Assembly: GCA_016215625.1 (NCBI GenBank)
Contig: JACRIW010000121.1
Span: 1 to 64,000, forward strand
Source: Candidatus Eiseniibacteriota bacterium
GTDB taxonomy: Bacteria; Eisenbacteria; RBG-16-71-46
Length of the DNA stretch: 64,000 nucleotides
Reading direction: 5' to 3'
The notes under the pieces are model-generated. The model had not been told where the DNA came from and did no database searches. It saw only the letters and a program-made list of their open reading frames with translations. Made by a program: the position numbers and the translations under genes. Shown piece by piece: positions 1 through 64,000 of this stretch (position 1 is the stretch's first letter; each line of letters begins with the position of its first letter).

Positions 1-116
1 GCGAGGCGGAAGCCCTCTGCGGTCACCGGAACCGGTGCCGATGCGAGCGCCGAGCCGGTCTCGAGCACGAGGGCACACGCCACCGCCATCGCCGCCGCGG
101 ACACTGCGCGCCTCAT
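1..116 (-). CDS. Exported protein, N-terminal fragment (possibly AttH/CrtC-like)
   Basis: Only the first 38 codons lie in the window; the gene continues past the left edge. The ATG overlaps the permease stop by four bases (ATGA), so it should be translated with the ABC transporter genes. The visible residues form a classic signal peptide: two Arg, an Ala/Val-rich core, and a likely signal peptidase site after SALASA near residue 26, followed by APVPVTAEGFRLA. FtsX-type permease/ATPase pairs are often followed by an extracytoplasmic AttH/hydroxyneurosporene-synthase-like protein, so that is my guess from context; no diagnostic motif is in view. Confidence 0.6.
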   Translation of the reverse strand, partial: MRRAVSAAAMAVACALVLETGSALASAPVPVTAEGFRL

Positions 117-2776
117 TCCTCCCGCATCGCTTCGGCCGCGGCGCGGCCGGCGGCGAGTTGAGCCGGGAACAGCCCGGCGAGCGCCGAGACCACGACCATG
201 AGCGCGACCGCCTGCAGCATGATGCCCGGCTCGAGCTGGAAGCGCACCGTCCAACCGAAGAACTGCTTGTTGATCACCTGCACGAGCAGCACGGCCAGCG
301 CCACTCCCGCCACGCAGCCGAGCAGCGCCCCCGTGAGACCGAGCAGTCCCGACTCGACGAGCACCATGCGCCGCACCTGCGCGCGCGTCGCGCCGTTCGC
401 GCGCAGCATGCCGATCTCGCGGCCGCGCTGCAGCACGAGCGCGGTGAGCGTGCTCACCACGCCGAGCACCGCCACGAGCACCGCGATCCCCTGCAGCGCC
501 CACGTCACCTGGAACGTCTGGTCGAACACCGCGAGCACGCGGCGGCGCAGGCCGGCGTTCGGCGTCACGTGCATGAGCCGTTCGGGCCCGCACAGCGCCA
601 CGAACGCCGCGCGCACCGAATCGGCGCTCGCGCCCGGCTTCACGTAGAGCGCGAGGCTCTCCGTGCGGTCGTCGTTCCACAGCCGCGCGTAAGTCGCCGC
701 GTCCATGAGCACGGCGCCCGCGTCGGTGCTGTAATCGAACAGCACGCCTTCCACACGCACTTGCGCCGCCCCACCGGCGGCGGGCAGCGCGATCACGTCG
801 CCCTGCTTCACGCGGTGCCGGTGCGCGAAGCTCTCGCTCACGATCACGCCGCCGCCCTCGAGCGCACGCCCGAGCACCGTGCGCGCGTCCTCGCCGCTCG
901 TGAACGACAGCCGCCCGAAGTCGCGCTGCACGCGCAGGTCGATGCCGATCGCGAACGCGAGCAGGCCGTTCATCGTGATCGGGGTCGCGCGATAGGTGTC
1001 CACCGCCGCCACGCCCGGAATCTCGCGCGCGCCCTGCACGAGGTCCGGCGGCAGCACCGTGGCCGAGCCCGAGGTGCGGTGCCCGACCGGCTCCACGTAG
1101 AGGTCGCCCTTGATGGTCTGCGTGATCCACGTGTCCACCGTGCGGCGGAAGCTGCCGACCATCACGTGCAGCGCGACGAGCATGCCGACCGCGACCGTGA
1201 GCGCCGCGACCACCGTGCTCGCGCGCGCGACCGCCTCGCGCAGCGCCCGCGCGCCGAGCGCCGCTTCGATCCCGCCGAGGCGGCCCGCGCGCGGCGCCGC
1301 GAGCGACGACATGGCGAGCGTCGCGCCGGGCGCGAGCAGCGAGAAGCCGACGATCGCGAAGAAGGCCGCCGCGAAACCTCCCCAGGCGACGTGGGACTGC
1401 ATGCTCCAGAGCGCGCTCGCCACCATGAGCGCGAGCGACACCGCCGCCGCGACCCCGAGCGCCGTGAGCGGCAGCGGCTGCGACTCGATGCGCTGCCCCT
1501 GGCGCAGCGTCGCGCCCGGCGCCGTCGCGCCCGCCTCGAGCGCGGGCAGCAGCGCCGAGCCGAGCGTCGCGAAGAGCCCGAGCGACGCCCCCACCGCGAG
1601 CGTGAACGGGTCGAGCCGCAGCGAGTCCGTCTGCTGCACGAGGTATAGATCCGTGAGCGTGCGCCCGACCACGCGCAGCGCCCCGCGCGCGAGCAGCGTG
1701 CCGAGCACGAGCCCGAGCGCCGAGCCGAGCACGCCGATCGCCGCGGCCTCGGACAGCCACAGCCGCGCGACCGCGCCGCGCGTCATGCCGAGCGCGCGCA
1801 GCACGCCGATGTCGCGGCGACGGCGCACGACCGACATCGCCATCGTGTTGAAGATGAGGAACGTGCTCACGAAGACCGCGATGAACGAGAGCGCCGTCAG
1901 GTTGAGCGCGAACGCGCGCACCATGTTCTCGACCTGCTTCGTGCGCCCCTGCGGCAGTTCGGCCGCGGCCGTGGGCGGCAACAGCCGCGCGAGCTCCGCG
2001 CGCACCGAGTCGCGCCGCTCCGGCGCGACCAGCAGGTCCACGCGGTCGAGGCGGCCTTCGCGACCGAAGACCTCCTGCGCCGTCGCGATGTCCGTGATCA
2101 CCACGTTGCCGCCCATCGCCTGCTGCAGCGCTTCGGACTCGATCACCGCCGCGATCGTCATCGGCGTCGGCACGCCCGAGGCGAGCACCGTGAGCGAGTC
2201 GTCCACGCGCAGGCCGTGACGCGACGCGAGCGTGCGCGTGATCGCGATCGTGCGCGGCTCGGCGAGCAGCCGCAGCCCCGCGGCAGCGGCCTCCCCTCCG
2301 GTTGCGCTGAGCGAACCCGCGCCGCGCTCCCCGCGCTCGCCGGAGGCGAGCTCCATGCGGAAAAACGGCGCCTCGACGAACGCATCGAGACCGAGCACGA
2401 GCAGCGTCTCGTCGTAGCGCGGGCCGGTGTCGCCGCCGGCGTCCGGGGCGGCGTCCGGACGCGCCGCGGGCCGGAAGCCGCCCGGCCGCGCAAGCGCCGT
2501 CACCTGCACCACCGGCGCCGCCGCCTGCACGCCCGGCACCGCGCGCACGCGCGTGTAGAGCGTCTCGTCGAAGCCGTCCCCGCGCGCGACCACCTGCAGG
2601 TTCGCGCGGCCCGTGACCGCGTCCACCGTGTCCGAGAACGCCGCGAGCGCCGAGCCGCTCGCGAGCCGGATGGCGACGAACACCGCGACGCCCAGCGCCA
2701 CGCCGAGCACGCTCGCGAGCGTGCGCCCCGGCGAGCGCAGCAGCGGCCGCAGCGCGAGCCAGCGCGTGATCGTCAC
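113..2776 (-). CDS. ABC transporter permease, FtsX/MacB family (double-length)
   Basis: This 887-residue inner-membrane permease has two FtsX modules. An N-terminal anchor (about residues 18-40) is followed by a large periplasmic domain, three membrane segments near 300-430, a second anchor near 520-545, another periplasmic domain, and three final segments near 755-880. This matches the macrolide-exporter/lipoprotein-release (LolCE-like) type that pairs with one ATPase. GTG start, overlapping the upstream ATPase stop by four bases (GTGA). The set epimerase-ATPase-permease-exported protein looks like one operon. The substrate cannot be read from sequence; an envelope role (lipoprotein or lipid handling, or export) is inferred. 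Confidence 0.9.
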   Translation of the reverse strand: MTITRWLALRPLLRSPGRTLASVLGVALGVAVFVAIRLASGSALAAFSDTVDAVTGRANLQVVARGDGFDETLYTRVRAVPGVQAAAPVVQVTALARPGGFRPAARPDAAPDAGGDTGPRYDETLLVLGLDAFVEAPFFRMELASGERGERGAGSLSATGGEAAAAGLRLLAEPRTIAITRTLASRHGLRVDDSLTVLASGVPTPMTIAAVIESEALQQAMGGNVVITDIATAQEVFGREGRLDRVDLLVAPERRDSVRAELARLLPPTAAAELPQGRTKQVENMVRAFALNLTALSFIAVFVSTFLIFNTMAMSVVRRRRDIGVLRALGMTRGAVARLWLSEAAAIGVLGSALGLVLGTLLARGALRVVGRTLTDLYLVQQTDSLRLDPFTLAVGASLGLFATLGSALLPALEAGATAPGATLRQGQRIESQPLPLTALGVAAAVSLALMVASALWSMQSHVAWGGFAAAFFAIVGFSLLAPGATLAMSSLAAPRAGRLGGIEAALGARALREAVARASTVVAALTVAVGMLVALHVMVGSFRRTVDTWITQTIKGDLYVEPVGHRTSGSATVLPPDLVQGAREIPGVAAVDTYRATPITMNGLLAFAIGIDLRVQRDFGRLSFTSGEDARTVLGRALEGGGVIVSESFAHRHRVKQGDVIALPAAGGAAQVRVEGVLFDYSTDAGAVLMDAATYARLWNDDRTESLALYVKPGASADSVRAAFVALCGPERLMHVTPNAGLRRRVLAVFDQTFQVTWALQGIAVLVAVLGVVSTLTALVLQRGREIGMLRANGATRAQVRRMVLVESGLLGLTGALLGCVAGVALAVLLVQVINKQFFGWTVRFQLEPGIMLQAVALMVVVSALAGLFPAQLAAGRAAAEAMREE

Positions 2777-3486
2777 GCGCGCGGCCGAGCGCCGGCGTTC
2801 GCGCGGTCGGACACGACCCGGCCGTCGCGCATCTCCATCACGCGCGCGGCCGCACCGGCCGCCTCGAGCGAGTGCGTCACCATCACGACCGTCGCGCCGT
2901 GGCGCGAGCCGAGGTCGCGCAGCAGTTCGATCACCTGCGCCGCGGCGCGCGTGTCGAGGTTGCCCGTCGGCTCGTCCGCGAGCAGCAGCGCCGGCTCGTG
3001 CACGAGCGCGCGCGCCACCGCCGCGCGCTGCATCTCGCCGCCCGAGAGCGTGTGCGGCAGCGCCCGGGCCCTCGGGCCCAGCCCCACTTCGGCGAGCAGC
3101 GCGTCGGCGCGCGCGAGCGCGTCCGCGCGCCGCGCACGGCCGAGCAGCAGCGGCAGCGCCACGTTCTCGCGCACGTCGAGCCCGGGCAGCAGGTGGAAGA
3201 ACTGGTAGACGACGCCCACGCGGTCGCGGCGCAGTGTCGTGAGCGCGTCGTCGTCCAGCGACGAGAGCGCGCGGCCGTCCACGCGCACCTCGCCCGAGGT
3301 CGGCGTGTCGATGCCGGCGGCGAGGTTGAGCAGCGTGCTCTTGCCCGAGCCGCTGCGTCCGACGATCGCGGTGAACTCGCCCGGGGCGATCGCCAGCGAG
3401 ACGTCGTCGAGCGCCCGCACGTCGGTCTCGCCGAACGCGAAGCGCTTGCCGACCCGGTCGAACTCGAGCGCGGCCGGGCGGTTCAT
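2773..3486 (-). CDS. ABC transporter ATP-binding protein (LolD/MacB type)
   Basis: A 237-residue ATPase that would power the downstream FtsX permease. Visible motifs: Walker A GRSGSGKST at 43-51, Q-loop Gln near 95, signature LSGGE at 147-151, Walker B LLLADEP ending at Glu172, D-loop, and H-loop His205. The insertion typical of the LolD/FtsE/MacB group (QFFHLLPGLDVRENV) follows the Q-loop. I place the start at the ATG of MNRPAALEF, which overlaps the upstream epimerase stop (ATGA); longer in-frame extensions are non-homologous Arg/Gly-rich sequence. Confidence 0.93.
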   Translation of the reverse strand: MNRPAALEFDRVGKRFAFGETDVRALDDVSLAIAPGEFTAIVGRSGSGKSTLLNLAAGIDTPTSGEVRVDGRALSSLDDDALTTLRRDRVGVVYQFFHLLPGLDVRENVALPLLLGRARRADALARADALLAEVGLGPRARALPHTLSGGEMQRAAVARALVHEPALLLADEPTGNLDTRAAAQVIELLRDLGSRHGATVVMVTHSLEAAGAAARVMEMRDGRVVSDRANAGARPRA

Positions 3487-4661
3487 GCCGCCGCCTTGCG
3501 CGCCGCGCGCCCGAGCAGGAGCCGCAGCGTGGCTTCCAGGTCCGTGTCGCGATGGACGAAGCCCGCCTCCCGCAGCGCGCGCGGCACGAGCCGCTGGCCC
3601 GCGAGCAGCGCCTCGTCCGCCATTTCGCCGAGCAGCAGCCGGAGCGCGAACGCCGGCGCGGGCAGGAACGCCGGACGCGACAGCGCGCGGCCGAGCGCCG
3701 CGGCGAAGTCGCGCTGGCGCGCGCTCTCCGGCGCGACGACGTTGTACGGACCGGCCAGTGGCCGGTCGAGCGCGAACACGAGCGCGTCGAGCACGTCGTG
3801 CAGGCTCACCCAGCTCCACCATTGCCTGCCGGAGCCGAGCGGACCGCCCGCGCCGAGCAGCGCCGGCGTCACCAGCTTCGGCAGCGCGCCGCCCGCCGGC
3901 CACAACACCACGCCGATGCGCGGGTGCGCGACGCGCACGCCCGCCGCCGCGGCGGGAGCGGCCGCGCCCTCCCATTGCCGCGCGAGGTCCGCGAGGAAGC
4001 CGCGACCGTAGCCGCCCGCTTCGTCGAGCTTCTCGTCACCGCGATCGCCGTACGCGCCGATCGCGCTCGTCGAAAGCAGCACGCGTGCGCCGCCCGAGCC
4101 CGCGGCGGACGCCATCGCGCGCGCCAGCGTGCCCGTGGACTGCACGCGGCTCTCCACCAGTTCGCGCTTGCGCGCGTCCGTCCAGCGCTCGTCGGCGATC
4201 CCCGCCCCCGCGAGATGGACGACCGCGTCGAGCGATTCGAGCGCGCGCGGATCGAGCGTCCCTCGCGCCGGGTCCCACGCGACCGTGCCGTGCCCGGCGA
4301 CCGAGCCGCGCACGAAGCGCGTGACCGTGCAGCCGCGCAGTTCGAGGTACTCGATCAGCGCGCGGCCGATCATGCCGCTGGCTCCCGTCACGCCCACGCG
4401 CAGGGGCGCGACGGGCCGGGCGAGATCGAGCGCCGCCGTGCGGTGCCGCCACGCGAGCGCCTCGACGGCGCCGCTCTCCGGAGCGGCACTCTCCTCGAGC
4501 ACGCAGGCGGCCCCTTCCGCGTGCACGGCGCCTCCCGGCGCGAGCACGGGGCCGCCCCAGGGCGGCGACAGGCGCGACGCCGCGCGCGGATGCGCCAGGT
4601 AGGCGCGGGCGGCGTCGGCGGGAACGGGAAGCGTCGTACGGAGCGTCACGGGAGCGGGCAT
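3483..4661 (-). CDS. TIGR01777 family NAD-dependent epimerase (YfcH-like)
   Basis: Atypical short-chain dehydrogenase of 392 residues. The dinucleotide-binding motif GVTGASGMIGR sits at about 90-100. Family landmarks follow: VVHLAGAGIADERWT, STSAIGAYGDRG, HPRIGVVLWPAGGALPKL and WVSLHDVLDAL. About 80 residues precede the Rossmann fold and resemble the end of an SRPBCC/cyclase-like domain, which some members carry. Start chosen at the ATG of MPAPVTLRTT; no strong Shine-Dalgarno is visible. It heads the operon with the ABC transporter. Its substrate is unknown for the whole family. Confidence 0.88.
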   Translation of the reverse strand: MPAPVTLRTTLPVPADAARAYLAHPRAASRLSPPWGGPVLAPGGAVHAEGAACVLEESAAPESGAVEALAWRHRTAALDLARPVAPLRVGVTGASGMIGRALIEYLELRGCTVTRFVRGSVAGHGTVAWDPARGTLDPRALESLDAVVHLAGAGIADERWTDARKRELVESRVQSTGTLARAMASAAGSGGARVLLSTSAIGAYGDRGDEKLDEAGGYGRGFLADLARQWEGAAAPAAAAGVRVAHPRIGVVLWPAGGALPKLVTPALLGAGGPLGSGRQWWSWVSLHDVLDALVFALDRPLAGPYNVVAPESARQRDFAAALGRALSRPAFLPAPAFALRLLLGEMADEALLAGQRLVPRALREAGFVHRDTDLEATLRLLLGRAARKAAA

Positions 4662-4773
4662 GGCGGCCTGGGACCGATCGGAAATGGGTCGGTTTTGGAG
4701 AAGAGCCGAACGGGGACGCGACGGCCCTCGCGTCTGATGCACGCGAGGGCCGCCGCGTTGCGTCCGGAGTCGG

Positions 4774-5538
4774 TCAGGCCTTCTTCTGGAGGGCCTGCGT
4801 GAGCGCGCCCATCAGGTCGATCGGGATCGGGAAGATCGTCGTCGAGTTGTTCTCGGTCGCGATCTCGGCCAGCGTCTGCAGGTAGCGCAGCTGCAGCGCC
4901 GCGGGCTCCTTGCCGATGACGGCGGCCGCCTCGGCCAGCCGCGCCGCGGCCTGGAACTCGCCTTCGGCGTTGATGACCTTGGCGCGGCGCTCGCGCTCGG
5001 CATCGGCCTGGCGCGCGATCGCACGCTGCATCTCCTGCGGCAGGTCCACGTTCTTCACTTCGACGTTCGTGACCTTCACGCCCCACGGCTCGGTCTGGCG
5101 GTCGATCACCTGCTGCAGCGCCTGGTTGAGCTTCTCGCGCTCGGACAGCAGTTCGTCGAGCTCCTGCTGGCCGAGGATCGAGCGCAGCGTCGTCTGCGCG
5201 ATCTGGCTCGTCGCGTAGAGGTAGTTCTCGACCTGCACGATCGCGCTGCGCGAATCCACGACGCGGAAGTAGACGACCGCGTTCACCTTCACCGTCACGT
5301 TGTCGCGCGTGATGACGTCCTGCGGCGGCACGTCCATCGTCACCGTGCGCAGGCCGACCTTCACCGCCGTCTCGATCACCGGAATGAGCAGCACGAGGCC
5401 GGGACCGCGCTCACCGACGAGCCGGCCGAGGCGGAAGACGACGAGGCGTTCGTATTCGCGGACGATGCGCACCGAGTTCGCGATCACCACGAATGCGGCG
5501 AGCAGCAGGAACATGAGCAATGCGGTCAGGATCGGCAT
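4774..5538 (-). CDS. Slipin / stomatin-like SPFH membrane protein
   Basis: A 254-residue band-7 protein: one N-terminal hydrophobic anchor (residues 1-20), then the SPFH domain ([35 protein letters not shown]) and an Ala/Glu/Arg-rich coiled-coil tail near 165-210. ATG with Shine-Dalgarno GGAG seven bases upstream, inside the end of nfeD. The partnership with the NfeD protease-like protein is conserved in bacteria and archaea; related stomatins are substrates or partners of the NfeD (1510-N) protease. Probable role: membrane microdomain organisation or membrane-protein quality control. Confidence 0.93.
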
Positions 5539-5541
5539 GGT

Positions 5542-6858
5542 TCACTCCTTCGAGGGGCGTACGGACAGCGTGAGTCCCTTCACTTCGATCACCACCAGCG
5601 TCTCGCCGGGCTCGGCCGGCGCTTCGGAAGTCGCGTTCCAGGTCTCGTCGCCGAGCTTCACGCGGCCCGAGGGCGCGAGCCGGTCGAGCGCGCGCACGCG
5701 CTTGCCCACGAGCGCCGCGGCCCCCGTCGCCTGCGGCAGGCGGCGCGCACGCAGCGCCGCCGCGCCGAGCGCGAGGAAGCACGCGAACGTCACTCCCGTG
5801 GCGCCGAGCAGCACGGGCAGCGCGACCTTCACCGTGCCGGGCTGGAAGAGCAGCAGCCCGCCGAGCAGGAGCGCGAGCGCCCCTCCCGCGCCGAGCAGGC
5901 CGTGGCTCGTGACCTGCGTCTCGGCCACGAGGAACACCGCGCCGAGCACGAGCAGCGCCACGCCCGCGGTCGCGACCGGAAGCGCCGAGAGCGCGAACAG
6001 CGCGAGCACGAGCGAGATCCCGCCGACGATGCCCGGCAGGATCGAGCCCGGGTTCTGCAGTTCGAAGATGAGCCCGTAGATGCCGAGCATCATGAGCAGG
6101 TAGGCGATGTTCGGGTCGGCGAGATGGCCGATGAGCCGGATGCGGAAGCCCGGCTCGATGCGCACGACCGGAACGCCCTTCACGGCGATCGGGCCGTACG
6201 CGGACGAGCGATGCCACGCGCGGCCGTCGGCCTTGGCGAGCAGGTCGGCGAGGTCGCCCGCCACGAAGTCCACGACGCTCTCGCGCACCGCCTCGGTCTC
6301 GGAGATCGCGACCGCGCGCCGCACGGCGTCCTCGGCCCACGCGGCGTTGCGGCGCCGCTGCGCCGCGAGCGTGCGCGCGAACGCCGCCGCGTCGTTCGTC
6401 GCCTTGCGCGAGAGCGTCGAGTCCATCGGGCCCTGCATGCTGATCGGGGTCGCGGCGCCGATGTTCGTCGCGGGCGACATCGCCGCGACGTCGGACGCCA
6501 TCACGAGGAAGACACCGGCCGAGGCCGCGTGCGCGCCGGAGGGCGTCACCCACGCGATCACCGGGCGTTCGGAGTCGAGGATACGACCCGCCATCACGCG
6601 CATGCTCGATTCGAGCCCGCCGGGGGTGTCGATCTCGAGCACGAGCGCGGCCGCACGCTCGCGCGCGGCGCGCTCGAGCGCCTGCACGAGGTGGTCCTGC
6701 ATCGCGGGCGAGACGGCGCCGTCGAGCTTCGTGACCAGTACCGGCCCCGTCGCGGCCGCGTCCGCCGCGGCGGCCGGGCCGGGCGCGCTCGTGCGCAGCA
6801 GCGACAGCGCCGCGAGCGCGGCACACGTCCGTGCGAACCACCGCAGCGTGGACTTCAC
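5542..6858 (-). CDS. NfeD family membrane-bound serine protease (ClpP-like)
   Basis: A full-length NfeD of 438 residues. After a signal peptide (about 1-32) comes a ClpP-class domain with LEIDTPGG, the Ser-containing GAHAASAG motif, and a downstream Lys in SRKATNDAAAF, matching the Ser-Lys dyad of archaeal 1510-N. Four or five membrane helices occupy roughly 245-365, and a C-terminal OB-fold NfeD domain ends the protein (GKRVRALD...RVKLGDETW). The GTG start has GGAGAG six bases upstream and overlaps the thrC stop (GTGA). It sits between thrC and the slipin gene in one operon. Confidence 0.92.
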   Translation of the reverse strand: MKSTLRWFARTCAALAALSLLRTSAPGPAAAADAAATGPVLVTKLDGAVSPAMQDHLVQALERAARERAAALVLEIDTPGGLESSMRVMAGRILDSERPVIAWVTPSGAHAASAGVFLVMASDVAAMSPATNIGAATPISMQGPMDSTLSRKATNDAAAFARTLAAQRRRNAAWAEDAVRRAVAISETEAVRESVVDFVAGDLADLLAKADGRAWHRSSAYGPIAVKGVPVVRIEPGFRIRLIGHLADPNIAYLLMMLGIYGLIFELQNPGSILPGIVGGISLVLALFALSALPVATAGVALLVLGAVFLVAETQVTSHGLLGAGGALALLLGGLLLFQPGTVKVALPVLLGATGVTFACFLALGAAALRARRLPQATGAAALVGKRVRALDRLAPSGRVKLGDETWNATSEAPAEPGETLVVIEVKGLTLSVRPSKE

Positions 6859-8090
6859 GTTGCACTCTCCACGCCGGCGCGCCGCGCGAGCGCCGCGCGC
6901 CAGGCTTCCGGGTACTTGAGCCCGCTGCCCGTGTCGTAGATCACCGCACGCTCGCCCGGCTTCACCTCGCCACTCGTGCGCAGCTGCCGCAGGGCCGCGA
7001 GCGTGGCCGCGCCTTCGGGACACGCGAACACGCCTTCCTCGGCGGAGATCTCGAGCATGGCGTCGAGCATGTCGTGCTCGCTCACCGCGACCGCGGTGCC
7101 GCCGCTGCCGCGTACGGCCTCGAGGATCAGCGAGTCGGCGAACGGTCCCGGCACGCGCAGCCCGCTCGCGAGCGTCACCGCGCCCTCCCACATCGTCGCC
7201 CGCTCCTCGCCCGATTCGAACGCGCGCACGATCGGCGCGCAGCCGGCGACCTGCACCGCCACGAGCCGCGGCATGCGTGTCGTGGCCGCATCGAGCCAGC
7301 CCAGCTCGAACATTTCGCGGAACGCGCGCCACATGCCGACGAGCCCGGTGCCGCCGCCCGTCGGGTACAGGATCACGTCGGGGAGCGACCAGCCCATCTG
7401 CTCGGCGATCTCGTAGCCGAGCGTCTTCTTGCCCTCGAGCCGGAACGGCTCCTTGAACGTCGCGACGTTCCACCACTCGGGCGAGGGCGCCCATTCCGCG
7501 ATCAGCTTGCCCGCGTCCGAGATCGTGCCGCGCACCGTGCGCACCTCGGCACCGAACGCGCGTTGCTCGAGCAGGAACGCCTCGGGCGTGTCGTCCGGCA
7601 CGGCGATGCGGCACGGAATGCCCGCCGCGGCCGCGTACGCGGCGGCCGCCGAACCCGCGTTGCCCGCGCTCGGCAGCGCGATGCCCTTGCGGCCCCACGC
7701 GAGCGCGCCGTTCACCGCCATCACGAGCCCGCGCGCCTTGAAGGACTGGGTCGGGTTCGGGCTCTCCTCCTTCATCCACAACTCGGCGACTTCGAGCCGC
7801 TCGGCGAGCCGCGCGAGCGGCAGCAGCGGCGTGCCGCCCTCGCCCAGGCGCACGACCGCGAACTCGGGCGCGAACGGCAGCACGGCGCGGTAGCGCCACA
7901 GGTCGGTGCCGAAGCGCCCGAGCGCCTCGCGCGGCGTCTGGGCGGCGATCGCCGCGAGGTCGTAGCGCGCGACCAGCGGACGTCCGCACGAGGGGCACAC
8001 GCTGCGCGGCTGCGAGAGATCGCAGCTGCCGCCGCAGGCGGGGCAGTCGAGCGCGAGGAGCGCGCGATTGAAGACCGGGAAGTTGGCCAT
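6855..8090 (-). CDS. thrC: Threonine synthase
   Basis: PLP enzyme converting O-phosphohomoserine to threonine, 411 residues. The N-terminus has a zinc-ribbon-like CPAC...CPSC pair, common in thermotype/archaeal-like threonine synthases. The PLP lysine lies in NPTQSFKARG, followed by PSAGNAGSAAAAYAA and the phosphate-binding PTGGGTGLVG. Start chosen at the ATG of MANFPVF: a -10 (TATCCT) lies nine bases upstream with no Shine-Dalgarno, so the mRNA looks leaderless. A GTG seven codons further up would lie upstream of that -10, which argues against it. First gene of thrC-nfeD-slipin. Confidence 0.93.
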   Translation of the reverse strand: MANFPVFNRALLALDCPACGGSCDLSQPRSVCPSCGRPLVARYDLAAIAAQTPREALGRFGTDLWRYRAVLPFAPEFAVVRLGEGGTPLLPLARLAERLEVAELWMKEESPNPTQSFKARGLVMAVNGALAWGRKGIALPSAGNAGSAAAAYAAAAGIPCRIAVPDDTPEAFLLEQRAFGAEVRTVRGTISDAGKLIAEWAPSPEWWNVATFKEPFRLEGKKTLGYEIAEQMGWSLPDVILYPTGGGTGLVGMWRAFREMFELGWLDAATTRMPRLVAVQVAGCAPIVRAFESGEERATMWEGAVTLASGLRVPGPFADSLILEAVRGSGGTAVAVSEHDMLDAMLEISAEEGVFACPEGAATLAALRQLRTSGEVKPGERAVIYDTGSGLKYPEAWRAALARRAGVESAT

Positions 8091-8099
8091 CGCGGCGGC

Positions 8100-8105
8100 A
8101 GGATA
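8100..8105 (-). promoter_or_regulatory. -10 element of thrC (leaderless type)
   Basis: TATCCT followed by GCCGCCGCG and then ATG: nine bases between the hexamer and the start codon. The same layout occurs at uppP, the nucleotide-sugar dehydrogenase and others. No good -35 is visible at 17-18 bp. Confidence 0.5.
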
Positions 8106-8173
8106 GCCCACCCGGGCGCGCCGTGCCGACGGCGTCCGCCACCCGCGGGAGGGGCACCCACGGGACGCTGCGC

Positions 8174-8192
8174 GGGCGCCCGAAGGGCGCCC
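8174..8192 (-). terminator. Hairpin after rsgA
   Basis: Perfect 8-bp stem GGGCGCCC / GGGCGCCC with a 3-base loop, 13 bases past the rsgA stop. It lacks a T-tract. It separates the long bsh-rsgA operon from the thrC promoter. Confidence 0.45.
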
Positions 8193-8204
8193 CGTCCACC
8201 ACTT

Positions 8205-9140
8205 CTAGCGCGTCTCGCCCAGCTCCTCGCGGAGGTGCCGGAACGACTCCCAGCGCCGCTCGGAGATCTCGCCGCGCTCCATGGCCGCGCGCACGGCGCA
8301 GCCGGGCTCGGTCACGTGGCGGCAGTCGCCGAAGCGGCAGTCGCCCAGGTGCGGCGCGATCTCCGGGAAGAACGCCTCCAGCGCATGCTCGTCCACACCC
8401 CAGAGCCCGAACGAGCGCACGCCGGGCGTGTCGATGAGCTGCAGCCCCGGCTCGGGCTCGAGCAGCACCGCGGCCGTCGTCGTGTGGCGGCCCTTGCCCG
8501 TGCGGCGGTTCACCTCGCCCGCGAGCAGTTCGAGGCCCGGCGCGAGCACACCGAGCAGTGTGCTCTTGCCCACGCCCGAATGCCCGACGAACAGGCTGCG
8601 CCTGCCGCGGCAGCCTTCGAGCAGCGCGTCCACTCCCCGGCCGCTCTTCGCGCAGAGCGCGAAGCCGGTCACGTGCGCGGGCGCGTACTCGGCGATGAAT
8701 TCGAGCGCCTCGCGCTCGTCCCCGAGGTCGGTCTTGTTGATCACGAGCACCGCCGGAATCCCGGACACCGCCGCCTGCGCGAGCACGCGGTCCACGAGGC
8801 CGTGCTTGAACTCCGGCTGGCGCAGGCTCGTGACGAGCACGACCTGGTCGAGGTTGGCGGCGACGACCTGTTCCTCGACGCGCTCGCCCGCGGCGCGGCG
8901 CGAGAACGAGTTCCGGCGCGGCTCGATGCGCTCGATCATCGCGCGCTCGGCGTCCCACGCGAGGTGCACCTCGTCGCCGACCACGACCGCGTTGCCGAGC
9001 GACTTGCGCGCGCCCATGAAGGCGCCGCGCGCGATCGCGGTGAACGGCTCGTGCCCCTCGGCCGTGAGCTGCACGGTGCCGAAGTCCACGCGGCGCACGA
9101 TCGCGCGCGCGGGCGTGGTCGCCGGGGCGTTCAGTTCCAC
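8205..9140 (-). CDS. rsgA: Ribosome small subunit-dependent GTPase A
   Basis: Circularly permuted GTPase acting in late 30S maturation, 311 residues. Order seen: N-terminal OB fold, G4 NKTDL, G1 GHSGVGKST, G2 with TTT, G3 DTPGVRSFGL, then the C-terminal zinc knuckle (CRFGDCRH...EPGC). Start assigned to a GTG overlapping the kinase stop; GGGAGG directly abuts this GTG, so translation may instead start a few codons downstream or rely on coupling. Last gene of the long operon. Confidence 0.93.
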   Translation of the reverse strand: MELNAPATTPARAIVRRVDFGTVQLTAEGHEPFTAIARGAFMGARKSLGNAVVVGDEVHLAWDAERAMIERIEPRRNSFSRRAAGERVEEQVVAANLDQVVLVTSLRQPEFKHGLVDRVLAQAAVSGIPAVLVINKTDLGDEREALEFIAEYAPAHVTGFALCAKSGRGVDALLEGCRGRRSLFVGHSGVGKSTLLGVLAPGLELLAGEVNRRTGKGRHTTTAAVLLEPEPGLQLIDTPGVRSFGLWGVDEHALEAFFPEIAPHLGDCRFGDCRHVTEPGCAVRAAMERGEISERRWESFRHLREELGETR

Positions 9141-10558
9141 CCTCCCGGCCCGCGCAGCGGCAGCGTGATCTGGAAGCGCGCACCGCCGTCCTCGGGGCTG
9201 TCCACGCCGATGCGGCCGCCGTGATTCTCGATCGTGCGGTGCGCCGTGGACAGGCCGAAGCCGTGCCCGTCGGGCTTGGTCGTGAACATGAACTCGAACA
9301 TGCGCGGCAGGTGCTCGGGCTTGATGCCGGGCCCCGTGTCGGACACCTCGACGTGCGCGCTGCGCTTGGCGGCGTCGTGCCGCGTGATGACGCGGATGGC
9401 GCGGCGCGTCTCCTGCGAGCCCATCGCGTCGGCGGCGTTCACGAACAGGTTGATGAACACGCCCTGGATCTGGCCGACGTCGCCGCGCAGTTCGGGCAGT
9501 TCGGGATCGAGCTCGACCTCCCAGTCCACGCTGCGGAAGCGCTTGTCGCCCTTCACGAACTCGATCGTGTTCACGAGCAGCGCGTTCAGGTCGAGCGGCT
9601 CGAGGTTCACCTGGTTGCGCGTGTAGTCCATGAGCCCCTTGGCGAGCACGCCCATGCGCTTCGACTGCTCGAGGATGATCTGGGCGTGGCGCGGGGCGTT
9701 GTCGAACTTCTGGCGCTCGGCGTCCTTCAGCAGCATCTGCGCGCGCGCCGTGATCGCGACGAGCTGGTTGTTGAGCTCGTGCCCGATGCCGGCCGCGAGT
9801 TCGCCCTTCGCGGCGAACCGCGCGTTGCGCAGGTTCTGCTCCTCGGCGCGCTTGAGTTCGGTGAGGCGCACGCTCGACTGGAACACCATGAAGAGCGGCG
9901 CGTAGAAGAGCAGCACGCCGGGATAGCCGATCGCGGTGTACGAGATCACCATGAGGGGCACGAGCAGGAACGAGGCCGCGTCCACCTCGAGGCGTCCCAT
10001 GTACAGCCAGTCCTCGCGCAGCGCGCGGAACCACTGCCGGCCGGAGGACCACGCGACCGCGAGCGTGACCATGGAGCGGTTGAGCACGAAGTACGTCAGC
10101 ACGAGCCCGAGGAACGGCATGACGAGCTGCGTCGCGGCGGAGCGCTGCAGCGTCGCCGCGGCGTCGGTGACCGGCAGCGCCGAGCGGCCGCCGAGCAGGT
10201 CGAACGCGAGCCCGCTCACGAGCGCGGTGATCGCCATCTGTCCGCCGTTGAAGAACGCGCGCACGGCGGGCTTGCGCAGCACGAAGAGGTCGGCGAGCAG
10301 CGTCGCGAGCGCCGTGATCCACATGCCCACTTCGGGGCCCCACAGCACGATCGCCGACAGTCCGGCGGTGGACGAAAGGCTCCACGTGCCCGTGCCCGAC
10401 ATGGTCGCTTCCCACATCGTCTCGGACACGAGGCAGATGACGAACCAGGCGACGTAGTGCCCCCACTCCTGCGCGAGCATCGCCGGCGGATGCGTCACCA
10501 GCGCGAAGGCGCCGGCGGCGATCGTGGCGATGACGTACGCGAGGAGTCGGCGGCTCAC
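9131..10558 (-). CDS. Membrane histidine kinase (orphan)
   Basis: 475 residues. About six hydrophobic segments fill the first 210 residues with no clear periplasmic sensor domain, reminiscent of MASE/5TM-type sensors. Then come HisKA with the phospho-acceptor His in GIGHELNNQL (followed by Asn-Asn, the NtrB-like H-box), an N-box (INLFVNAADAM), DTGPGI and GHGFGLSTA. The GTG start overlaps the epimerase stop (GTGA) and the 3' end overlaps rsgA. No response regulator is encoded anywhere in the window, so its partner lies elsewhere. The signal is unknown. Confidence 0.9.
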   Translation of the reverse strand: MSRRLLAYVIATIAAGAFALVTHPPAMLAQEWGHYVAWFVICLVSETMWEATMSGTGTWSLSSTAGLSAIVLWGPEVGMWITALATLLADLFVLRKPAVRAFFNGGQMAITALVSGLAFDLLGGRSALPVTDAAATLQRSAATQLVMPFLGLVLTYFVLNRSMVTLAVAWSSGRQWFRALREDWLYMGRLEVDAASFLLVPLMVISYTAIGYPGVLLFYAPLFMVFQSSVRLTELKRAEEQNLRNARFAAKGELAAGIGHELNNQLVAITARAQMLLKDAERQKFDNAPRHAQIILEQSKRMGVLAKGLMDYTRNQVNLEPLDLNALLVNTIEFVKGDKRFRSVDWEVELDPELPELRGDVGQIQGVFINLFVNAADAMGSQETRRAIRVITRHDAAKRSAHVEVSDTGPGIKPEHLPRMFEFMFTTKPDGHGFGLSTAHRTIENHGGRIGVDSPEDGGARFQITLPLRGPGGWN

Positions 10559-11583
10559 GCGGCAGGCGCTCCGTCGCGCCGGACGACGCCGAGCCCGGGA
10601 CGATCGCCCAGTTCGAGCACGCCGCGCTCGCGCGGCGCGCCGTCGAACGGATCGTCCTCGAGCAGCCAGTGACCGTCGAGGTCGAGGAAGTCCACGAGCG
10701 GCGCGAGCTGCGCGGCGGCGGACAGCGCGAGGCTCGTCTCGATCATCGAGCCGATCATGACCTGGAGCCCGTGCGCGCGCGCGGCGTGGATCATGCGGCG
10801 CATCTCGCGGAGCCCGCCGGTCTTGGCGATCTTCAGGTTCACGCCCGAGACGCGGCCCGCGAGCAGTCCGATGTCGGACAGGTGGTGCGCGCTCTCGTCC
10901 GCGAACACCGGGATCGGGCTGCGCTCGTGCACGTACTTCAGGCCGTCGAGGTCGCCGCGCGGCACGGGCTGCTCGACGAGCTGGATGCCGAGCGGCTCGA
11001 TCTCGTGCAGCACGCGCACGGCGTCGGACGCCGTCCACGCCGTGTTCGCGTCCACCTGCAGCTTGCCGCGGTAGCGCGCGCGGATGCGCTTCAGGTTGTC
11101 CACGTCGCCGGGGCCGCCGAGCTTCACCTTGATCATCGGGAAGTCGAGGATCTCGTCGAGCTTGCGCTCCATCTCCTCGGGCTCGGCCATGCCGAGCGTC
11201 ATGCACGAGAGCGGCACGGCCTTCGGGTCGAGCCCGAACAGCTTCCAGACCGGCAGGCCGAGCTTCTTGCCCACCCAGTCGTGCAGCGCCATCTCGATCG
11301 CCGCACGCGCGGCGCCGTGGCCCTGCAGCACCGCGTCGAGTCGCGCGTCGATCGCGTCGAACGCGAACGGATCGTCGCCGAGGTGCGGCGCCCAGGTCTT
11401 CAGCGCCTCCACCACCATCTCGGGCGTCTCGCCGTAGTAGTGCGACGGCGACGCCTCGCCGAGGCCTTCGATCCCGTCGTGCTCGATGCGCACGAGCGTG
11501 TTGCGATAGGTCTGCTTCGTGCCGTGCGCGATCCGGAACGGATGGCGCGCGTTCACCTCGAGCGTCTCAAGCCGAAGCTGCAC
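10555..11583 (-). CDS. Dipeptide epimerase-like enolase-superfamily enzyme (DgcA/YkfB-like)
   Basis: 342-residue muconate-lactonizing/epimerase fold. Catalytic features are intact: IKVKLGG (Lys-x-Lys), metal ligands in QVDANTAW, VEQPV and FADESAH, the opposite-face Lys in LKIAKTGG, and the DLDGHWLLEDDPF tail typical of L-Ala-D/L-Glu epimerases. GTG start with a strong AAAGGAG seven bases upstream; the gene begins inside the end of the DUF1611 gene. That neighbour matters: DUF1611 plus this family is the DgcN/DgcA pair reported for D-glutamate catabolism, where DgcA racemises N-acetyl-D-glutamate. Cell-wall dipeptide epimerisation is the alternative. Confidence 0.88.
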   Translation of the reverse strand: MQLRLETLEVNARHPFRIAHGTKQTYRNTLVRIEHDGIEGLGEASPSHYYGETPEMVVEALKTWAPHLGDDPFAFDAIDARLDAVLQGHGAARAAIEMALHDWVGKKLGLPVWKLFGLDPKAVPLSCMTLGMAEPEEMERKLDEILDFPMIKVKLGGPGDVDNLKRIRARYRGKLQVDANTAWTASDAVRVLHEIEPLGIQLVEQPVPRGDLDGLKYVHERSPIPVFADESAHHLSDIGLLAGRVSGVNLKIAKTGGLREMRRMIHAARAHGLQVMIGSMIETSLALSAAAQLAPLVDFLDLDGHWLLEDDPFDGAPRERGVLELGDRPGLGVVRRDGAPAA

Positions 11584-12649
11584 GTCGTCTCCTTTCCTCG
11601 AGCCGGCGGACGATCGCCGCGGCCAGAGGCTGCGCACCGTAACGCACCGGGTCCGTGACGGGCAGTCCGGTGCGGTGCGCCTCGTGCTCGACCGCGCGCT
11701 TCGCTTCCGCGTCGTCGAGCGAGCACGTGTTCAGCGACAGCCCGAGCACGCGGGCGGGCGCCATCCACGACGCGGCGCGCTCGTGGTCACGCACGATCTC
11801 GATGAGCGAGCGGATGCGCGGCGCCGGGCCGGCATCGCCCGTCTTGAGGTGCGTGCGGCCGGACTGGTGGCACAGGATCATCGCGTCGGGACAGGCGCCG
11901 TGCAGCAGCGCCAGCGACACGCCCGAGTAGCCCGGGTGGTGGATCGAGCCCTGGCCTTCGACGAGCACGACCTCGGCGTCGCGCGCCGCCTCCACGACCA
12001 GGTCCTCGACCGCGCCCGCGACGAAGTCGGAGACGACCGCGTCGATCGCGACCCCGCGATCGGCGACGAAGATGCCGGTCTGGCCCGTGGCGACGAACGC
12101 CGCCTTCACGCCCATCTCCTGCAGCGCGGCGCGCAGTTCGAGCGCGGTGGTCATCTTGCCCACGTTGCAGTCGCTCCCGACCGTGAGCACGACGAGCGCG
12201 TCCACGCTCGCGGCCCGGCGCGTGGCGACGCTCCGGGCGGCCGGGGGCCGCCGCACGTCGATCAGCGCGCAGCCCTTGGCGGCCGCGAGCGTCGCGAGTT
12301 CGGGATCGTCCGCGAGGAACGTGTGCAGGCCCGCGATCACGTCCATCCCACGCAGGAGTGCCTCGGCGACGACCGCGCGCCAGGACGCGGGCAGCGCTCC
12401 GCCCTGCGGGGCGATGCCGATGAGCAGCGTGTCGGGCTCGAACGCGGCCGCGGCCTCGAGGTTCGCGACCACCGGCACGTCGCCCCCCACGCCCGCGCAC
12501 GCCTGCGCGGTGCGGCCGGCGCGCGTGGAATCGATGACGGCGACGACTTCGGAGCCTCGGTAGCGCAGCACGCCCACGGCGCTCTTGGCGTCGGTGGCGT
12601 TGAAGCAACCTTCGGCGAGCAGGGCCAACCGCCTCGTCTTTCCGAGCAT
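11567..12649 (-). CDS. DUF1611 family protein (DgcN-like N-acetyltransferase candidate)
   Basis: 360 residues, full-length DUF1611. The N-terminal Rossmann-like half has LLAEGCFNATDAKSA; the C-terminal half has a P-loop-like GSDCNVGKMTT followed by VATGQTGIF and VEGQGSIHHPGYSGV, all family hallmarks. Members include DgcN, described as a D-glutamate N-acetyltransferase acting with a DgcA racemase. The ATG has CGAGGA just upstream. It overlaps the downstream epimerase by 17 bases, implying coupled synthesis. The function is carried over from family and neighbour, not proven here. Confidence 0.87.
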   Translation of the reverse strand: MLGKTRRLALLAEGCFNATDAKSAVGVLRYRGSEVVAVIDSTRAGRTAQACAGVGGDVPVVANLEAAAAFEPDTLLIGIAPQGGALPASWRAVVAEALLRGMDVIAGLHTFLADDPELATLAAAKGCALIDVRRPPAARSVATRRAASVDALVVLTVGSDCNVGKMTTALELRAALQEMGVKAAFVATGQTGIFVADRGVAIDAVVSDFVAGAVEDLVVEAARDAEVVLVEGQGSIHHPGYSGVSLALLHGACPDAMILCHQSGRTHLKTGDAGPAPRIRSLIEIVRDHERAASWMAPARVLGLSLNTCSLDDAEAKRAVEHEAHRTGLPVTDPVRYGAQPLAAAIVRRLEERRRRAASA

Positions 12650-12662
12650 CCGTCCTCGTGGG

Positions 12663-13907
12663 TCAGCGCAGCGACTCGTACACCCGCACGTAGCTCTGGA
12701 CCATCTCCTCGGCCGTGAAACGCTCGCGTGCGACCTTGCGCCCGCGCCGGCCCATGGTGCGCCGGAGCGGCTCGTTCGTGAGCAGTTTCAACGACGACTC
12801 GACGTACCCGTCCACGTCGGACGGATCGTGCAGGAAACCCGTGTAGCCGTGCTCCACCACCTCGGGCAGGCCGCCGGCATTCGACGTCACGACCGGCACT
12901 TCGGCACTCATGGATTCGAGCGCCACCAGCCCGAAACTCTCGGAGGAGCTCGGTAGGAGGAAGATATCGGCCAGCGGAAACAGCTCCTCCATACAGTCCT
13001 GATTGCCCAGGAACAGCACGTCCCGGTGCACCCCGAGCTCGCGGGCGAGCTGCTCGGCGCCGGCCTTTTCGGGACCGTCCCCGACCATGACCAGCTTGGC
13101 CTTCACCCGCTTGCGGACCTCGGCGAAAGTCTGAATGACCACGGGTATGTTCTTGACCGCGCGGAAGTTGGACGCATGCATGAGCACCTTCGTGTCCGGC
13201 CCGGCGAGGCGCAGCCGGCCCTCGCTCTTGGGCGCGAAGATGTGCGGGTCCACGAAGTTGTAGATCACCTCGATCGGGCGGGTGATGCCGAAGGTCTCCT
13301 CGGCGCGCTCCTTGAGGAACCGGCTCACCGCGGTGACGCGGTCGCTCGACTGGATCGAGAACTGGGTCACCCGGAAGAACGCGGGCTCCGCTCCCACCAC
13401 CGTGATGTCGGTGCCGTGCAGCGTGGTGACCACGCCGAGCTGCTTCGGCATCAGGATCTGCCGCGCGAGGTAGGCGCTCGTCGCGAACGGCATCGCGTAG
13501 TGCACGTGCATGAGGTCGAGGTGGTAGTTCTCGGCGACCTCGACCATCTTCGCGGCGAGCGCGAGGTTGCTCGGCGCGTCCTCGAACACCGGGTAGTACG
13601 CCGGGCTCGACTCGTGGAAGAAGATGTTCGACTCGAAGCTGCGCAGCCGGAACGGCAGGTGCGACGCGACGAGGTGCACCTCGTGGCCGCGGTGCGCGAG
13701 CTCGAGTCCCAGTTCGCTCGCCACGACGCCGCTGCCGCCGAAGTGCGCATAGCACGAGATGCCGATCTTGAGCTTGCGGCGCGGGCGTTTCTTCGGCGTC
13801 ACCGGTTTGCCGGCCAGCTTCGCGAACGCCGCCGCGCGCACCGAGGCGCGCGCCTCGGCGCGGGCGCTCGGGCGCTTCGTCTTCTTCCTGGGCGGGGAAG
13901 CCGCCAC
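12663..13907 (-). CDS. bshA: N-acetyl-alpha-D-glucosaminyl L-malate synthase
   Basis: GT4 glycosyltransferase for the first step of bacillithiol synthesis (UDP-GlcNAc + L-malate), 414 residues. Seen: HFGGSGVVASELGLEL glycine-rich loop, HVHYAMPFATSAYLA, TTLHGTDITVVG, and the E-x7-E motif in SSSESFGLVALESMS. GTG start with AAAGGAG eight bases upstream; another GTG three codons earlier overlaps the bshB1 stop but touches the Shine-Dalgarno. About 45 basic residues (KKTKR, KKRPRRK) precede the conserved core, longer than the usual ~380-residue BshA. bshC and bshB1 lie immediately upstream in the same operon. Confidence 0.93.
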   Translation of the reverse strand: MAASPPRKKTKRPSARAEARASVRAAAFAKLAGKPVTPKKRPRRKLKIGISCYAHFGGSGVVASELGLELAHRGHEVHLVASHLPFRLRSFESNIFFHESSPAYYPVFEDAPSNLALAAKMVEVAENYHLDLMHVHYAMPFATSAYLARQILMPKQLGVVTTLHGTDITVVGAEPAFFRVTQFSIQSSDRVTAVSRFLKERAEETFGITRPIEVIYNFVDPHIFAPKSEGRLRLAGPDTKVLMHASNFRAVKNIPVVIQTFAEVRKRVKAKLVMVGDGPEKAGAEQLARELGVHRDVLFLGNQDCMEELFPLADIFLLPSSSESFGLVALESMSAEVPVVTSNAGGLPEVVEHGYTGFLHDPSDVDGYVESSLKLLTNEPLRRTMGRRGRKVARERFTAEEMVQSYVRVYESLR

Positions 13908-13912
13908 CGCGG

Positions 13913-14623
13913 TCACTCCTTTCCGGCGAGCAGCGCTCGCGCGTCCGACAGGACGAGTGGCCCGCGGGCGCGGTAGCCCTCGCCGAAAGTGGTTCCCGCG
14001 AGTGCGCCCCACGTGCGGGCGCGCGCTTCGACCTCGGCGAGGAAGCCCGGGGCCGTGAGGTACGTGGCCGCGCCGGCGGCCGGAACGAGCTGGCTCGCGT
14101 GGCAGCGCAGCGCCGCCGTGCGCTTCTCCCACACCGCGGTCACGTCCACGACGAGCTGCGCGCGGGCGTCGCCGCGATACAGCGCGTACAGCAGCCGCGC
14201 CGGGCGGTGACGCTCGCCCGCGGCGTCGTAACGCGCGAGGCCCGCGAGATAGCACGCGCGCGTCACGAGGTGCGAGGCCTCGACGTGGTCGGGATGCGCG
14301 TCGTCGAAGTGCGGCGCGACGACGAGCGAGGGCGCGTGCCGCCGGAGGCACTCGACCACGGCCTTCAACTGGGCGCGATCGTGACGGTCCAGCGCGCCGT
14401 CCGGCAACGCGAGGTTCTCGCGCACCGCGGCGCCGAGCGCCTGCGCCGCCGCGCCGGCCTCGCGCGCGCGCGTCTCGACGTCGCCGCGCGTGCCGAGCTC
14501 GCCGCGCGTCAGGTCCGCGATGGCGACGCGCTCACCGCTCGCGGCCAGCAGCGCCGCGAGCCCGGCGCTCGTGAGTTCGACGTCGTCCGGATGCGCCCCG
14601 AAGAACAGTGCGGCCGCGCTCAT
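13913..14623 (-). CDS. bshB1: Bacillithiol biosynthesis deacetylase
   Basis: PIG-L/LmbE-type zinc deacetylase, 236 residues, removing the acetyl group from GlcNAc-malate (second bacillithiol step). Metal/catalytic motif AHPDDVE at 10-16 and second metal motif HFDDAHPDHVEAS near 106-118 are intact; the later His region (CHASQL) is also present. ATG preceded by GGAGGG seven bases upstream. Flanked by bshC and bshA, which makes the BshB1 assignment firm over other LmbE-family functions. Confidence 0.93.
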   Translation of the reverse strand: MSAAALFFGAHPDDVELTSAGLAALLAASGERVAIADLTRGELGTRGDVETRAREAGAAAQALGAAVRENLALPDGALDRHDRAQLKAVVECLRRHAPSLVVAPHFDDAHPDHVEASHLVTRACYLAGLARYDAAGERHRPARLLYALYRGDARAQLVVDVTAVWEKRTAALRCHASQLVPAAGAATYLTAPGFLAEVEARARTWGALAGTTFGEGYRARGPLVLSDARALLAGKE

Positions 14624-14626
14624 GCG

Positions 14627-16270
14627 TCAGCCCTCCAGCAGCCAGTGTTCGTGTACTCCACGTGCGGCGAGCGCCGCGTGCTCGGCCGCCGCGTCGCAGA
14701 GCTCGGCGACGACGCCGATTCCCAGCCGCGCGACCGGCTCGAGCGAGGCGACGCGCCGCTCCTGCAGCTTGCCGCCGGGGCTGAGCGAGTAGCGCAGACG
14801 GCGCCAGACCGGGTTTTCCTTGTCGAAGCGCGCGCGCACTTTCCCGATGAGTCCTTCGTGCAGGCGCGCGAACTGGTAATCCACCTTGCCACGGGCGGAT
14901 TCGACCATCTGCGGCAGGCTCGCGTCGAGCGCACGCGAGGCCTCGGCGAAACGCGCGAGCCCGTCGAGCGCGGCGGCCTTCGCGTTCAGCAGCTCGCCCT
15001 CGAGTTCCGACGGCACGCGCTTCGCGGCCAGTTCGGCGAGCACGGCGTCGGTGTCGGCCACGACGCGCCACGGATCGGCGCCGCTCGCCTCGACGAGCGC
15101 GAGCGCCTCGGGCGGCAGCCAGGTCGCGCCGAAGCGCGGCACGAGCATCGCGGGCTCGACACCCACGCCCTCGAACACCTCGCGCAGCTGCGCGAGGTAC
15201 GCGATCTCACCGGGCCCCACGGCCATCGCGACCGTCGGGAACACGCCGTCCTGCACCGCCGGGCGCAGCGCGACGCTCGGGCTGAGCGTGACGTCCGCTC
15301 CGCGCGCGAGGGCGGCGGCGGCGGAGATCTTGTGCCGCGCGCCGTCCGCGATCTCGAACACGAACGACTCGAGCGAGGCGTCGGTCAGCGGCGTGCGTCC
15401 CGCCCGTTCCTGCAGGCGGGCTCCCGCGGCGCGCGCGGCCTGCTCGAGCGCGGGCGCGTTCGCGAGGTAGCGGCCGATCACCGTGCGCGCCGCGGCGCGG
15501 AATTCCGGCAGCCGCGGATCCACGACCACGAGCCCGGCGCCGGCGAAGAGCTGCAGCAGCAGCGCGGAGGTGACCTCGCCGAGGTCGCGCCCCACGCGCA
15601 TCGCATGCTCCAGCACGCGCGCGGCGTCGGCCTGCCCCGCGAGGCCCGACCACTTCGCGAGCGCGTCGGCGTGCAGCGGCGCGAGGTGCGCGGCCGGGAT
15701 GTTCCCGACCAGCCCGCCCGCCGTGTGCGCGCCGTGGGGCAGCGCGAAGTCGTGCAGTTCGAACGCGCCGTCGAGCACGCTCGCGCCGCGGATCTCGGCG
15801 AAGTCGGAGTCCTCGCCGTGCATCCAGAAGAGCGGCACGCAGGGCTCGCCCACGCGTGCGGTGACGGTGCGCGCGAGGCCCGCGGCGGCGGCGATCTTGT
15901 GCAGCGAGTAGAGCGGCCCGCCGAGCGGCGCGGGCTGCTGGCCCGCCACGGTCGCGACCGCCTCGCCGCGCGCGAGGCGCTCGAGGTTGGCGAGCGATGC
16001 GGCGCCGGCGCCGCGCCGGACGTGCATCTCGGTCATCGCCCGGGCGAGCGCCGGGTCGAGCGGGGCGCGCTTGACCGCGGCCAGGGCGCGAAGGTCGTCG
16101 TCGGAGGTCCACGTGCGCGCGAACCGCTCGCGCGCGAGCGGACCGTGGGTCACGAGGTCACGCGTGATCGCGTCGTTCAGGCGGTCCCAGGGCGCTTCGT
16201 CGCGCCCGGCGACGCGGGCACGGACGGCGAGGGTTCCCGCCTTCAATGCGCACGCTCCCATCGGGAACAT
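14627..16270 (-). CDS. bshC: Putative cysteine ligase of bacillithiol synthesis
   Basis: 547 residues as given. BshC landmarks: TVAGQQPAPLGGPLYSLHKI, PLFWMHGEDSDFAEI, a coiled-coil-rich C-terminal half, and SPGGKLQERR near the end. It is believed to add cysteine to GlcN-malate, the last step. The ATG at 16270 has no Shine-Dalgarno. An in-frame TTG at 16246 has GGGAG eight bases upstream, overlaps the stop of a 26-codon upstream ORF by four bases, and would give 539 residues, the usual length. Either start is possible. Probably first gene of the operon running to rsgA. Confidence 0.92.
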   Translation of the reverse strand: MFPMGACALKAGTLAVRARVAGRDEAPWDRLNDAITRDLVTHGPLARERFARTWTSDDDLRALAAVKRAPLDPALARAMTEMHVRRGAGAASLANLERLARGEAVATVAGQQPAPLGGPLYSLHKIAAAAGLARTVTARVGEPCVPLFWMHGEDSDFAEIRGASVLDGAFELHDFALPHGAHTAGGLVGNIPAAHLAPLHADALAKWSGLAGQADAARVLEHAMRVGRDLGEVTSALLLQLFAGAGLVVVDPRLPEFRAAARTVIGRYLANAPALEQAARAAGARLQERAGRTPLTDASLESFVFEIADGARHKISAAAALARGADVTLSPSVALRPAVQDGVFPTVAMAVGPGEIAYLAQLREVFEGVGVEPAMLVPRFGATWLPPEALALVEASGADPWRVVADTDAVLAELAAKRVPSELEGELLNAKAAALDGLARFAEASRALDASLPQMVESARGKVDYQFARLHEGLIGKVRARFDKENPVWRRLRYSLSPGGKLQERRVASLEPVARLGIGVVAELCDAAAEHAALAARGVHEHWLLEG

Positions 16271-16323
16271 CGGACGGGACGGGAGCGGCTCGGGGTCGGG
16301 AACGCGATCAGGATGGGGTGCAC
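16243..16323 (-). CDS. Candidate 26-residue leader peptide upstream of bshC
   Basis: GTG seven bases after the -10 hexamer opens MHPILIAFPTPSRSRP..., with RCSRWERAH at the end. It stops at a TGA that shares bases with an in-frame TTG of bshC (TTGA) and overlaps the annotated bshC ATG. The arrangement would couple bshC translation to the leader. No homology can be claimed; support rests only on position and overlap. Confidence 0.25.
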   Translation of the reverse strand: MHPILIAFPTPSRSRPVRCSRWERAH

Positions 16324-16330
16324 GCGCGGC

Positions 16331-16359
16331 ATCCTAGGCTCGGGGCGGGAATCGGGCAA
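16331..16359 (-). promoter_or_regulatory. Candidate promoter of the bshC-rsgA operon
   Basis: TTGCCC (16354-16359), 17-bp spacer, TAGGAT (16331-16336), then GCCGCGC and a GTG. The predicted transcript starts at about that GTG, which opens the short ORF 16243-16323. Confidence 0.5.
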
Positions 16360-16420
16360 AGTCCTTCGGGTGGGCCTGCTTGCAGATGCGCGCCGGGGCT
16401 CCGGGTTGCGCCCGGATTGC

Positions 16421-17134
16421 TCAGCGGGCGGGCTTCGCGGCCGGGCGCCGTCGCGCCGCCGCTCGGTCGCGGCGCCGCGGGACCAGTGGCGCCGCTCCCG
16501 CCGCCTCGGCCTCGGTGAGCCGCCGCCACGCCGAGAGCGCGGTGCGTTCGGCCGCGGCGTCCGTGCGCGCGAGGCCGGCCGCGAGCGCGCCCTGCACCTC
16601 GTCGAGCGTCGCGCCCACGCGGCGGGCGCCGAGCAGGTGGCTCACGAGCTGGCGCTCCCAGCCGAGCGCGGCGAGCGCCGCGACCGTGACGAGCTCGCGG
16701 TCGCGCGCGCCCATGCCGGGCCGCGACAGCACGCGGCCGTAGCCGTGCTCGATCATCCAGCGCGCGAGGTCGGGGTGCAGCGCCTGCACCGCGGGCACGA
16801 GCTTCACGAACGAGGGGCCGTACACGCGTGAGCACAGCGCCTCGCCGCGCTTCACCCAGGCGCCCACGCCTCCCTCCCGGCTGCGGCGCGCGCGGCCGGG
16901 CCAGGCGCCGTTCAGCACGCGCAGCCCCTCGAGCGCCGCCGGATAGCCGGCGTACAGCATGAGCATCAGCGCGCTCTCCTCGGCGGCGGCGCGCGTGACG
17001 GCGTGCGCGCGCGCGGATGCGAGCGCCTGCGCCGCGGCGGCGAACTCGCGGCGCGCGACCAGCGCGGCGAAGCGGCACAACTGGAACACGCCGCGACGGC
17101 GGCGCAGTGCGGTGGCGGTGCTTGACGCTCCCAT
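16421..17134 (-). CDS. Carboxymuconolactone decarboxylase (CMD)-family protein
   Basis: 237 residues, apparently two CMD-like halves: EESALMLMLYAGYPAALEGL (about 52-71) and RDRELVTVAALAALGWERQL, then HLLGARRVGATLDEVQGAL (about 150-188). The redox CxxC of AhpD is absent, so this is not an obvious alkylhydroperoxidase; a lone Cys lies in GEALCSRVYG. The C-terminus is Arg/Ala/Lys-rich. The ATG sits nine bases after a TAGTGT -10 without a Shine-Dalgarno (leaderless type). Divergent from the antiporter gene. Function unknown. Confidence 0.7.
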   Translation of the reverse strand: MGASSTATALRRRRGVFQLCRFAALVARREFAAAAQALASARAHAVTRAAAEESALMLMLYAGYPAALEGLRVLNGAWPGRARRSREGGVGAWVKRGEALCSRVYGPSFVKLVPAVQALHPDLARWMIEHGYGRVLSRPGMGARDRELVTVAALAALGWERQLVSHLLGARRVGATLDEVQGALAAGLARTDAAAERTALSAWRRLTEAEAAGAAPLVPRRRDRAAARRRPAAKPAR

Positions 17135-17143
17135 GGTGGTCGC

Positions 17144-17173
17144 ACACTATCGCCCCGCTTTCGCGCCGCGCAA
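17144..17173 (-). promoter_or_regulatory. Leaderless-type promoter of the CMD-family gene
   Basis: TTGCGC (17168-17173), 18-bp spacer, TAGTGT (17144-17149), then nine bases (GCGACCACC) before the ATG. Confidence 0.5.
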
Positions 17174-17231
17174 GACCTCGGCGCCGATCGCGCAGCACCG
17201 GAGCCGCTTCCCGCCCCACACGAGGAGCCCG

Positions 17232-18407
17232 ATGCTCGACCAGCAGCCCATGTCGCCGCAGGAGGCCGCGCGCGCGGCCCTGCACGCCATCTGGACGTTC
17301 CCTTCGATCCTCTTCAGCGCGTTCCTCATGGCGTGGGCGGCCGAGGGCGCGCAGTTCTACATCTCGCAGGGACTGGCGCTGGCGCTGCTCGCGTGGCTGC
17401 AGACGCTGCCCGAGTTCGCGGTCGAGGCGGTGATCGCGTGGCACGGCGACGTGCCGCTCATGACCGCCAACTTCACGGGCGCGCTGCGTCTGCTCACCGG
17501 CGTGGGCTGGCCGATGATCTGGATCGTGTTCGCGATCTTCGAGCACCGCCGCGGCGAGACGCGGGCGATGCCGCCCATCCACCTGAGCCGCGAGCACGCC
17601 GCGACCGTCGCCGGGCTCGCGCCGCCGCTGCTGTACTTCGTGTGGATCATCGTGAAGGGTTCGCTCGATCTGGTGGATGCCGGCGTGCTGCTCGCGATGT
17701 ACGTCGCCTACCTCGCGCTGCTCCAGCGCATCCCACCCTCCGAGCACGAGGTCGAGGCCGACGCGCCGCGCGTCGTGCGCATCGTGCTCGCGTGGCCCGA
17801 ACCGAAGCGCCTCATGGGCGTCGTCGCGCTCTTCCTGTCCGGCGGCGTCGCGCTGTTCTTCATCGCGACGCCGTTCCTCGACAGCATGAAGGGCGTGGCG
17901 ATCACGATGGGCGTCTCACAGTTCGTGTTCGTGCAGTGGGTCGCGCCGTTCCTGTCCGAGATGCCCGAAAAGACGAGCGCGTTCGTGTGGGCGAAGAGCC
18001 GCGGCAAGGCCGGCATGGCGCTCATGAACATGGCGTCCTCGAACGTGAACCAGTGGACCGTGCTCGCGGCGATGATCCCGATCGTGTACTCGATCGCGCG
18101 CGGCGAGCCCTCGGCCGTGCCTGTGGACGAGCATCGCGTCGAACTGGTCCTGACGCTGCTGCAGAGCGCGCTCGGCGTGGTGCTGCTCGCGAACTTCCGC
18201 TTCCACGCGCACGAGGCGCTGGGGCTGTTCGGCCTGTGGCTCGCGCAGTTCCTCGTGCCGCACTGGCGCGAGGAGATCTGCTGGTTCTACGGCGCGTGGC
18301 TCGGCTTCGAGCTGCTTTCGACGTTCTGGCGCCCCGGACGGCTGCAGGCGTTCGCCGTGCTGCCGCAGCTCTGGGTCGAAGGCTCTCGCCACAGGACGGC
18401 GAAGTAG
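17232..18407 (+). CDS. Sodium/calcium exchanger-like membrane antiporter (CaCA type)
   Basis: 391 residues, about ten membrane helices. Two inverted alpha-repeat-like segments are visible: LPEFAVEAVIAWHGDVPLMT with TANFTGALRLLTGVGWP, and SEMPEKTSAFVWAKSRGKAG with MNMASSNVNQWTVLA. The acidic Glu in each (LPE, EMPE) fits the cation site of CaCA exchangers. ATG with GAGGAG four bases upstream. Expected role: inner-membrane Ca2+ or other cation extrusion against Na+ or H+. It converges with murJ (13-bp gap). The family call is from repeat architecture, so the ion is unknown. Confidence 0.75.
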   Translation: MLDQQPMSPQEAARAALHAIWTFPSILFSAFLMAWAAEGAQFYISQGLALALLAWLQTLPEFAVEAVIAWHGDVPLMTANFTGALRLLTGVGWPMIWIVFAIFEHRRGETRAMPPIHLSREHAATVAGLAPPLLYFVWIIVKGSLDLVDAGVLLAMYVAYLALLQRIPPSEHEVEADAPRVVRIVLAWPEPKRLMGVVALFLSGGVALFFIATPFLDSMKGVAITMGVSQFVFVQWVAPFLSEMPEKTSAFVWAKSRGKAGMALMNMASSNVNQWTVLAAMIPIVYSIARGEPSAVPVDEHRVELVLTLLQSALGVVLLANFRFHAHEALGLFGLWLAQFLVPHWREEICWFYGAWLGFELLSTFWRPGRLQAFAVLPQLWVEGSRHRTAK

Positions 18408-18420
18408 CGCCTGCCCCCGC

Positions 18421-20064
18421 TCAGCGCCGGAAGCGCCTCAGCACGGATCCCGCGGCGTCCTCGAACAGCGACAGCTCCTCGACACGCGCCAGGCGCAGCG
18501 TGCCCCAGAAGAGCGTGAGCGCCACCGCCGCCGAAACGACCACGGTGCCCGTCAGCGCGAGGTGCCCGCGCGTGACGCCCGGTCCCGCGAGCGCGAGAAT
18601 GCCCGCGAGGGCGCCGCCCACGAGTGCGGAGGCCACGGCCACGCGCGCGAGCGTCGCGGCGATCCGGCGGCCTTCGAATCCGCCGATGCGGCCGCGCAGC
18701 AGGAACGCGAGCTGCGTGACGTTGGCGAGCGCCGCGGCCGACGAGGCGAGCGCGAGCCCGCGATGGCCCAGCCCGAGCGGAGCGAGCGGCCCCACGAGCG
18801 CGAGGTTGAGCACCACGTTGATCGCCACCGACGTGAGACTGGAACGCATGGGTGTCTTCGTGTCGCCGAGCGCGTAGAACGTGCGCGAGAAGATGCCCAC
18901 CGCGGCGAAGCACGGCAGGCCGACGCAGTACATGACGAGCGCGGCGGCGGTCTGGTCCGTGGCCGCGGCGGTGAAGCGTCCGTGCTGGAACAGCAGCGCG
19001 ATCACCGGGCGCGCCATGACCGCGAGGTAGACCGCGGCGGGAATCGTGAGCAGCAGCACGAGGCGCACCGCGGCCGAGAGCGTGCGCTTGAGCGCGGGCA
19101 TGTCCGCGTTCACCGCGGCGCGCGAAAGCGCCGGCATCGACACGGTGGCGAGCGCGATGCCGAAGACGCCGATCGGCAGCTGCATGAGGCGGAACGCGCA
19201 GTAGAGCCACGTGACCGCTCCCTCCTGCATGCGGCTCGCGAGGTTGTTGCTCACGAAGATGTTCACGTTCGTCGCCGCGAGCCCGATCGTCGCCGGGATC
19301 ATGAGCAGCGCCACCCGCCGCACGCCCGGGTGCCACGTCGGCCACTCGAAGCGGAACTCGAAGCCCTGCGCGCGCAGCGACGGCAGCTGCACGGCGAGCT
19401 GCAGCGCCGCGCCGAGCACGACGCCGACCGCCATCGCGACGACCGGCGGCACGCCGAAGCGCGCACACACGGGCACGAGCGCGAGCCCGAACACGATCAT
19501 GCCGACGTTGAGCAGCGCCGGCGCGAGCGCGGGCACGCCGAACACTCCGCGCGCGTTGAGCATGCCCATCGCCGCGGCCGCGAGCGCGACGAGCGGCAGG
19601 AACGGCAGCATGATCCGGAACAGCGTCTCCGTGAGTTCGAGCTTGCCGGGCTGCTCCGCGAAGCCCGCCGCGAGCAGGTGCATGAGCTGCGGCGCGAACA
19701 GCGCCCCGAGCACGCACAGTGACGTGAGCGTCACGAGCAGCGTCGCCATGAGCTGCCGGCCGAGCGCCCAGGCCTCCGCCGCGCCGCGCTTCTGCTCGTA
19801 CTCGGTGAACGTCGGGATGAACGACGCCGACATCGCGCCTTCGGCGAACAGGTCGCGCAGGAGGTTCGGCACGCGGAACGCGGTGTTGAATGCGTCGCTC
19901 GCGAAGCCGGCGCCGAACATCGCCGCCATCACCTGGTCGCGCGCGAGCCCGAGCACGCGCGAGAGCAGCGTCGCGGCGCCGACCTTGCCCGCGTCGCGAG
20001 CGACCGCCCGGCCCGCGGCGTCGGGCGCCTGCGCGTCGGGACGCGCTTTCGGGGGCGTGCTCAC
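18421..20064 (-). CDS. murJ: Lipid II flippase MurJ
   Basis: 547-residue MOP-superfamily protein with about 14 membrane helices. N-terminal family blocks are clear: LLSRVLGLARDQVMAAMFG, SDAFNTAFRVPNLLRDLFAEG and FIPTFTEYEQKRG. It moves lipid II across the inner membrane for peptidoglycan synthesis. GTG start 30 bp from the divergent uppP start. uppP recycles the same undecaprenyl carrier, so the divergent pair is functionally coherent. Confidence 0.93.
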   Translation of the reverse strand: MSTPPKARPDAQAPDAAGRAVARDAGKVGAATLLSRVLGLARDQVMAAMFGAGFASDAFNTAFRVPNLLRDLFAEGAMSASFIPTFTEYEQKRGAAEAWALGRQLMATLLVTLTSLCVLGALFAPQLMHLLAAGFAEQPGKLELTETLFRIMLPFLPLVALAAAAMGMLNARGVFGVPALAPALLNVGMIVFGLALVPVCARFGVPPVVAMAVGVVLGAALQLAVQLPSLRAQGFEFRFEWPTWHPGVRRVALLMIPATIGLAATNVNIFVSNNLASRMQEGAVTWLYCAFRLMQLPIGVFGIALATVSMPALSRAAVNADMPALKRTLSAAVRLVLLLTIPAAVYLAVMARPVIALLFQHGRFTAAATDQTAAALVMYCVGLPCFAAVGIFSRTFYALGDTKTPMRSSLTSVAINVVLNLALVGPLAPLGLGHRGLALASSAAALANVTQLAFLLRGRIGGFEGRRIAATLARVAVASALVGGALAGILALAGPGVTRGHLALTGTVVVSAAVALTLFWGTLRLARVEELSLFEDAAGSVLRRFRR

Positions 20065-20080
20065 GGGCGCGTCCCCGTGT

Positions 20081-20086
20081 TAGCGT
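20081..20086 (+). promoter_or_regulatory. -10 element of uppP (leaderless type)
   Basis: TAGCGT followed by GCCGCCCC and ATG. The 19-base block from 20079 to the ATG matches the block before the nucleotide-sugar dehydrogenase at 18 of 19 positions. No Shine-Dalgarno, and no clear -35, because the region lies inside the murJ start. Confidence 0.5.
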
Positions 20087-20094
20087 GCCGCCCC

Positions 20095-20916
20095 ATGCTC
20101 ACACTCCTGCCCGCTTCCACGATCACGCCGCTGCAGGCCGCCGTCCTCGGCGCCGTGCAGGGCCTCACCGAACTGCTGCCGGTCTCGAGCAGCGCCCACC
20201 TGTATCTCGTCCCGACGCTGCTGGGCTGGAAGTACGAAGGGCTCGCGTTCGACGTCGCGCTGCACGCCGGCACGCTGGTCGCGCTCGTGATCGCGTTCTG
20301 GAACGACTGGTGGACGATGGCGACGGACCTGTTCGCGAAGGACGCCGCGAAGGCGCGCGAGGCGCGCACGCTGTGGGCGCTCCTGATCGTCGCGACCATT
20401 CCCGCCGCGATCGTGGGCAAGCTGCTCGACGACGTCGCGGAGCAGCAGCTGCGCAGCCTGCTGCTGCAGGCGGCCACGCTCAGCGTGTTCGGCCTGCTGC
20501 TGTGGCTCGCCGACCGCACGCCCACGAAGGGCGCCGACGAGCGCTCGCCGGGCTGGTTCACCGGCGTCGCCATGGGGCTCGCGCAGTGCCTCGCGCTCGT
20601 GCCGGGCGTGTCGCGCTCCGGCGTCACGATGACGGCCGGCCGCTTCCTCGGCCTCTCGCGTCCCGCCGCCGCGCGCTTCTCGTTCCTGCTCGCGACGCCC
20701 ATCACGTTCGGCGCGATCGTGCTCAAGCTCAAGGACGTGCCCCAGGACGTGCCCGGCCCGACGCTCGCGATCGCGGTCGTGACTTCGGCGGCCTTCGGAA
20801 CGCTCGCGATCAAGCTGCTGCTCGGCATGGTGCGGCGCACGGGCTTCGGCGTGTTCTTCGCGTACCGGGCGGCGCTCTCGGCGGTCATCGTCGCCTTCTG
20901 GTGGACGCACCGCTGA
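20095..20916 (+). CDS. uppP: Undecaprenyl-diphosphatase
   Basis: BacA/UppP-type membrane phosphatase, 273 residues, eight or so helices. It recycles undecaprenyl pyrophosphate for cell-wall polymers. Signature motifs intact: QGLTELLPVSSSAHL near the N-terminus, EGLAFDVALHAGT, and PGVSRSGVTMTAG near 175-190. I use the ATG at 20095 (eight bases past the -10); a GTG six codons earlier would lie upstream of the -10. Ends four bases from the convergent sigma-factor gene. Confidence 0.93.
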   Translation: MLTLLPASTITPLQAAVLGAVQGLTELLPVSSSAHLYLVPTLLGWKYEGLAFDVALHAGTLVALVIAFWNDWWTMATDLFAKDAAKAREARTLWALLIVATIPAAIVGKLLDDVAEQQLRSLLLQAATLSVFGLLLWLADRTPTKGADERSPGWFTGVAMGLAQCLALVPGVSRSGVTMTAGRFLGLSRPAAARFSFLLATPITFGAIVLKLKDVPQDVPGPTLAIAVVTSAAFGTLAIKLLLGMVRRTGFGVFFAYRAALSAVIVAFWWTHR

Positions 20917-20920
20917 GCGG

Positions 20921-21535
20921 TCACGCCCGCGGCTTGCGCGACAGCTTTTCGCGGAAGTAGCGGTTCACGCGGTCGCGCAGGTGCACGCGCGCGCGATGGA
21001 GCCGCGACTTGACCGCCGCCACGGTGAGCCCGAGTTCGCGGGCCACCTGCTCGTTGCTCTGCTCCATGATGTCGCGGAGCATGAACACCTCGCGCTCGTT
21101 GGCCGGCAGCTTCTCGACTTCGGCGGCGAGGATCTCGCGCGTCTCGGCGTCGAGCAGGTCGTCGAGCGGCTGCGCCGACCAGTCGGCGATCGCCATCGGC
21201 TCGGCGTCCTCGTTCGTGCTCTGCGACTGCTCGTAGGACACGTGGCCGTCGCGGCGGCGCCGGTACTTCATGAGCGCGGCGTTCGTGCCGATGCGGTACA
21301 TCCACGTCGAGAACGTGGACTCCGCCTTGAAGTTCTTGAGCCCGCGGAACGCCGACAGGAACGCGTCCTGCGTCGCCTCGGCGGCGTCGTCGTCGTGGCG
21401 CAGGATCTTGAAGGTGAGCCGGAAGACCTTGTCCTGGTAACGGCGCACGAGCTCGTCGAACGCGCGCGTCTCACCCGCCTGCGCGAGCTTCACGAGGTCC
21501 GCATCCGGCTCCGCCGTCCAGTTCACCACGCTCAT
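20921..21535 (-). CDS. RNA polymerase sigma factor, ECF (sigma-70 family)
   Basis: 204 residues. Region 2 spans about 20-95 (AFDELVRRYQDKVFRL, DDAAEATQDAFLSAF, FSTWMYRIGTNAAL) and region 4 about 140-195 (LPANEREVFMLRDIMEQS, VAAVKSRLHRARVHLRDRV). It resembles the RpoE/SigW class. No anti-sigma gene is adjacent; the ATG overlaps the broken amidohydrolase stop (ATGA), so it is read from the FAH/amidohydrolase transcript. Its regulon is not evident from the window. Confidence 0.92.
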   Translation of the reverse strand: MSVVNWTAEPDADLVKLAQAGETRAFDELVRRYQDKVFRLTFKILRHDDDAAEATQDAFLSAFRGLKNFKAESTFSTWMYRIGTNAALMKYRRRRDGHVSYEQSQSTNEDAEPMAIADWSAQPLDDLLDAETREILAAEVEKLPANEREVFMLRDIMEQSNEQVARELGLTVAAVKSRLHRARVHLRDRVNRYFREKLSRKPRA

Positions 21536-23160
21536 GATCGTTCCCGGTGCCCGGCCACACCGGTCGTGACGTCCGTCACGGCGGCGGCCCGGGGAGATAC
21601 ATACACGATTTCCCCGCCGAGCACTGTGACGGCTGGGCGGGAATCCGGCAACCGTTCGGGATCCGTCAGGAACAGGTCACGCTCCCAGAGCACGAGATCG
21701 GCCTCGTCGCCGGGCGTGAGCGTGCACACGCCGAAGCCACCCGCCGCGGCCGCGGCGCCGCTCGTGTACGCGGCGAGCGCATCCTGGAGCGCCAGCGCCT
21801 GCTCCGGCACGAAGGCCTCGCTCGCGCCCGGTGCGCGGCGTTCGGTGGCCGCGTGCAGCCCGAGGGCGGCGAAGGGCGGCTCGACGGGCGCGTCCGACCC
21901 GAACGCGAGCCTCGCCCCCGCGTCGCGCAGCGCGCGCCACGGATAGCTGTTCGCGATGCGCGCGCCCCAGGCCGTGCGTGCGGCGTGAATGTCGCTCACG
22001 CAGTGCTGCGGCTGCATGCTCGCCGTCACGCCGAGCGCCGCGAAGCGCGGCACGTCCGCCGGATCGAGCAGCTGCACGTGCTCGATGCGAGGCGGGATCG
22101 CGCACGTGCGCGAGGCGTCGCAGGCGGCGAACGCGTCGAGCGCGTGGCGCACGGCGGCGTCGCCGATCGCGTGGATCGCGCAGGCGAAGCCCTTGTTCGC
22201 GGCGCGCGCCACGATGCGCGCGAGCGCGTCGGGCGCAATGAGCGTCATGCCCGTGCCGGGCGTGTCGGCCCACGGCGCGAGCAGTGCGGCGGTCCGCGAA
22301 CCGAGAGTGCCGTCGGCGAACAGCTTGAGCGCACCGATCCGGAACCACGCGTCGCCGTCGCCGCTCGCGCGCCCATCGAGCGAGAGCCACTCGAGCTGCG
22401 ATTCGTCCACCATCTGCAGCACGCGCAGGCGGCGGCGCGACGCGAGCGTGCGCATGCGCGCGAAGTCGGCGGCGTCGCGCTGGAAGTCGTGCACGCACGT
22501 GATGCCGAGCGCGTGCAGCGCCGCGGCCGCGTCGTCGAGCAGCGCGGCGTCGAGCGCAGGGGCGGCCCGGCTCTCGAGCGCGGCGAACGCGCGCACCGCG
22601 TGCTCACGGACGATGCCGGTGGGCTCTCCCGCGGCGTCGCGCTCGAAGCGCCCGCCCTCGGGATCGCTCGTGGCACGCGTCACACCGGCCGCGCGCAGCG
22701 CCGCGGAGTTCACCCAGTACGTGTGGAAATCGTGCCGCCAGAGCAGCACCGGGCGCTCGCCCGTGACGGCGTCGAGCGACGCACGGTCGGGTGCGCTCTC
22801 CCAGCGGTCGGCGTCCCAGCCGCGCCCGAGCACCGGCGCGTCGCCGGGCGTGGCGTCGAGCGCCGCGCGCACGCGTTAGAGCGCCTCGGCAATCGTGGCG
22901 GAGCCGCGCAGGTCGGCCTGGCGGCGGGCGCGCGCCCACGGGACGAAGTGCAGGTGCGCGTCGCACAGTCCGCTCGTGAGCGTCGCACCGGCGGCGTTGA
23001 TCACGCGCGCGTGCGGGTTCAGCAGGCGGAGTTCGTCCGAGGCGCCGACCGCGGCGATGCGGCCGTCCTCGACCAGCACGGCGTCGGCACGCACCTCGGG
23101 CTCCGGCCAGAGCCGGGCGCGCGTGAAGAGCAGGGGCGAATCGTTCCGGGCGGCGCTCAC
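21532..23160 (-). pseudogene. YtcJ-like metal-dependent amidohydrolase interrupted by an in-frame TAA
   Basis: A complete amidohydrolase_3 reading frame of 543 codons, starting at a GTG that overlaps the FAH-gene stop (GTGA), except for a TAA at codon 95 (22876-22878). Before the stop: DAVLVEDGRIAAVGASDE and the metal motif GLCDAHLHFV. After it: VRAALDATP, LGRGWDADRWE, HDFHTYWVNSAALRAAGV, AIHAIGDAAV, RIEHVQ and FGSDAPV, all in the same frame and in normal family order. One point mutation (for example GAA or CAA to TAA) or a sequencing/assembly error explains it. The 94-residue fragment cannot be active; internal restart from a downstream GTG would lack the HxH. Confidence 0.85.
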
Positions 23161-23957
23161 GACTCGCGGGTCCCGATGGAGTGCCGCAGCACGCCGACGC
23201 CCTCGACTTCGACCTCGACCACGTCGCCGGGTTCGAGCGGCGCGATGCCCGCCGGCGTGCCCGTGGCGATCAGGTCGCCCGGCTCGAGCGTCATGTGGCG
23301 CGAGACGTGGCTCACGAGGAACGCCGGGCCGAAGTGCATCTGCGACGAGCGCGCACGCTGGCGCACCTCGCCGTTCACGCGCAGTTCGAGCGCGAGGTCG
23401 AGCGGCGAAAGTCCCCAGGCGACGTACGGGCCGAACGGCGCGAACGTGTCGTGTCCTTTGGCGCGCGCCCACTGCCCGTCGCTCTTCTGCCAGTTGCGCG
23501 CGGAGACGTCGTCGAACGCCGTGACGCCCGCGACGTACGAGAGCGCCTCCTCGGGGCGGACCGCGGTGGCCCGGCGCCCGATCACGAGCGCGACCTCACC
23601 CTCCGGATCGAGCCGTTCGACTCCCGCGGGATATCGCACCACTCCCTCCGGCGCGAGCACGCTGCTCGGGGGCTTGAGGAACATGAGTGGTTCGGCGGGA
23701 ACGCCCGCACCCGGCGCGTTGGTCAGGCTTTCGCGCGCATGCTCGACATAGTTGAGCCCGATGCAGACGATCTTCGTGGGCTCGCTCGGCGCGAGCAGTT
23801 CGACACGCTCGAGCGCGTCACGTTCCCCGGTGGGGACGCCCCCGAGCCACGGCGCGGCCGTGAGGCGCAGGAGGTCGCGGCCCGAGACTTCTCCGTAAGA
23901 AATCGCGCCGTCGAGACGATAACGGGCGATGAGCGCGTGCGGATGGGTGGGATTCAC
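23157..23957 (-). CDS. Fumarylacetoacetate hydrolase (FAH) family protein
   Basis: 266 residues. FAH-fold features: KIVCIGLNYVEHARES, PLMFLKPPSSVL, the metal-binding EGEVALVIGR (Glu-x-Glu), VAGVTAFDDVSARNWQ, and ATGTPAGIAPLEPGD. The family covers acylpyruvate hydrolases, 2-hydroxyhepta-diene-dioate isomerases and oxaloacetate decarboxylases; the sequence alone does not choose. Start set at the GTG of VNPTHPHALIARY, seven bases past a TATGCT -10 with no Shine-Dalgarno. First gene of a unit with the amidohydrolase and sigma factor. Confidence 0.88.
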   Translation of the reverse strand: MNPTHPHALIARYRLDGAISYGEVSGRDLLRLTAAPWLGGVPTGERDALERVELLAPSEPTKIVCIGLNYVEHARESLTNAPGAGVPAEPLMFLKPPSSVLAPEGVVRYPAGVERLDPEGEVALVIGRRATAVRPEEALSYVAGVTAFDDVSARNWQKSDGQWARAKGHDTFAPFGPYVAWGLSPLDLALELRVNGEVRQRARSSQMHFGPAFLVSHVSRHMTLEPGDLIATGTPAGIAPLEPGDVVEVEVEGVGVLRHSIGTRES

Positions 23958-23964
23958 GGGCGGC

Positions 23965-23970
23965 AGCATA
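23965..23970 (-). promoter_or_regulatory. -10 element of the FAH-family gene (leaderless type)
   Basis: TATGCT, then GCCGCCC, then GTG. A weak TTTTGG -35 lies 17 bp upstream (23988-23993). Confidence 0.45.
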
Positions 23971-24220
23971 GCCCACGGACGCTCCTCCCAAAAAAAAGGG
24001 AGGCACCCGTCGTTCGCGTGATGCAACCACCGGGGGCACTCCTGGAGCGACGGCACGTCCACTTCGCTTCACAAGGGTGTCGGGGGCACAGGTGCACGGC
24101 GAAGACAGAACGCCTCTCGACCCGGAAGTTTCGGCCGTCTCCTCGGCGCCGGTCAAGAAGGAAGTCCACTTTCCTGTCAACTTTGCGGCCTTCCGGCCAC
24201 CCGGCCGGTGCCCGCCCGGA

Positions 24221-24250
24221 TTGACGCTCGTTCCCCGCCCTTGTTAGCGT
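24221..24250 (+). promoter_or_regulatory. Leaderless-type promoter of the nucleotide-sugar dehydrogenase
   Basis: TTGACG (24221-24226), 18-bp spacer, TAGCGT (24245-24250), then GCCGCCCT directly before the ATG. This is the clearest example of the motif in the window. Confidence 0.7.
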
Positions 24251-24258
24251 GCCGCCCT

Positions 24259-25596
24259 ATGAAAAAGACTCCGAAAAGCACCCGAACCTCTGATGCCGCC
24301 GCCCTGCTGAAATCCCGCCTCGACCGCAAGACCGCCAAGCTCGGCGTGATCGGTCTGGGCTATGTGGGCCTGCCCCTCGCCGTCGAACTGGCCCTGGCCG
24401 GTTTCGAGGTGTACGGCGTGGACATCGACGAAGCCCGCGTGAAGCAGCTCCAGAAGGGCGTCTCCTACATCCAGGACGTGCCGACCGCGGACGTGAAGAA
24501 GCTCGTCCGCGAGGGCCGCCTGCACGCCTCGACCGATTTCTCGGTGCTCAAGAAGTGCGACACCGTGAACATCTGCGTGCCCACGCCGCTCAGCAAGCAG
24601 CGCGACCCCGACGTGTCGTTCATCGTGGCCGCGACCGAGCAGGTCCAGAAGTACCTGCACAAGGGCATGCTCGTGATCCTCGAGAGCACGACCTACCCCG
24701 GCACGACGGACGAACTGGTGCTGCCGATGCTCCGCTCCACCGGACTCGAGGTCGGCAAGGACTTCTTCCTCGCCTTCAGCCCCGAGCGCGTGGACCCGGG
24801 CAACCCGCAGTTCCAGACGCGCAACATCCCGAAGGTCGTCGGCGGCGTGACCGCGCCGTGCACCGAAGTCGCGGTGAAGCTCTACGAGCAGCGTCTCGAC
24901 AAGGTGATCCCGGTGTCGTCCACGCAGGTCGCCGAGATGGTCAAGCTGCTCGAGAACACGTTCCGCAGCGTGAACATCGGCCTCGTGAACGAGCTCGCGC
25001 TCATGTGCGCGCGCATGCACATCGACGTGTGGGAGGTCATCTCGGCCGCGGCGACCAAGCCGTTCGGCTTCATGCCCTTCTACCCCGGTCCGGGCCTCGG
25101 CGGTCACTGCATCCCGATCGACCCGTTCTACCTGTCGTGGAAGGCGCGCGCGAGCGGCTTCGAGGCGCGCTTCATCGAGCTCGCCGGCCACGTCAACGGC
25201 CACATGCCCGACCACGTCGTCGAGCTGGTCTCCGAGGCGCTCAACCGCAACGGCAAGGCGATCCGCGGCTCCAAGGTGCTCGTGCTCGGCGTGGCGTACA
25301 AGGCCGACATCGACGACGTGCGCGAGAGCCCCTCGCTCGACATCATGGAGAAGCTCCGCGAGCGCGGCGCGAAGATCGAGTACTGCGATCCGCACGTCGA
25401 GAGCATCCGCTTCGCGGGCGCCAAGCTGAAGAGCGTGCCGTTCACGGCGACGAGCATCAAGCGCTTCGACTGCGCGGTCATCGCCACCGCGCACAAGGCG
25501 TTCAAGTACTCGGACGTCCTGCGCTGGTCGAAGGCGGTCGTGGACACGCGCAACGCGCTCAAGGGCAAGAAGTCGAACAAGATCGTGCGCCTGTAA
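24259..25596 (+). CDS. Nucleotide-sugar dehydrogenase (UDP-GlcNAc/UDP-Glc 6-dehydrogenase type)
   Basis: 445 residues. NAD-binding GVIGLGYVGLPLA near 32-44, the central dimerisation helix region, catalytic Cys in GPGLGGHCIPIDPFYLSWKA (about 275-295), and a C-terminal UDP-binding domain (VLVLGVAYKADIDDVRESPS). The VPTPL and STTYPGTT motifs and the GGHCIPIDP catalytic loop resemble WbpA/WecC-type UDP-HexNAc dehydrogenases more than Ugd. It oxidises C6 of a UDP sugar to a uronic acid for surface polysaccharide. The ATG is followed by an A-rich start (MKKTPKS). Monocistronic: strong hairpin follows. Confidence 0.9.
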   Translation: MKKTPKSTRTSDAAALLKSRLDRKTAKLGVIGLGYVGLPLAVELALAGFEVYGVDIDEARVKQLQKGVSYIQDVPTADVKKLVREGRLHASTDFSVLKKCDTVNICVPTPLSKQRDPDVSFIVAATEQVQKYLHKGMLVILESTTYPGTTDELVLPMLRSTGLEVGKDFFLAFSPERVDPGNPQFQTRNIPKVVGGVTAPCTEVAVKLYEQRLDKVIPVSSTQVAEMVKLLENTFRSVNIGLVNELALMCARMHIDVWEVISAAATKPFGFMPFYPGPGLGGHCIPIDPFYLSWKARASGFEARFIELAGHVNGHMPDHVVELVSEALNRNGKAIRGSKVLVLGVAYKADIDDVRESPSLDIMEKLRERGAKIEYCDPHVESIRFAGAKLKSVPFTATSIKRFDCAVIATAHKAFKYSDVLRWSKAVVDTRNALKGKKSNKIVRL

Positions 25597-25620
25597 CCCG
25601 CGCGCACCGATTCACTCGAA

Positions 25621-25653
25621 CGGCCCGCCACTCGGAGCACGAGCGGCGGGCCG
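25621..25653 (+). terminator. Terminator hairpin after the nucleotide-sugar dehydrogenase
   Basis: 14-bp stem with one A-C mismatch (25621-25634 with 25640-25653), 5-base loop, followed by a weak GTTT. It lies between convergent genes and may serve both. Confidence 0.6.
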
Positions 25654-25681
25654 AGTCGTTTCGGGCGCGCGCGGCGGGCGG

Positions 25682-27172
25682 TCAGCGCGCTACGGGACGG
25701 CGCAGCGCCGGCGCGAGCGCGGCGGCGCCCACCCACGCGAAGCCCGCGACGAGCACGGCGAGAAACGGCAGCGCGCGCAGCTCGCCGGCCGTGGCCGCGG
25801 TGGCGAACGCGGCCGCGAAGAGCGCGGCGAGCGCGAGTTCGGAGCGTCCCGCGGGCCGGACGGTCGCCGGAACGGACCGACGCGTCGGGACGGCGCCGCT
25901 CGCGCCGCGCTCCCCGGTCTTCGGCGTGCGTTCCCAGTTCCCGACCGGCCCGGCCAGTCCTTCGAGCACGGCGCGCGAGTTGTTCAGGCAGAGCCCGGTA
26001 CACAGCACCATGGCGGAGGCCACGCGGTGCGCGATGGTGTGCACGCCCACGCGCTCCCCCGACTGCGATCGGGCGAGGAATGCCGCGACGGGCACCAGCC
26101 CGGCCAGCAGCAGCGCGACCTGCAGCGCCCAGACGGGCACCGGGCCGGCGATCGGCGGCGCGCCGAGCACCACGGGCAACGCGAGCGACAGCACGAGCAG
26201 GAGCGGGTAGGCGGCGTTCGCCGTCAGGTGCAGCGCGCCCTCCCACTTGAGCCGCGCGGGCAGCGGCGCGGCGAACAGCGCGGGCAGGATCTTGCGCGCG
26301 GTCTGGATCGAGCCCTTCGCCCAGCGGCGCTGCTGAGAGAGGAACGCGGTCATGCTCGAGGGCAGCTCGGCCGGCACGACGAGCGCGTCGTCGTACACGA
26401 AGCGCCAGCCGGCCAGCTGCGCGCGGTACGACAGGTCGAGGTCCTCGGTCAGCGTGTCGTGCGACCAGCCGCCCGCGGACTCGATGCACGCGCGCCGCCA
26501 CAGCCCGGCGGTGCCGTTGAAGTTGAGGAACAGCCCGGCGCGTGCGCGCGCGGCGTGTTCGAGCCGGAAGTGCGCGTCGAGCATCACCGCCTGCGCCTCG
26601 GTGAGCGCCGAGGCGCCGCGGTTCAGGTGGCCCCAGCGCGCCTGCGCCAGGCCCACGCGCGGATCGGCGAAGTGCGGCACGAGCGCGCGCAGGAACTCGC
26701 GCGGCGGCACGAAATCGGCGTCGAAGACCGCCACGAGCGAGCCGCGCGCGAGGACGAGCCCGTGCGCGAGTGCTCCCGCCTTGAAGCCCTCGCGCGACCC
26801 CCTGCGCACGTGCGTCACGTCCACGCCGCACGCGCGCAGGCGCGCCACGGCCGCCGCCGCGATCGCCACGGTCTCGTCGTCCGAATCGTCGAGCACCTGG
26901 ATCTCGAGCCGCTCCGCGGGCCAGTCGAGCGACGCCGCGGCCTCGATCAGGCGCTCGACCACGAGCGGCTCGTCGTAGACGGGAAGCTGCACGGTCACCA
27001 CCGGAAGATCGCCCCCCGACGGCGACGCCGGGTGCGGCACGGGCACGGCGGGCCGCAGCTGGGTCCAGCGGTGCGCCGTGTACACCACGAGCGCGCCCTG
27101 AGCGAGCACGTAGATCGGACCGGCGATGGCCTGCAGCACGGCGAGCGCGGTGTCGGCGAAGGAAGTCGTCAC
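25682..27172 (-). CDS. Membrane glycosyltransferase, GT2 (cellulose-synthase/mannosyltransferase-like)
   Basis: 496 residues: one N-terminal helix, a GT-A catalytic domain and about five C-terminal helices. Catalytic set intact: VQLPVYDE, VLDDSDDE, VFDADFVP (DxD), FNGTAGLWRR, TEDLDLSYRA and QQRRWAKG (QxxRW), the processive GT2 signature seen in CsbB/glucomannan synthase-like enzymes. No PilZ domain. The start is placed at the GTG of VTTSFADT, seven bases past a TACAGT -10; an earlier GTG overlaps that hexamer. The polymer made is unknown; proximity to the UDP-sugar dehydrogenase suggests surface polysaccharide. Confidence 0.88.
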   Translation of the reverse strand: MTTSFADTALAVLQAIAGPIYVLAQGALVVYTAHRWTQLRPAVPVPHPASPSGGDLPVVTVQLPVYDEPLVVERLIEAAASLDWPAERLEIQVLDDSDDETVAIAAAAVARLRACGVDVTHVRRGSREGFKAGALAHGLVLARGSLVAVFDADFVPPREFLRALVPHFADPRVGLAQARWGHLNRGASALTEAQAVMLDAHFRLEHAARARAGLFLNFNGTAGLWRRACIESAGGWSHDTLTEDLDLSYRAQLAGWRFVYDDALVVPAELPSSMTAFLSQQRRWAKGSIQTARKILPALFAAPLPARLKWEGALHLTANAAYPLLLVLSLALPVVLGAPPIAGPVPVWALQVALLLAGLVPVAAFLARSQSGERVGVHTIAHRVASAMVLCTGLCLNNSRAVLEGLAGPVGNWERTPKTGERGASGAVPTRRSVPATVRPAGRSELALAALFAAAFATAATAGELRALPFLAVLVAGFAWVGAAALAPALRRPVAR

Positions 27173-27179
27173 GGCGGGC

Positions 27180-27209
27180 ACTGTAGGAAGCCGATCGTCC
27201 CTCGCGCAA
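27180..27209 (-). promoter_or_regulatory. Leaderless-type promoter of the GT2 gene
   Basis: TTGCGC (27204-27209), 18-bp spacer, TACAGT (27180-27185), GCCCGCC, GTG. Same hexamer and spacing as at the CMD-family gene. Confidence 0.5.
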
Positions 27210-27216
27210 ACGCGAA

Positions 27217-27242
27217 CGGCCGGAGGGTTTCCCCACCGGCCG
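27217..27242 (-). terminator. Terminator hairpin after dnaK
   Basis: CGGCCGG...CCGGCCG stem extended by a GGG/CCC pair across a T-T mismatch, GAAA loop; 25 bases past the dnaK stop. T-tract weak (TTCGCGTTT). Confidence 0.55.
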
Positions 27243-27266
27243 CCGCGATGCTCGCGAGCGCGAGAA

Positions 27267-29198
<1,932 letters not shown>

Positions 29199-29230
29199 GA
29201 CTCTCCTCGTTTGCTGTCGTCTCGCGCGGT

Positions 29231-29257
29231 GGCGCGGGGCGGAACTCGCCCCGCGCC
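29231..29257 (-). repeat. Hairpin between hsp20 and dnaK
   Basis: Perfect stem of about 11 bp (GCGCGGGGCG / CGCCCCGCGC core) with a 5-base loop, midway between the hsp20 stop and dnaK start. No T-tract follows, so a processing or mRNA-stability element, or partial terminator, is as likely as a true terminator. Confidence 0.5.
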
Positions 29258-29296
29258 CTTCCGCGGCATCTGCTGTGGTCCAGCGGGCGCGGCAGG

Positions 29297-29743
29297 TTAC
29301 CCGACCTGCACCTCGATTTCACGCTCCCGGGCCTCGTCGGCCTTGGGGATGCGCACCTCGAGCACGCCGTCACGGTACGTGGCCTTGATCTGGTCGGCCC
29401 GGACGGGCGTCCCGAGGGTGAAGCTGCGCTCGAACGAGCCGCTGGCGCGCTCCGTACGGTGCAGAGCGCCCTCCGTGGCGCTCTTGGCCACGCGGCGCTC
29501 GCCGCGCAGCGTCAGCACGCCGTTGGTGAGCGTGACCTTGATCTGCTTGGGGTCCGCGCCGGGCAGGTCGGCCGTCAGCACGAAGGCCTCCGGCGTCTCC
29601 TCGATGTCCACGGGCGGCGCGATCGTGCCGAACGTGGAGGGCAGCGAACGCGTCGAGAGGAAGCTGTCGAACAGCCGGTCCATCTCGTTGCGAACGTCCG
29701 AGAGGGTGCGGGGAGCGGCGGGAGTCCAACGGATCAGCGTCAT
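29297..29743 (-). CDS. Hsp20 / alpha-crystallin small heat-shock protein
   Basis: 148 residues. N-terminal arm MTLIRWTP...[10 protein letters not shown], then the alpha-crystallin domain: [36 protein letters not shown], a variable loop, [10 protein letters not shown], and [18 protein letters not shown]. The usual I-x-I/V tail is replaced by EIEVQVG. ATG with AAGGAG eight bases upstream. ATP-independent holdase feeding the DnaK encoded just downstream. Confidence 0.95.
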
Positions 29744-30042
29744 GTCGAATCTCCTTCTGGTGGTTCCTGGCGGTGATGGCGGGCCCGGATGGACGAACCT
29801 CGCCGTGAATGAGTTGCCTCCGTGTAGAGCAGTGCGCGTGCCACGGCGGCGCGACCGGCCCAAGTGCTTGGCAGTGCGATGGCGCGTCCGGATACCGGCC
29901 CGGACGACGGCGCGAAGCGCTCCAGCCCGTGACGGGCCCGTGTCTCCATGCGAAACAGGACGGCGTCACACATGGAAACGAGGGGCCGGGCCCGGGCGTC
30001 CGCTTCCGGGCGCCGTGCCGCTCTGGTAGCGTCCGCGCCCTC
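29744..30042. other. Divergent intergenic region, hsp20 / GT4 gene
   Basis: 299 bp. It holds the GT4 leaderless -10, a dyad CCAAGTGCTTGG (29860-29871), and on the minus strand TGGCACG-N4-CTGC (29829-29843), one mismatch from a sigma-54 -24/-12 site 86 bp before hsp20. No sigma-32 consensus or CIRCE element seen. Confidence 0.5.
30027..30032 (+). promoter_or_regulatory. -10 element of the GT4 gene (leaderless type)
   Basis: TAGCGT ten bases before the ATG (CCGCGCCCTC between); weak TTCCGG -35 17 bp upstream (30004-30009). No Shine-Dalgarno. Confidence 0.45.
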
Positions 30043-31008
30043 ATGCGCATCGCGACATTCCTCCCCCACGTCGGCGTCTTCGGTGGCGTCCGGCGATTCC
30101 TCGAACTCGGCAACGAGTGGGTCGCGCGCGGCCACGACGTCACGCTCTACCACCCCGAGGGCAACGCCCCCGCCTGGCTGCCCTACCGGGGCCGCGTGGT
30201 TCCGCTGACGGCGGCCGCCGATGCCGAGTCCGACGTCGCCGTGTGCGCCGATCCGCACACCTACGGCACGTTCCGCGCCCACCGCTCCGGGCGGCACGTG
30301 TACTACTGCGTGATCGAAGGCGACGCCGGGCTCGACCGGGCGCTCCCCGACCACGGCGTGACGCTGGCCGCGAACTCCGGCGCGCTCCGCGCGAAGCTGG
30401 CCCGGCGCGCCGGCCGGCCGGTGCTCGACGGCGTCGGCGGCATCCGCACGAGCGTCTTCCGGCCGCTCCCCGCGCTCAGGGCCGGGACACCGCTGCGCGT
30501 GCTCGTGAACGGCCGCCGCTCGCGCCCCAAGAAGGGCACGGACCTCGTGCTGCGCGTGCTCGCCGGGCTCGTGGGCAAGGTGCCCGAGTTCGAGGTCGTG
30601 CTGTTCGACAGCGTGGACGTTCACAACCGCCAGGACCCGCGCGACGGCGCGCCGCTGCCGCCGAACGCGCGGTTCGTCATCGGCCCGACGCAGGAGGAAC
30701 TGGTCGCGCTCTACCAGTCCTCGCACGTCTTCGTGGCGGCCGAGCGCAAGGCCGGCTGGTGCAACACCGCGCTCGAAGCCCTCGCCTCCGGCTGCGCCGT
30801 GGTGTGCACGCGCAGCGGCACGCGCGACTTCGCCGTGCACGAGCACAACGCCCTCGTGGCGTGGCGCCATCCGTTCTTCCTGCGCCGAGCGATCCGGCGC
30901 GTGCTCACCGACGGCGCGCTGCGCGAGCGCCTCGCCGCGGCGGGCCCGGCGAGCGCCGAGCCCTGGGGCTGGCCGGTGCTGGCCGAGAAGCTGTTGCGCC
31001 AGTTCTGA
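30043..31008 (+). CDS. Glycosyltransferase, GT4-like
   Basis: 321 residues, GT-B fold, shorter than typical (~370). N-terminus MRIATFLPHVGVFGGVRRFL has the Gly-rich acceptor loop (GGVRR); the donor half has VNGRRSRPKKGTDLVLRVL and a C-terminal EALASGCAVVCTRSGTRDF, with the first Glu of E-x7-E replaced (AGWCNTALEALASG). Cytoplasmic or membrane-associated sugar transfer in surface-glycan synthesis is expected. Monocistronic, convergent with nuoI. Confidence 0.8.
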   Translation: MRIATFLPHVGVFGGVRRFLELGNEWVARGHDVTLYHPEGNAPAWLPYRGRVVPLTAAADAESDVAVCADPHTYGTFRAHRSGRHVYYCVIEGDAGLDRALPDHGVTLAANSGALRAKLARRAGRPVLDGVGGIRTSVFRPLPALRAGTPLRVLVNGRRSRPKKGTDLVLRVLAGLVGKVPEFEVVLFDSVDVHNRQDPRDGAPLPPNARFVIGPTQEELVALYQSSHVFVAAERKAGWCNTALEALASGCAVVCTRSGTRDFAVHEHNALVAWRHPFFLRRAIRRVLTDGALRERLAAAGPASAEPWGWPVLAEKLLRQF

Positions 31009-31039
31009 CCGGCCGCGGCGCGCCGGCCCGGAAACACGA

Positions 31040-31067
31040 ACCGCCGCCCGGCGGACCGGACGGCGGT
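31040..31067. terminator. Convergent hairpin between GT4 gene and nuoI
   Basis: ACCGCCG / CGGCGGT 7-bp stem with a 14-base GC-rich loop that can itself pair. It sits between two convergent stops and could act on both strands. Confidence 0.4.
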
Positions 31068-31096
31068 GTGCGTGAAGACTTCGGGGACGCGACGGA

Positions 31097-31543
31097 TCAG
31101 CGCTTGGGCAGGTAGCCCGACTTCTCCATCGGCACGACCAGTTCGTCCTTCGTGTAGATGAACGCGTCGCGGTCGTAGTCCGAAAGCTCGTAGTTCTTCT
31201 CGAGCCAGATGGCGTCCTCGGGGCAGGCCTCTTCGCACATGCCGCAGAAGATGCAGCGCAGCATGTTGATCTCGTAGCGCTCGGCGTAACGCTCGCCGTG
31301 CGAGACCGGGTTGGCCGGATCGTTCTCGGCGGCCTTCACGAAGATGGCGTCGGCCGGGCAGGCCACGGCGCACAGTTCGCAGCCGACGCAACGCTCGAGA
31401 CCGTCCTCGTGGCGCGCGAGAATATGAAGACCGCGGAAGCGCGGGAACATCTCGAGCTTCTCGTCGGGGTACTGGACCGTGTAGGGCTTGCGAAACAGGT
31501 TCTCGAACGTGACGCCGAGACCCGTAGCCAGTTCCTTCAGCAT
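31097..31543 (-). CDS. nuoI: NADH-quinone oxidoreductase subunit I-like ferredoxin
   Basis: 148 residues with two 4Fe-4S motifs, CVGCELCAVACP near 53-64 and CIFCGMCEEACP near 96-107, in NuoI spacing, plus the N-terminal amphipathic GLGVTFENLFRKPYTVQYP and DAIWLEKNYELSDYDRD. NuoI carries clusters N6a/N6b in complex I. ATG at 31543 preceded by GGAG eight bases upstream; a GTG three codons earlier is less well placed. No other nuo gene lies in the window, so this is a detached or extra copy. Confidence 0.9.
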   Translation of the reverse strand: MLKELATGLGVTFENLFRKPYTVQYPDEKLEMFPRFRGLHILARHEDGLERCVGCELCAVACPADAIFVKAAENDPANPVSHGERYAERYEINMLRCIFCGMCEEACPEDAIWLEKNYELSDYDRDAFIYTKDELVVPMEKSGYLPKR

Positions 31544-31672
31544 CGATCTCACTCCATGGATGTACTGCTTCCGCGTGAATCGAACGGGCCGAACACTAGC
31601 CGGAGGCCCGGGAATCGCGCAAGCCGACCGGAGCGGGCCTTCGGGACCGTCGCGGCGCGGCGATCTCCCCGC

Positions 31673-32353
31673 TCACCAGTACATCGAAGCGCCCACCAGG
31701 ACCGCGCGCGAGCGCTCGTCGTGCCCCGTCGCGGTCGTCACGTTCAGCAGTCCGTGTTCGTAGCGCGCGCTCAGGGCCGTCGCCCGCCCGCCGAAGTGCG
31801 CGCCCCAGCGCACACCGAGCGTCGCCGCCACATTGCCGCGGCGCATGAGGTCCGTGACGTCCTGCTCGCCCGCGAAGGGCATGAAGATGATCGCCTCCGG
31901 GGACGCGGGCCGCGCCCCGTCGAACAGCGTGCCGTCCACCTCGATCTCGCTCGTCGCACCCAGCACGTACACGCCGGTCGCGCCGCCCTCGATCGCGAAC
32001 CGCCCTCCGCGGGGCGCCCAGGCGAGCCGCACGGGAAGCCGCAGTTCGTTCGCGCGCACGACCTCGCGGTACTCGAACCCCGGCGTCGAAGCCCAGTCGA
32101 GCCGGCTCGCCGTGATGGTGCGGCGGAAGCACACTCCGGCGCGCAGCGCGGTCCGGGCGTCGGGTGACGAACCTGCCGTGACACCGAATCCCATGCTCGG
32201 CCGCCGCAGCGCCGTCTCGCCCGGCGACTGCCGCTCGTCGAGGGTCCGCTGCCCCGCGCCCGCCTCGAGCTCGATGGCCGGATTCCAGCGCGTGGCGTGC
32301 ACCGGGGATGCGATCGCCATGAGGATCGCCACCACGGCGAGCCGTCGTTCCAT
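31673..32353 (-). CDS. Predicted outer-membrane beta-barrel protein (paralogue A)
   Basis: 226 residues, not recognised. A signal peptide (MERRLAVVAILMAIASPVHA) is followed by alternating polar/hydrophobic strands and a C-terminal aromatic residue (ASMYW), as expected for a small eight- to ten-stranded barrel (PorT/OmpA-barrel-like). The ending ARYEHGLLNVTT...VLVGASMYW parallels the upstream gene (ARYEHGLTSLWN...LSAALRVAW), so the two are tandem paralogues. Last gene of a four-gene envelope cluster. Confidence 0.7.
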   Translation of the reverse strand: MERRLAVVAILMAIASPVHATRWNPAIELEAGAGQRTLDERQSPGETALRRPSMGFGVTAGSSPDARTALRAGVCFRRTITASRLDWASTPGFEYREVVRANELRLPVRLAWAPRGGRFAIEGGATGVYVLGATSEIEVDGTLFDGARPASPEAIIFMPFAGEQDVTDLMRRGNVAATLGVRWGAHFGGRATALSARYEHGLLNVTTATGHDERSRAVLVGASMYW

Positions 32354-32391
32354 CGGGCCGCGCCGGCGTTCGCCCCCGCCGAGCCCGGCGG

Positions 32392-33090
32392 TCACCATGC
32401 CACCCGCAGCGCCGCGCTCAGCCGCCTCGCGTGGCGGTCGTAGTCCTGCGGCGGATCGTTCCAGAGACTCGTGAGGCCGTGCTCGTAGCGCGCGGCCAGC
32501 GCGGCGTCACGGGAGAAGAGCTTCGTGCGCCACGTGAGGCCCGCCGTGGCGGCCGCACCCAGCCGGTGAGAAGCGTAGGTGACCTCGTACCACTTCGTGA
32601 GGTCTTCGAAGATCACCGCCGACGGGCGGGTGGAACGCAACGCCGGGTAGGTGTTGTCCTCGTACTTCTCCTCGGCCTTGAGCACATATTCGGCCTGCAC
32701 GCCGAGTTCGAGCGCGAGCGCGGGGATTCGCGGGATCGCGTGATCGAGACGGAGCGGAAGCGCGAGCCCGTGCATGCGCAGCTTCGACCGGATCTCGTAG
32801 CGCTGTCCGCCGAGGCTCGCCGTCGAGCGAGCCTCCTCGCCGGTGTAGCGATAGCCGAGTCCGGTGCCGAGCCGGAAGCCCGAGGGCAGCTCGCCCTCGA
32901 CGAACAAGCCTGCGCCGAGAGCGGGGCCCCACCGCGTGTCGATGTTCGGGACGGTGGTCTCCCAGTCGTAGCGGCTCATGCCGGCCCCCAGCTCGATGCC
33001 GCTGCGGAGCGACAGCCCGCTCGCGCCGGCCGTACCCGTGAACGAGGCGAGGCAGGCGAGCGCCACGATGGAATGGAGAACTCCTCGCAT
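32392..33090 (-). CDS. Predicted outer-membrane beta-barrel protein (paralogue B)
   Basis: 232 residues with a signal peptide (MRGVLHSIVALACLASFTGTAGA), barrel-like alternating strands (IELGAGMSRYDWETT, GFRLGTGLGYRYTGEE, ALELGVQAEYVLKAEE) and a terminal Trp. It shares strand order and the ARYEHGL block with the next gene. It starts two bases after the preceding stop. Function unknown. Confidence 0.7.
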   Translation of the reverse strand: MRGVLHSIVALACLASFTGTAGASGLSLRSGIELGAGMSRYDWETTVPNIDTRWGPALGAGLFVEGELPSGFRLGTGLGYRYTGEEARSTASLGGQRYEIRSKLRMHGLALPLRLDHAIPRIPALALELGVQAEYVLKAEEKYEDNTYPALRSTRPSAVIFEDLTKWYEVTYASHRLGAAATAGLTWRTKLFSRDAALAARYEHGLTSLWNDPPQDYDRHARRLSAALRVAW

Positions 33091-33092
33091 GG

Positions 33093-34265
33093 TCAGCGCC
33101 CTCCCCTGCGGACGATCTCGGCCGGGTTCACCCACATGGACCAACTGCGGCGGGTGACGTTCGGCAGCCCCGAGTCGCGCGCCTGCGGGACCTCGGCGTA
33201 GTCCCAGCGGAACGCGGCGATCTTCCCGAGCGGCAGGCAGAGGCCGATGCCGCGCGTGTCGTCCACGATCTCGCCTGCGATGTCCTTCACGTGGCCGTGG
33301 CGCAGGTCCACCACGCCGAGAATGGACAGTTCCTGTCCCGAGCGGTCCACGTCGTAGCCCTGCCCCGTGACGATCGCCTCATGGTCGAACGACACGGTGA
33401 GGCGCACGAACGGGCCGAGCGCGGAGAGGATCGGCAAGTGCTCGAACGCCGCGTGCATCGCGGTCGGCTGTGCGAGCGACGCGGTCGCGGCGAACCCGGT
33501 GCGACGGATACGCGAGGGCGGTGACGCCTGGTCCTCGTTGAGGAACACGAACAGTTCGTCCCCCGCGTTGAGCACGGAATGACCGAATGCCACGTCCGCG
33601 TCCCACACGCCGTCGCGCCCGTGGCGCAGGAACGCGCTCGGGCTCACACGGGCGAGCACGCCCCAGTCGTGGTTCTTCGCGCGGGCAGCCCCGCCGAGAT
33701 CGGCGGGCGCCAGTGCGACGATGGCGTCCTTGAAGTTCTCGCCGAACGCCACGTCGCCGTACCGGGCGATGGAGCGCTCGCCGGTACGCTTGCCGAATCG
33801 GTCGGCGAGCGTCGCGGCGGAAACCCCGAAGCCCCACGACCGCACGCGCTCGTACGAGCCGAACGAACCGAGCACGCCACCGGATTCGTTCGTGCGCTCG
33901 CTTTGGCCGTAGTCGAGCTCCAGCCCGCCGACGCCCCCCGGCTGCCCGCTCCACGACACGCCCACACCGCCGAAGCCGGCGGTCATGCGTTTCGTGCGCA
34001 GGAACACGTCGGACGCGAGCCCGGGCACCAACTGAGTGCGCGTCTCGTCCCAGCCCCAGCCCTGCGCGAAGCCGAGCGTGGCGGGATTCCCCCACGTGCT
34101 CGTCACGCCCCAGGGCACGGCCACCCCCGCGCCGCCCATGCCGGCGGTGCGGATGGACTGCTCGAAATCCATCGAACGCGCGGTCCCCTGCGCGTGGGCT
34201 TTCGTACCCGTCGCAGCGATGGCGCACACGCACGCGATCGCACACATGCTCCGAAGGCTCTTCAT
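33093..34265 (-). CDS. Predicted outer-membrane protein, PorV/FadL-like barrel
   Basis: 390 residues. Signal peptide ends at TKAHA (about residue 25). Then SIRTAGMGGAGVAVPWGVTS and TWGNPATLGFAQGWGWDETR, the AMGGAFVA...NPA motif typical of FadL/PorV-type barrels. Strand-like alternation continues to the end. Good Shine-Dalgarno (AAAGGAG, seven bases). It starts four bases after the propeller gene. No closer functional assignment. Confidence 0.72.
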   Translation of the reverse strand: MKSLRSMCAIACVCAIAATGTKAHAQGTARSMDFEQSIRTAGMGGAGVAVPWGVTSTWGNPATLGFAQGWGWDETRTQLVPGLASDVFLRTKRMTAGFGGVGVSWSGQPGGVGGLELDYGQSERTNESGGVLGSFGSYERVRSWGFGVSAATLADRFGKRTGERSIARYGDVAFGENFKDAIVALAPADLGGAARAKNHDWGVLARVSPSAFLRHGRDGVWDADVAFGHSVLNAGDELFVFLNEDQASPPSRIRRTGFAATASLAQPTAMHAAFEHLPILSALGPFVRLTVSFDHEAIVTGQGYDVDRSGQELSILGVVDLRHGHVKDIAGEIVDDTRGIGLCLPLGKIAAFRWDYAEVPQARDSGLPNVTRRSWSMWVNPAEIVRRGGR

Positions 34266-34269
34266 GCTT

Positions 34270-35634
34270 TCACTCCTTTCCGCGAGGTCGCGATCCGTTC
34301 AGCGGCACGCGCACGAGCAGCGCGGGCTTCGCGTCCGGCTTCGCGGTCATTTTCTGGTCCGCCCCCACGCGGTCCCATCCCGTGTTCGCGAGGAACACGT
34401 AGTCGTTTCCCACCACCACGCCATGCGTCGGCTCGCCGAGCCGCTCGGTACCGCTCTCGATCGTGCGCTGGGCCGTGACGCGCGTGCCCGCCGCGTCGAG
34501 TTCGAAGCGCATCACCCGCAGCGGCCGCACGCCGTTCTGCACGGCGACGAGAGCACCGGGGATCGCCGTGAGTCCGTCCGTACCCTGCAGCCCGATGCCC
34601 GGCGGATACGCGAGCCAGCTCACCACGCGCGTCTTCAGGTCCACGATCGCGATGCCACGGCCGTAGTCCGACACGTAGAGCCGGCGGCCGTCGGGCGAGA
34701 GCGCCGGCGCCTGCGGCCCGCCGAAGACGCCCGGGGGCACCAGCGCCTCGAGCGCGGCCGCTCCCGGGCGCAAGCGCCACAATCCACTGCCGAGCGCGTC
34801 GCTCACGTACACCGTGCCGTCGGGCCCGACGCAAAGGTCGCCGAGCAGGTGCGGCCCGCCGTCCGGCGCGAGCTCCACGTGGCGCACCACGCGGCCGTCC
34901 GCGAGCGCGAACGCGACGAGCCCGGTGCGGTGGCTGTCGGCCTCGGCCCAGCCCTCGCAGGCCGGGGTCGCGGCCTCGCTCACCCAGAGCAGGTCCCGCC
35001 GCGCGTCCACCGCCGCCGCGTAGAAACCGCGGCCCGTGCCGTGCGGTGACTTCGCGAACACGCGCTCCTCGCCACGCCCGCTCACTTCGTAGACGACACC
35101 CCGCACGATGCTCGTGGCGAGGAACCGCCCGCGCCGCGCGTCGTGCGCCACGTCCTCGACCAGCGCGTTCGTGTCCGCGAAGGTGTGCACGACCACGCCC
35201 TCGCCCACGGGGCGCGAGTTCTCGAGGATGCGCGTGACGAGCGAGACGAACGCCGAATCGCCGAGCAGCGCGGCGAAGTCCGGATCGGTGATCGCGTCGC
35301 GCGTGAGGCCGCTCTTCGCGTAGTCGGCCAGCCGGGCGAGCGCCTCGTCGCGCTCGCCCAGCCGGGCGGCGGCGCGCGCCAGCGCGTACGACACGCCCGG
35401 CGCCTCGCCGATCCGGTCGCGCACGCGCAGCAGGTGCGCGCGTGCGCCGCTCCAGTCGCCCGCGGCGCGGGCGGCCGTGGCGGCGCGCCATTCGGATTGC
35501 CAGCTCGAAGCCTCGGCGGCGTTGGAGCCTCCGGCGCCTCCGGCGCCGCCTTCTGCGAACGACGGCGCCGCGCACAGCAACAGCCCACACCACACCGCGC
35601 CGATGAGCACGGTCCCACGACGAACGAAGTCCAT
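34270..35634 (-). CDS. Secreted SMP-30/NHL-like beta-propeller protein
   Basis: 454 residues: signal peptide (about 1-27), a Gly-rich linker, a helical TPR-like stretch (about 40-110: WRAATAARAAGDWSGARAHL, SYALARAAARLGERDEALAR), then a propeller with repeated blades (GDLCVGPDGTVYVSDALGSG, ALSPDGRRLYVSDYGRGIAI, THGVVVGNDYVFLANTG). This resembles SMP-30/gluconolactonase or NHL proteins, but no catalytic metal set can be assigned. First gene of the four-gene envelope cluster; no obvious promoter in the 55-bp gap after dcd. Confidence 0.72.
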   Translation of the reverse strand: MDFVRRGTVLIGAVWCGLLLCAAPSFAEGGAGGAGGSNAAEASSWQSEWRAATAARAAGDWSGARAHLLRVRDRIGEAPGVSYALARAAARLGERDEALARLADYAKSGLTRDAITDPDFAALLGDSAFVSLVTRILENSRPVGEGVVVHTFADTNALVEDVAHDARRGRFLATSIVRGVVYEVSGRGEERVFAKSPHGTGRGFYAAAVDARRDLLWVSEAATPACEGWAEADSHRTGLVAFALADGRVVRHVELAPDGGPHLLGDLCVGPDGTVYVSDALGSGLWRLRPGAAALEALVPPGVFGGPQAPALSPDGRRLYVSDYGRGIAIVDLKTRVVSWLAYPPGIGLQGTDGLTAIPGALVAVQNGVRPLRVMRFELDAAGTRVTAQRTIESGTERLGEPTHGVVVGNDYVFLANTGWDRVGADQKMTAKPDAKPALLVRVPLNGSRPRGKE

Positions 35635-35689
35635 ACGGGGCCTTTCGGGAAAGGTCCGTGGACCGCCGGGGGATGGCGGGACGGAAGGT

Positions 35690-36244
35690 CTACAGACGAG
35701 GCAGCGTGATTCCGGTCTGCTTCTGGTACTTGCCCGCGCGGTCACCGTACGACGTTTCGCACGGCTCGTCCGACTCGAAGAACAGCACCTGCGCGAGCCC
35801 TTCGTTCGCGTAGATCTTCGCGGGCAGCGGCGTCGTGTTCGAGATCTCGAGCGTGACGTGCCCCTCCCATTCGGGCTCGAACGGCGTCACGTTCGTGATG
35901 ATGCCGCAGCGCGCGTACGTGCTCTTTCCCACGCACACGCACAGCACGTTGCGCGGCACCTTGAAGTACTCGACCGTGCGCGCGAGCGCGAACGAGTTCG
36001 GGGGCACGATGCAGACGTCGCCGGTGTAGTCGATCATGTTGCGAGGATCGATGTGCTTCGGATCGAGCACGGTCGAGTTCACGTTCGTGAAGATCTTGAA
36101 CTCGTTCGCGACGCGCACGTCGTAGCCGTACGACGACAGGCCGTACGAAATGACGCCCGAGCGCACGAGCTTCTCCTCGAACGGCGTGATCATCGCGTGT
36201 TCCTGGCACATCCGGCGGATCCACTTGTCGGACTTGATGGACAT
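35690..36244 (-). CDS. dcd: dCTP deaminase
   Basis: 184 residues, usual length. It converts dCTP to dUTP (or dUMP in bifunctional forms). Core motifs: [14 protein letters not shown], the active-site [20 protein letters not shown] (Ser, Arg) and the catalytic-Glu strand [20 protein letters not shown], then [12 protein letters not shown] with GAGGG upstream. Last gene of the seven-gene operon that begins at 41233. Confidence 0.95.
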
Positions 36245-36252
36245 GTCGGCCC

Positions 36253-36903
36253 TCAGGGTTGGAAACGCCCGAGCAGGCGCACGGCGTGCGCGAGTTCGGG
36301 CAGCAGCAGTGATTCGAGCGCGAGTTCGACCGCGGGGGTCGAGCCCGGAAGCAGGACGAGAAGACGGCCCGCGGCGACGCCCGCGGTCGCGCGGCTGAGC
36401 CACGCGGCGGCGCCGATCTGCGCGACCGATTTCGCGCGGAACAGTTCGCCGAAGCCCGGCAGTTCGCGCGTGAAGAGCGGCGCGAGCGCCTCGGGCGTGA
36501 CGTCGCGCGGCGCGACGCCGGTGCCGCCGGTGACGAGCACGACGTCCACGTCGGCGCGCTTGAGCAGCGCGCGCACGGCCTTACGGATGGCGGGGATCTC
36601 GTCGCGCACCCACGCGCGCTGCACGACCTCGTGGCCCGCGTGCTCGAACATCTCGTGCGCGCGAGCGCCGCTGCCGTCGTCGTGCGGGCCGCGCGTGTCG
36701 GACACGGTCACGATCGCCACGCCGACGGGACGCGGCGCGCCGTGCGGACGATGCTCGCCGCTGCGGACGACCCTGAGCGACGGGCGGGAACGAGCACCTC
36801 CGGCGCCGCGCGGTTCGCGCGGCTCACGCGGGCCGGCGCCGCCCGAGCCACCGCCGCCCTTGCGCGCGGGCAGCGCCGCCGGTGCGGGTCGCCGCGCGCT
36901 CAC
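36253..36903 (-). CDS. moaB: Molybdenum cofactor biosynthesis protein, MoaB/MogA family
   Basis: 216 residues. The MoCF-binding domain is intact ([57 protein letters not shown]): molybdopterin adenylyltransferase type. About 60 residues of Gly/Pro/Arg-rich low complexity ([17 protein letters not shown]) precede it, absent from ordinary MoaB (~170 aa). GTG start overlapping the SDR-like gene stop (GTGA); a later start would remove the extension. No other moa/moe genes in view. Confidence 0.88.
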
Positions 36904-37586
36904 GCCGTCACCTCGCCGCGCACGGCCTGCTCGATCGGCGTCGGCGCGATCGGGAAACGCGCGCACCACGGCGCGCTCTCGGCGAGCCGGTGCTCGGCCA
37001 TCTCGTCGAGCGCCGGTTCCCACTCGCCCGCGTCGCGGCCGCGACCGGCGTCGCGCGCGAGATCGCGCAACTCGCCGAGCGTCCACACGCGCGGTCCCGC
37101 GACCTCGAACCAGTCGCCCCACGGCGCGTCGCCGCCCAGCGCGCGCACGAGCGTCTCGACCGCGTCGCGTTCGGCGACGGGGTTGAGCTGCGTGCGGCCG
37201 CCGCGCGGCAGCGACGGCTGGGTGCGGAGCCTGTTCCAGAGCGGCGTGTCCGGCCCGAGCAGCGGCGCGAATCGCAGCGTGAGCGTGGGCGCTCCCCCGC
37301 CGCGCACGTGCTCTTCCATCCGCCAGAGCCGCTGCAGCGAAGCGGCCTTCGCGTCCGGGTGCGCGCCCAGGCGTGAGAGCACCAGCACGCGGAACGGCCG
37401 CGGCGCGATCGCGCGCACCAGCCCCGCGAAGTCGAACACGAACGGTCCGTCGGAGATCGCGAGCGTCACCGGCCCGTCGCCCGCGGGCGGTCCCGCGGAC
37501 GCGTCGCGCACGTCGTGTCCCTTCGCCGCGAGCGCGGCGAGCAATCGCGCGGCGGGCGCCGCCAGCGGTCCGGGCGTGACGATCAC
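36900..37586 (-). CDS. NAD(P)-binding SDR-like protein of unknown function
   Basis: 228 residues. It looks like an atypical SDR/NmrA-type protein that has lost the glycine-rich N-terminal loop: VIVTPGPLAAPAARLLAALA replaces GATGxxG, while RPFRVLVLSRLGAHPDAKAA, LTLRFAPLLGPDTPLWNRL, NPVAERDAVETLVRAL and WFEVAGPRVWTLGELRDLA follow complex-I-assembly/NmrA-like order. Without the loop, cofactor binding is doubtful. GTG start overlapping the carbonic-anhydrase fusion stop; it overlaps moaB at its 3' end. Confidence 0.6.
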   Translation of the reverse strand: MIVTPGPLAAPAARLLAALAAKGHDVRDASAGPPAGDGPVTLAISDGPFVFDFAGLVRAIAPRPFRVLVLSRLGAHPDAKAASLQRLWRMEEHVRGGGAPTLTLRFAPLLGPDTPLWNRLRTQPSLPRGGRTQLNPVAERDAVETLVRALGGDAPWGDWFEVAGPRVWTLGELRDLARDAGRGRDAGEWEPALDEMAEHRLAESAPWCARFPIAPTPIEQAVRGEVTA

Positions 37587-38614
37587 GCCGCGCCTTCCAG
37601 CGCCGCGCGGATCTGGCGGCGGTGCGAGAGGTCGTGATCGCTCCACATGCGCACGTGATCGGCGAGGGTGAGCGGCCCGAACTTCGCGTGCACCCACGGC
37701 CGGCGCCACGCGTCGGCGCGCAGGCGTTCCAGCACGCGCATCGCGGCGGCGCGCTCGGCCGTCCACGCGGCGAGCGCCTCGGCGGCGGACGTGGCCGCGT
37801 ACATCCCGGTCTCGAGCGCCGAGGGCGGCAGCGCCGGAAAGTCCTCGGCGACCATGCGCACGAGCCGCACGTGCATGAGGTCGCGGTCGCAGTCGCGCAG
37901 GTGGCAGAGCACGTCCGTGCCGCCCCACCTGCCCGGCGCGGGCCGCGCCGCGAAGCGCGCTTCGCCCGCCGCGGCGAGTTGCGCCGCGGCCCACGCGGGG
38001 CTGCCGCGCAGCACGTCGAGCCGCTGCTCCCACTCGAGCCACGTCATGCCCTGCGCCGCGACCGGCAGCAGGTGCGTGCTGGACGTGCGCACGGCTTCCA
38101 CGCCGCGCTTCAGGTACGCCCGCGACAGCTCCGCGTAGTGCTTCGCGCCCACCGCGATCGCCTGGGTGTGCGCTTCCGACACCGGGCCGATCACGCGCGC
38201 CGGGGCGCCGAGCGCGAGCGAACCCGGCGGGATCACCTGGCCTTCCTTCACCAATGCGCCCGCGCCGATCAACGAACCCGTGCCGATGCGGGCGCCCGAG
38301 AGCACGACGGCGCCCATGCCGATCAGCACGTCGTCCTCGACCACGCAGCCGTGCACGATCGCGCGGTGCCCGACCGTGACGCGGTTGCCGACGATCGCGG
38401 GCATTCCTTCGTCCACGTGCACGACCGAGTTGTCCTGGATGTTCGTGTCGTCGCCGATCTCGATGCGCTCGGAGTCGCCGCGCGCGACCGTGTTGAACCA
38501 GACGGACGAGCGCGCGCCGAGCTTCACCTCGCCCACCACGATCGCGCCGGGCGCGACGAAGGCGGTCGGGTGGAGGTCGAGCGCGTTCGGGAAGTCGCGG
38601 TGACGGTCGTTCAT
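37583..38614 (-). CDS. Gamma-carbonic anhydrase-like / DinB-domain fusion
   Basis: 343 residues in two parts. Residues 1-~175 form a left-handed beta-helix of the gamma-CA/PaaY/YrdA family: SSVWFNTVARGDSERIEIGD, TNIQDNSVVHVDEGMPAIVG, VTVGHRAIVHGCVVEDDVLI with the metal His residues, and GSLALGAPARVIGPV. Residues ~190-343 look like a DinB/YfiT four-helix domain: WLEWEQRL, ARPAPGRWGGTDVLCHLRDC with CHLRDCDRDLMH, and DHDLSHRRQIRAAL, supplying the His-x3/His metal triad. I do not know this fusion as a standard architecture. DinB members include bacillithiol S-transferases. ATG overlaps the hydrolase stop (ATGA). Confidence 0.85.
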   Translation of the reverse strand: MNDRHRDFPNALDLHPTAFVAPGAIVVGEVKLGARSSVWFNTVARGDSERIEIGDDTNIQDNSVVHVDEGMPAIVGNRVTVGHRAIVHGCVVEDDVLIGMGAVVLSGARIGTGSLIGAGALVKEGQVIPPGSLALGAPARVIGPVSEAHTQAIAVGAKHYAELSRAYLKRGVEAVRTSSTHLLPVAAQGMTWLEWEQRLDVLRGSPAWAAAQLAAAGEARFAARPAPGRWGGTDVLCHLRDCDRDLMHVRLVRMVAEDFPALPPSALETGMYAATSAAEALAAWTAERAAAMRVLERLRADAWRRPWVHAKFGPLTLADHVRMWSDHDLSHRRQIRAALEGAA

Positions 38615-39255
38615 CGCCGCATCGCTCCGTCGCCCACGAACGGGTTCCACTCGCGCTCGTGCCCGATCGTCGTGGACGGGCCGTGGCCCGGCAGGCAGCG
38701 CACGCCGTCCTCGAAGCAGAACAGCCGCTCGCGCACGCTGTGCACGAGGTCCTCCCACGAGCACAGCGGCAGGTCGGTGCGCCCGACCGATTCGCGGAAC
38801 AGCACGTCGCCCACCCAGATCGTGTCGCCGTGCTTGAACGCGACGTGCCCGGGCGCGTGCCCGGGCGTGAAGATCACCTCGAGCTCCTGCTCGCCCAGCT
38901 TCACGATCTCGCGATCGGAAAGTTCGTGCCCGATCTCGGGCACGTCCACCGGCGGGAAGCCGAACATCGAGCCCTGCTGCTTCACGGTGGCGAGCAGCGG
39001 GCGGTCGGCCGGGTGCAGCGCGTACACGCCGCCGACGGCCTTCTGCACCGCGAGCATGCCGGCGACGTGGTCGTAGTGCGCGTGCGTGCCGAGCAGCCAC
39101 TTCACCGGCAGCTTCTCGCGCTGCACGAGCGCGATGACGGCCTCGGGCTCGAAGCCCACGTCCACGACCGCGCTCTCGCGCGTGACCGGGCAGGTCAGCA
39201 CGTACGTGTTGTTGCCGAGCGGGCCCAGCTGCAGCGTGCGGTTCTCGATCGGCAT
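38611..39255 (-). CDS. Metallo-beta-lactamase-fold hydrolase (glyoxalase II-like)
   Basis: 214 residues. Zinc motifs: THAHYDHVAG (HxHxDH), PGHAPGHV, GDVLFRESVGRTDLP with the bridging Asp, and LPGHGPSTTIGHEREWNPF. Belongs to the YcbL/hydroxyacylglutathione-hydrolase-like branch, lacking the C-terminal glutathione-binding domain of GloB. In a bacillithiol producer the natural substrate could be an S-acyl-bacillithiol; this is inference. ATG shares one base with the upstream oxidoreductase stop (TGATG). Confidence 0.88.
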   Translation of the reverse strand: MPIENRTLQLGPLGNNTYVLTCPVTRESAVVDVGFEPEAVIALVQREKLPVKWLLGTHAHYDHVAGMLAVQKAVGGVYALHPADRPLLATVKQQGSMFGFPPVDVPEIGHELSDREIVKLGEQELEVIFTPGHAPGHVAFKHGDTIWVGDVLFRESVGRTDLPLCSWEDLVHSVRERLFCFEDGVRCLPGHGPSTTIGHEREWNPFVGDGAMRR

Positions 39256-40412
39256 CAGATGACGTTGGCTTCGAGGGCGACGCGGCCGTCGCGGAAGCGT
39301 TCGATCGCGAGGCCCGACAGGTCGAGGCTGGGTTTCCCGTCCACGATCCACTCGGCGAGCAGCTGCCCGACTCCCGGCGCCTGCATGAAGCCGTGACCGC
39401 TGAAGCCGTTCGCGAGCATGAGGCCCTTCACGCCCTGCACGGGGCCGAGCACCGCGTTGTGGTCGGGCGTCGTCTCGTAGAGGCCCGCCCAGCCGGTCTT
39501 GATCTCGGCGACCTCGAGCCCGGGTACGCGCTCCATGGCCGGTCCGACGACCTGCTCGAGGAAGTCCCAGTTCACGCTCGTGTCGAAGCTCGTCGGCTCG
39601 TCCTTGTCGGCCAGGCCGAGCAGCATGCCGCCGCTCTCGCGGTGCATGTACACGCCCGAGTTCATGTCCACGATCATGGGCAGCCGCTCGTGCACCCAGT
39701 CGAGCGGCTGCGTGATGAAGCAGTGGCGGCGGTACGGCAGCACGGGCAGGTCCACGCCCGCCCAGCGCGCGATCTCGGCCGCGTACGGTCCGGCGGCGTT
39801 GATCACGAGCGGCGAGTGGATGTCGCCCTGCGCGGTGCGCACGCCGGTGATCGTGTCGCCGTCCATGAGCAGCCCGGTCGCGGGGCGCTCGAAGAGGAAC
39901 CTCGCTCCGAGTTCGCGCGCCTTCGATTCGTAGCCCTGCGTGACCATGTGCGGGTCACCGAGGCCGTCGGTGGAGCAGAACGTGCCCCCCAGCACGCCCT
40001 CCATGTTCACCTCGGGCACGATCGCCGAGGCGTCCGCGGGGCTCAGCGTGGTGACCGGAAGCCCGAGGGCGCGCTGCATGTCGGCCTGCGCCTGGAACGC
40101 CGCCCACTGCGCCGGGTCGGAGAGCAGGAACAGGTAGCCGACGGGCCAGAACACCTGCCCGGTGCCCATCTCCTCGGGGAAGCGCAGGAAGTGCTCGACC
40201 GAGAGCTTGCTCAGCTGCACGTTGACCTTGGAGGAGAACTGCTGGCGGATGCCGCCCGCCGCCTTGCTCGTGCTGCCGGTGCCCGCGAACTTCTCCTTCT
40301 CGAGCACCACCACGCCCTTCACGCCGCGCTTGCCGAGGTGATAGGCGATCGATGCGCCGATGCAGCCCGCTCCCACCACGACGACCGGAGCCGTCTCGCG
40401 TCCCGCGTTCAC
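39255..40412 (-). CDS. FAD-dependent oxidoreductase, DAO/sarcosine oxidase beta-like
   Basis: 385 residues. FAD-binding VVVVGAGCIGASIAYHLGKR at about 10-29, TGSTSKAAGGIRQQFSS, PVGYLFLLSD, GLGDPHMVTQGY, VINAAGPYAAEIARWAG and the C-terminal ANGFSGHGFMQAPGVGQLLAEW. Matches the sarcosine-oxidase/dimethylglycine-dehydrogenase/FAD-dependent amine oxidase branch; the substrate is probably an N-methyl or secondary amino acid. GTG start with GGAGG six to seven bases upstream, overlapping the TIM-barrel gene stop (GTGA). Confidence 0.88.
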   Translation of the reverse strand: MNAGRETAPVVVVGAGCIGASIAYHLGKRGVKGVVVLEKEKFAGTGSTSKAAGGIRQQFSSKVNVQLSKLSVEHFLRFPEEMGTGQVFWPVGYLFLLSDPAQWAAFQAQADMQRALGLPVTTLSPADASAIVPEVNMEGVLGGTFCSTDGLGDPHMVTQGYESKARELGARFLFERPATGLLMDGDTITGVRTAQGDIHSPLVINAAGPYAAEIARWAGVDLPVLPYRRHCFITQPLDWVHERLPMIVDMNSGVYMHRESGGMLLGLADKDEPTSFDTSVNWDFLEQVVGPAMERVPGLEVAEIKTGWAGLYETTPDHNAVLGPVQGVKGLMLANGFSGHGFMQAPGVGQLLAEWIVDGKPSLDLSGLAIERFRDGRVALEANVI

Positions 40413-41233
40413 TTGAGCCTCCGATAAGTCTTCTGGAGCAGCAGCGCGTCGTCTTCCATGGCCGGCGATTCGCTCACGACCCATCCCGACACGTTCAGGT
40501 CCTTGAGCGCGCGGAGCAGTTCCTTCCATCGGAACGCCGTCTCCACGAGCGGCTCGTGCCGCTTCTCGCCCTTGGGCCCGTACTGGATGCCGGAGATGTG
40601 CACGTGCAGCCGGTCCAGCGCCGCGCGCCCCAGCGTATGTTCGATCGCGGTCAGCGTCGCCGCGAAGTCCTCGTAATCGTTGTGCTGCCCCGCGTCGCGC
40701 GCGTAGCGGTGAGAGAAGTCGATGCACGGATGCACTCCGGGCACCGCCGCGGCCCACGCGATCACTTCCTCGAGCGAGCCCGCCTGCGTGGGTTTGCCCG
40801 TGAGCTCCGTCCGCACGTCGATCCCGGCCTTCAGTTTCTTGAGGCCCTTCGTGACCGCGCGGAGTCCTTCGAGAATCTTGTCACCGGCCTCTTCGTGCGA
40901 CTGCTGCCCATAGAACCCGGCGTGAAAGCAGAACGACTGCGCGCCACAGCGCGCTCCGAGGCGTCCCGTTTCGACCAGGCGGGCGAGACTGCGCTCCACC
41001 ACGTCCTCGGCCCCGCACAAGTTCACGTAGTACGGCGCGTGGGCGGTGAGCGTGAGGTCGTGCTCGCGAGCGGCTTCGCGGATCGCGTCGGCGGACTCGT
41101 CCGACATCTTCACGCCGTTGACCCAGGCCATCTCGAGATGGTCGAGGCCGAGTTCGCGGGCGCGGCGGATGCCGTGCACGGTGCCCGGACGCGCGCTGCT
41201 GCGCGGAATGCCCGAGGTGCCGAAGCGGAGCAT
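40409..41233 (-). CDS. TIM-barrel AP endonuclease family 2 (endonuclease IV-like)
   Basis: 274 residues. Barrel and metal-site motifs of endonuclease IV: TAHAPYYVNLCG, FCFHAGFYG, RTELTGKPTQAGSLEE, PCIDFSHRYARD, LHVHISGIQYGPKGEKRHEP and VSESPAMEDDAL. Closest in layout to the archaeal-type Nfo/deoxyribonuclease IV proteins, acting at abasic sites; a sugar isomerase role is less likely given the conserved metal ligands. First gene of the seven-gene operon; a -10 lies about 45 bp upstream and no clear Shine-Dalgarno is visible. Confidence 0.82.
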   Translation of the reverse strand: MLRFGTSGIPRSSARPGTVHGIRRARELGLDHLEMAWVNGVKMSDESADAIREAAREHDLTLTAHAPYYVNLCGAEDVVERSLARLVETGRLGARCGAQSFCFHAGFYGQQSHEEAGDKILEGLRAVTKGLKKLKAGIDVRTELTGKPTQAGSLEEVIAWAAAVPGVHPCIDFSHRYARDAGQHNDYEDFAATLTAIEHTLGRAALDRLHVHISGIQYGPKGEKRHEPLVETAFRWKELLRALKDLNVSGWVVSESPAMEDDALLLQKTYRRLK

Positions 41234-41277
41234 CTAGCCGACCCGCCGCGTGGGATGCGCGGGCGAAACCCGGGCGC

Positions 41278-41283
41278 AGTCTA
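41278..41283 (-). promoter_or_regulatory. -10 element of the AP-endonuclease-like operon
   Basis: TAGACT followed by GCGCCCGG; TSS predicted about 38 bp before the ATG. -35 at 17 bp is poor (TCGATT, 41301-41306). Confidence 0.4.
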
Positions 41284-41334
41284 CCCGCGCCGCCGGGCCG
41301 AATCGAGGGCGCCGGGGACCGCGAACGGCGCGGC

Positions 41335-41817
41335 TCAACGCTTGTAGCCGATCTTGCGGAGGAAGTCGGAACGGGCGCCACGGGCGGCCTCGTCCTCGAC
41401 GCCCTTCGGCGCGCTGCCGTCGATCACGCCGACGACGCCGCGCCCCTGCTCGACCTCGGCGACCAGCAGCTGCAGCGGGTTCGCCGTCGCGCAGAACACG
41501 TGGCAGACCTCCTGGCACTGCTTGATCGCCGGGAGCACGTTGATCGGGTAGGCGCCGCGCAGCACGAGGTGGAAGACGTGGCCGGCGCCGACGGCGAGTG
41601 CGTTCCGGGTGGCGACCTCGACCAGTTCGGGATCGTTCCCTTCGGTGCGCACGAGGCAGGGCCCGGAGGCCTCGCAGAACGCGAGCCCGAACTTCGCGCC
41701 GGGCACGGTGGTGACCACGATCTCGGCGATGTCCTCGACGGTCTTGATGAAGTGCGACTGGCCGACGACGACGTTGCAGTCGGCCGGGAACACGAGCGGC
41801 ACGGCGGAGATGTTCAT
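41335..41817 (-). CDS. Adenosine-specific kinase (PF04008 family)
   Basis: 160 residues, full family length. Blocks: DCNVVVGQSHFIKTVEDIAE, VPGAKFGLAFCEASGPCLVR, RNALAVGAGHVFHLVLRGAY and GVVGVIDGSAPKGVEDEAAR. The family was first characterised in archaea as adenosine-binding; the biochemical role is poorly established in bacteria. ATG with GGGAGGAG upstream and a strong promoter. Stands alone between two operons. Confidence 0.88.
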   Translation of the reverse strand: MNISAVPLVFPADCNVVVGQSHFIKTVEDIAEIVVTTVPGAKFGLAFCEASGPCLVRTEGNDPELVEVATRNALAVGAGHVFHLVLRGAYPINVLPAIKQCQEVCHVFCATANPLQLLVAEVEQGRGVVGVIDGSAPKGVEDEAARGARSDFLRKIGYKR

Positions 41818-41838
41818 GGCACTCCTCCCTTTGCCCGC

Positions 41839-41867
41839 ACGCTACGAGGGGCCGCGAAAAGCGTCAA
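41839..41867 (-). promoter_or_regulatory. Promoter of the adenosine-specific kinase gene
   Basis: TTGACG (41862-41867), 17-bp spacer, TAGCGT (41839-41844), giving a short leader that contains the GGGAGGAG ribosome site. This is the leadered counterpart of the TAGCGT leaderless promoters. Confidence 0.7.
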
Positions 41868-41889
41868 CGGCCCGGGCGAAGAACCGGCA

Positions 41890-41942
41890 CCGCGCCGGAG
41901 GCGCGGCGACGCGGGAAGATCACCACCGCGCCGGAAGCGCGG
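41890..41942 (-). terminator. Tandem near-identical hairpins after the Omp85 gene
   Basis: Two copies of CCGCGCCGGA(G/A)GCGCGG at 41890-41906 and 41926-41942, each able to fold (7- and 6-bp stems). They sit just past the end of the tol operon and lack T-tracts. Confidence 0.45.
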
Positions 41943-41955
41943 GCACCCGCCCTTC

Positions 41956-43596
41956 CTAAAACGCCTGGCCCGACCCGAAACTGAAGGCCGGCCCGCGCCG
42001 CCCGTCCACGTCGGGCACGATCGGCCACGACACGTCGAAGCGCGCGACCGCGTTGAGGGACGAGTGCGGCAGGCTCAGCCGCAAGCCCAGCCCCGCGTCG
42101 TGGTGCCAGCCCTCGTCGCTCGAGCCCGGTCCCCACGCGCGAGCGGTGTCCCAGAACACCGCTCCGCCGAGCGAGACCAGTTCCAGCACCTCGCGCTTCG
42201 CGACGCCGCGCCACTCGAGGTTGCCGCGCCAGTACTGCGTGCCCGAAAGCTCGCGCACGGGAAACGCGCGCAGGCCGTTCAGGCCGCCGACCGTGAGCTG
42301 GAAGTCTCGGTCCATGCGCGTACCCGCCACTCCCTCGACCGCGCCGACGAGCGCCGAGCGCGTGCCGCGCGTGACGACCCAGCGCGTGTCGAGCTGGCCG
42401 AACGAACCGAGCGGGCCGTCGTGCAGGCGCGTGTCGGTCGCGAGGTCGAACAGCCCGAAGCCGGCGCGGCCGGCGTCCGCGCCCGCGTGCACGCGGAGCC
42501 GCGCGTAGCCTTCGTCCTGCGTGCTCCCGAGCACGTGCGGCGAAAAGCCGATCGTGACCGCCCACGAGTGTCCGACGTCGAAGTCCTCGATGCGGTCGAT
42601 CTGCTCGACACCCCGGCGCTCGATGTATTGCGGCCGCCAGCGCTTCACCTCGGCGGCGAAACGCCGCACGCGCAGGAACTCGTCCCCACCCGCGAACGCG
42701 AGCGGCGCACCGGCCTCCATGCGCGTCGGCCCCAGGTGCAGGTCGAGCGCGTAGAACGACACGACGAGGCGCTGGATGAAGCCGTCGCTCGTGCGGCGGC
42801 CGAGGCCCCACGAAAGGTCCACCGTCTCCTGGCGGCGCGGCACGGTCGCCACCTCGACCAGATCGTCGAACAGGACGCTTTCCGAAACGTTGCGCACCGC
42901 CTTCACGCTCCAGGCGCGCGGCGCGGCGTCGGCCCAGAACGGCAGCTCGAGCAGTCCCTCGCGCGTCTGTCCGCCGGCGCCGGTGCCGGCGATCAGCCTC
43001 GTGCGCATGCGCGTGCCGAACACGCTGCGGTCCTCGATCGAGCCGAAGCTCGAGATACCGATCGGATCGTGACGGCGCGCCACGCTGAGCGAAGTGCCGA
43101 GTCCGAGGAAGTTGCGCTCGGTGAACGAAAACGATCCGAACTGCTGGCCGCCGCCGCTCTCGAGACTGAACTCGGGGCTCGTCGTCCAGTGATCGTGCGT
43201 CACGACGAACAGGTCCACGGAGTCGCCGTCCGCCACCGCCGCGATCGAGTCCGGCTCGAGGAACTCGAGCGAGCGCAGCCGCCGCTCCGATTCGTGCCGG
43301 AGCGCGTCGCTCCAGCGGTCGCCCACGCGCACGACGAGCGCGGCCCTCACCGTCGAGGGACGCGTATGGACGTGCAGCCGGTTGGCGAGCGCGTACGCGC
43401 CGCGCAGCCGGCCTTCGGGCAGCGGATCGAAGATGTCGCCCGAATGCACGGTGATCGAGCGCACGATCCGGCCCTCGAGCACGGCGCTGTCGGGCACGGC
43501 TTCGGCGGCCGCCTGCGCAGATGCCGGGGATGCGACCGAGACGGCGAGGGCCACGGCTCCCGAAAGAGCCGCGGCCCAGCGATGCACGCGCTTCAT
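41956..43596 (-). CDS. Omp85/BamA-like outer-membrane barrel with a short POTRA region
   Basis: 546 residues. Signal peptide ends at ASAQA (about 29). Residues ~40-125 contain POTRA-like IVRSITVHSGDIFDPLP and DRWSDALRHESERRLRSLEF with VDLFVVTHDHWTTS; the rest is a 16-strand-type barrel with the Omp85-like GGLNGLRAFPVRELSG (RGF-equivalent loop) and a terminal Phe. Too short for BamA with five POTRAs, so closer to single-POTRA surface-antigen proteins. Starts seven bases after ybgF; the last gene of the tol-pal operon. Job: assembly or translocation at the outer membrane (inferred). Confidence 0.8.
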   Translation of the reverse strand: MKRVHRWAAALSGAVALAVSVASPASAQAAAEAVPDSAVLEGRIVRSITVHSGDIFDPLPEGRLRGAYALANRLHVHTRPSTVRAALVVRVGDRWSDALRHESERRLRSLEFLEPDSIAAVADGDSVDLFVVTHDHWTTSPEFSLESGGGQQFGSFSFTERNFLGLGTSLSVARRHDPIGISSFGSIEDRSVFGTRMRTRLIAGTGAGGQTREGLLELPFWADAAPRAWSVKAVRNVSESVLFDDLVEVATVPRRQETVDLSWGLGRRTSDGFIQRLVVSFYALDLHLGPTRMEAGAPLAFAGGDEFLRVRRFAAEVKRWRPQYIERRGVEQIDRIEDFDVGHSWAVTIGFSPHVLGSTQDEGYARLRVHAGADAGRAGFGLFDLATDTRLHDGPLGSFGQLDTRWVVTRGTRSALVGAVEGVAGTRMDRDFQLTVGGLNGLRAFPVRELSGTQYWRGNLEWRGVAKREVLELVSLGGAVFWDTARAWGPGSSDEGWHHDAGLGLRLSLPHSSLNAVARFDVSWPIVPDVDGRRGPAFSFGSGQAF

Positions 43597-43603
43597 GCGA
43601 ACG

Positions 43604-44425
43604 TCACTGGCGCGACGACCCGAGGCGTTCCTTCGCCAGCCCCGCTTCGCTCGAACCCGGGAACCGCTTCACGAGTTCCTCGAAGCTCTTGCGCGACTCG
43701 ACCGTGCGGCCGAGCCGTTCCTGGCAGAGCGCCAGCTTGTAGAGCGCCGCCGCCGCGCGGTCGCCCTTGGGCCACTGCGTGCCGACGTGGCCGTACTCGA
43801 CGGCCGCGCTGTCGAAGACCGCCTGCGCGAAGAAGCACTCGCCCACGCCGTACTGGGCGTTGTCGGCGAGGTCCGACGCCGGGAAGCGGCGCAGGAACTC
43901 GCGATATCCGCCGAGCGCCATGCCGTAGCGCCCCTCGGTGAGGTCGCGCGTGGCGAGGTCGTACGCCTGCGCCGGGTCGCCGACGGGCGACGCCGCCGGG
44001 GGCACGATCGCGCCACCGGAAGCCGGCGCGGTCCCTCCCGCGGCCGGAGCGGAGACCGCGCCGCCCGCGCCCGAGCGCTCGACCACGGTGGTGAAACGGT
44101 GCAGCACCTCGTCGAGCTTGCCCTGCAGCGCCGAGATCTGGTCGAACAGTTCGCTCAGCGTGCTGCCCGAGGAGGCCCGCGTGCTGAGGATGAGGTCGCG
44201 CTGGCTCTGCAGTTCGGTGCGCGTGTCGGCGAGCACGCGGTACGCGATCGAGTCGCGGACCGTGAGCGTGTCCACCTGCACGCGCAGGCTGTCGAGGCCG
44301 CTGCGCAGCAGCGTGAGCTGGGTGCTGTAGCAACCGGTCGTCAGCGAGGCGAGAACGACGAGGAGCGCCGCGAGCGCGAGGCTCGCGGCGCGTCCGGGCC
44401 GCGCCACGAGGACGCGACCGCTCAC
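43604..44425 (-). CDS. ybgF: Tol-Pal system protein YbgF/CpoB (lipoprotein form)
   Basis: 273 residues. The signal sequence ends in a lipobox (SLTTGC), so lipidated, unlike E. coli CpoB. A coiled coil (about 35-105, LRSGLDSLRVQVDTL) is followed by an Ala/Gly/Pro linker and C-terminal tetratricopeptide-like repeats (YDLATRDLTEGRYGMALGGY, NAQYGVGECFFAQAVFDSA). It coordinates envelope constriction with Tol-Pal. GTG start with GGAG upstream, overlapping the pal stop (GTGA). Confidence 0.9.
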   Translation of the reverse strand: MSGRVLVARPGRAASLALAALLVVLASLTTGCYSTQLTLLRSGLDSLRVQVDTLTVRDSIAYRVLADTRTELQSQRDLILSTRASSGSTLSELFDQISALQGKLDEVLHRFTTVVERSGAGGAVSAPAAGGTAPASGGAIVPPAASPVGDPAQAYDLATRDLTEGRYGMALGGYREFLRRFPASDLADNAQYGVGECFFAQAVFDSAAVEYGHVGTQWPKGDRAAAALYKLALCQERLGRTVESRKSFEELVKRFPGSSEAGLAKERLGSSRQ

Positions 44426-44955
44426 TTGAACTCCGCGCGACGGTTCTTCGCCCACGCCGACTCGTCGTGGCCATCCACCGCGGGGAACTCCTTGCCGCGG
44501 GTGAGCGTCGCGATCTGGGCGGCCGAAACGCCGGCGCCGAGCAGGTAGTCACGCACGGCGTCCGCGCGCTTCTGGCCGAGGGCGAGGTTGTACTCGACCG
44601 TGCCGCGCTCGTCGCAGTGGCCTTCGACCGTCACGCGCAGGTTCGAGTTCGCGCGCAGCAGCTTCGCATTCGCGTCGAGGTCGGCCTGGGCCGTCCCGTC
44701 GATCGAATACGAATCGACCGCGAAGTAGATGGTCCTCAGATCGGTGACCGTCGCCGTGCCCTGCTGCGAGCCGGGCGTCGTCGGATTCGTCGTCGTGCCG
44801 CCCGTGTTGCCCGGGTTCGGGTTGGTGGGCGCCGTCGTGGTGTTGCCGGCCGGCGGCGGCGTCGGGGGCGTCGCGCCCTTCTTGGCGCAGCCGACCGCGA
44901 ACATCGCGAGCACGGCGGTGACGAGAACGGTGGTACGAAGCAGCGTGGGGTGCAT
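44422..44955 (-). CDS. pal: Peptidoglycan-associated lipoprotein
   Basis: 177 residues. Lipobox FAVGC near residue 23, a Thr/Pro/Asn/Gly-rich linker (about 27-70), and an OmpA-like peptidoglycan-binding domain with TIYFAVDSYSIDG, VEGHCDERGTVEYNLALGQK and RADAVRDYLLGAGV. The EGHCDERGT..YN..LG motif is the Pal hallmark. ATG with AAGGAGG seven bases upstream. Confidence 0.95.
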   Translation of the reverse strand: MHPTLLRTTVLVTAVLAMFAVGCAKKGATPPTPPPAGNTTTAPTNPNPGNTGGTTTNPTTPGSQQGTATVTDLRTIYFAVDSYSIDGTAQADLDANAKLLRANSNLRVTVEGHCDERGTVEYNLALGQKRADAVRDYLLGAGVSAAQIATLTRGKEFPAVDGHDESAWAKNRRAEFK

Positions 44956-44968
44956 GCGTTCCTCCTTC

Positions 44969-46273
44969 TTATCGGGCGGATGTGGCGCCCATGCGGGGCG
45001 ACCACGCGGGTGACATGGCTTTGCGGCCGCCGGTGTCCAGCTTGCGCGGAGCGGCGCCGTCGAGATCGGTGATCCACAGCGAGCGCGTGCCGTCACGGTC
45101 GGACGAGAAGATCAGATGCCGTCCGTCGGGCGACCAGCGCGGATTTTCGTTGCTCCCTCCCGCCACGACGCGCGTCGTGTTCGATCCGTCGCTGCGGCAG
45201 GTCCAGAGATCGAAGCCCGAGTCCGTGCGCACGACGAACGCGATGCGGTCGCCACGCGGTGACCAGGCCGGCGAATCGGTGTAGCTCACGTCGTAAGTCA
45301 GCCGGCGCACATTACCACCGTCGGCATCCATCACGTGCACCTGGGGCACGCCGGAACGGTCCGAGGTGAATGCGATTTCGCGTCCGGTCGGCGCCCAGCA
45401 CGGCGAGGTGTCGATGCTGCGGTGGCTGGTGAGGCGCTGCGGCGAGCCGCCACGCGCGTCGAGTCGGTAGATCTCGGCGTTTCCGTCCATGCCGAGCGTG
45501 CACACCAGGCCCGATCCGTCCGGCGCGTACATGCCGCCCGTGTTGAATCCCTGACGTCCGGAGAGCAGGAACGGCTTGCGCGTCTCCGGAGAGAGCACCC
45601 AGAGCTGCGGGGCGCCCCCGCCCCGATAGGACGTGAAGAGGAGCAGCGAGCCGTCGGGTGACCACGACGGGGACTGCGCGACCGAGCGGTCCGCGGTCAG
45701 CGGGCGCGGGTCGTGGCCGTCCGAGTCCATGACCCAGAGCTCCTTCGTGCGGCCTTCCTGCACGATGAACGCGATGCGCGTCGCGGAGACGCCGGGCTCG
45801 CCGGTGAACTGCAGGACGACGTCGTCCGCGAAGCGGTGCACGACGTCGCGCCACTTCGCGGCCGGACCCACGTACTCCCTGGCGAGGATCACCTGCTTGC
45901 CCGGGTACTCGCGCACCTCACCCATGAGCCGCACGGTCGATCCGCGTACGGTCCACTTGCCGCCCACTTCCGCGATCGGCGTGGCGGATTGCGGCGAGGC
46001 CACCCATGCGCGCGCCACGTCGAAGGCGGCGGAGTACTGGAGGTCCGCGGCGAGCACCTCGTCGGCCTGCACGGCCGTCGTGCCAGCGTCACGATCGCCG
46101 GCGGGCGCGAGCGACGTCACACGCAGCGGCATGCGGCTCGAGGCGCCGGAGCGGGTCTCGAGGCGCACGTCGTCGGCTCGCGCGGGAAGCGCCGCGGCGA
46201 GCAGGGCGGACAGCACGAGCAGCGTGGCGGGCAGCGTGACGAAGGGCGCGCGATTGCGCATCAGGTTCCTCAT
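44969..46273 (-). CDS. tolB: Tol-Pal system beta-propeller protein TolB
   Basis: 434 residues, periplasmic. Signal peptide to about residue 33, an N-terminal alpha/beta domain, then TolB propeller repeats: SPSWSPDGSLLLFTSYRGG, SPCWAPTGREIAFTSDRSG, SPAWSPRGDRIAFVVR and NPRWSPDGRHLIFSSDRDG. ATG overlaps the tolA/tonB stop (ATGA). Confidence 0.95.
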   Translation of the reverse strand: MRNLMRNRAPFVTLPATLLVLSALLAAALPARADDVRLETRSGASSRMPLRVTSLAPAGDRDAGTTAVQADEVLAADLQYSAAFDVARAWVASPQSATPIAEVGGKWTVRGSTVRLMGEVREYPGKQVILAREYVGPAAKWRDVVHRFADDVVLQFTGEPGVSATRIAFIVQEGRTKELWVMDSDGHDPRPLTADRSVAQSPSWSPDGSLLLFTSYRGGGAPQLWVLSPETRKPFLLSGRQGFNTGGMYAPDGSGLVCTLGMDGNAEIYRLDARGGSPQRLTSHRSIDTSPCWAPTGREIAFTSDRSGVPQVHVMDADGGNVRRLTYDVSYTDSPAWSPRGDRIAFVVRTDSGFDLWTCRSDGSNTTRVVAGGSNENPRWSPDGRHLIFSSDRDGTRSLWITDLDGAAPRKLDTGGRKAMSPAWSPRMGATSAR

Positions 46274-46938
46274 GGTCCGGTGTATTCAAAGCCGAAATGC
46301 ACGCCGAGGTCGCTGCCGTTCCATCCCATCGGCAGCGGCGGCAAGTGGCCCGTGACGAGCACGGCGCGCACCGCGGACTGGTCGAAGTAGGCGTTGCCGC
46401 TCGACGTCTCGACGCGCGGCGACGTGAGCGATCCGTCGCGCGCGATGCGGAAATACACCTCGACGCGCATCCCACCCGGCACGCCGGACGGCGCGGTCCA
46501 GTTGCCCGCGATCATGCTGCGCACGCGCTGCAGGTAGTACGCGAACTCGAAGTTGCTCTCGTCCACCGCGACCTGTCCGCGCATGCCGCCGCCGACGTTC
46601 GCGTACGGCAGCACCACGTGCGAGGCCTCGGTGGGCGGCTTCGGCGCGGGCTTCTCGGGCTCGGCCGGGCGCACGGGCGAAGGCGTCTCGGGCTCGGGCT
46701 TCTTCTTCTTCGCCTTCTCGATCTTGACGCCGTCCTCTTCGACGGGCGCGGGGGTCTCGGCGGGCGGCGTGGGCGCAGGCGCGGCGGGCGCCGCGATCGC
46801 CTCGAGCGAAGGATCGACGAGCGCCACCTCGACCACGTCGGGACCGGGCACGAGCACGGTCTGGCCGGCGCGCACGACGAACAGCGCCGCGGTCAGCACG
46901 ACGTGGACGGCGGCCGAGCCGATCAGGGCCTGCTTCAC
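46270..46938 (-). CDS. tolA: TolA/TonB-type energy transducer
   Basis: 222 residues: one N-terminal helix (about 8-25), a Pro/Ala/Lys/Glu-rich spanning region (about 45-105, with AKKKKPEPE), and a TonB-like C-terminal domain ([34 protein letters not shown]). Position between tolR and tolB makes TolA the natural role; the C-terminal domain looks TonB-like, so dual use cannot be excluded. GTG start overlapping the tolR stop (GTGA). Confidence 0.88.
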
Positions 46939-47342
46939 CGGGGCCCCTTCACGGGAGGCTCGGTGACGAGCCCGAGCTGCACGACACCGGCGCGGCGCAT
47001 GCGCGAGATGTACTGGACGATCGTGCCGTAGGGCACGGACTGGTCGGCCTTGAGGAACACGGCACGCTTGGCGGCGCCCGCGGAGGCGAGCGCCTCTTCG
47101 AACTTCTCCGGGCTCACGGTGGTCTCGCCCACCGCGAGCGTGAGGTCCCCGCGGATGCTCACGATGAGGCCTTCGTGTACGTCGAGACCGGAACTCGACA
47201 CCTTGGGCAGGTCGATTTCGAGCCCACCCTGCAGGAACGGCGCCGTGACCATGAAGATGATGAGCAGCACGAGCACCACGTCCACGAAGGGCGTGACGTT
47301 GATCTCGGCCATCGGCCGGCGGCCGCCCGGCGCGAGCATCAT
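46935..47342 (-). CDS. tolR: Biopolymer transport protein TolR/ExbD
   Basis: 135 residues. Motif [20 protein letters not shown] carries the essential membrane Asp; the periplasmic domain has LPKVSSSGL and [20 protein letters not shown]. Start is the first of two adjacent ATGs, giving ATGA overlap with tolQ. Couples proton flow to TolA. Confidence 0.93.
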
Positions 47343-48037
47343 TTCAGGTGCGCCCCGATGCGGCGGTCGAGGAACTCGCCCGCGAACTGCGTCGCGCCGT
47401 TGCCGGAGTCGCGCAGCTGCTGCAGGCAGTGGTTGTAGCCGATCACCGAGGGAATGGCCGCGGCCAGTCCGGCGATCGTCGCGATGAGCGCCTCGGCGAT
47501 GCCGGGCGCCACGACGACGAGCGTGGCCGAGCCCTGCGCGCCGATGTTCACGAACGAGACCATCACGCCCCACACCGGTCCGAGCAGGCCGATGAACGGC
47601 GCGACACTGCCCGTGGTCGCGAGGAAGCCGACGTTCGTCTCGAGCTTGCCGAGTTCGTCGTTCGCGGCGCGGTCCATCGCGTGCATCGCGAGCTCGTAAC
47701 GCGCGGCGGCGCCGGCCTGCTCCGGCGGCAGCGTCTCGAGCGTCTTCTGGCCCGCGAGCGCCGTGCGCGCGAGCACGCTCGCGGGATGCTGCGCGGCCGT
47801 GAGCTTGAGGTCGGCGTCGGCGGGCAGCTGGCGGAACGCGGCGAGGAATGCGGCGTCCTGGGTGGCGACCGTGCGGTACAGGCGCAGGCGGTTCCAGATG
47901 ACCGCCCACGAGTACACGCTCAGCGCCAGCAGCACGAGCAGGACGAGCTTCGAGAACGGGCTGGCGTGCTGGACGAGGGCGGGGATCGTGGATCGGCCGC
48001 CGGCTCCCAGTTGCAGCAGAACGTGAGCGAAGACCAT
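47339..48037 (-). CDS. tolQ: Proton channel protein TolQ
   Basis: 232 residues with three membrane helices (about 28-48, 140-165, 175-200). MotA/TolQ/ExbB signatures: [20 protein letters not shown] and [17 protein letters not shown], then [20 protein letters not shown]. First gene of tolQ-R-A-B-pal-ybgF-omp85. Start at the ATG of MVFAHVLL with an AAGGTGA site upstream. Confidence 0.93.
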
Positions 48038-48357
48038 CGGCTTCACCTTCCTTGTGAAGTCGGCAAGCCCCGTGAACGAGGCGGTGCGGGTGTGCAGGGA
48101 GAGCACCCGGACGCTAACACAGCGCCCTGCGGCCTCCCACCGATTTCCCGCGTCAGAGGTGTGCCTTCCATGCACGTCCTACCACGAACGAGGCGATTTG
48201 TTCCCGGTCTCGAAGGAAGCGCGTGGGCGGTCAAGTGCGTGACAAATGAACGAGGTCATGACGCGTGCGCGCCACGGATGCGGTTAGAGTCCTCCTTCAC
48301 GAGATCGTTTCCTGCTGGTGCCCCTCGACACCCTCGCAGCGTGTGAAAGGAACTCCC
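48038..48357. other. Divergent intergenic region tolQ / thioredoxin
   Basis: 320 bp. Minus strand: TAGCGT (48111-48116) as a likely tol operon -10, about 74 bp before tolQ, with a poor -35. Plus strand: TAGAGT (48285-48290) about 68 bp before the thioredoxin start. Nothing else recognised. Confidence 0.5.
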
Positions 48358-48858
48358 GTGTCCAGCGGCTCCCTCCCCCGATGGATCGCCTTCACCACCA
48401 CGGCGTTGATGCTCGGCGCCGCGGTCGCCACGGCGGAAGCCGGCGACATGATGGCGCCCGCGTTCGCCGTGAAGACCGTGGACGGCAAGACGCTCAAGCT
48501 CGCCGACCTCCGCAACAAGCCCGTGATCCTGGATTTCTGGGCCACGTGGTGCGGGCCGTGCCGCGCGAGCATGCCGGACCTGAACGACATGCAGGCGCGC
48601 TACGGCACGAAGGGGCTCACGGTCATCGGCATGTCCGTGGACGAGACCGGCCCCGCGCCGGTGAAGCGCTTCGCCGGACAGCTCGGCGTGAAGTTCACGA
48701 TCGCCATGGCGAACGACGAAGTGCTCGACGCCTACGGCCCGATCCGCTCGATCCCGACGACGTTCTTCATCAATCGCAAGGGCGAGATCGTCCGGCGCGT
48801 GATCGGCCGCATCGACACCGAGACGATGAACGCCTACGTCCAGGAGATCCTCGAGTGA
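48358..48858 (+). CDS. TlpA/ResA-like periplasmic thiol-disulfide oxidoreductase
   Basis: 166 residues. Signal peptide or anchor at about 8-28 (IAFTTTALMLGAAVATAEAG), then an AhpC/TSA-like thioredoxin fold: FAVKTVDGKTLKLADLRNKP, active site FWATWCGPCRASMP (CGPC), GMSVDETGPAPVKRF, and the cis-Pro region RSIPTTFFINRKGEIV. It reduces or isomerises disulfides in the periplasm, for example for cytochrome maturation. GTG start with AAAGGA six bases upstream. Confidence 0.92.
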   Translation: MSSGSLPRWIAFTTTALMLGAAVATAEAGDMMAPAFAVKTVDGKTLKLADLRNKPVILDFWATWCGPCRASMPDLNDMQARYGTKGLTVIGMSVDETGPAPVKRFAGQLGVKFTIAMANDEVLDAYGPIRSIPTTFFINRKGEIVRRVIGRIDTETMNAYVQEILE

Positions 48859-48886
48859 CCGCTTGAGACGACGCCACAACGCTCAC

Positions 48887-48926
48887 CACGCAGGGCCCGC
48901 GGCCGGAATGCCGCGGGCCCTGCGTG
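48887..48926 (+). terminator. Terminator hairpin after the thioredoxin gene
   Basis: Perfect 16-bp stem (48887-48902 with 48911-48926), 8-base loop, 28 bases past the stop. No long T-tract. Confidence 0.65.
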
Positions 48927-49013
48927 TTCGCGTGTGGTCGGCCGGCGACCGGGCAGGCCGGCACGGATCGAGAGGCACGCCTGCGTGCGCGGAGGCTCGG
49001 GCTCGAACCCATG

Positions 49014-49045
49014 AAAAAAGGCCCCGCCGTCTCCGGCGGGGCCTT
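49014..49045 (-). terminator. Rho-independent terminator after tRNA-Leu
   Basis: AAGGCCCCGCCG / CGGCGGGGCCTT 12-bp perfect stem with a 4-base loop, followed on the minus strand by six T (A-run 49014-49019). The cleanest terminator in the window; ends the secG-tRNA unit. Confidence 0.9.
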
Positions 49046-49055
49046 CTCATTGATT

Positions 49056-49140
49056 TGGTGCCCGGGGCGAGATTTGAACTCGCACGGGTTTCCCCACACG
49101 CCCCTCAAACGTGCGTGTCTACCAGTTCCACCACCCGGGC
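49056..49140 (-). tRNA. tRNA-Leu (anticodon GAG)
   Basis: 85 nt including an encoded CCA (49056-49058). Acceptor GCCCGGG pairs with CCCGGGC. The D-arm GGTGGAACTGGTAGACACG is typical of leucine tRNAs. Anticodon loop TTGAGGG with GAG at 49104-49106, stem CACGT/GCGTG. A long variable arm (class II) and TTCAAAT in the T loop complete it. It starts 26 bases after secG and is probably co-transcribed. Confidence 0.95.
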
Positions 49141-49166
49141 ACTGACTTCCTTGATCGGTACCGAGA

Positions 49167-49562
49167 CTACTTCGCGCCGTTCGACGGAGCGCCGGCGGCG
49201 CCGGAGGCGCCGGTCGGAGCCGGAGCACCGGCGGGCGCGGGCGTGCGTCCGGGAGCCTGGCTCTGCGTCTGCTTCGCCGCGTTCCTGCGCGCCTCTTCCT
49301 GCATGATGCTCTTGCTGCTCCCGCCCGGACCACCCTTGGACGTCAGGATGGCGAGGCCCAGCGAGGTCACGAAGAAGATGACACCGAGATAGATCGTCGC
49401 CTTCGTGATGAAGTCCGTCGCGCCGCGACCGCCGAAGACGGTCTGCGTCGCGCCACCGAACGCGCCACCGGCGAGTCCACCGCCCTTGCCGGACTGGATC
49501 AGGATCACGCCGATCAGGGCGAGACACACCAGAAGATGAAACGCGAGCACCACTCCGTACAT
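49167..49562 (-). CDS. secG: Preprotein translocase subunit SecG
   Basis: 131 residues. Two helices (about 3-22 and 50-70) flank the conserved cytosolic loop ILIQSGKGGGLAGGAFGGA and GGRGATDFITKATIYLGV. The C-terminal tail is Ala/Pro/Gly-rich and unstructured. Start set at the ATG of MYGVVLAF, with GAGG five bases upstream; an ATG 11 codons earlier lies within the 5' hairpin. Accessory subunit of SecYEG. Confidence 0.93.
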   Translation of the reverse strand: MYGVVLAFHLLVCLALIGVILIQSGKGGGLAGGAFGGATQTVFGGRGATDFITKATIYLGVIFFVTSLGLAILTSKGGPGGSSKSIMQEEARRNAAKQTQSQAPGRTPAPAGAPAPTGASGAAGAPSNGAK

Positions 49563-49588
49563 GCCGACCTCGTGAAGCGAAAGAATGC

Positions 49589-49609
49589 GCTGCACCGATG
49601 TGGTGCAGC
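49589..49609 (-). promoter_or_regulatory. Hairpin in the secG 5' leader
   Basis: GCTGCACC / GGTGCAGC 8-bp perfect stem with a 5-base loop, between the predicted TSS (about 49615) and the secG ribosome site. Possible mRNA stabiliser or regulatory element. Confidence 0.45.
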
Positions 49610-49621
49610 AAACGGGCGTGC

Positions 49622-49651
49622 AATCTAACAGTCCGGTGGCGGGCTCGTCAA
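49622..49651 (-). promoter_or_regulatory. Promoter of secG-tRNA-Leu
   Basis: TTGACG (49646-49651), 18-bp spacer, TAGATT (49622-49627). It lies just downstream of the tpiA terminator hairpin. Confidence 0.65.
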
Positions 49652-49674
49652 CGCCCCTTGCGGTAAAGCGGACC

Positions 49675-49699
49675 GGAGCGGGGCTTCAGGCCCCGCTCC
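49675..49699 (-). terminator. Terminator hairpin after gap-pgk-tpiA
   Basis: GGAGCGGGGC / GCCCCGCTCC 10-bp perfect stem, 5-base loop, 18 bases past the tpiA stop; weak T-run. Confidence 0.6.
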
Positions 49700-49717
49700 C
49701 GCCCTCGGAAAGTCGGC

Positions 49718-50509
49718 TCAGGGCCGCGAAGCGGCTGCCGCGACGATCTTCCAGAACCCCGCGGCTTCCAGCGCCGCACCACCCACCAGTCCGCCGTCGA
49801 TGTCGTCCTCGGCGAACAGCGTCGCGGCGTTGCCCGCATTCACGCTGCCACCGTAGAGGACCTGCACCGCGGCACCCACACCGGCGCCCACCACCTGGTC
49901 GAGCGTGGCGCGCACGACGCGGTGCGCGTCGCGGGCCTGCTCGGGGGTGGCGACCTTGCCGGTGCCGATGGCCCACACGGGTTCGTAGGCGACCACGGTG
50001 GACTTCGCCGTGTCGGCATCGAGTCCCGCATAGGCGGCCGTGATCTGCCGCACGATCACTTCGGCGGTCTTGTCCGCCTCGCGCTCGGCCAGCAGTTCAC
50101 CCACGCACACGATCGGCGTGAGCCCGTCGCGAAGGGCGGCGCGCAGCTTCTTCGCCACCACTTCGTCGGTCTCCCCCATCACGTGACGGCGCTCGCTGTG
50201 ACCGAGGATCACGAAGCGGCAGCCGGCGGCGGCCAGCATGGCCCCCGCGACTTCGCCCGTGAACGCGCCGTGCGTCTCCGCGTGCATGTTCTGCGCACCG
50301 AGGTGCACACCGCTGCCCTTCAGCGCTTCGGCCACCAGGCCGAGCGCGGGGAACGGCGGGCACATCGCGACTTCGCACTTCGTCGCCGCCGGATCGGCGG
50401 CGCGGAGCGCGACGAACTCGCGCGCGAGCGCCGCGCCCTCGGCGGGCGTCTTGTGCATCTTCCAGTTGCCGGCCACGAGACGCGGCCGGCGAGGCCAGAC
50501 GTGCGTCAC
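49718..50509 (-). CDS. tpiA: Triosephosphate isomerase
   Basis: 263 residues. Catalytic residues visible: Asn/Lys in VAGNWKMHK, His in ILGHSERR, Glu in AYEPVWAIGTGK; phosphate loop LYGGSVNAGN. Interconverts DHAP and glyceraldehyde-3-phosphate. GTG start overlapping the pgk stop (GTGA), giving gap-pgk-tpiA. Confidence 0.96.
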   Translation of the reverse strand: MTHVWPRRPRLVAGNWKMHKTPAEGAALAREFVALRAADPAATKCEVAMCPPFPALGLVAEALKGSGVHLGAQNMHAETHGAFTGEVAGAMLAAAGCRFVILGHSERRHVMGETDEVVAKKLRAALRDGLTPIVCVGELLAEREADKTAEVIVRQITAAYAGLDADTAKSTVVAYEPVWAIGTGKVATPEQARDAHRVVRATLDQVVGAGVGAAVQVLYGGSVNAGNAATLFAEDDIDGGLVGGAALEAAGFWKIVAAAASRP

Positions 50510-51714
50510 GCCGCCCCCTCGTTCTCGAGCGCATCCACGCCCGGCAGGACCTTGCCCTCGAGGAACTCGAGCGACGCACCGCCGCCCGTGGACAGGTGGC
50601 TGAACTTCTCGGCCATGCCGCTCTGCTGCACGGCCGCGACCGAATCACCACCGCCCACGACCGTGACCGCGCCCTTGTCCTTCAGGACCGACAACGCCTT
50701 CGCCACGCCCATGGTGCCCGCGGCGAACGCCTCGACCTCGAAGATGCCCATCGGGCCGTTCCACACGACCGTGCCGGCGTCGGCGAGCTTCGACGCGAAC
50801 AACTTCAGCGACTCCGGTCCGATGTCCACGCCCATCTGGTCCGCCGCGAGCGCGTCCACCTTCACGGCCACGCCCGGCGCCGTGCCGTCCGGCGCGGTGG
50901 ACGCGATGCAGTCCACCGGCAGCACGAGCTCGACCCCCTCCGCGGCCGCCTGCTCGAGCACGGCCTTCGCCATCTCGATGCGGTCGTCCTCGACGAGCGA
51001 CTTGCCGGTCGCGAGCCCCTTCGCCTTGTTGAACGTGAACATCATGGCGCCGCCGATGAGCAGACGGTCCACCTTGCCGAGCAGCGCCGTGATCACGTCG
51101 ATCTTGCCCGAGATCTTGGAGCCGCCGAGCACGGCGACGAACGGCCGCTTCGGCTGGTCGAGCGCCTTGCCGAGATAGTCGAGTTCCTTCTGCATCAGGA
51201 ACCCGGCCACCGACGGGCGCAGGAACTTCGTGACCCCTTCCGTGGACGCGTGCGCGCGATGTGCCGTGCCGAACGCGTCGTTCACGTAGCAGTCGCCCAG
51301 CTTCGCGAGCGCTTCCGCGAAGGCGGGGACGTTCTTCTCTTCCTCGGGGTGGAAGCGGAGGTTCTCGAGCAGCAGCACCTCGCCGTCCTTCAGCGCGCGC
51401 GAGGCGGCTTCCGCCGCCTCACCCACGCAGTCGTCCGCCCACGCCACGTCCATCCGGAGCAGGCGTTCGAGGCGCGCCTTCACCGGCTTCATCGAGTACT
51501 TCGGCTCGGGGCCGCCCTTGGGCCGCCCGAGGTGCGACGCCAGGACCACGCGCGCGCCCTTCTGGAGCAGGTAGCGAATGGTCGGGATCGCCGCGACGAT
51601 ACGGGTGTCGTCCGTCACCTCGCCGTTCGCCGTGGGAACGTTGAAGTCCACACGGACGAACACGCGCCTGCCGGCGCAGTCGAGATGCTGGACGGTCTTC
51701 TTCGCGAAGCTCAC
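50506..51714 (-). CDS. pgk: Phosphoglycerate kinase
   Basis: 402 residues. VFVRVDFNVPTANGEVTDDT, VVLASHLGRPKG, LLLENLRFHPEEEKN, FVAVLGGSKISGKI, and the C-terminal nucleotide loop VVGGGDSVAAV with THLSTGGGAS-like SHLSTGGGASLEFLEGK. Interconverts 1,3-bisphosphoglycerate and 3-phosphoglycerate. GTG start with GGAGG six bases upstream, 11 bases after gap. Confidence 0.97.
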   Translation of the reverse strand: MSFAKKTVQHLDCAGRRVFVRVDFNVPTANGEVTDDTRIVAAIPTIRYLLQKGARVVLASHLGRPKGGPEPKYSMKPVKARLERLLRMDVAWADDCVGEAAEAASRALKDGEVLLLENLRFHPEEEKNVPAFAEALAKLGDCYVNDAFGTAHRAHASTEGVTKFLRPSVAGFLMQKELDYLGKALDQPKRPFVAVLGGSKISGKIDVITALLGKVDRLLIGGAMMFTFNKAKGLATGKSLVEDDRIEMAKAVLEQAAAEGVELVLPVDCIASTAPDGTAPGVAVKVDALAADQMGVDIGPESLKLFASKLADAGTVVWNGPMGIFEVEAFAAGTMGVAKALSVLKDKGAVTVVGGGDSVAAVQQSGMAEKFSHLSTGGGASLEFLEGKVLPGVDALENEGAA

Positions 51715-51725
51715 GTCGGCCTCCC

Positions 51726-52727
51726 CTACGACATCTTGAGAAGGGCGTCGACCACACGGTTCGAGAAGCCCCACTCGTTGTCGTACCACGACATCACCTT
51801 CACCATGTCGCCGTCCATGACCAGCGTGGAGAGCGAATCGAACACGCTGCTCGCCGGGTTGCCGATGACGTCGTTCGAGACGATCGGATCCTCGCAGTAC
51901 TCGAGGTAGCCCTTGAGCGGACCGTTCGCGGCCGTCTTCATGGCCGCGTTGATCTCGTCCTTCGTCGTCTTCTTCTTCAGCTTCACGACGAGGTCGACGA
52001 GCGAACCGTCCTGCACCGGCACGCGCACGGCGAGACCGTCGAGCTTGCCCTTGAGGCTCGGCAGCACTTCGGCGATCGCCTTCGCCGCGCCGGTCGACGT
52101 CGGGATCATGCTCATCGCCGCGGCACGCGCGCGACGGAGATCCTTGTGCGGCAAGTCGAGGATGTTCTGGTCGTTCGTGTAGGCGTGAATGGTGGTCATG
52201 AAGCCGTGCTCGATGCCGAACGAGTCCTCGAGCACCTTGGCGACGGGCGCGAGGCAGTTCGTCGTGCACGAGCCGATGCTGAACACCTTGTGCTTCTCAC
52301 GGTCGAACAGGTGGTCGTTCACGCCCATGACGAACGTGAGGTCCGCGCCCTTCGACGGAGCCGAGACGAGCACGCTCTTCGCGCCGGCCTCGAGGTGCAC
52401 CGCGGCCTTGTCGCGATCCGAAAACTTGCCGGTCGCTTCGAGGACGACGTCGACGCCGAGCGCCTTCCACGGCAGCTTCGAGGGATCCTTCTCCGCGCTC
52501 ACCGTGATCGAGTCTCCGGCGACCACGAGCTTGCCGTCGACGGCCTTGCTCGACGCCTCGTGCCAGATGCGGTGCACGGTGTCGTACTTGAGCAGGTGCG
52601 CCAGGGTGTTGGCGTCCGTGAGGTCGTTCACGGCGACGAAATCGATGTTGGCCTTGCGCTGCTTGGCGGCGCGAACGACGAGGCGGCCGATGCGGCCGAA
52701 GCCGTTGATTGCAACCTTGAGAGCCAT
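51726..52727 (-). CDS. gap: Glyceraldehyde-3-phosphate dehydrogenase, type I
   Basis: 333 residues. NAD-binding INGFGRIGRLVVRAA, catalytic Cys in SIGSCTTNCLAPVAKVL, IHAYTNDQNILD, and WYDNEWGFSNRV. The nucleotide site (VNDLTDANTLAHLLKYD) fits an NAD enzyme. ATG with AAGGAG seven bases upstream. Its predicted promoter lies far upstream (about 53145). Confidence 0.97.
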   Translation of the reverse strand: MALKVAINGFGRIGRLVVRAAKQRKANIDFVAVNDLTDANTLAHLLKYDTVHRIWHEASSKAVDGKLVVAGDSITVSAEKDPSKLPWKALGVDVVLEATGKFSDRDKAAVHLEAGAKSVLVSAPSKGADLTFVMGVNDHLFDREKHKVFSIGSCTTNCLAPVAKVLEDSFGIEHGFMTTIHAYTNDQNILDLPHKDLRRARAAAMSMIPTSTGAAKAIAEVLPSLKGKLDGLAVRVPVQDGSLVDLVVKLKKKTTKDEINAAMKTAANGPLKGYLEYCEDPIVSNDVIGNPASSVFDSLSTLVMDGDMVKVMSWYDNEWGFSNRVVDALLKMS

Positions 52728-53234
52728 CCGAGTCTCCTTCCCTGTTCAGCCGGAGCGTGAGCGCCGGCGTTTCCTACTTCGAACCCATCCGGTGGCGGGA
52801 CTGCAGCGGGCGCACGTCCGGAGGACGCACTCCCACCCGCGTGAAGAAAATGGTGTGCGGGCGCACGAGGACGCCCCGTGAGGTGCATGCCGCGCGCGCG
52901 CTCCAGTCCGGCTTCTCCACGGACGAGCACACGAGCGAGGCATCGGCCGGAACGGGCGCGATCAGACTCCGGGCGCGCAGGTTTCTCGCGGGGCCGGCAG
53001 GGATGCCGAAAGCTGCGCCCGGGCCGGGTCGATCCGCTTCGCCCATTCGCATACTCCGCCGCATCACGTTCGCCTCCCGAGACGTCCCGACGGAAACCGC
53101 GAAGTCAGGGAACGTCAAAGAGTTACAGAAACACTCGGAGGCAATATGCGACGTGCGGCGGGCGCGGTCAAGCCGCCGGGCCAGACGGGAGTCCGACGTG
53201 CCCCCGGTGCGGTGCGCACCGGGGACCCCGTCGG
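52728..53234. other. Long region upstream of gap
   Basis: 507 bp without a confident gene. A minus-strand open frame 52774-53064 (ATG with GGGAGG eight to nine bases upstream, 96 residues, Arg/Pro-rich, no motifs) could be a small gene or part of a long leader. The promoter at 53143-53171 would read through it into gap. No riboswitch fold recognised. Confidence 0.4.
53143..53171 (-). promoter_or_regulatory. Candidate promoter for gap-pgk-tpiA
   Basis: TTGACC (53166-53171), 17-bp spacer, CATATT (53143-53148). It would give a leader of about 400 nt before gap. Confidence 0.45.
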
Positions 53235-54683
53235 TCATTCGGTCGAGAAGCGCAGCCGGTAGAGCCCGAGCCCCTGATCGTCCACGAAGAGGAACATCAG
53301 CCGCCGCGGCACGTGTCCGCGCCGCGTGTCGGACGGGTCGGAGTCGAGTGGCATGGGGATGTCGCCCTCGTACACCCAGACCTCGAACGGCCGCATGTCG
53401 CCACCGAGCCCCTTCATGCGCACGTCCCCGCCGAGCGCACGGTCCTCGGTCGCGACGATCTCCTCGAGCTGCTGCGTCAGCGTCTCGGAGCCGGCGGGAA
53501 TCACCTGGTGCGTGATCTCGCTCGGCTCTCCGTAGCGGATGTAGACGCGGCCCATGTCGGTGTACATGCCCTTCTCGACACCGAGCTTCGTGAAGTTCGC
53601 GTTCGCGTACTCGACCCGGCGATGGAACTCGAGCTGCGCCTCGTTGAGCGCGGTCTCGGGGGTCGGGTCCCGCTTCGCCCAGAACTCCGTCATCACGACT
53701 TCCTGCTGCCCCGGCGGCATGACGAGGAACGCCTCCTCGCCGTCCGCGTCCAGCAGGAAGTGCGCGTCGTCCGCGACGTCCGCCGCGTTGCGCAGCCACG
53801 TGTCGGCCTGCCAGCCGATGCTGAAGCGCGCGCGACGCTGCAGCGCGTTCGCGTCCCCCTCCTGCCACGCCTTCACCTCGAGGTCGTAGGCACCGGCAGG
53901 CTCCGACGACAGATCGAAGCGCACTTCGGCGTCGAGCATGCGTCCCGCGACGGCCGTGCTCTCGGCCTGCGCGACGCCCTGCCCCTGCGCGTCGAAGACG
54001 CGCGCGACCCAGTGCCACGGGCGTTCGTCACCGGCCTTGGCGCGCGCGACGAATGCCGCGCGCAGGTCGGTCGCGAACAGGCCATAGAGCCGGTCCGGGT
54101 TCGGCACGCTCGCGCGGCCGCCACGCACGAACGCGAGCCCCTCTCGGCCGTCGACCGTGGGCCACAGGAACTGCGGATCGGACAGGTCGCGTCCCGCGGC
54201 GGGACGCGGGATCTCGATGTCGCCGCGGATCGCGGCGGACTCGTGCGCGTCCCGGCTCGAACGGAAGAGCGCGGGGCGCTTCGAGACCTGGTCCACGAGC
54301 TTCACCGTGATCCGGCACGGTCCCGGCGCGGCCGGGAACCGCATGAGCACGACCTTGCCCTGGCTGCGGGCGCTGTCGGCGGGCGTCAGCACGAGCTCGC
54401 TCTGCGACTCGAGCACCGAGGATCCGAAGCGCCCCTTCACCGAGGCGCTCGCCGTGAGCCGGGCGATGCCCTCGCCGTCACGTTCGAGCTGGGCGAGCGT
54501 CGCCGGCGGCACGCGCACGGCGAGCTCGAGTACGAGCCCCGCGCTGTCCGGTCGGGTCGTCGCGTCGAGCGTGAATCCCACGCGGCCACCGGTACGCCAG
54601 GGCGGCAGGCCCTCGGCACGCAACTCGGCGGAGTGTGCGGACGGGACGCACGTGCACGCCGCGACGAGCGCGAGCGCGAGCAT
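53235..54683 (-). CDS. GWxTD domain-containing protein
   Basis: 482 residues, exported. The N-terminal hydrophobic MLALALVAACTCVPSAHSA lacks the usual basic residues; VAAC could be a lipobox. A middle region of beta-rich domains is followed by the GWxTD module: EFWAKRDPTPETALNEAQLE, FHRRVEYANANF, then KGMYTDMGRVYIRYGEPSEI, where the family's Gly-Trp is Gly-Met-Tyr. The family is of unknown function, found mostly in FCB-type bacteria. ATG chosen over a TTG four codons upstream that lies in the T-run of a hairpin. Confidence 0.82.
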   Translation of the reverse strand: MLALALVAACTCVPSAHSAELRAEGLPPWRTGGRVGFTLDATTRPDSAGLVLELAVRVPPATLAQLERDGEGIARLTASASVKGRFGSSVLESQSELVLTPADSARSQGKVVLMRFPAAPGPCRITVKLVDQVSKRPALFRSSRDAHESAAIRGDIEIPRPAAGRDLSDPQFLWPTVDGREGLAFVRGGRASVPNPDRLYGLFATDLRAAFVARAKAGDERPWHWVARVFDAQGQGVAQAESTAVAGRMLDAEVRFDLSSEPAGAYDLEVKAWQEGDANALQRRARFSIGWQADTWLRNAADVADDAHFLLDADGEEAFLVMPPGQQEVVMTEFWAKRDPTPETALNEAQLEFHRRVEYANANFTKLGVEKGMYTDMGRVYIRYGEPSEITHQVIPAGSETLTQQLEEIVATEDRALGGDVRMKGLGGDMRPFEVWVYEGDIPMPLDSDPSDTRRGHVPRRLMFLFVDDQGLGLYRLRFSTE

Positions 54684-54695
54684 CCCGAAAGACAA

Positions 54696-54725
54696 ACGGC
54701 GCGTCCCGCGTGGGGGACGCGCCGT
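54696..54725 (-). terminator. Hairpin with T-rich tail after the PorV-family gene
   Basis: ACGGCGCGTCCC / GGGACGCGCCGT 12-bp perfect stem, 6-base loop, then TTGTCTTT on the minus strand. The tail runs right up to the GWxTD start codon, so it could be an attenuator. Confidence 0.7.
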
Positions 54726-54763
54726 CAGGCTGGTATGGAGGGAATCGCGTTCCGTAGCGACCT

Positions 54764-55708
54764 CTAGAACAGGAACCGGAGCGAGAAGCGGTGCGCCGCG
54801 CCCAGGTCACGCATGTCCGTGTAGGCGTAGTCCAGATCGGCCATGCCCACGGCCGAGACCGGGAAGTGGAAGCCCGCGCCGCCCGCGATGCCTTCCGAGT
54901 CGTAGTTCATGTTGTAGCCGCCGCGGAGAAACAGGTAATTGCGGAAGGCGTACTCGGCGCCGACGTTCATGCGCTCCGAGTTGTCCGGCGGATGCGAGAA
55001 CTCGAACGAACCGACGAGGCGCTGCTCCGGCGACGACAGCAGGGTCGCCGACGTGCCGACGCGGAAGATCGCGGGGATGCGCGCTTCGCGCTCGATGAAC
55101 TTGACCTGCGAGCCGATCGACTGGATCGCCATGCCGATCTTCATGCCCGCCGTACCGACGTCGTACAGCGTGCCGATGTCGAACGCGACCGTCTGCTGGC
55201 TGAGGTCCGCGAGCCCTTCGTGGATGAAGTTGCCCGTGACGCCGGCGCTGAACTTGTCGGTGAACGAGCGCGCGTAAGTGAGGCCGACCGTCATCATGCC
55301 GGCGTCGAACGTGCGGCCCGTGCCGTACGGCTGGTACGCCGTCGTCTCTTCCATGGGCTGCATGGTGAGCGCACGCGCACTGACGCCGAACGCACCGGGG
55401 ATCTTCTTCACGTGGAAGACGTAGCCCACCTGGTCGAACGACAGGTCGGCCGGCCAGTTGGCGTGGTTCAGCGACAGTTCCGACTTCTCGGCGTCGATGC
55501 GGGCGATTCCGGCGGCGTTGTAGTAGAGCGCCGTCGCGTCATCGGCGACCGCCACGAAGGCGCCACCCATGGCCGCGGCACGTGCCCCCACGCCGATCTT
55601 GAGGAACTGCCCGTCGAACGTTCCGACCTTTTCGAAAATCTGGGCGGAGAAGGCCAGACCCGGGACCAGCATCCCGGCCAGACTCACCGCCACGATCCAC
55701 TTCTTCAC
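54764..55708 (-). CDS. PorV/PorQ family outer-membrane protein
   Basis: 314 residues. Signal peptide (about 1-22), then FLKIGVGARAAAMGGAFVAV and ATALYYNAAGIARIDAE, the PorV-family N-terminal signature. Barrel strands run to a C-terminal FSLRFLF. In type IX secretion, PorV shuttles CTD-bearing cargo at the outer membrane; the gene just upstream encodes such a candidate cargo. GTG start with GGAGGAGG upstream, 22 bases after that gene. Confidence 0.9.
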   Translation of the reverse strand: MKKWIVAVSLAGMLVPGLAFSAQIFEKVGTFDGQFLKIGVGARAAAMGGAFVAVADDATALYYNAAGIARIDAEKSELSLNHANWPADLSFDQVGYVFHVKKIPGAFGVSARALTMQPMEETTAYQPYGTGRTFDAGMMTVGLTYARSFTDKFSAGVTGNFIHEGLADLSQQTVAFDIGTLYDVGTAGMKIGMAIQSIGSQVKFIEREARIPAIFRVGTSATLLSSPEQRLVGSFEFSHPPDNSERMNVGAEYAFRNYLFLRGGYNMNYDSEGIAGGAGFHFPVSAVGMADLDYAYTDMRDLGAAHRFSLRFLF

Positions 55709-55730
55709 GATTCCTCCTCCTTCACCGCCG

Positions 55731-58652
55731 CTAGCGGATGATGACGAACTTGCCGCGGTTCTTGACAGTGCCACCGACCTCGACCGTGAACAGGTAGATA
55801 CCGCTGACGACGTCCTGTCCGTTGCGCGAGATCAGATTCCATCGTGCCTGACCGTCGTTTTCGTTGTCCTGCTGACGGTTGTAACCCGGGTGAATCACGC
55901 CGTTCCCGTCGGTCATGGGACCACGCACCGACTCGTTGACGCCGTCGGTGGAGTTGATCGTGGCCACTTCGTCGCCCGAGACGGTGAAGATCTTGATCTT
56001 GTAGGCGCCACGCGGCAGGCCGAAGAAGTCGATGTGCGTTCCGGTGGGGTCGGACGCGTTCGGCGTCAGGTCCCAGGACGACGGACGATCGTCGATCGCA
56101 CGCACACCCCGGTACGGGTTCGGCACGACCCAGACGCGGTCGGCATTGCCCACCGCCGCCGAGACCACCTGCGGGACGACGCCTTCGGCTTCCACCGCGG
56201 AGCGGCGGCTGCTGAGGATGGAGATCTGGTCCGCCGAACCGGTCGAGTCGAACGCGGTCACCGCGTAGAAGTACACGAAGCCGTTCTTCACTTCGCGGTC
56301 CACGTAGCGATAGCGGCCGATCGGGTAGCGGTCGTGCGAGACGCGGCCGCCGCTCGTCTGTCCGAGCGGGAAGCCGTCGTCGTGGAGGCAGTCCGGCCAG
56401 CCCTTGCAGAGCACCGCCGGGTCGGGCGTGATCACGTCGCCCGTCTGGCGGTTCCACAGGTCGCCGCGGTGCAACAGCACGCGCTGCCGGGCGCCCTTGT
56501 TCGGGATGTACACCCACGGGCCGATGGTGTCGCCGGGCGTGCACTGCCAGACCGACGCGGAGTCCACGGTGCAGACGAAACCGTTCGTCGCGTGCTGATC
56601 GAACAGGCGGTATTCGGCGAGCAGCGTCCAATCGTCCTCGTTCGGACCGCCCGAACCCACGGGCCTCTGCCAGTTCGAGACCTTCCAGATGCGGTAGCCG
56701 CGGAAGTCGAACTGACCGGTCTTGGGATCCGGCGTGGTCTCGGAGAGGTTGTCCCAAGCGACCGTGACCTGGCCGTCACCGGCCGGCACGAAGAGACGCT
56801 CGGGATTGTCGGAGTAGTTGTAGCTCACCGCCATGTTCGTGTTCGGGCTCGGCGGAGGAGCTTCGGCCAGCCACGTGCGGTGGAACAGGCCGCCACGGCT
56901 GCTCGAGAACGCGCCCGTGCAGTAGTCGCAGTCGAAGTCGAACCATTCGTACTGACGGTCCGTGACCAGACGCGGCGCGGGGTCGCGGGCCTCGCAACCG
57001 TTCGTGTAGTAGAACTGGCCGAGCGGCGCCTTCAGGCCCGTCTCGCGGCCCGGCGCGTCCGGCAGCATCGGCCACGCCTTCGACTCGTAGGCGCCTTCGA
57101 ACGCGATCTGCGCGGCGATGGCGTTCTCGAGCGTGGGGTACTTGTCCATCAGGGTCGTCGCGTCGTACACGAAGCGGTACTTCAGCTCCGTCGAGTTCCG
57201 GCTGATGACCGAATCGCGGGCGAAGCGCGCGAAGTCGTTCATGTAGCTCATCGCGCTCGTGCGCTTGCCGGGCTTCACGCCGAACGCGAGCGTCGCCGAG
57301 ATCTTGGCGCCGTCGGCGACGTTGCGCCACGGACCGATCACGGCCCACTCCGTGTAGTCGCCCTTCTGGTCACCCGGCACCTGGGTGATGAATCCGGTTT
57401 CGCGGTCCACGTTCTCGCCGCTCGCCATCAGCTCGAAGCGCTGCTGGTCGATCGTCGGGTTGCCGCCCTGCTGGTACGGCGTGCCGCCGACGAACGAGCG
57501 GAACGAGTGCAGCTGGACGCGCATGGGACCGTTGACGCCGGTCGGGTCGATCGTGTGGTCGATCAGCATGATCGTGCCGATGCCCGGGGTCTTGTCCTCG
57601 TCGCCGTCGTCGTCCGTGATCGACCAGCCCTGCACGCGAATCTTGTAGTGCGTGCACAAGGACGAATCGCGCGGGGCGTCGTTCACCTGGGGACGATCGC
57701 TCGCCGGCTGCAGGCGCAGGTCCGTGGACTTGGTCTCGACGACGAAGTCGCCCTGCGGGAACTGCGGCAGGTTGAAGTCGTCGGAGAAGTAGTTCGACTT
57801 CTCGATCGGGCCGCAGTCCATGTCGGTGCGGAACGCGATCATGAGCGAATCGATCGTGTGACCGGAGCGGTTGAACACGTCGTACTGGATGACGTTGAAG
57901 TCCGTGAAACCGGGAATCGAGTAGGCCCAATCGCTCTTGCGGCACTCGAGCCCGAGCGGAACGTGGCGCTCGGCCGCGGCGGCCTGGATGGCCTGCTGCG
58001 TGTCGTCGCGCATCACGCACGTGTACATCTGCTGGCCGATCGCGGCGAAGTCCTCGTCGATCTTGCCGTCGCCGTCGTTGTCACGTCCGTCGAGGAAATC
58101 CTCGTCGTACAGGCCGTCGCCGGTCGTCGGGTCGTTGTCGCCGTCGTCGTTGATGAAGCGCGTGCCGTTCACGATGCCGTCGTAGGACCGGTACATGCGG
58201 TCTTCCGGATCGAGCGTCGCGGGGCGCCACTCCGTCGTGAGGCTGACGCGGCGCACGGCGAGCGGGTCGGTGGCGAACGGATTCACGCCGCCGACGCCGA
58301 TGCCGAGCAGGTTGAGGTACTCGACCGCGGACGCGCCGGGCCACTGGCCGGACGGATCGCTCGAGACGTTCGTGAACGGATTGCCGTCGAAGCCGTAGTT
58401 CGTGCACTTCATGAACACGTTGCCGACGGTGAGCACCGCGCCGGGACCGAAGATGTCGGGAATGGCGTTCGGGCGCGCGACGCGTCCGCCCTGGGCCGCG
58501 AGCGGCCCCACTCCGTACTCGGCCTGCAGCTGCAGGATGTCCTGCCACTCGGGATCGTTCTCCGGGAGCCGCGCGAACGCGGGCGCGGCCACGACCGCCA
58601 TGCACAGCACGGCGAGGCCGATCCGGAGCAGACCAGCGGTCTTTCGATTCAT
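55731..58652 (-). CDS. Large secreted protein with FlgD/type-IX-like C-terminal domain
   Basis: 973 residues. Signal peptide to about 27 (AAPAFA). Around 170-205 are calcium-loop-like Asp repeats (NDDGDNDPTTGDGLYDED, DGRDNDGDGKIDEDF), another near 345 (DDDGDEDKTPG). A fibronectin-III-like segment is near 640-690 (GDGQVTVAWDNLSE, FDFRGYRIWKVSNWQ). The C-terminal 110 residues (VVPNPYRGV, GAYKIKIFTVSGDEVATI, RWNLISRNGQDVVSGIYLF, GKFVIIR) match the FlgD-Ig/type A sorting fold. Start is the ATG of MNRKTAG with AAGGAG 11 bases upstream. Lies between the TonB receptor and PorV genes in one operon. Ligand unknown. Confidence 0.85.
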   Translation of the reverse strand: MNRKTAGLLRIGLAVLCMAVVAAPAFARLPENDPEWQDILQLQAEYGVGPLAAQGGRVARPNAIPDIFGPGAVLTVGNVFMKCTNYGFDGNPFTNVSSDPSGQWPGASAVEYLNLLGIGVGGVNPFATDPLAVRRVSLTTEWRPATLDPEDRMYRSYDGIVNGTRFINDDGDNDPTTGDGLYDEDFLDGRDNDGDGKIDEDFAAIGQQMYTCVMRDDTQQAIQAAAAERHVPLGLECRKSDWAYSIPGFTDFNVIQYDVFNRSGHTIDSLMIAFRTDMDCGPIEKSNYFSDDFNLPQFPQGDFVVETKSTDLRLQPASDRPQVNDAPRDSSLCTHYKIRVQGWSITDDDGDEDKTPGIGTIMLIDHTIDPTGVNGPMRVQLHSFRSFVGGTPYQQGGNPTIDQQRFELMASGENVDRETGFITQVPGDQKGDYTEWAVIGPWRNVADGAKISATLAFGVKPGKRTSAMSYMNDFARFARDSVISRNSTELKYRFVYDATTLMDKYPTLENAIAAQIAFEGAYESKAWPMLPDAPGRETGLKAPLGQFYYTNGCEARDPAPRLVTDRQYEWFDFDCDYCTGAFSSSRGGLFHRTWLAEAPPPSPNTNMAVSYNYSDNPERLFVPAGDGQVTVAWDNLSETTPDPKTGQFDFRGYRIWKVSNWQRPVGSGGPNEDDWTLLAEYRLFDQHATNGFVCTVDSASVWQCTPGDTIGPWVYIPNKGARQRVLLHRGDLWNRQTGDVITPDPAVLCKGWPDCLHDDGFPLGQTSGGRVSHDRYPIGRYRYVDREVKNGFVYFYAVTAFDSTGSADQISILSSRRSAVEAEGVVPQVVSAAVGNADRVWVVPNPYRGVRAIDDRPSSWDLTPNASDPTGTHIDFFGLPRGAYKIKIFTVSGDEVATINSTDGVNESVRGPMTDGNGVIHPGYNRQQDNENDGQARWNLISRNGQDVVSGIYLFTVEVGGTVKNRGKFVIIR

Positions 58653-58681
58653 GCCACCAAGCTCCTTCATTCCCGGTATCC

Positions 58682-61525
58682 CTAGAAGCTCAGGCTGATG
58701 CCCATGCGCACGTTCCGGCCTTCTTCGAAGACGCGGGGATCGTGCACCGGGACCCAGTCGAGAACGTTGTCACCGTTGATGTCCTGCAGGTAGGCGCCAC
58801 CCGCACGGCCCGTCTCGGTGTAGTAGATCAGGTAGTCGTTGCCCGCGGCGTTCACGTACGGGTTCGGGAACGAACCCTGGCCGAGGCTGGAGATGTTCTT
58901 CGAGTCGAGCACGTTGCGAGCGTCCACGAAGAGCATCACGTTCTGGCCCCAGATCCGATAGAACTTGTCGCCGTCGAGCGTCAGGCGCGACTCGCTCGGC
59001 TGGCGGCGCGAGTTGTTGAGCACCGGGTCCGGACGGCGGTCGTTGCGGAACGTCGGCGTGAACGGGAAGCCGGAGCCGTACGACCACAGCATGCGCAGGC
59101 CCCACTTGCCCGGGTCACGCACGGTGGCGTTGATGTTCACCGTGTTGCGCTGGTCCCAGTCGAGCGCCTGCTCCGAGATGGGCAGGTACAGCCGGCCGCC
59201 GTTGAAGAACTGCAGCGCCTGGTTCGGGTCCGACGCGACGCCGGTGGCGATCGAGTACGTGTAGCTGATGTCGGCCGAGAACTTGTGGCTGAAGCTCTTC
59301 GAGATGCTCGTCTCGAAGCCGCGAGCCGACGCGTAGTCGCCGTTGAAGTACACGCTGATCAGGTTGCCGTTCTCGTCACGCTCCTGGCGGACCGTGATCA
59401 GGCCGTAGATGTCCTTGAAGAACACCGAGAACGTGCCCGAGATGTCCTTCGAGAACAGGTGCTGCACGCCGGCCTGGTAGGCGATGTTCGTTTCCGGCTC
59501 GAGGTCGGGATTTCCGCGGATGCCCACCGTGGAGCTGATGCCGCGGTTCTCGAAGATGAACGAGCGCGCGGGCGTCTGGAACGTCCAGCCGTAGTGGAAG
59601 CTCAGCACGTCGCGATCCGAGACCGGGTACGCGATGCCGAGACGCGGGCTGAACTGCTTCTTGTAGCGCTCGCCCGAACGGATGTCGACGCTGGCGATCT
59701 GGTCGCCGGGCGTGAACAGGTCGAAGCGGATGCCGGCGTTGAGCACGAGGCCTTCGAACTCCCAACGGTCCTGAAGGTACGCGGCACCTTCGGGGTTGTA
59801 GTTCACGTACTCCGAGCGCTGCGCGCCCGGCAGGCCGTTCGACTCGGCGTTCGGCGAGGTCAGGTTGAGGTTCTCGACGCGGTTGTACTTGCCTTCGATA
59901 CCCGTCTTCACGGTGTGCTGCTTCCAGCGGCGGGTCGAGAAGTCGCTCTTCAGGTTGTACACGCTGGTGCGACGGTGCTGGAAGGTCGGGAAGTCACCGT
60001 GCGTCGCGAAGTAGATGTTGTTCTCGGTGCCGACGACCGTGTTGCCCGTCCAGTAGAACGGGTTCTGGGTGTCGTACTCCCACGGCTCCTTGCCCCCCAC
60101 CGAGACGAGCGTGTTGAAGTTCAGGCTCGAGAGGCGGGTGGTCCACACGCTCTTGTCCGAGATCTGGTTCGTCCACACGGTCGTGAACTGCTGGTAGCGG
60201 TCGTCCGTGGTGGGCATGTGGTCCGGCATGTTCATCGCCTGGTACGTCGAGTCGAGCTTCAGCGGCGACCACGAGCCGTAACGCGGGCTCAGGCGCTCGA
60301 CCTGGCCGACGCTGTTGCGCAGCGTGTCGTACGTGAGCGCGACGTAGCCCTTGCGGCTCCACATGTGGTTGTACGGCGTCGCCACGGTGCGGTTGTTGAT
60401 CGTCTCGAACGTGAACTTGTTCCGCGGGTTCATGCGGTACGCAAGCTTGAAGTTCGTGTTGATCTGGTTGTTCTGGCGGTTGCCGAGCTGGATGAAGTCC
60501 AGCAGCGTGCGACGCGGATGCGTCAGCGACGACCGCAGGTACGTGTCCTGCCAGGTGCCTTCGTAGGTCAGGAAGTACGTGAGGTTCTTGATCGGGGTCG
60601 GGCCGCCGACGCCGAACTGGAACCGGTCGTAGTTGTCGAAGGTCTTGGTCGGGTCGCCGTAGCGGTCCGTGTCCCAGCGCACGTCGCCGCCGAAGCGGTC
60701 GGTGCCTTCCTTCGTGGTCACGGCGACGACGCCCGAGAGCGCATTGCCGTACTCGGCGTCGAAGCCGCCCGAGATGACGTCCGTACCGGCGACGGCGAGG
60801 CCGGCGATGTTCGCGCTGTTGCCGAAGGCGGGGTCCGTCGCCTCGACACCGTCGAACTGGAACTTCACCTCACCGCCACGGCCGCCGCGGAAGTGCAGCT
60901 GGCCGCCCTGCGCCACGATGCCGGCCTTGGTGGCGACGGCCTGGCTCAGGTTGTCGACGGGAATTTCCTTGAGCTTCTCCGCGGTGATCGTCTGCTTCGT
61001 CGCGGAGGACTTCGTGTCGATCTTCTTCTCGGCGCGCACTTCGACTTCCTGCACCGTCGTCACGGTGCGGCTCGCGCCGACTTCGAAGGGCACCATCGTG
61101 GTCTGCCCGGCGTTCACCTGCACGGTCTTGATCACAGGTTCGAAGCCGATGGCCATCAGCTTCACCTGCTGCGTTCCGACCGGCACACCGGGAATCACGT
61201 AGTTGCCGTTCTCGTCCGTCATCGTGCCCTGCTTGGTCCCGAGCACGATCACGTTGGCGAACCCGAGTCCGCTTCCACCCTTCTCGACCGCACGTCCGGC
61301 GATCTTGCCCACGCCGGCGGCGCCGGTGGCGGGCTTGGCCGGAGCAGCCGCCGGCGCTGCGGGCTTCGCGGGCGCGGCGGTGGTGGGCTTGGCAGGAGCA
61401 GCAGCTGCCGGTCGAGGTGCCGCCGAGGCAGGCGGCTTCTGCTGGGCGAGCGCGGGGAGCGCCAGCGCCAGCGAAATCCCCGCGACGGTGACAGCCGCGA
61501 TGAAACGTCTGGCGATCATACGCAT
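58682..61525 (-). CDS. TonB-dependent receptor with carboxypeptidase-regulatory-like domain
   Basis: 947 residues. Signal peptide ends at LALPALAQ (about 28). A low-complexity Ala-Pro-Lys stretch follows (about 30-70, repeated AAPAKP), then a CarboxypepD_reg-like domain (GKIAGRAVEKGGSGLGFANV, GTMTDENGNYVIPGVPVGT, IGFEPVIKTVQVNAGQ). Next come the plug (EKLKEIPVDNLSQAVATKAG, LHFRGGRGGEVKFQFDGVEA) and a 22-strand barrel ending NVRMGISLSF. SusC/CirA-like importer or surface scaffold; no SusD partner, the giant secreted protein takes that position. TTGACA-type promoter upstream. Confidence 0.9.
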   Translation of the reverse strand: MRMIARRFIAAVTVAGISLALALPALAQQKPPASAAPRPAAAAPAKPTTAAPAKPAAPAAAPAKPATGAAGVGKIAGRAVEKGGSGLGFANVIVLGTKQGTMTDENGNYVIPGVPVGTQQVKLMAIGFEPVIKTVQVNAGQTTMVPFEVGASRTVTTVQEVEVRAEKKIDTKSSATKQTITAEKLKEIPVDNLSQAVATKAGIVAQGGQLHFRGGRGGEVKFQFDGVEATDPAFGNSANIAGLAVAGTDVISGGFDAEYGNALSGVVAVTTKEGTDRFGGDVRWDTDRYGDPTKTFDNYDRFQFGVGGPTPIKNLTYFLTYEGTWQDTYLRSSLTHPRRTLLDFIQLGNRQNNQINTNFKLAYRMNPRNKFTFETINNRTVATPYNHMWSRKGYVALTYDTLRNSVGQVERLSPRYGSWSPLKLDSTYQAMNMPDHMPTTDDRYQQFTTVWTNQISDKSVWTTRLSSLNFNTLVSVGGKEPWEYDTQNPFYWTGNTVVGTENNIYFATHGDFPTFQHRRTSVYNLKSDFSTRRWKQHTVKTGIEGKYNRVENLNLTSPNAESNGLPGAQRSEYVNYNPEGAAYLQDRWEFEGLVLNAGIRFDLFTPGDQIASVDIRSGERYKKQFSPRLGIAYPVSDRDVLSFHYGWTFQTPARSFIFENRGISSTVGIRGNPDLEPETNIAYQAGVQHLFSKDISGTFSVFFKDIYGLITVRQERDENGNLISVYFNGDYASARGFETSISKSFSHKFSADISYTYSIATGVASDPNQALQFFNGGRLYLPISEQALDWDQRNTVNINATVRDPGKWGLRMLWSYGSGFPFTPTFRNDRRPDPVLNNSRRQPSESRLTLDGDKFYRIWGQNVMLFVDARNVLDSKNISSLGQGSFPNPYVNAAGNDYLIYYTETGRAGGAYLQDINGDNVLDWVPVHDPRVFEEGRNVRMGISLSF

Positions 61526-61580
61526 GAGTCAGGACCCTCTTGGGAATGCGGCCCGAATGGACTGGGGAAAAATCCGGCAC

Positions 61581-61609
61581 AAAGTGCCAAGTCCCCCCCG
61601 TGGTGTCAA
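61581..61609 (-). promoter_or_regulatory. Candidate promoter of the TonB receptor operon
   Basis: TTGACA (61604-61609), 17-bp spacer containing a G-run, CACTTT (61581-61586); leader of about 50 nt. The -10 is weak. Confidence 0.4.
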
Positions 61610-61820
61610 CGCATTTTCCGGCTTCAACTCGTTCGAGAGCCTTGTGTTCCGCTCACCTGCACGTGCGCGGAACGACTCGGCGATCGTGTGGAGGGATGGA
61701 ACGAGCAGTGGACCGGCGGTGAGTGGTGGGTCGCCGCAATAAAAAAACGGCGCAAGCATGGCACCTGAGGGTGTGACGAATCTTGGCGGTGCCAGCCGCC
61801 CGGTCGCCCGTACTATCGGG

Positions 61821-61860
61821 AAGCCCCGGTGAAAGGTCAATGCCTTTTTCACCGGGGCTT
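61821..61860 (-). terminator. Terminator hairpin after the outer-membrane protein gene
   Basis: AAGCCCCGGTGAAA / TTTCACCGGGGCTT 14-bp perfect stem, 12-base loop, about 38 bases past the stop. Symmetric in A/T ends, so active on either strand. Confidence 0.7.
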
Positions 61861-61898
61861 CACTTTCGTACGACCTCGAGCGGCCGAGCCGCGGCCCG

Positions 61899-63512
61899 TC
61901 AGAAGTCCCAGCGGACCTGCGAGACGAGCTGCTGCTGGGTGCGGCGGTGCTGGAACGGATCGCCGTAGTCGGCGTTCAGCCAGCCGATGGTGTAACCGAG
62001 ATCGAAGCCCCAGGTCGTCTTCGCGGGCTTCAGGCCGAGGCCGGCGGAGGCCGATTGGCCGACGAACTCGTTCCCCTCCGTGAAGTCGTCCGAGTCGCGC
62101 CAGTGCGCGGCCCAGCCGAGCCGGCCGGTCACGAGCTCCGTGCAGACGTACTCCACGCCGGCGCGCACGTCGTACGCGATCGACTGCGGGCCCTCTCCCG
62201 TGAACTCGCCCGTGGTGAGGTCGCGGCCCCAGTTCCACTCGACGCCCGCGACACCGCGCGCGAACTTGTAGGACGCTCCCGCGGCGTAACCCCAGGCGTA
62301 GCGGCGCACTTCCTCCGAGCGGACCGAATCGGGCAGCCACAGCGTGTCCGAGCCGACCCGATACCAGATGTCGCTGAGGAAATGGTTGAAGGACGACATG
62401 TCGCGCGTCTCGGGAGCGCGGATGTCCAGCTTGCTCGCGGCGGTCCACAGCCGTCCGGTCAGCGCGGTCTTCTCGCCGGTCCAGCGGATGCGAGAGTCGA
62501 GAGCGCTGCCCTTCTCCTCACGCTCGAGCAGGCGGCCACGGCCCGAGAGCGGGATCGCGCCGATGCCTGCCGAAAGGCTGAAGCGCCAGTCCTGCGGCGC
62601 CTCCGACATCCAGCCCTGGCCGTCCACCCCGTAGGAGATGCTCTTGCCGAGCTTGCCGACGAGTGACGCCTGGCCGAGCTTGGTCGGGCGCGACTCGGTG
62701 ACTTCTCCGCCGTAGCGGCCGCCGTCGTTGCTGCCCTTGATCTCCTGGTGCATGGCGTCGGCCATCAGGGCGAGCGTGTGCTGCTTGCCGAGCGGGTACG
62801 AGATCCCGGCTCCGAAGGAGCGCGTCTTCACCTTGTACTCGTCGGGCGAGAAGAAGTTCGGGGGCGGCAGGATCATGCCGTCCTGCGACAGGTACTCGCC
62901 CGTCGGGTTGTGGACGAACAGCCGATACTCGTCGCGCAGGTGCTGGCTCGCGAAGCGCAGGCGCAGCGCGTAGCGCATCTTGTCCTTGAAGACGTACGGC
63001 ATCGGGCCGTTGGCGATGCCCGTGACGTCGGGCTCGCCCACCGAGCGGCGGTTCTCGATGTCGTCGGCGAACGGCGTGTCCATGCGCACCGACTTCATCT
63101 GCCCGAACAGTCCGAACGAGCGGCCGCGCGAGTCGCGGTAGACCGTCTCGAAGGGCAGGCCGAGCGAGCGCGCGGCGAAGTCCTCGCGCTGGCGCGAGTC
63201 ATTCAGGTCGTGAGCGCCCGAAGCCGAGCCGGTGCGCGGCTTGAGCTTGAGGGTCGCGACCGAGTCGTCCCAGAACAGGCCGAGCGGATTGCGGCCGATG
63301 TCCCAGAGCGAAATCTCGTGGTCACGATCGGCGACCGCGACGCTCAGGCCGCCCATGCCGAGCAGGCGCGGGCTGTGAGCGAAATCGTCGCCGAGCCCGG
63401 TCGCGCGAAGCACCGGGTCGAAGAACTGCGCGAAGGCCGGCGCGGCCACGAAGGTGGCAGCCAGCGTCAGCATCGTCAGCGCATGCGGCAGAACCCTGCG
63501 CGAAGGGCTCAT
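61899..63512 (-). CDS. Predicted outer-membrane beta-barrel protein
   Basis: 537 residues, no family recognised. Signal peptide to about 28 (AAPAFAQ), then HSPRLLGMGGLSVAVADRDH and SLWDIGRNPLGLFWDDSVAT, reminiscent of the PorV/FadL-type N-terminus (GMGG...NP). Long alternating strands end QQQLVSQVRWDF with terminal Phe. ATG with AAAGGAG five bases upstream and a strong promoter. Monocistronic. Possibly a large porin-like relative of the PorV family. Confidence 0.75.
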   Translation of the reverse strand: MSPSRRVLPHALTMLTLAATFVAAPAFAQFFDPVLRATGLGDDFAHSPRLLGMGGLSVAVADRDHEISLWDIGRNPLGLFWDDSVATLKLKPRTGSASGAHDLNDSRQREDFAARSLGLPFETVYRDSRGRSFGLFGQMKSVRMDTPFADDIENRRSVGEPDVTGIANGPMPYVFKDKMRYALRLRFASQHLRDEYRLFVHNPTGEYLSQDGMILPPPNFFSPDEYKVKTRSFGAGISYPLGKQHTLALMADAMHQEIKGSNDGGRYGGEVTESRPTKLGQASLVGKLGKSISYGVDGQGWMSEAPQDWRFSLSAGIGAIPLSGRGRLLEREEKGSALDSRIRWTGEKTALTGRLWTAASKLDIRAPETRDMSSFNHFLSDIWYRVGSDTLWLPDSVRSEEVRRYAWGYAAGASYKFARGVAGVEWNWGRDLTTGEFTGEGPQSIAYDVRAGVEYVCTELVTGRLGWAAHWRDSDDFTEGNEFVGQSASAGLGLKPAKTTWGFDLGYTIGWLNADYGDPFQHRRTQQQLVSQVRWDF

Positions 63513-63631
63513 GGCACTCCTTTCAAACCATTTCTCGTATGGCCGGGACGTGGCCGTGGGAATGGCACGCGTCGCCCCAGCGGGCGGCACGTGTGCACGG
63601 TCAACGCTCAGTGCGTAGCTCGAAGGCCGGG

Positions 63632-63661
63632 ATACTAGGGATGCGTGCGCGAAGGTGTCAA
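63632..63661 (-). promoter_or_regulatory. Promoter of the outer-membrane protein gene
   Basis: TTGACA (63656-63661), 18-bp spacer, TAGTAT (63632-63637). Best consensus match in the window; the -35 overlaps the glycosylase stop codon. Confidence 0.75.
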
Positions 63662-64000
63662 CGCGGAACTCGCCCGCCGCGTACGGGTTGCCCCCCCTCC
63701 CGCGTCGCGGACACGAACGGATCGGCCGCGAACCAGAAGCGCCACGCGTGCTCGAGCCCGCGGCGGATGCCGATGCGCGGCCCGCGCGCGACGGCGCCGC
63801 CGCGTTCGCCGGGAGGAGCGTCGCTCACGAACACGGGCCCGCCCCGGAGATCGGCGCCGTCGTGCTCGCGGGTCAGGCCGAGGGCCCGCGCGACGCAGCC
63901 CGGACCGCGCGCCAGCCGGCGCACGTCGTGGAGGCCGCGGCGCACGCGCATGACGTCGATCCCTTCGAGCGGTTCGAGGGCCCGCACGAGCACGGCGGCC
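63658..64000 (-). CDS. 3-methyladenine DNA glycosylase (AAG/Mpg family), C-terminal part
   Basis: The 5' part lies beyond the right edge; about 114 codons are visible. They carry AAG-family C-terminal blocks: VLVRALEPLEG, LARGPGCVARALGL, HDGADLRGGPVFV, ARGPRIGIRRGLEHAWRFWF and AADPFVSATRE. It excises alkylated purines, starting base-excision repair. The typical protein is about 200 residues, so roughly the last half is here. The Arg and Ala of ARGPRIGI are in place. Confidence 0.88.
   Translation of the reverse strand, partial: AAVLVRALEPLEGIDVMRVRRGLHDVRRLARGPGCVARALGLTREHDGADLRGGPVFVSDAPPGERGGAVARGPRIGIRRGLEHAWRFWFAADPFVSATREGGQPVRGGRVPR

Follow-up and report, generated by a model that had tools for sequence, protein, structure and literature searches.

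Four adjacent genes in the window, the whole 64,000-nucleotide stretch of DNA that we analysed, appear to form a lineage-restricted, recombining cassette of surface outer-membrane barrels that lies between dcd and nuoI and includes a secreted propeller, a reading in which our belief and our doubt are about evenly balanced. The parts are of known kinds; what is new is their arrangement and a locus occurring in two versions. The gene order, the folds of P1 and P2, the paralogy of P3 and P4, the variable content of the site and the two divergent versions with near-identical flanks were computed directly. Genomes and loci are cited by working labels (G and L numbers) where they have to be told apart.

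Gene cluster and its flanks

The cluster and its neighbours, in order of transcription, are as follows.

35690..36244, minus strand: dcd, dCTP deaminase-like; upstream flank, kept beside nuoI across the family
34270..35634, minus strand: P1, 454 aa; first gene of the cluster
33093..34265, minus strand: P2, 390 aa; second
32392..33090, minus strand: P3, 232 aa; third
31673..32353, minus strand: P4, 226 aa; last
31097..31543, minus strand: nuoI-like, ferredoxin-type subunit; downstream flank of the variable site

The upstream flank is named dcd from a look at its sequence rather than from a family search, and nuoI is a presumed name for the downstream flank. The gaps between P1 and P2, P2 and P3, and P3 and P4 are 4, 2 and 38 bp, in agreement with a sequence-only reading of the same DNA that had described a four-gene cluster at 31673-35634 with spacings of 2-38 bp; dcd ends 55 bp upstream of P1, and nuoI starts 129 bp downstream of P4. 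Read by eye, all four N-termini show a hydrophobic stretch followed by an A-x-A-like site, as expected from the signal peptides that reading had assigned to every gene. With a GC content of 71% in the window, chance reading frames were a concern, which is ruled out by homologues in other genomes and by codon use: third-position GC is 0.88-0.91 in the four genes versus 0.72 when a single frame is read across the window, and because of this high third-position GC and the homologues we regard the four frames as genuine genes. A promoter scan found none, matching chance expectation.

Predicted folds of the four proteins

The AlphaFold2 model of P1 (pLDDT 87.0, alignment of 11 sequences) shows, after the predicted signal peptide, a TPR-like domain of helices (residues 45-138) followed by a propeller with six blades (about 142-449), the architecture proposed from sequence. 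In family scans, Pfam TPR_19 gave a match below its cut-off (E 5.7e-4) and no OmpA-like domain was found; Pfam SGL did not match P1 itself and matched 4 of the 11 aligned homologues at E<=0.01. The best PDB match (Foldseek/VIA) was the SodC-lactonase propeller of Deinococcus radiodurans, 9m58/9m59 (Z 33.8; 269 residues aligned, rmsd 2.1, 23% identity), and the second was 2p4o, a putative SMP-30-family lactonase (Z 29.3). Designed and NHL propellers come close behind at Z 28, so the fold by itself is not diagnostic. As modelled, P1 is a propeller of the SMP-30/lactonase type. Homologues scoring at least 121 bits were found in 10 of 59 genomes, with short weak matches in two more.

According to its report, the D. 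radiodurans propeller (DrSOD) is fused to a Cu/Zn-SOD, has calcium-dependent lactonase activity and binds calcium through Glu200, Asn290, Asn339 and Asp381 (PMC12362111). A profile alignment puts these ligands at E160, G265, Q308 and D353 of P1. The Glu is present in all 10 homologues having a residue at position 160 (11 aligned) and the Asp in all 11; position 265 is G in eight and N in three of the 11, and position 308 is Q in ten and N in one. P1 thus shares with DrSOD and the SMP-30 (SGL) family the six-bladed fold and the Glu and Asp ligands, but it departs from the Glu-Asn-Asn-Asp set in that both Asn are replaced, and where DrSOD has a SOD domain it carries a TPR-like one. From the alignment, its putative calcium site is different from the known SMP-30-type one. 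Position 404 opens an inner strand of the sixth blade. It is H wherever position 265 is G (eight sequences), and only there, and L wherever 265 is N (three); the eight include two near-identical contigs of one genome and the three are among the most distant sequences, and the pairing may go back to one single event. The pattern hints at an altered metal or active site of the propeller.

P2 was modelled as a 14-strand FadL-fold barrel with N-terminal plug helices (AlphaFold2, pLDDT 86.6, 20 sequences). Its best PDB match was PorV (8gl6_F, Z 32.3; 307 residues aligned, rmsd 3.6, 17% identity), with a second PorV structure, 6h3i_F, at Z 31.8; next, at Z 24-28, were CymD (28.2); one chain from the BAM complex of F. 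johnsoniae; FadL (26.6); and TodX. The FadL/PorV-like barrel proposed from sequence was thereby borne out by modelling and structure search. PorV of the type IX secretion system (T9SS) is the nearest solved structure and has the same fold with plug, but P2 remains under the NCBIfam PorV/PorQ cut-off (NF033709: E 1.8e-5, 24.5 bits, cut-off 90; NF033710: 11.4 bits, cut-off 250) and has no T9SS genes as neighbours. The hydrophobe channels FadL, TodX and CymD share the fold at weaker scores than PorV, and their family PF03349 has no match in P2 and weak matches in 2 of 20 aligned relatives. Of 59 genomes, 46 have relatives of P2 at E<=0.001, a count that includes PorV itself. In a tree of 29 rows, P2 and similar proteins of 340-410 aa form a 17-member set (support 100/99) apart from the PorU-adjacent PorV, including that of the window's own genome. 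P2 is a PorV-branch FadL-fold barrel, nearer to PorV than to FadL in structure and in sequence.

The two folds could also be taken as a route for hydrophobic lactones or esters, imported by P2 as by FadL and TodX and hydrolysed in the periplasm by P1 as by SMP-30-type lactonases, an account we think rather improbable. It would fit the rank of FadL, TodX and CymD after PorV among the matches of P2, and a best P1 match that is a calcium-dependent lactonase propeller (PMC12362111) with Glu and Asp ligands aligning to P1. Against it stand the loss of both Asn ligands (G265, Q308) and the greater closeness of P2 to PorV than to FadL. The two genes, moreover, were seen as direct neighbours in no more than two cases, the window and SJ457 (JADLGX01), a Candidatus Eisenbacteria metagenome-assembled genome (MAG) of the same genus and the nearest named relative.

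P3 exceeds the Pfam cut-off for PF13568 (OMP_b-brl_2; 36.9 bits, cut-off 27). P4 itself matches no family in Pfam or NCBIfam, and its match to P3 (E 8.8e-15) marks the two as paralogues. By sequence, P3 is a predicted small outer-membrane barrel and P4 one by paralogy, in keeping with the two small barrels suggested earlier. PF13568 matched two of five aligned barrels; unlike such barrels in general, those described here make up a variable pair at a single site. Relatives of P3 were found in 3 of 59 genomes and those of P4 in 2 of 59. The small-barrel profile comprises five barrels, among them one from G004 that aligned to the four-barrel profile with an hhalign probability of 96.4 (E 1.2e-9), while BLASTP between P4 and this barrel was not significant (E 0.27). 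Searched against the PDB, the profile gave chance-level matches only. It also found a barrel elsewhere in G006 (L049), in the vicinity of proteins whose tails are CTD-like. In the same genome, around a barrel related to P3 and P4 (L117, C145, 14000-24500), several adjacent proteins share, by eye, GVYF-x-R-type ends resembling T9SS sorting domains.

The sequence-only reading had recognized no system that it could name. An SMP-30/lactonase-type propeller, a PorV-branch barrel and a PF13568 barrel can now be named.

The dcd-nuoI site across relatives

We surveyed the site in 20 genomes of the family, with neighbourhood readings that leave out L063, L070-L073 and L078 for their poor gene calls. 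Relatives of P1, P2 or the barrels lie there in seven of the 20, with both flanks on the contig in G000, G004, G015 and G019 and a single flank in G001, G003 and G018. In eight (G002, G005, G006, G009, G011, G012, G014 and G016), dcd and nuoI are 90-174 bp apart, and three have wider gaps with no match to P1-P4: 569 bp in G007, 331 bp in G013 and 923 bp in G017, the last counted from the first piece of a broken dcd match. G008 and G010 were placed in no class. The content ranges over P1 with P2 and one barrel, P1 with a barrel, P2 alone, two P2 genes, or nothing, and the full set of P1, P2, P3 and P4 was seen, among the genomes examined, in the window only. A periplasmic or outer-membrane machine had been suggested for the cluster, and conservation in relatives expected of it. 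Partial sets do recur at the same site, whereas the complete four-gene set does not; as the set breaks up in relatives, P3 and P4 have so few, and P1 homologues are often encoded elsewhere, we rejected a conserved four-gene machine.

The same survey suits another explanation, to which we give a real if minority chance: the space between dcd and nuoI would tolerate inserted genes, and envelope genes that have no relation to each other and no joint function would collect there and decay. The content varies from all four genes to nothing, G003 apparently retains no more of a barrel gene than its C-terminal end (a weak match, E 5e-4), and in G002, G007, G020 and G035 the P1 homologues stand apart from both P2 and barrels. 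On the other hand, P1 together with a barrel recurs in three same-genus lineages, the window, SJ457 and G004 (where the order is dcd, P1, barrel, nuoI), and the short gaps in the window hint at co-expression. The G003 piece (L065, 1193-1768), a possible remnant of a small-barrel gene, has a relative of P2 on one side and nuoI on the other.

Two versions of the locus in one MAG

SJ457 contains two contigs, JADLGX010000496 and 497 (L056/L101 and L002/L100; 3179 and 3164 bp), both spanning from residue 67 of P1 to residue 20 of nuoI and sharing exactly 127 identical bases at each end. Such ends resemble the two arms of an assembly bubble at a presumed k-mer of 127. The identity profile of the contigs is high through P1, drops in P2 past the signal peptide and returns to identity before nuoI. 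Versions A and B of P1 have 97.7% amino acid identity (dS 0.11) and those of P2 70.3% (dS 0.61), and the small barrels, at 26.8%, have the lowest identity of the locus. While P1-A and P1-B are each other's nearest, P2-B groups with the P2 of the window to the exclusion of P2-A (support 99/98) and is more similar to it (77.7%) than to P2-A; barrel A is nearer to P3 (46%) and barrel B to P4 (37%).

We infer that the contigs are strain versions of the locus. The simplest account of the sequence relationships would be that the P2-barrel block was replaced by recombination or that old versions have been maintained across species. A tandem duplication was judged less economical, since both contigs reach the same nuoI start. 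As points against the cassette, one genome could carry both contigs as two copies, or binning could have mixed them, the two versions are known from one population only, and P1 is not especially variable in SJ457 and is often encoded elsewhere.

Variability of P2 and the cassette reading

We compared P2 of the window with both SJ457 versions and assigned the connections between strands to the outer or inner side of the model. Variable positions make up 33 of 62 in outer loops, 18 of 63 in inner turns and 70 of 186 in strands, and the difference between outer and inner sides gives Fisher P values of 0.034, 0.025 and 0.018 in the three pairs, which are not independent and are uncorrected. The count of 14 strands and seven outer loops depends on merging model strands 101-107 and 114-125 into one (101-125), a reading picked after a side-blind comparison had shown no difference (strands versus all connections, 52/172 vs 59/178, P = 0.57); the bias is accordingly a lead and not a pre-planned test. 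Around the second outer loop, the window's P2 differs by 13 residues in length from both SJ457 versions. Between those two versions, the first outer loop and the last one are conserved (0/9 and 1/10 variable). On the model, the loop pattern moderately favours outward exposure. The negative side-blind test and the merged strand on which the sides depend count against the cassette, as does a dN/dS in P2 that does not exceed 1 between the SJ457 versions (dN 0.22, dS 0.61).

In the cassette reading, P2 and the small barrels P3 and P4 would be surface proteins with varied outward loops, and the P2-barrel genes would be exchanged as a block between strains and species. The pressure on the surface might come from phages, toxins, antagonists or a changing ligand, and P1, secreted and probably periplasmic, would bind or hydrolyse a small molecule that the barrels handle. 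Surface exposure, the sides of the loops, selection and the joint work of P1 and the barrels are what we infer. If the reading is right, barrel-gene swaps at a fixed housekeeping junction are a means by which an uncultured phylum with T9SS varies part of its surface, and dcd-nuoI is a marked locus for tracking phage or antagonist pressure in natural populations.

Relation to type IX secretion

SprA exceeded its cut-off in 16 of 19 genomes and in none of 14 controls, and matches were present in all 19 genomes searched; the window's genome has SprA, and its PorU and a PorV-family protein pass their cut-offs. A search for GldM gave no match in 11 genomes and none in the positive controls either. 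The limited set of papers searched held none linking Eisenbacteria to type IX secretion.

PorE has the domain order TPR then propeller, and PorT is a PF13568-type barrel. By this likeness to P1, P3 and P4 the cluster could be a cut-down T9SS envelope accessory, which we consider very improbable given that no OmpA-like domain was found in P1, that its propeller is nearest to SMP-30-type lactonases and that the cluster is missing from most SprA-bearing relatives.

P2 could instead have evolved from the PorV family into a specialised type IX carrier, its outer loops holding a particular cargo. The outer loops of PorV are reported to hold cargo CTDs inside SprA (PMC10994853), and P2 is most variable in these loops; type B cargo is reported to have dedicated carriers, often encoded adjacent to it (PMC12618676), and by analogy P2 might be such a carrier. 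The T9SS components in the window's genome and the spread of SprA are consistent with this. We nevertheless hold it to be unlikely: P2 scores far under the PorV/PorQ cut-off in a clade apart from the PorU-linked PorV, family scans found no T9SS tails in P1, P3 or P4, and the cluster occurs in few of the genomes that match SprA.

A long shot, less probable still than the carrier by itself, would join this proposal to the cassette. P2-A with a P3-type barrel and P2-B with a P4-type barrel would then be cognate pairs in which the carrier descends from PorV and the barrel is its partner; each pair would move as a block within populations and across species of the uncultured phylum and so diversify a specialised type IX carrier, with P1 bearing a re-tooled metal site (Asn lost at G265, His gained at H404). 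As a relative of PorV encoded away from the canonical T9SS operon, P2 offers a subject for testing how the FadL fold switches between the carriage of small molecules and of proteins.

Among the Ca. Eisenbacteria relatives, T9SS core genes were found at two places of G000, L075 (C32, 131500-144500) and C69 (12956-17449), with a PorU at 457.8 bits (cut-off 420), a PorV-family protein and an M6-like protein. The window itself holds a second PorV-family gene at 54767-55708 (NF033709, 199.7 bits, cut-off 90; UPF0164), which adjoins a gene for a protein of 979 aa whose match to a T9SS tail is weak (17.6 bits, cut-off 23).

Follow-up and report, generated by a model that had tools for sequence, protein, structure and literature searches.

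An inherited fusion of a gamma-carbonic anhydrase with a DinB/YfiT-like domain in one bacterial family

The window (i.e., the whole stretch of 64,000 nucleotides analysed here) contains a gene in which a gamma-carbonic anhydrase (gamma-CA) domain, a linker of about 20 residues, and a DinB_2 domain are encoded in a single frame (Table 1). This frame runs from an ATG at 38614 to a TGA at 37583-37585, exactly where a first-pass annotation of this DNA had placed such a fusion, and both domains were matched by profiles; Pfam Hexapep matched the protein at 1.3e-14, residues 13-168 matched the NCBIfam gamma carbonic anhydrase model NF050158 at 2.5e-50, and residues 213-335 matched Pfam DinB_2 at 1.1e-10 (42.5 bits; gathering cut-off 24.8). 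The first-pass annotation had also described stop-start overlaps on both sides, and these can be read from the sequence: an overlapping ATGA holds the stop of the upstream metallo-beta-lactamase (MBL)-fold gene and the start of the fusion gene, and an overlapping GTGA holds the start of the next gene downstream and the stop of the fusion gene. An NTGATC stop-start junction is seen again in nearly all relatives that retain the downstream gene.

Table 1. Features of the fusion locus and of the bacillithiol cluster, in window numbering.
Feature	Position	Strand	Basis or remark
Whole fusion gene, 343 aa (gamma-CA + linker + DinB_2)	37583..38614	-	Pfam and NCBIfam; same single frame in relatives
Gamma-carbonic anhydrase domain, residues ~11-169	38108..38584	-	NCBIfam, invariant residues, AlphaFold, Foldseek
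Flexible linker, residues ~170-191	38042..38107	-	Low pLDDT; fast-evolving
DinB_2/YfiT-like four-helix domain, residues 192-343	37586..38041	-	Pfam, His set, fold
Metallo-beta-lactamase-fold hydrolase, glyoxalase II-like, upstream gene	38611..39255	-	Conserved neighbour
FAD-dependent amine/sarcosine-oxidase-like protein, same operon	39255..40412	-	
Endonuclease IV/xylose-isomerase-like TIM barrel, same operon	40409..41233	-	
Downstream gene, without Pfam or NCBIfam match	36900..37586	-	Start overlaps fusion stop
MoaB/MogA-like molybdopterin-binding protein, same gene block	36253..36720	-	
dCTP deaminase, end of conserved gene block	35690..36244	-	
bshA, bshB1, bshC bacillithiol biosynthesis cluster	12663..16270	-	NCBIfam; about 21 kb from the fusion

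The downstream gene is conserved and family-specific and directly follows the fusion gene when present; it is missing in L012, L020, and L023. Judging from its sequence, its product is possibly a degenerate nucleotide-sugar epimerase/NmrA-like protein. On the other side of the fusion, the endonuclease IV-like gene adjoins the MBL gene in three relatives (L014, L015, and L016), with the FAD oxidase gene absent between them. Upstream of the operon, positions 41335-41817 (minus strand) encode a 160-aa protein that gave no NCBIfam match at 1e-5 and that may resemble the adenosine-specific kinase family.

An AlphaFold2 model of the monomer, built from 35 aligned sequences (mean pLDDT 91.2, pTM 0.54), predicts two well-defined domains, the mutual orientation of which is not fixed by the model; pLDDT exceeds 90 over most of residues 11-169, and residues 177-186 are disordered (pLDDT < 50). 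The N-terminal domain is a left-handed beta-helix followed by a C-terminal helix (147-169), and the DinB domain consists of helices at residues 192-216, 232-256, 277-295, and 317-342. Foldseek retrieved the gamma-CAs 9qev (TMt 0.92-0.94) and 6ive for the N-terminal half, and YfiT 1rxq (TMt 0.76) and mycothiol enzymes for the C-terminal half. The YfiT match came from an earlier AlphaFold model with a shallow alignment, in which the beta-helix was poorly predicted; the beta-helix was well predicted in the later model, for which stand-alone homologues had been added to the alignment. With YfiT as its nearest fold and a DinB_2 score above the gathering cut-off, the C-terminal part is DinB-like, as first annotated.

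The gamma-CA half scored 170.5 bits against NF050158, which is under the cut-off of 250 for an equivalog model that defines one group rather than the whole gamma-CA class, yet this was the best model by far. It is 41-51% identical to solved CamH-type members and shares with these enzymes (6ive, Thermus-type; 9qev, Caloramator; 1v3w, Pyrococcus) the beta-helix with its C-terminal helix, the set of three histidines, and the invariant Arg/Asp/Gln/Asp residues; the metal ligands H66, H83, and H88, as well as R45, D47, Q60, and D61, are invariant in 15 orthologues. However, CamH-type enzymes stop after the C-terminal helix; in the fusion, the chain runs on through a linker into a further metal domain. 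CcmM, the carboxysome gamma-CA and a weak NCBIfam match here, resembles the fusion in that its gamma-CA domain is extended by C-terminal modules. In CcmM, a gamma-CA trimer domain is followed by RuBisCO-small-subunit-like modules, whereas the module added in the fusion is a metal-binding DinB bundle.

DinB_2 was matched by the DinB halves of all 15 orthologues, and a profile of this half matched only 2rd9 (BH0186) and YfiT 1rxq in the PDB, both YfiT-like. The fused domain shares with the YfiT/BstA members of this S-transferase-like (DinB/YfiT) superfamily the four-helix bundle and three histidines in register; H238 and H327 align with H67 and H160 of YfiT, and H331 corresponds to H164 by its HxxxH spacing. 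These three YfiT residues form the triad conserved among B. subtilis bacillithiol transferases (PMC5815605). H238, H327, and H331 are invariant in the 15 orthologues, as are H309, D243, and R288. The histidine set first proposed for this domain (CHLRDC, LMH, DHDLSH) therefore stands in part: the histidine of LMH (H247) varies among the orthologues and is ruled out as a metal ligand. Unlike YfiT/BstA, the DinB half is fused to a gamma-CA and lies far in sequence from the curated YfiT bacillithiol transferase model (NF009807). This model, although the nearest in NCBIfam, was matched weakly by 10 of the 15 fused DinB halves, with a best score of 37 bits against a curated cut-off of 160; the window copy gave no match to it at E 0.01, and a stand-alone DinB paralogue in the same genome scored 86 bits. 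EgtB, LmbV, and mycothiol-dependent maleylpyruvate isomerase likewise combine DinB with a second domain, but that partner is not a carbonic anhydrase, and their DinB domain is reported to come first, whereas in the fusion it comes last.

A whole-genome search identified the full-length fusion in 15 of the 20 genomes examined from the family, including that of the window, across 11 genera; the other full-length copies share 48-74% identity with that of the window, and 36-56% over the DinB half. Three further genomes carry copies consistent with the full fusion, two of them cut by contig ends (G003 and G015) and one with a frameshift inside the gamma-CA part (G017). In G007 (L022:1486-2457, minus strand), the DinB half has decayed, retaining none of the three metal histidines and falling below the Pfam DinB_2 cut-off, and in G016 (L023) it is absent; the gamma-CA half is intact in both, and the DinB half is thus not essential everywhere. 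At this G016 locus (L023:1489-2520, plus strand), the gamma-CA lies in frame with a MoaB/MoCF_biosynth domain in a single 344-aa frame, with the loss of the DinB half and of the gene that follows it; this may be a gamma-CA fusion of another kind or the joint left by a deletion, and an internal MoaB start is possible.

Outside the family, no gamma-CA-DinB fusion was found in 26 genomes from the rest of the phylum or in four other phyla (39, 40, 133, and 17 genomes; 229 in total), under strict E-value cut-offs that a divergent fusion could escape and in genome sets that are far from complete. Among plasmid records, none covered 80% of the fusion query, and viral contigs yielded no fusion and one partial gamma-CA-like match; a shallow, single-sequence scan of public genome contigs for the fusion matched one very close relative. 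A term search of the literature did not find the pairing of gamma-CA and DinB described, and none of the published papers on gamma-CA "domain fusion" was about DinB, judged by title. We provisionally regard the protein as a new, lineage-restricted architecture of two known families.

In the outgroup G020, which represents the only other family sampled in the order, the gene order is FAD oxidase, MBL, gamma-CA, and dcd, and the gamma-CA ends alone; in the family with the fusion, the DinB half, the unassigned gene, and the MoaB gene stand between gamma-CA and dcd. A maximum-likelihood tree places the 16 fused DinB domains in a single clade (99/98), which adjoins BH0186 and a stand-alone DinB of G012 and indicates that the fusion arose once. 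The simplest history is a single event in the ancestor of the family, in which a CamH-type gamma-CA gene within an existing operon would have gained a DinB/YfiT-type gene in frame at its 3' end, followed by loss or decay in two lineages. The two halves differ in constraint; in most of the pairs compared, dN/dS of the DinB half exceeded that of the gamma-CA half (e.g., about 0.50 and about 0.14, respectively, for the window and L007).

The genome of the window is predicted to make bacillithiol, as first annotated, with all three pathway proteins scoring above their NCBIfam cut-offs (in parentheses): BshA 486.9 (273.7), BshB1 236.6 (182.5), and BshC 265.9 (265.8). The bshC gene is present in all 21 genomes of the order; because these include the outgroup without the fusion, its co-occurrence with the fusion is uninformative. 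In G002, G007, and G012, bshC shares a contig with the fusion, 13-20 kb away. Two beta-carbonic anhydrase matches were found in the genome of the window, so the fusion need not be the sole carbonic anhydrase of the cell, although eight other members of the order gave no beta-class match.

Taken to the level of function, the reading we favour, tentatively and with a little less than even confidence, is a homotrimeric bifunctional metalloenzyme in which each of the three CamH-type gamma-CA subunits bears a tethered, metal-dependent, thiol-transferase-like domain. The beta-helix half would trimerise and form three three-histidine metal sites at subunit interfaces, as expected from gamma-CAs, which are trimers with metal sites between subunits in a solved member (PMC7199487), and these sites may act on CO2/bicarbonate or in a related hydrolysis. 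On its flexible linker, each DinB domain would use its own three-histidine metal site to activate a low-molecular-weight thiol (probably bacillithiol), which would then be transferred to an electrophilic metabolite. The established domain identities, conserved histidine triads and gamma-CA active-site residues, predicted gamma-CA and YfiT-like folds, single clade, and bsh genes support this model, as does the metal-dependent bacillithiol transferase activity of all of eight divergent B. subtilis superfamily members (PMC5815605). It is weakened by the low transferase score of the DinB half and the better-fitting paralogue, by the faster evolution of this half and its loss or decay in two lineages, by the presence of bshC in the outgroup, and by the score of the gamma-CA half under the equivalog cut-off. 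The bacillithiol transferase on a trimeric scaffold suggested in the first-pass annotation is no more than plausible: YfiT/BstA is the nearest model and fold, but the fused domain scores well short of the transferase cut-off, and "scaffold" does too little justice to a gamma-CA half with invariant catalytic residues.

An artefact that joined two genes by misassembly or frameshift, for which the draft origin of the assembly and the frameshift in G017 might speak, is refuted, in agreement with the first-pass annotation, by the same uninterrupted frame in 15 genomes, the shared linker, and the single DinB clade, and its probability is practically nil; the fusion is real and inherited. That the beta-helix serves as a mere trimerising scaffold for the DinB domain is very unlikely: gamma-CAs are trimeric and about half of those investigated had no measurable activity (PMC7199487), but the metal ligands and key active-site residues of this half are all invariant, and it usually evolves more slowly than its partner.

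The converse, in which the enzymatic work is done by the gamma-CA half, with the DinB half as a weakly constrained appendage (e.g., for stability, partner docking, or residual activity) of little catalytic importance, is a doubtful but weightier alternative. The higher dN/dS of the DinB half, the decay in G007 and absence in G016 beside an intact gamma-CA, and the outgroup operon with gamma-CA alone all point this way, whereas the six DinB residues invariant in 15 divergent copies, the histidine triad among them, argue for a chemistry that has been kept. It is also conceivable, if unlikely, that both halves act in a single pathway that processes thiol conjugates or thioesters, in which DinB makes a thiol adduct that is cleaved by the gamma-CA-like half, as reported for PaaY, or by the adjoining glyoxalase II-like hydrolase; the gene for this hydrolase lies directly upstream of the fusion wherever the flanking sequence extends that far, and PaaY, a bifunctional enzyme of the gamma-CA family according to the literature, was the second-best NCBIfam model for the gamma-CA half. 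With 117.8 bits, however, the match to PaaY falls far short of the cut-off of 319.6, and the outgroup shows that the pairing of MBL and gamma-CA is older than the DinB half.

The bifunctional model could be carried one step further, to an enzyme in which the gamma-CA site (CO2/bicarbonate or hydrolytic chemistry) and the DinB site (bacillithiol chemistry) are coupled in one reaction sequence; we consider this quite unlikely, and, if true, it would connect carbonic anhydrases with low-molecular-weight thiol metabolism in a way not known before. For the gamma-CA family, many members of which are without measured carbonic anhydrase activity, the fusion offers a natural construct for tracing the real reaction, and the relatives in which the DinB half is intact, degenerate, or absent within the same operon provide natural controls. 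Because the partner domain of DinB in EgtB and LmbV is thought to set specificity (PMC5815605), the conserved, single-origin gamma-CA partner offers, in a family with few assigned natural substrates, a concrete clue to the substrate.
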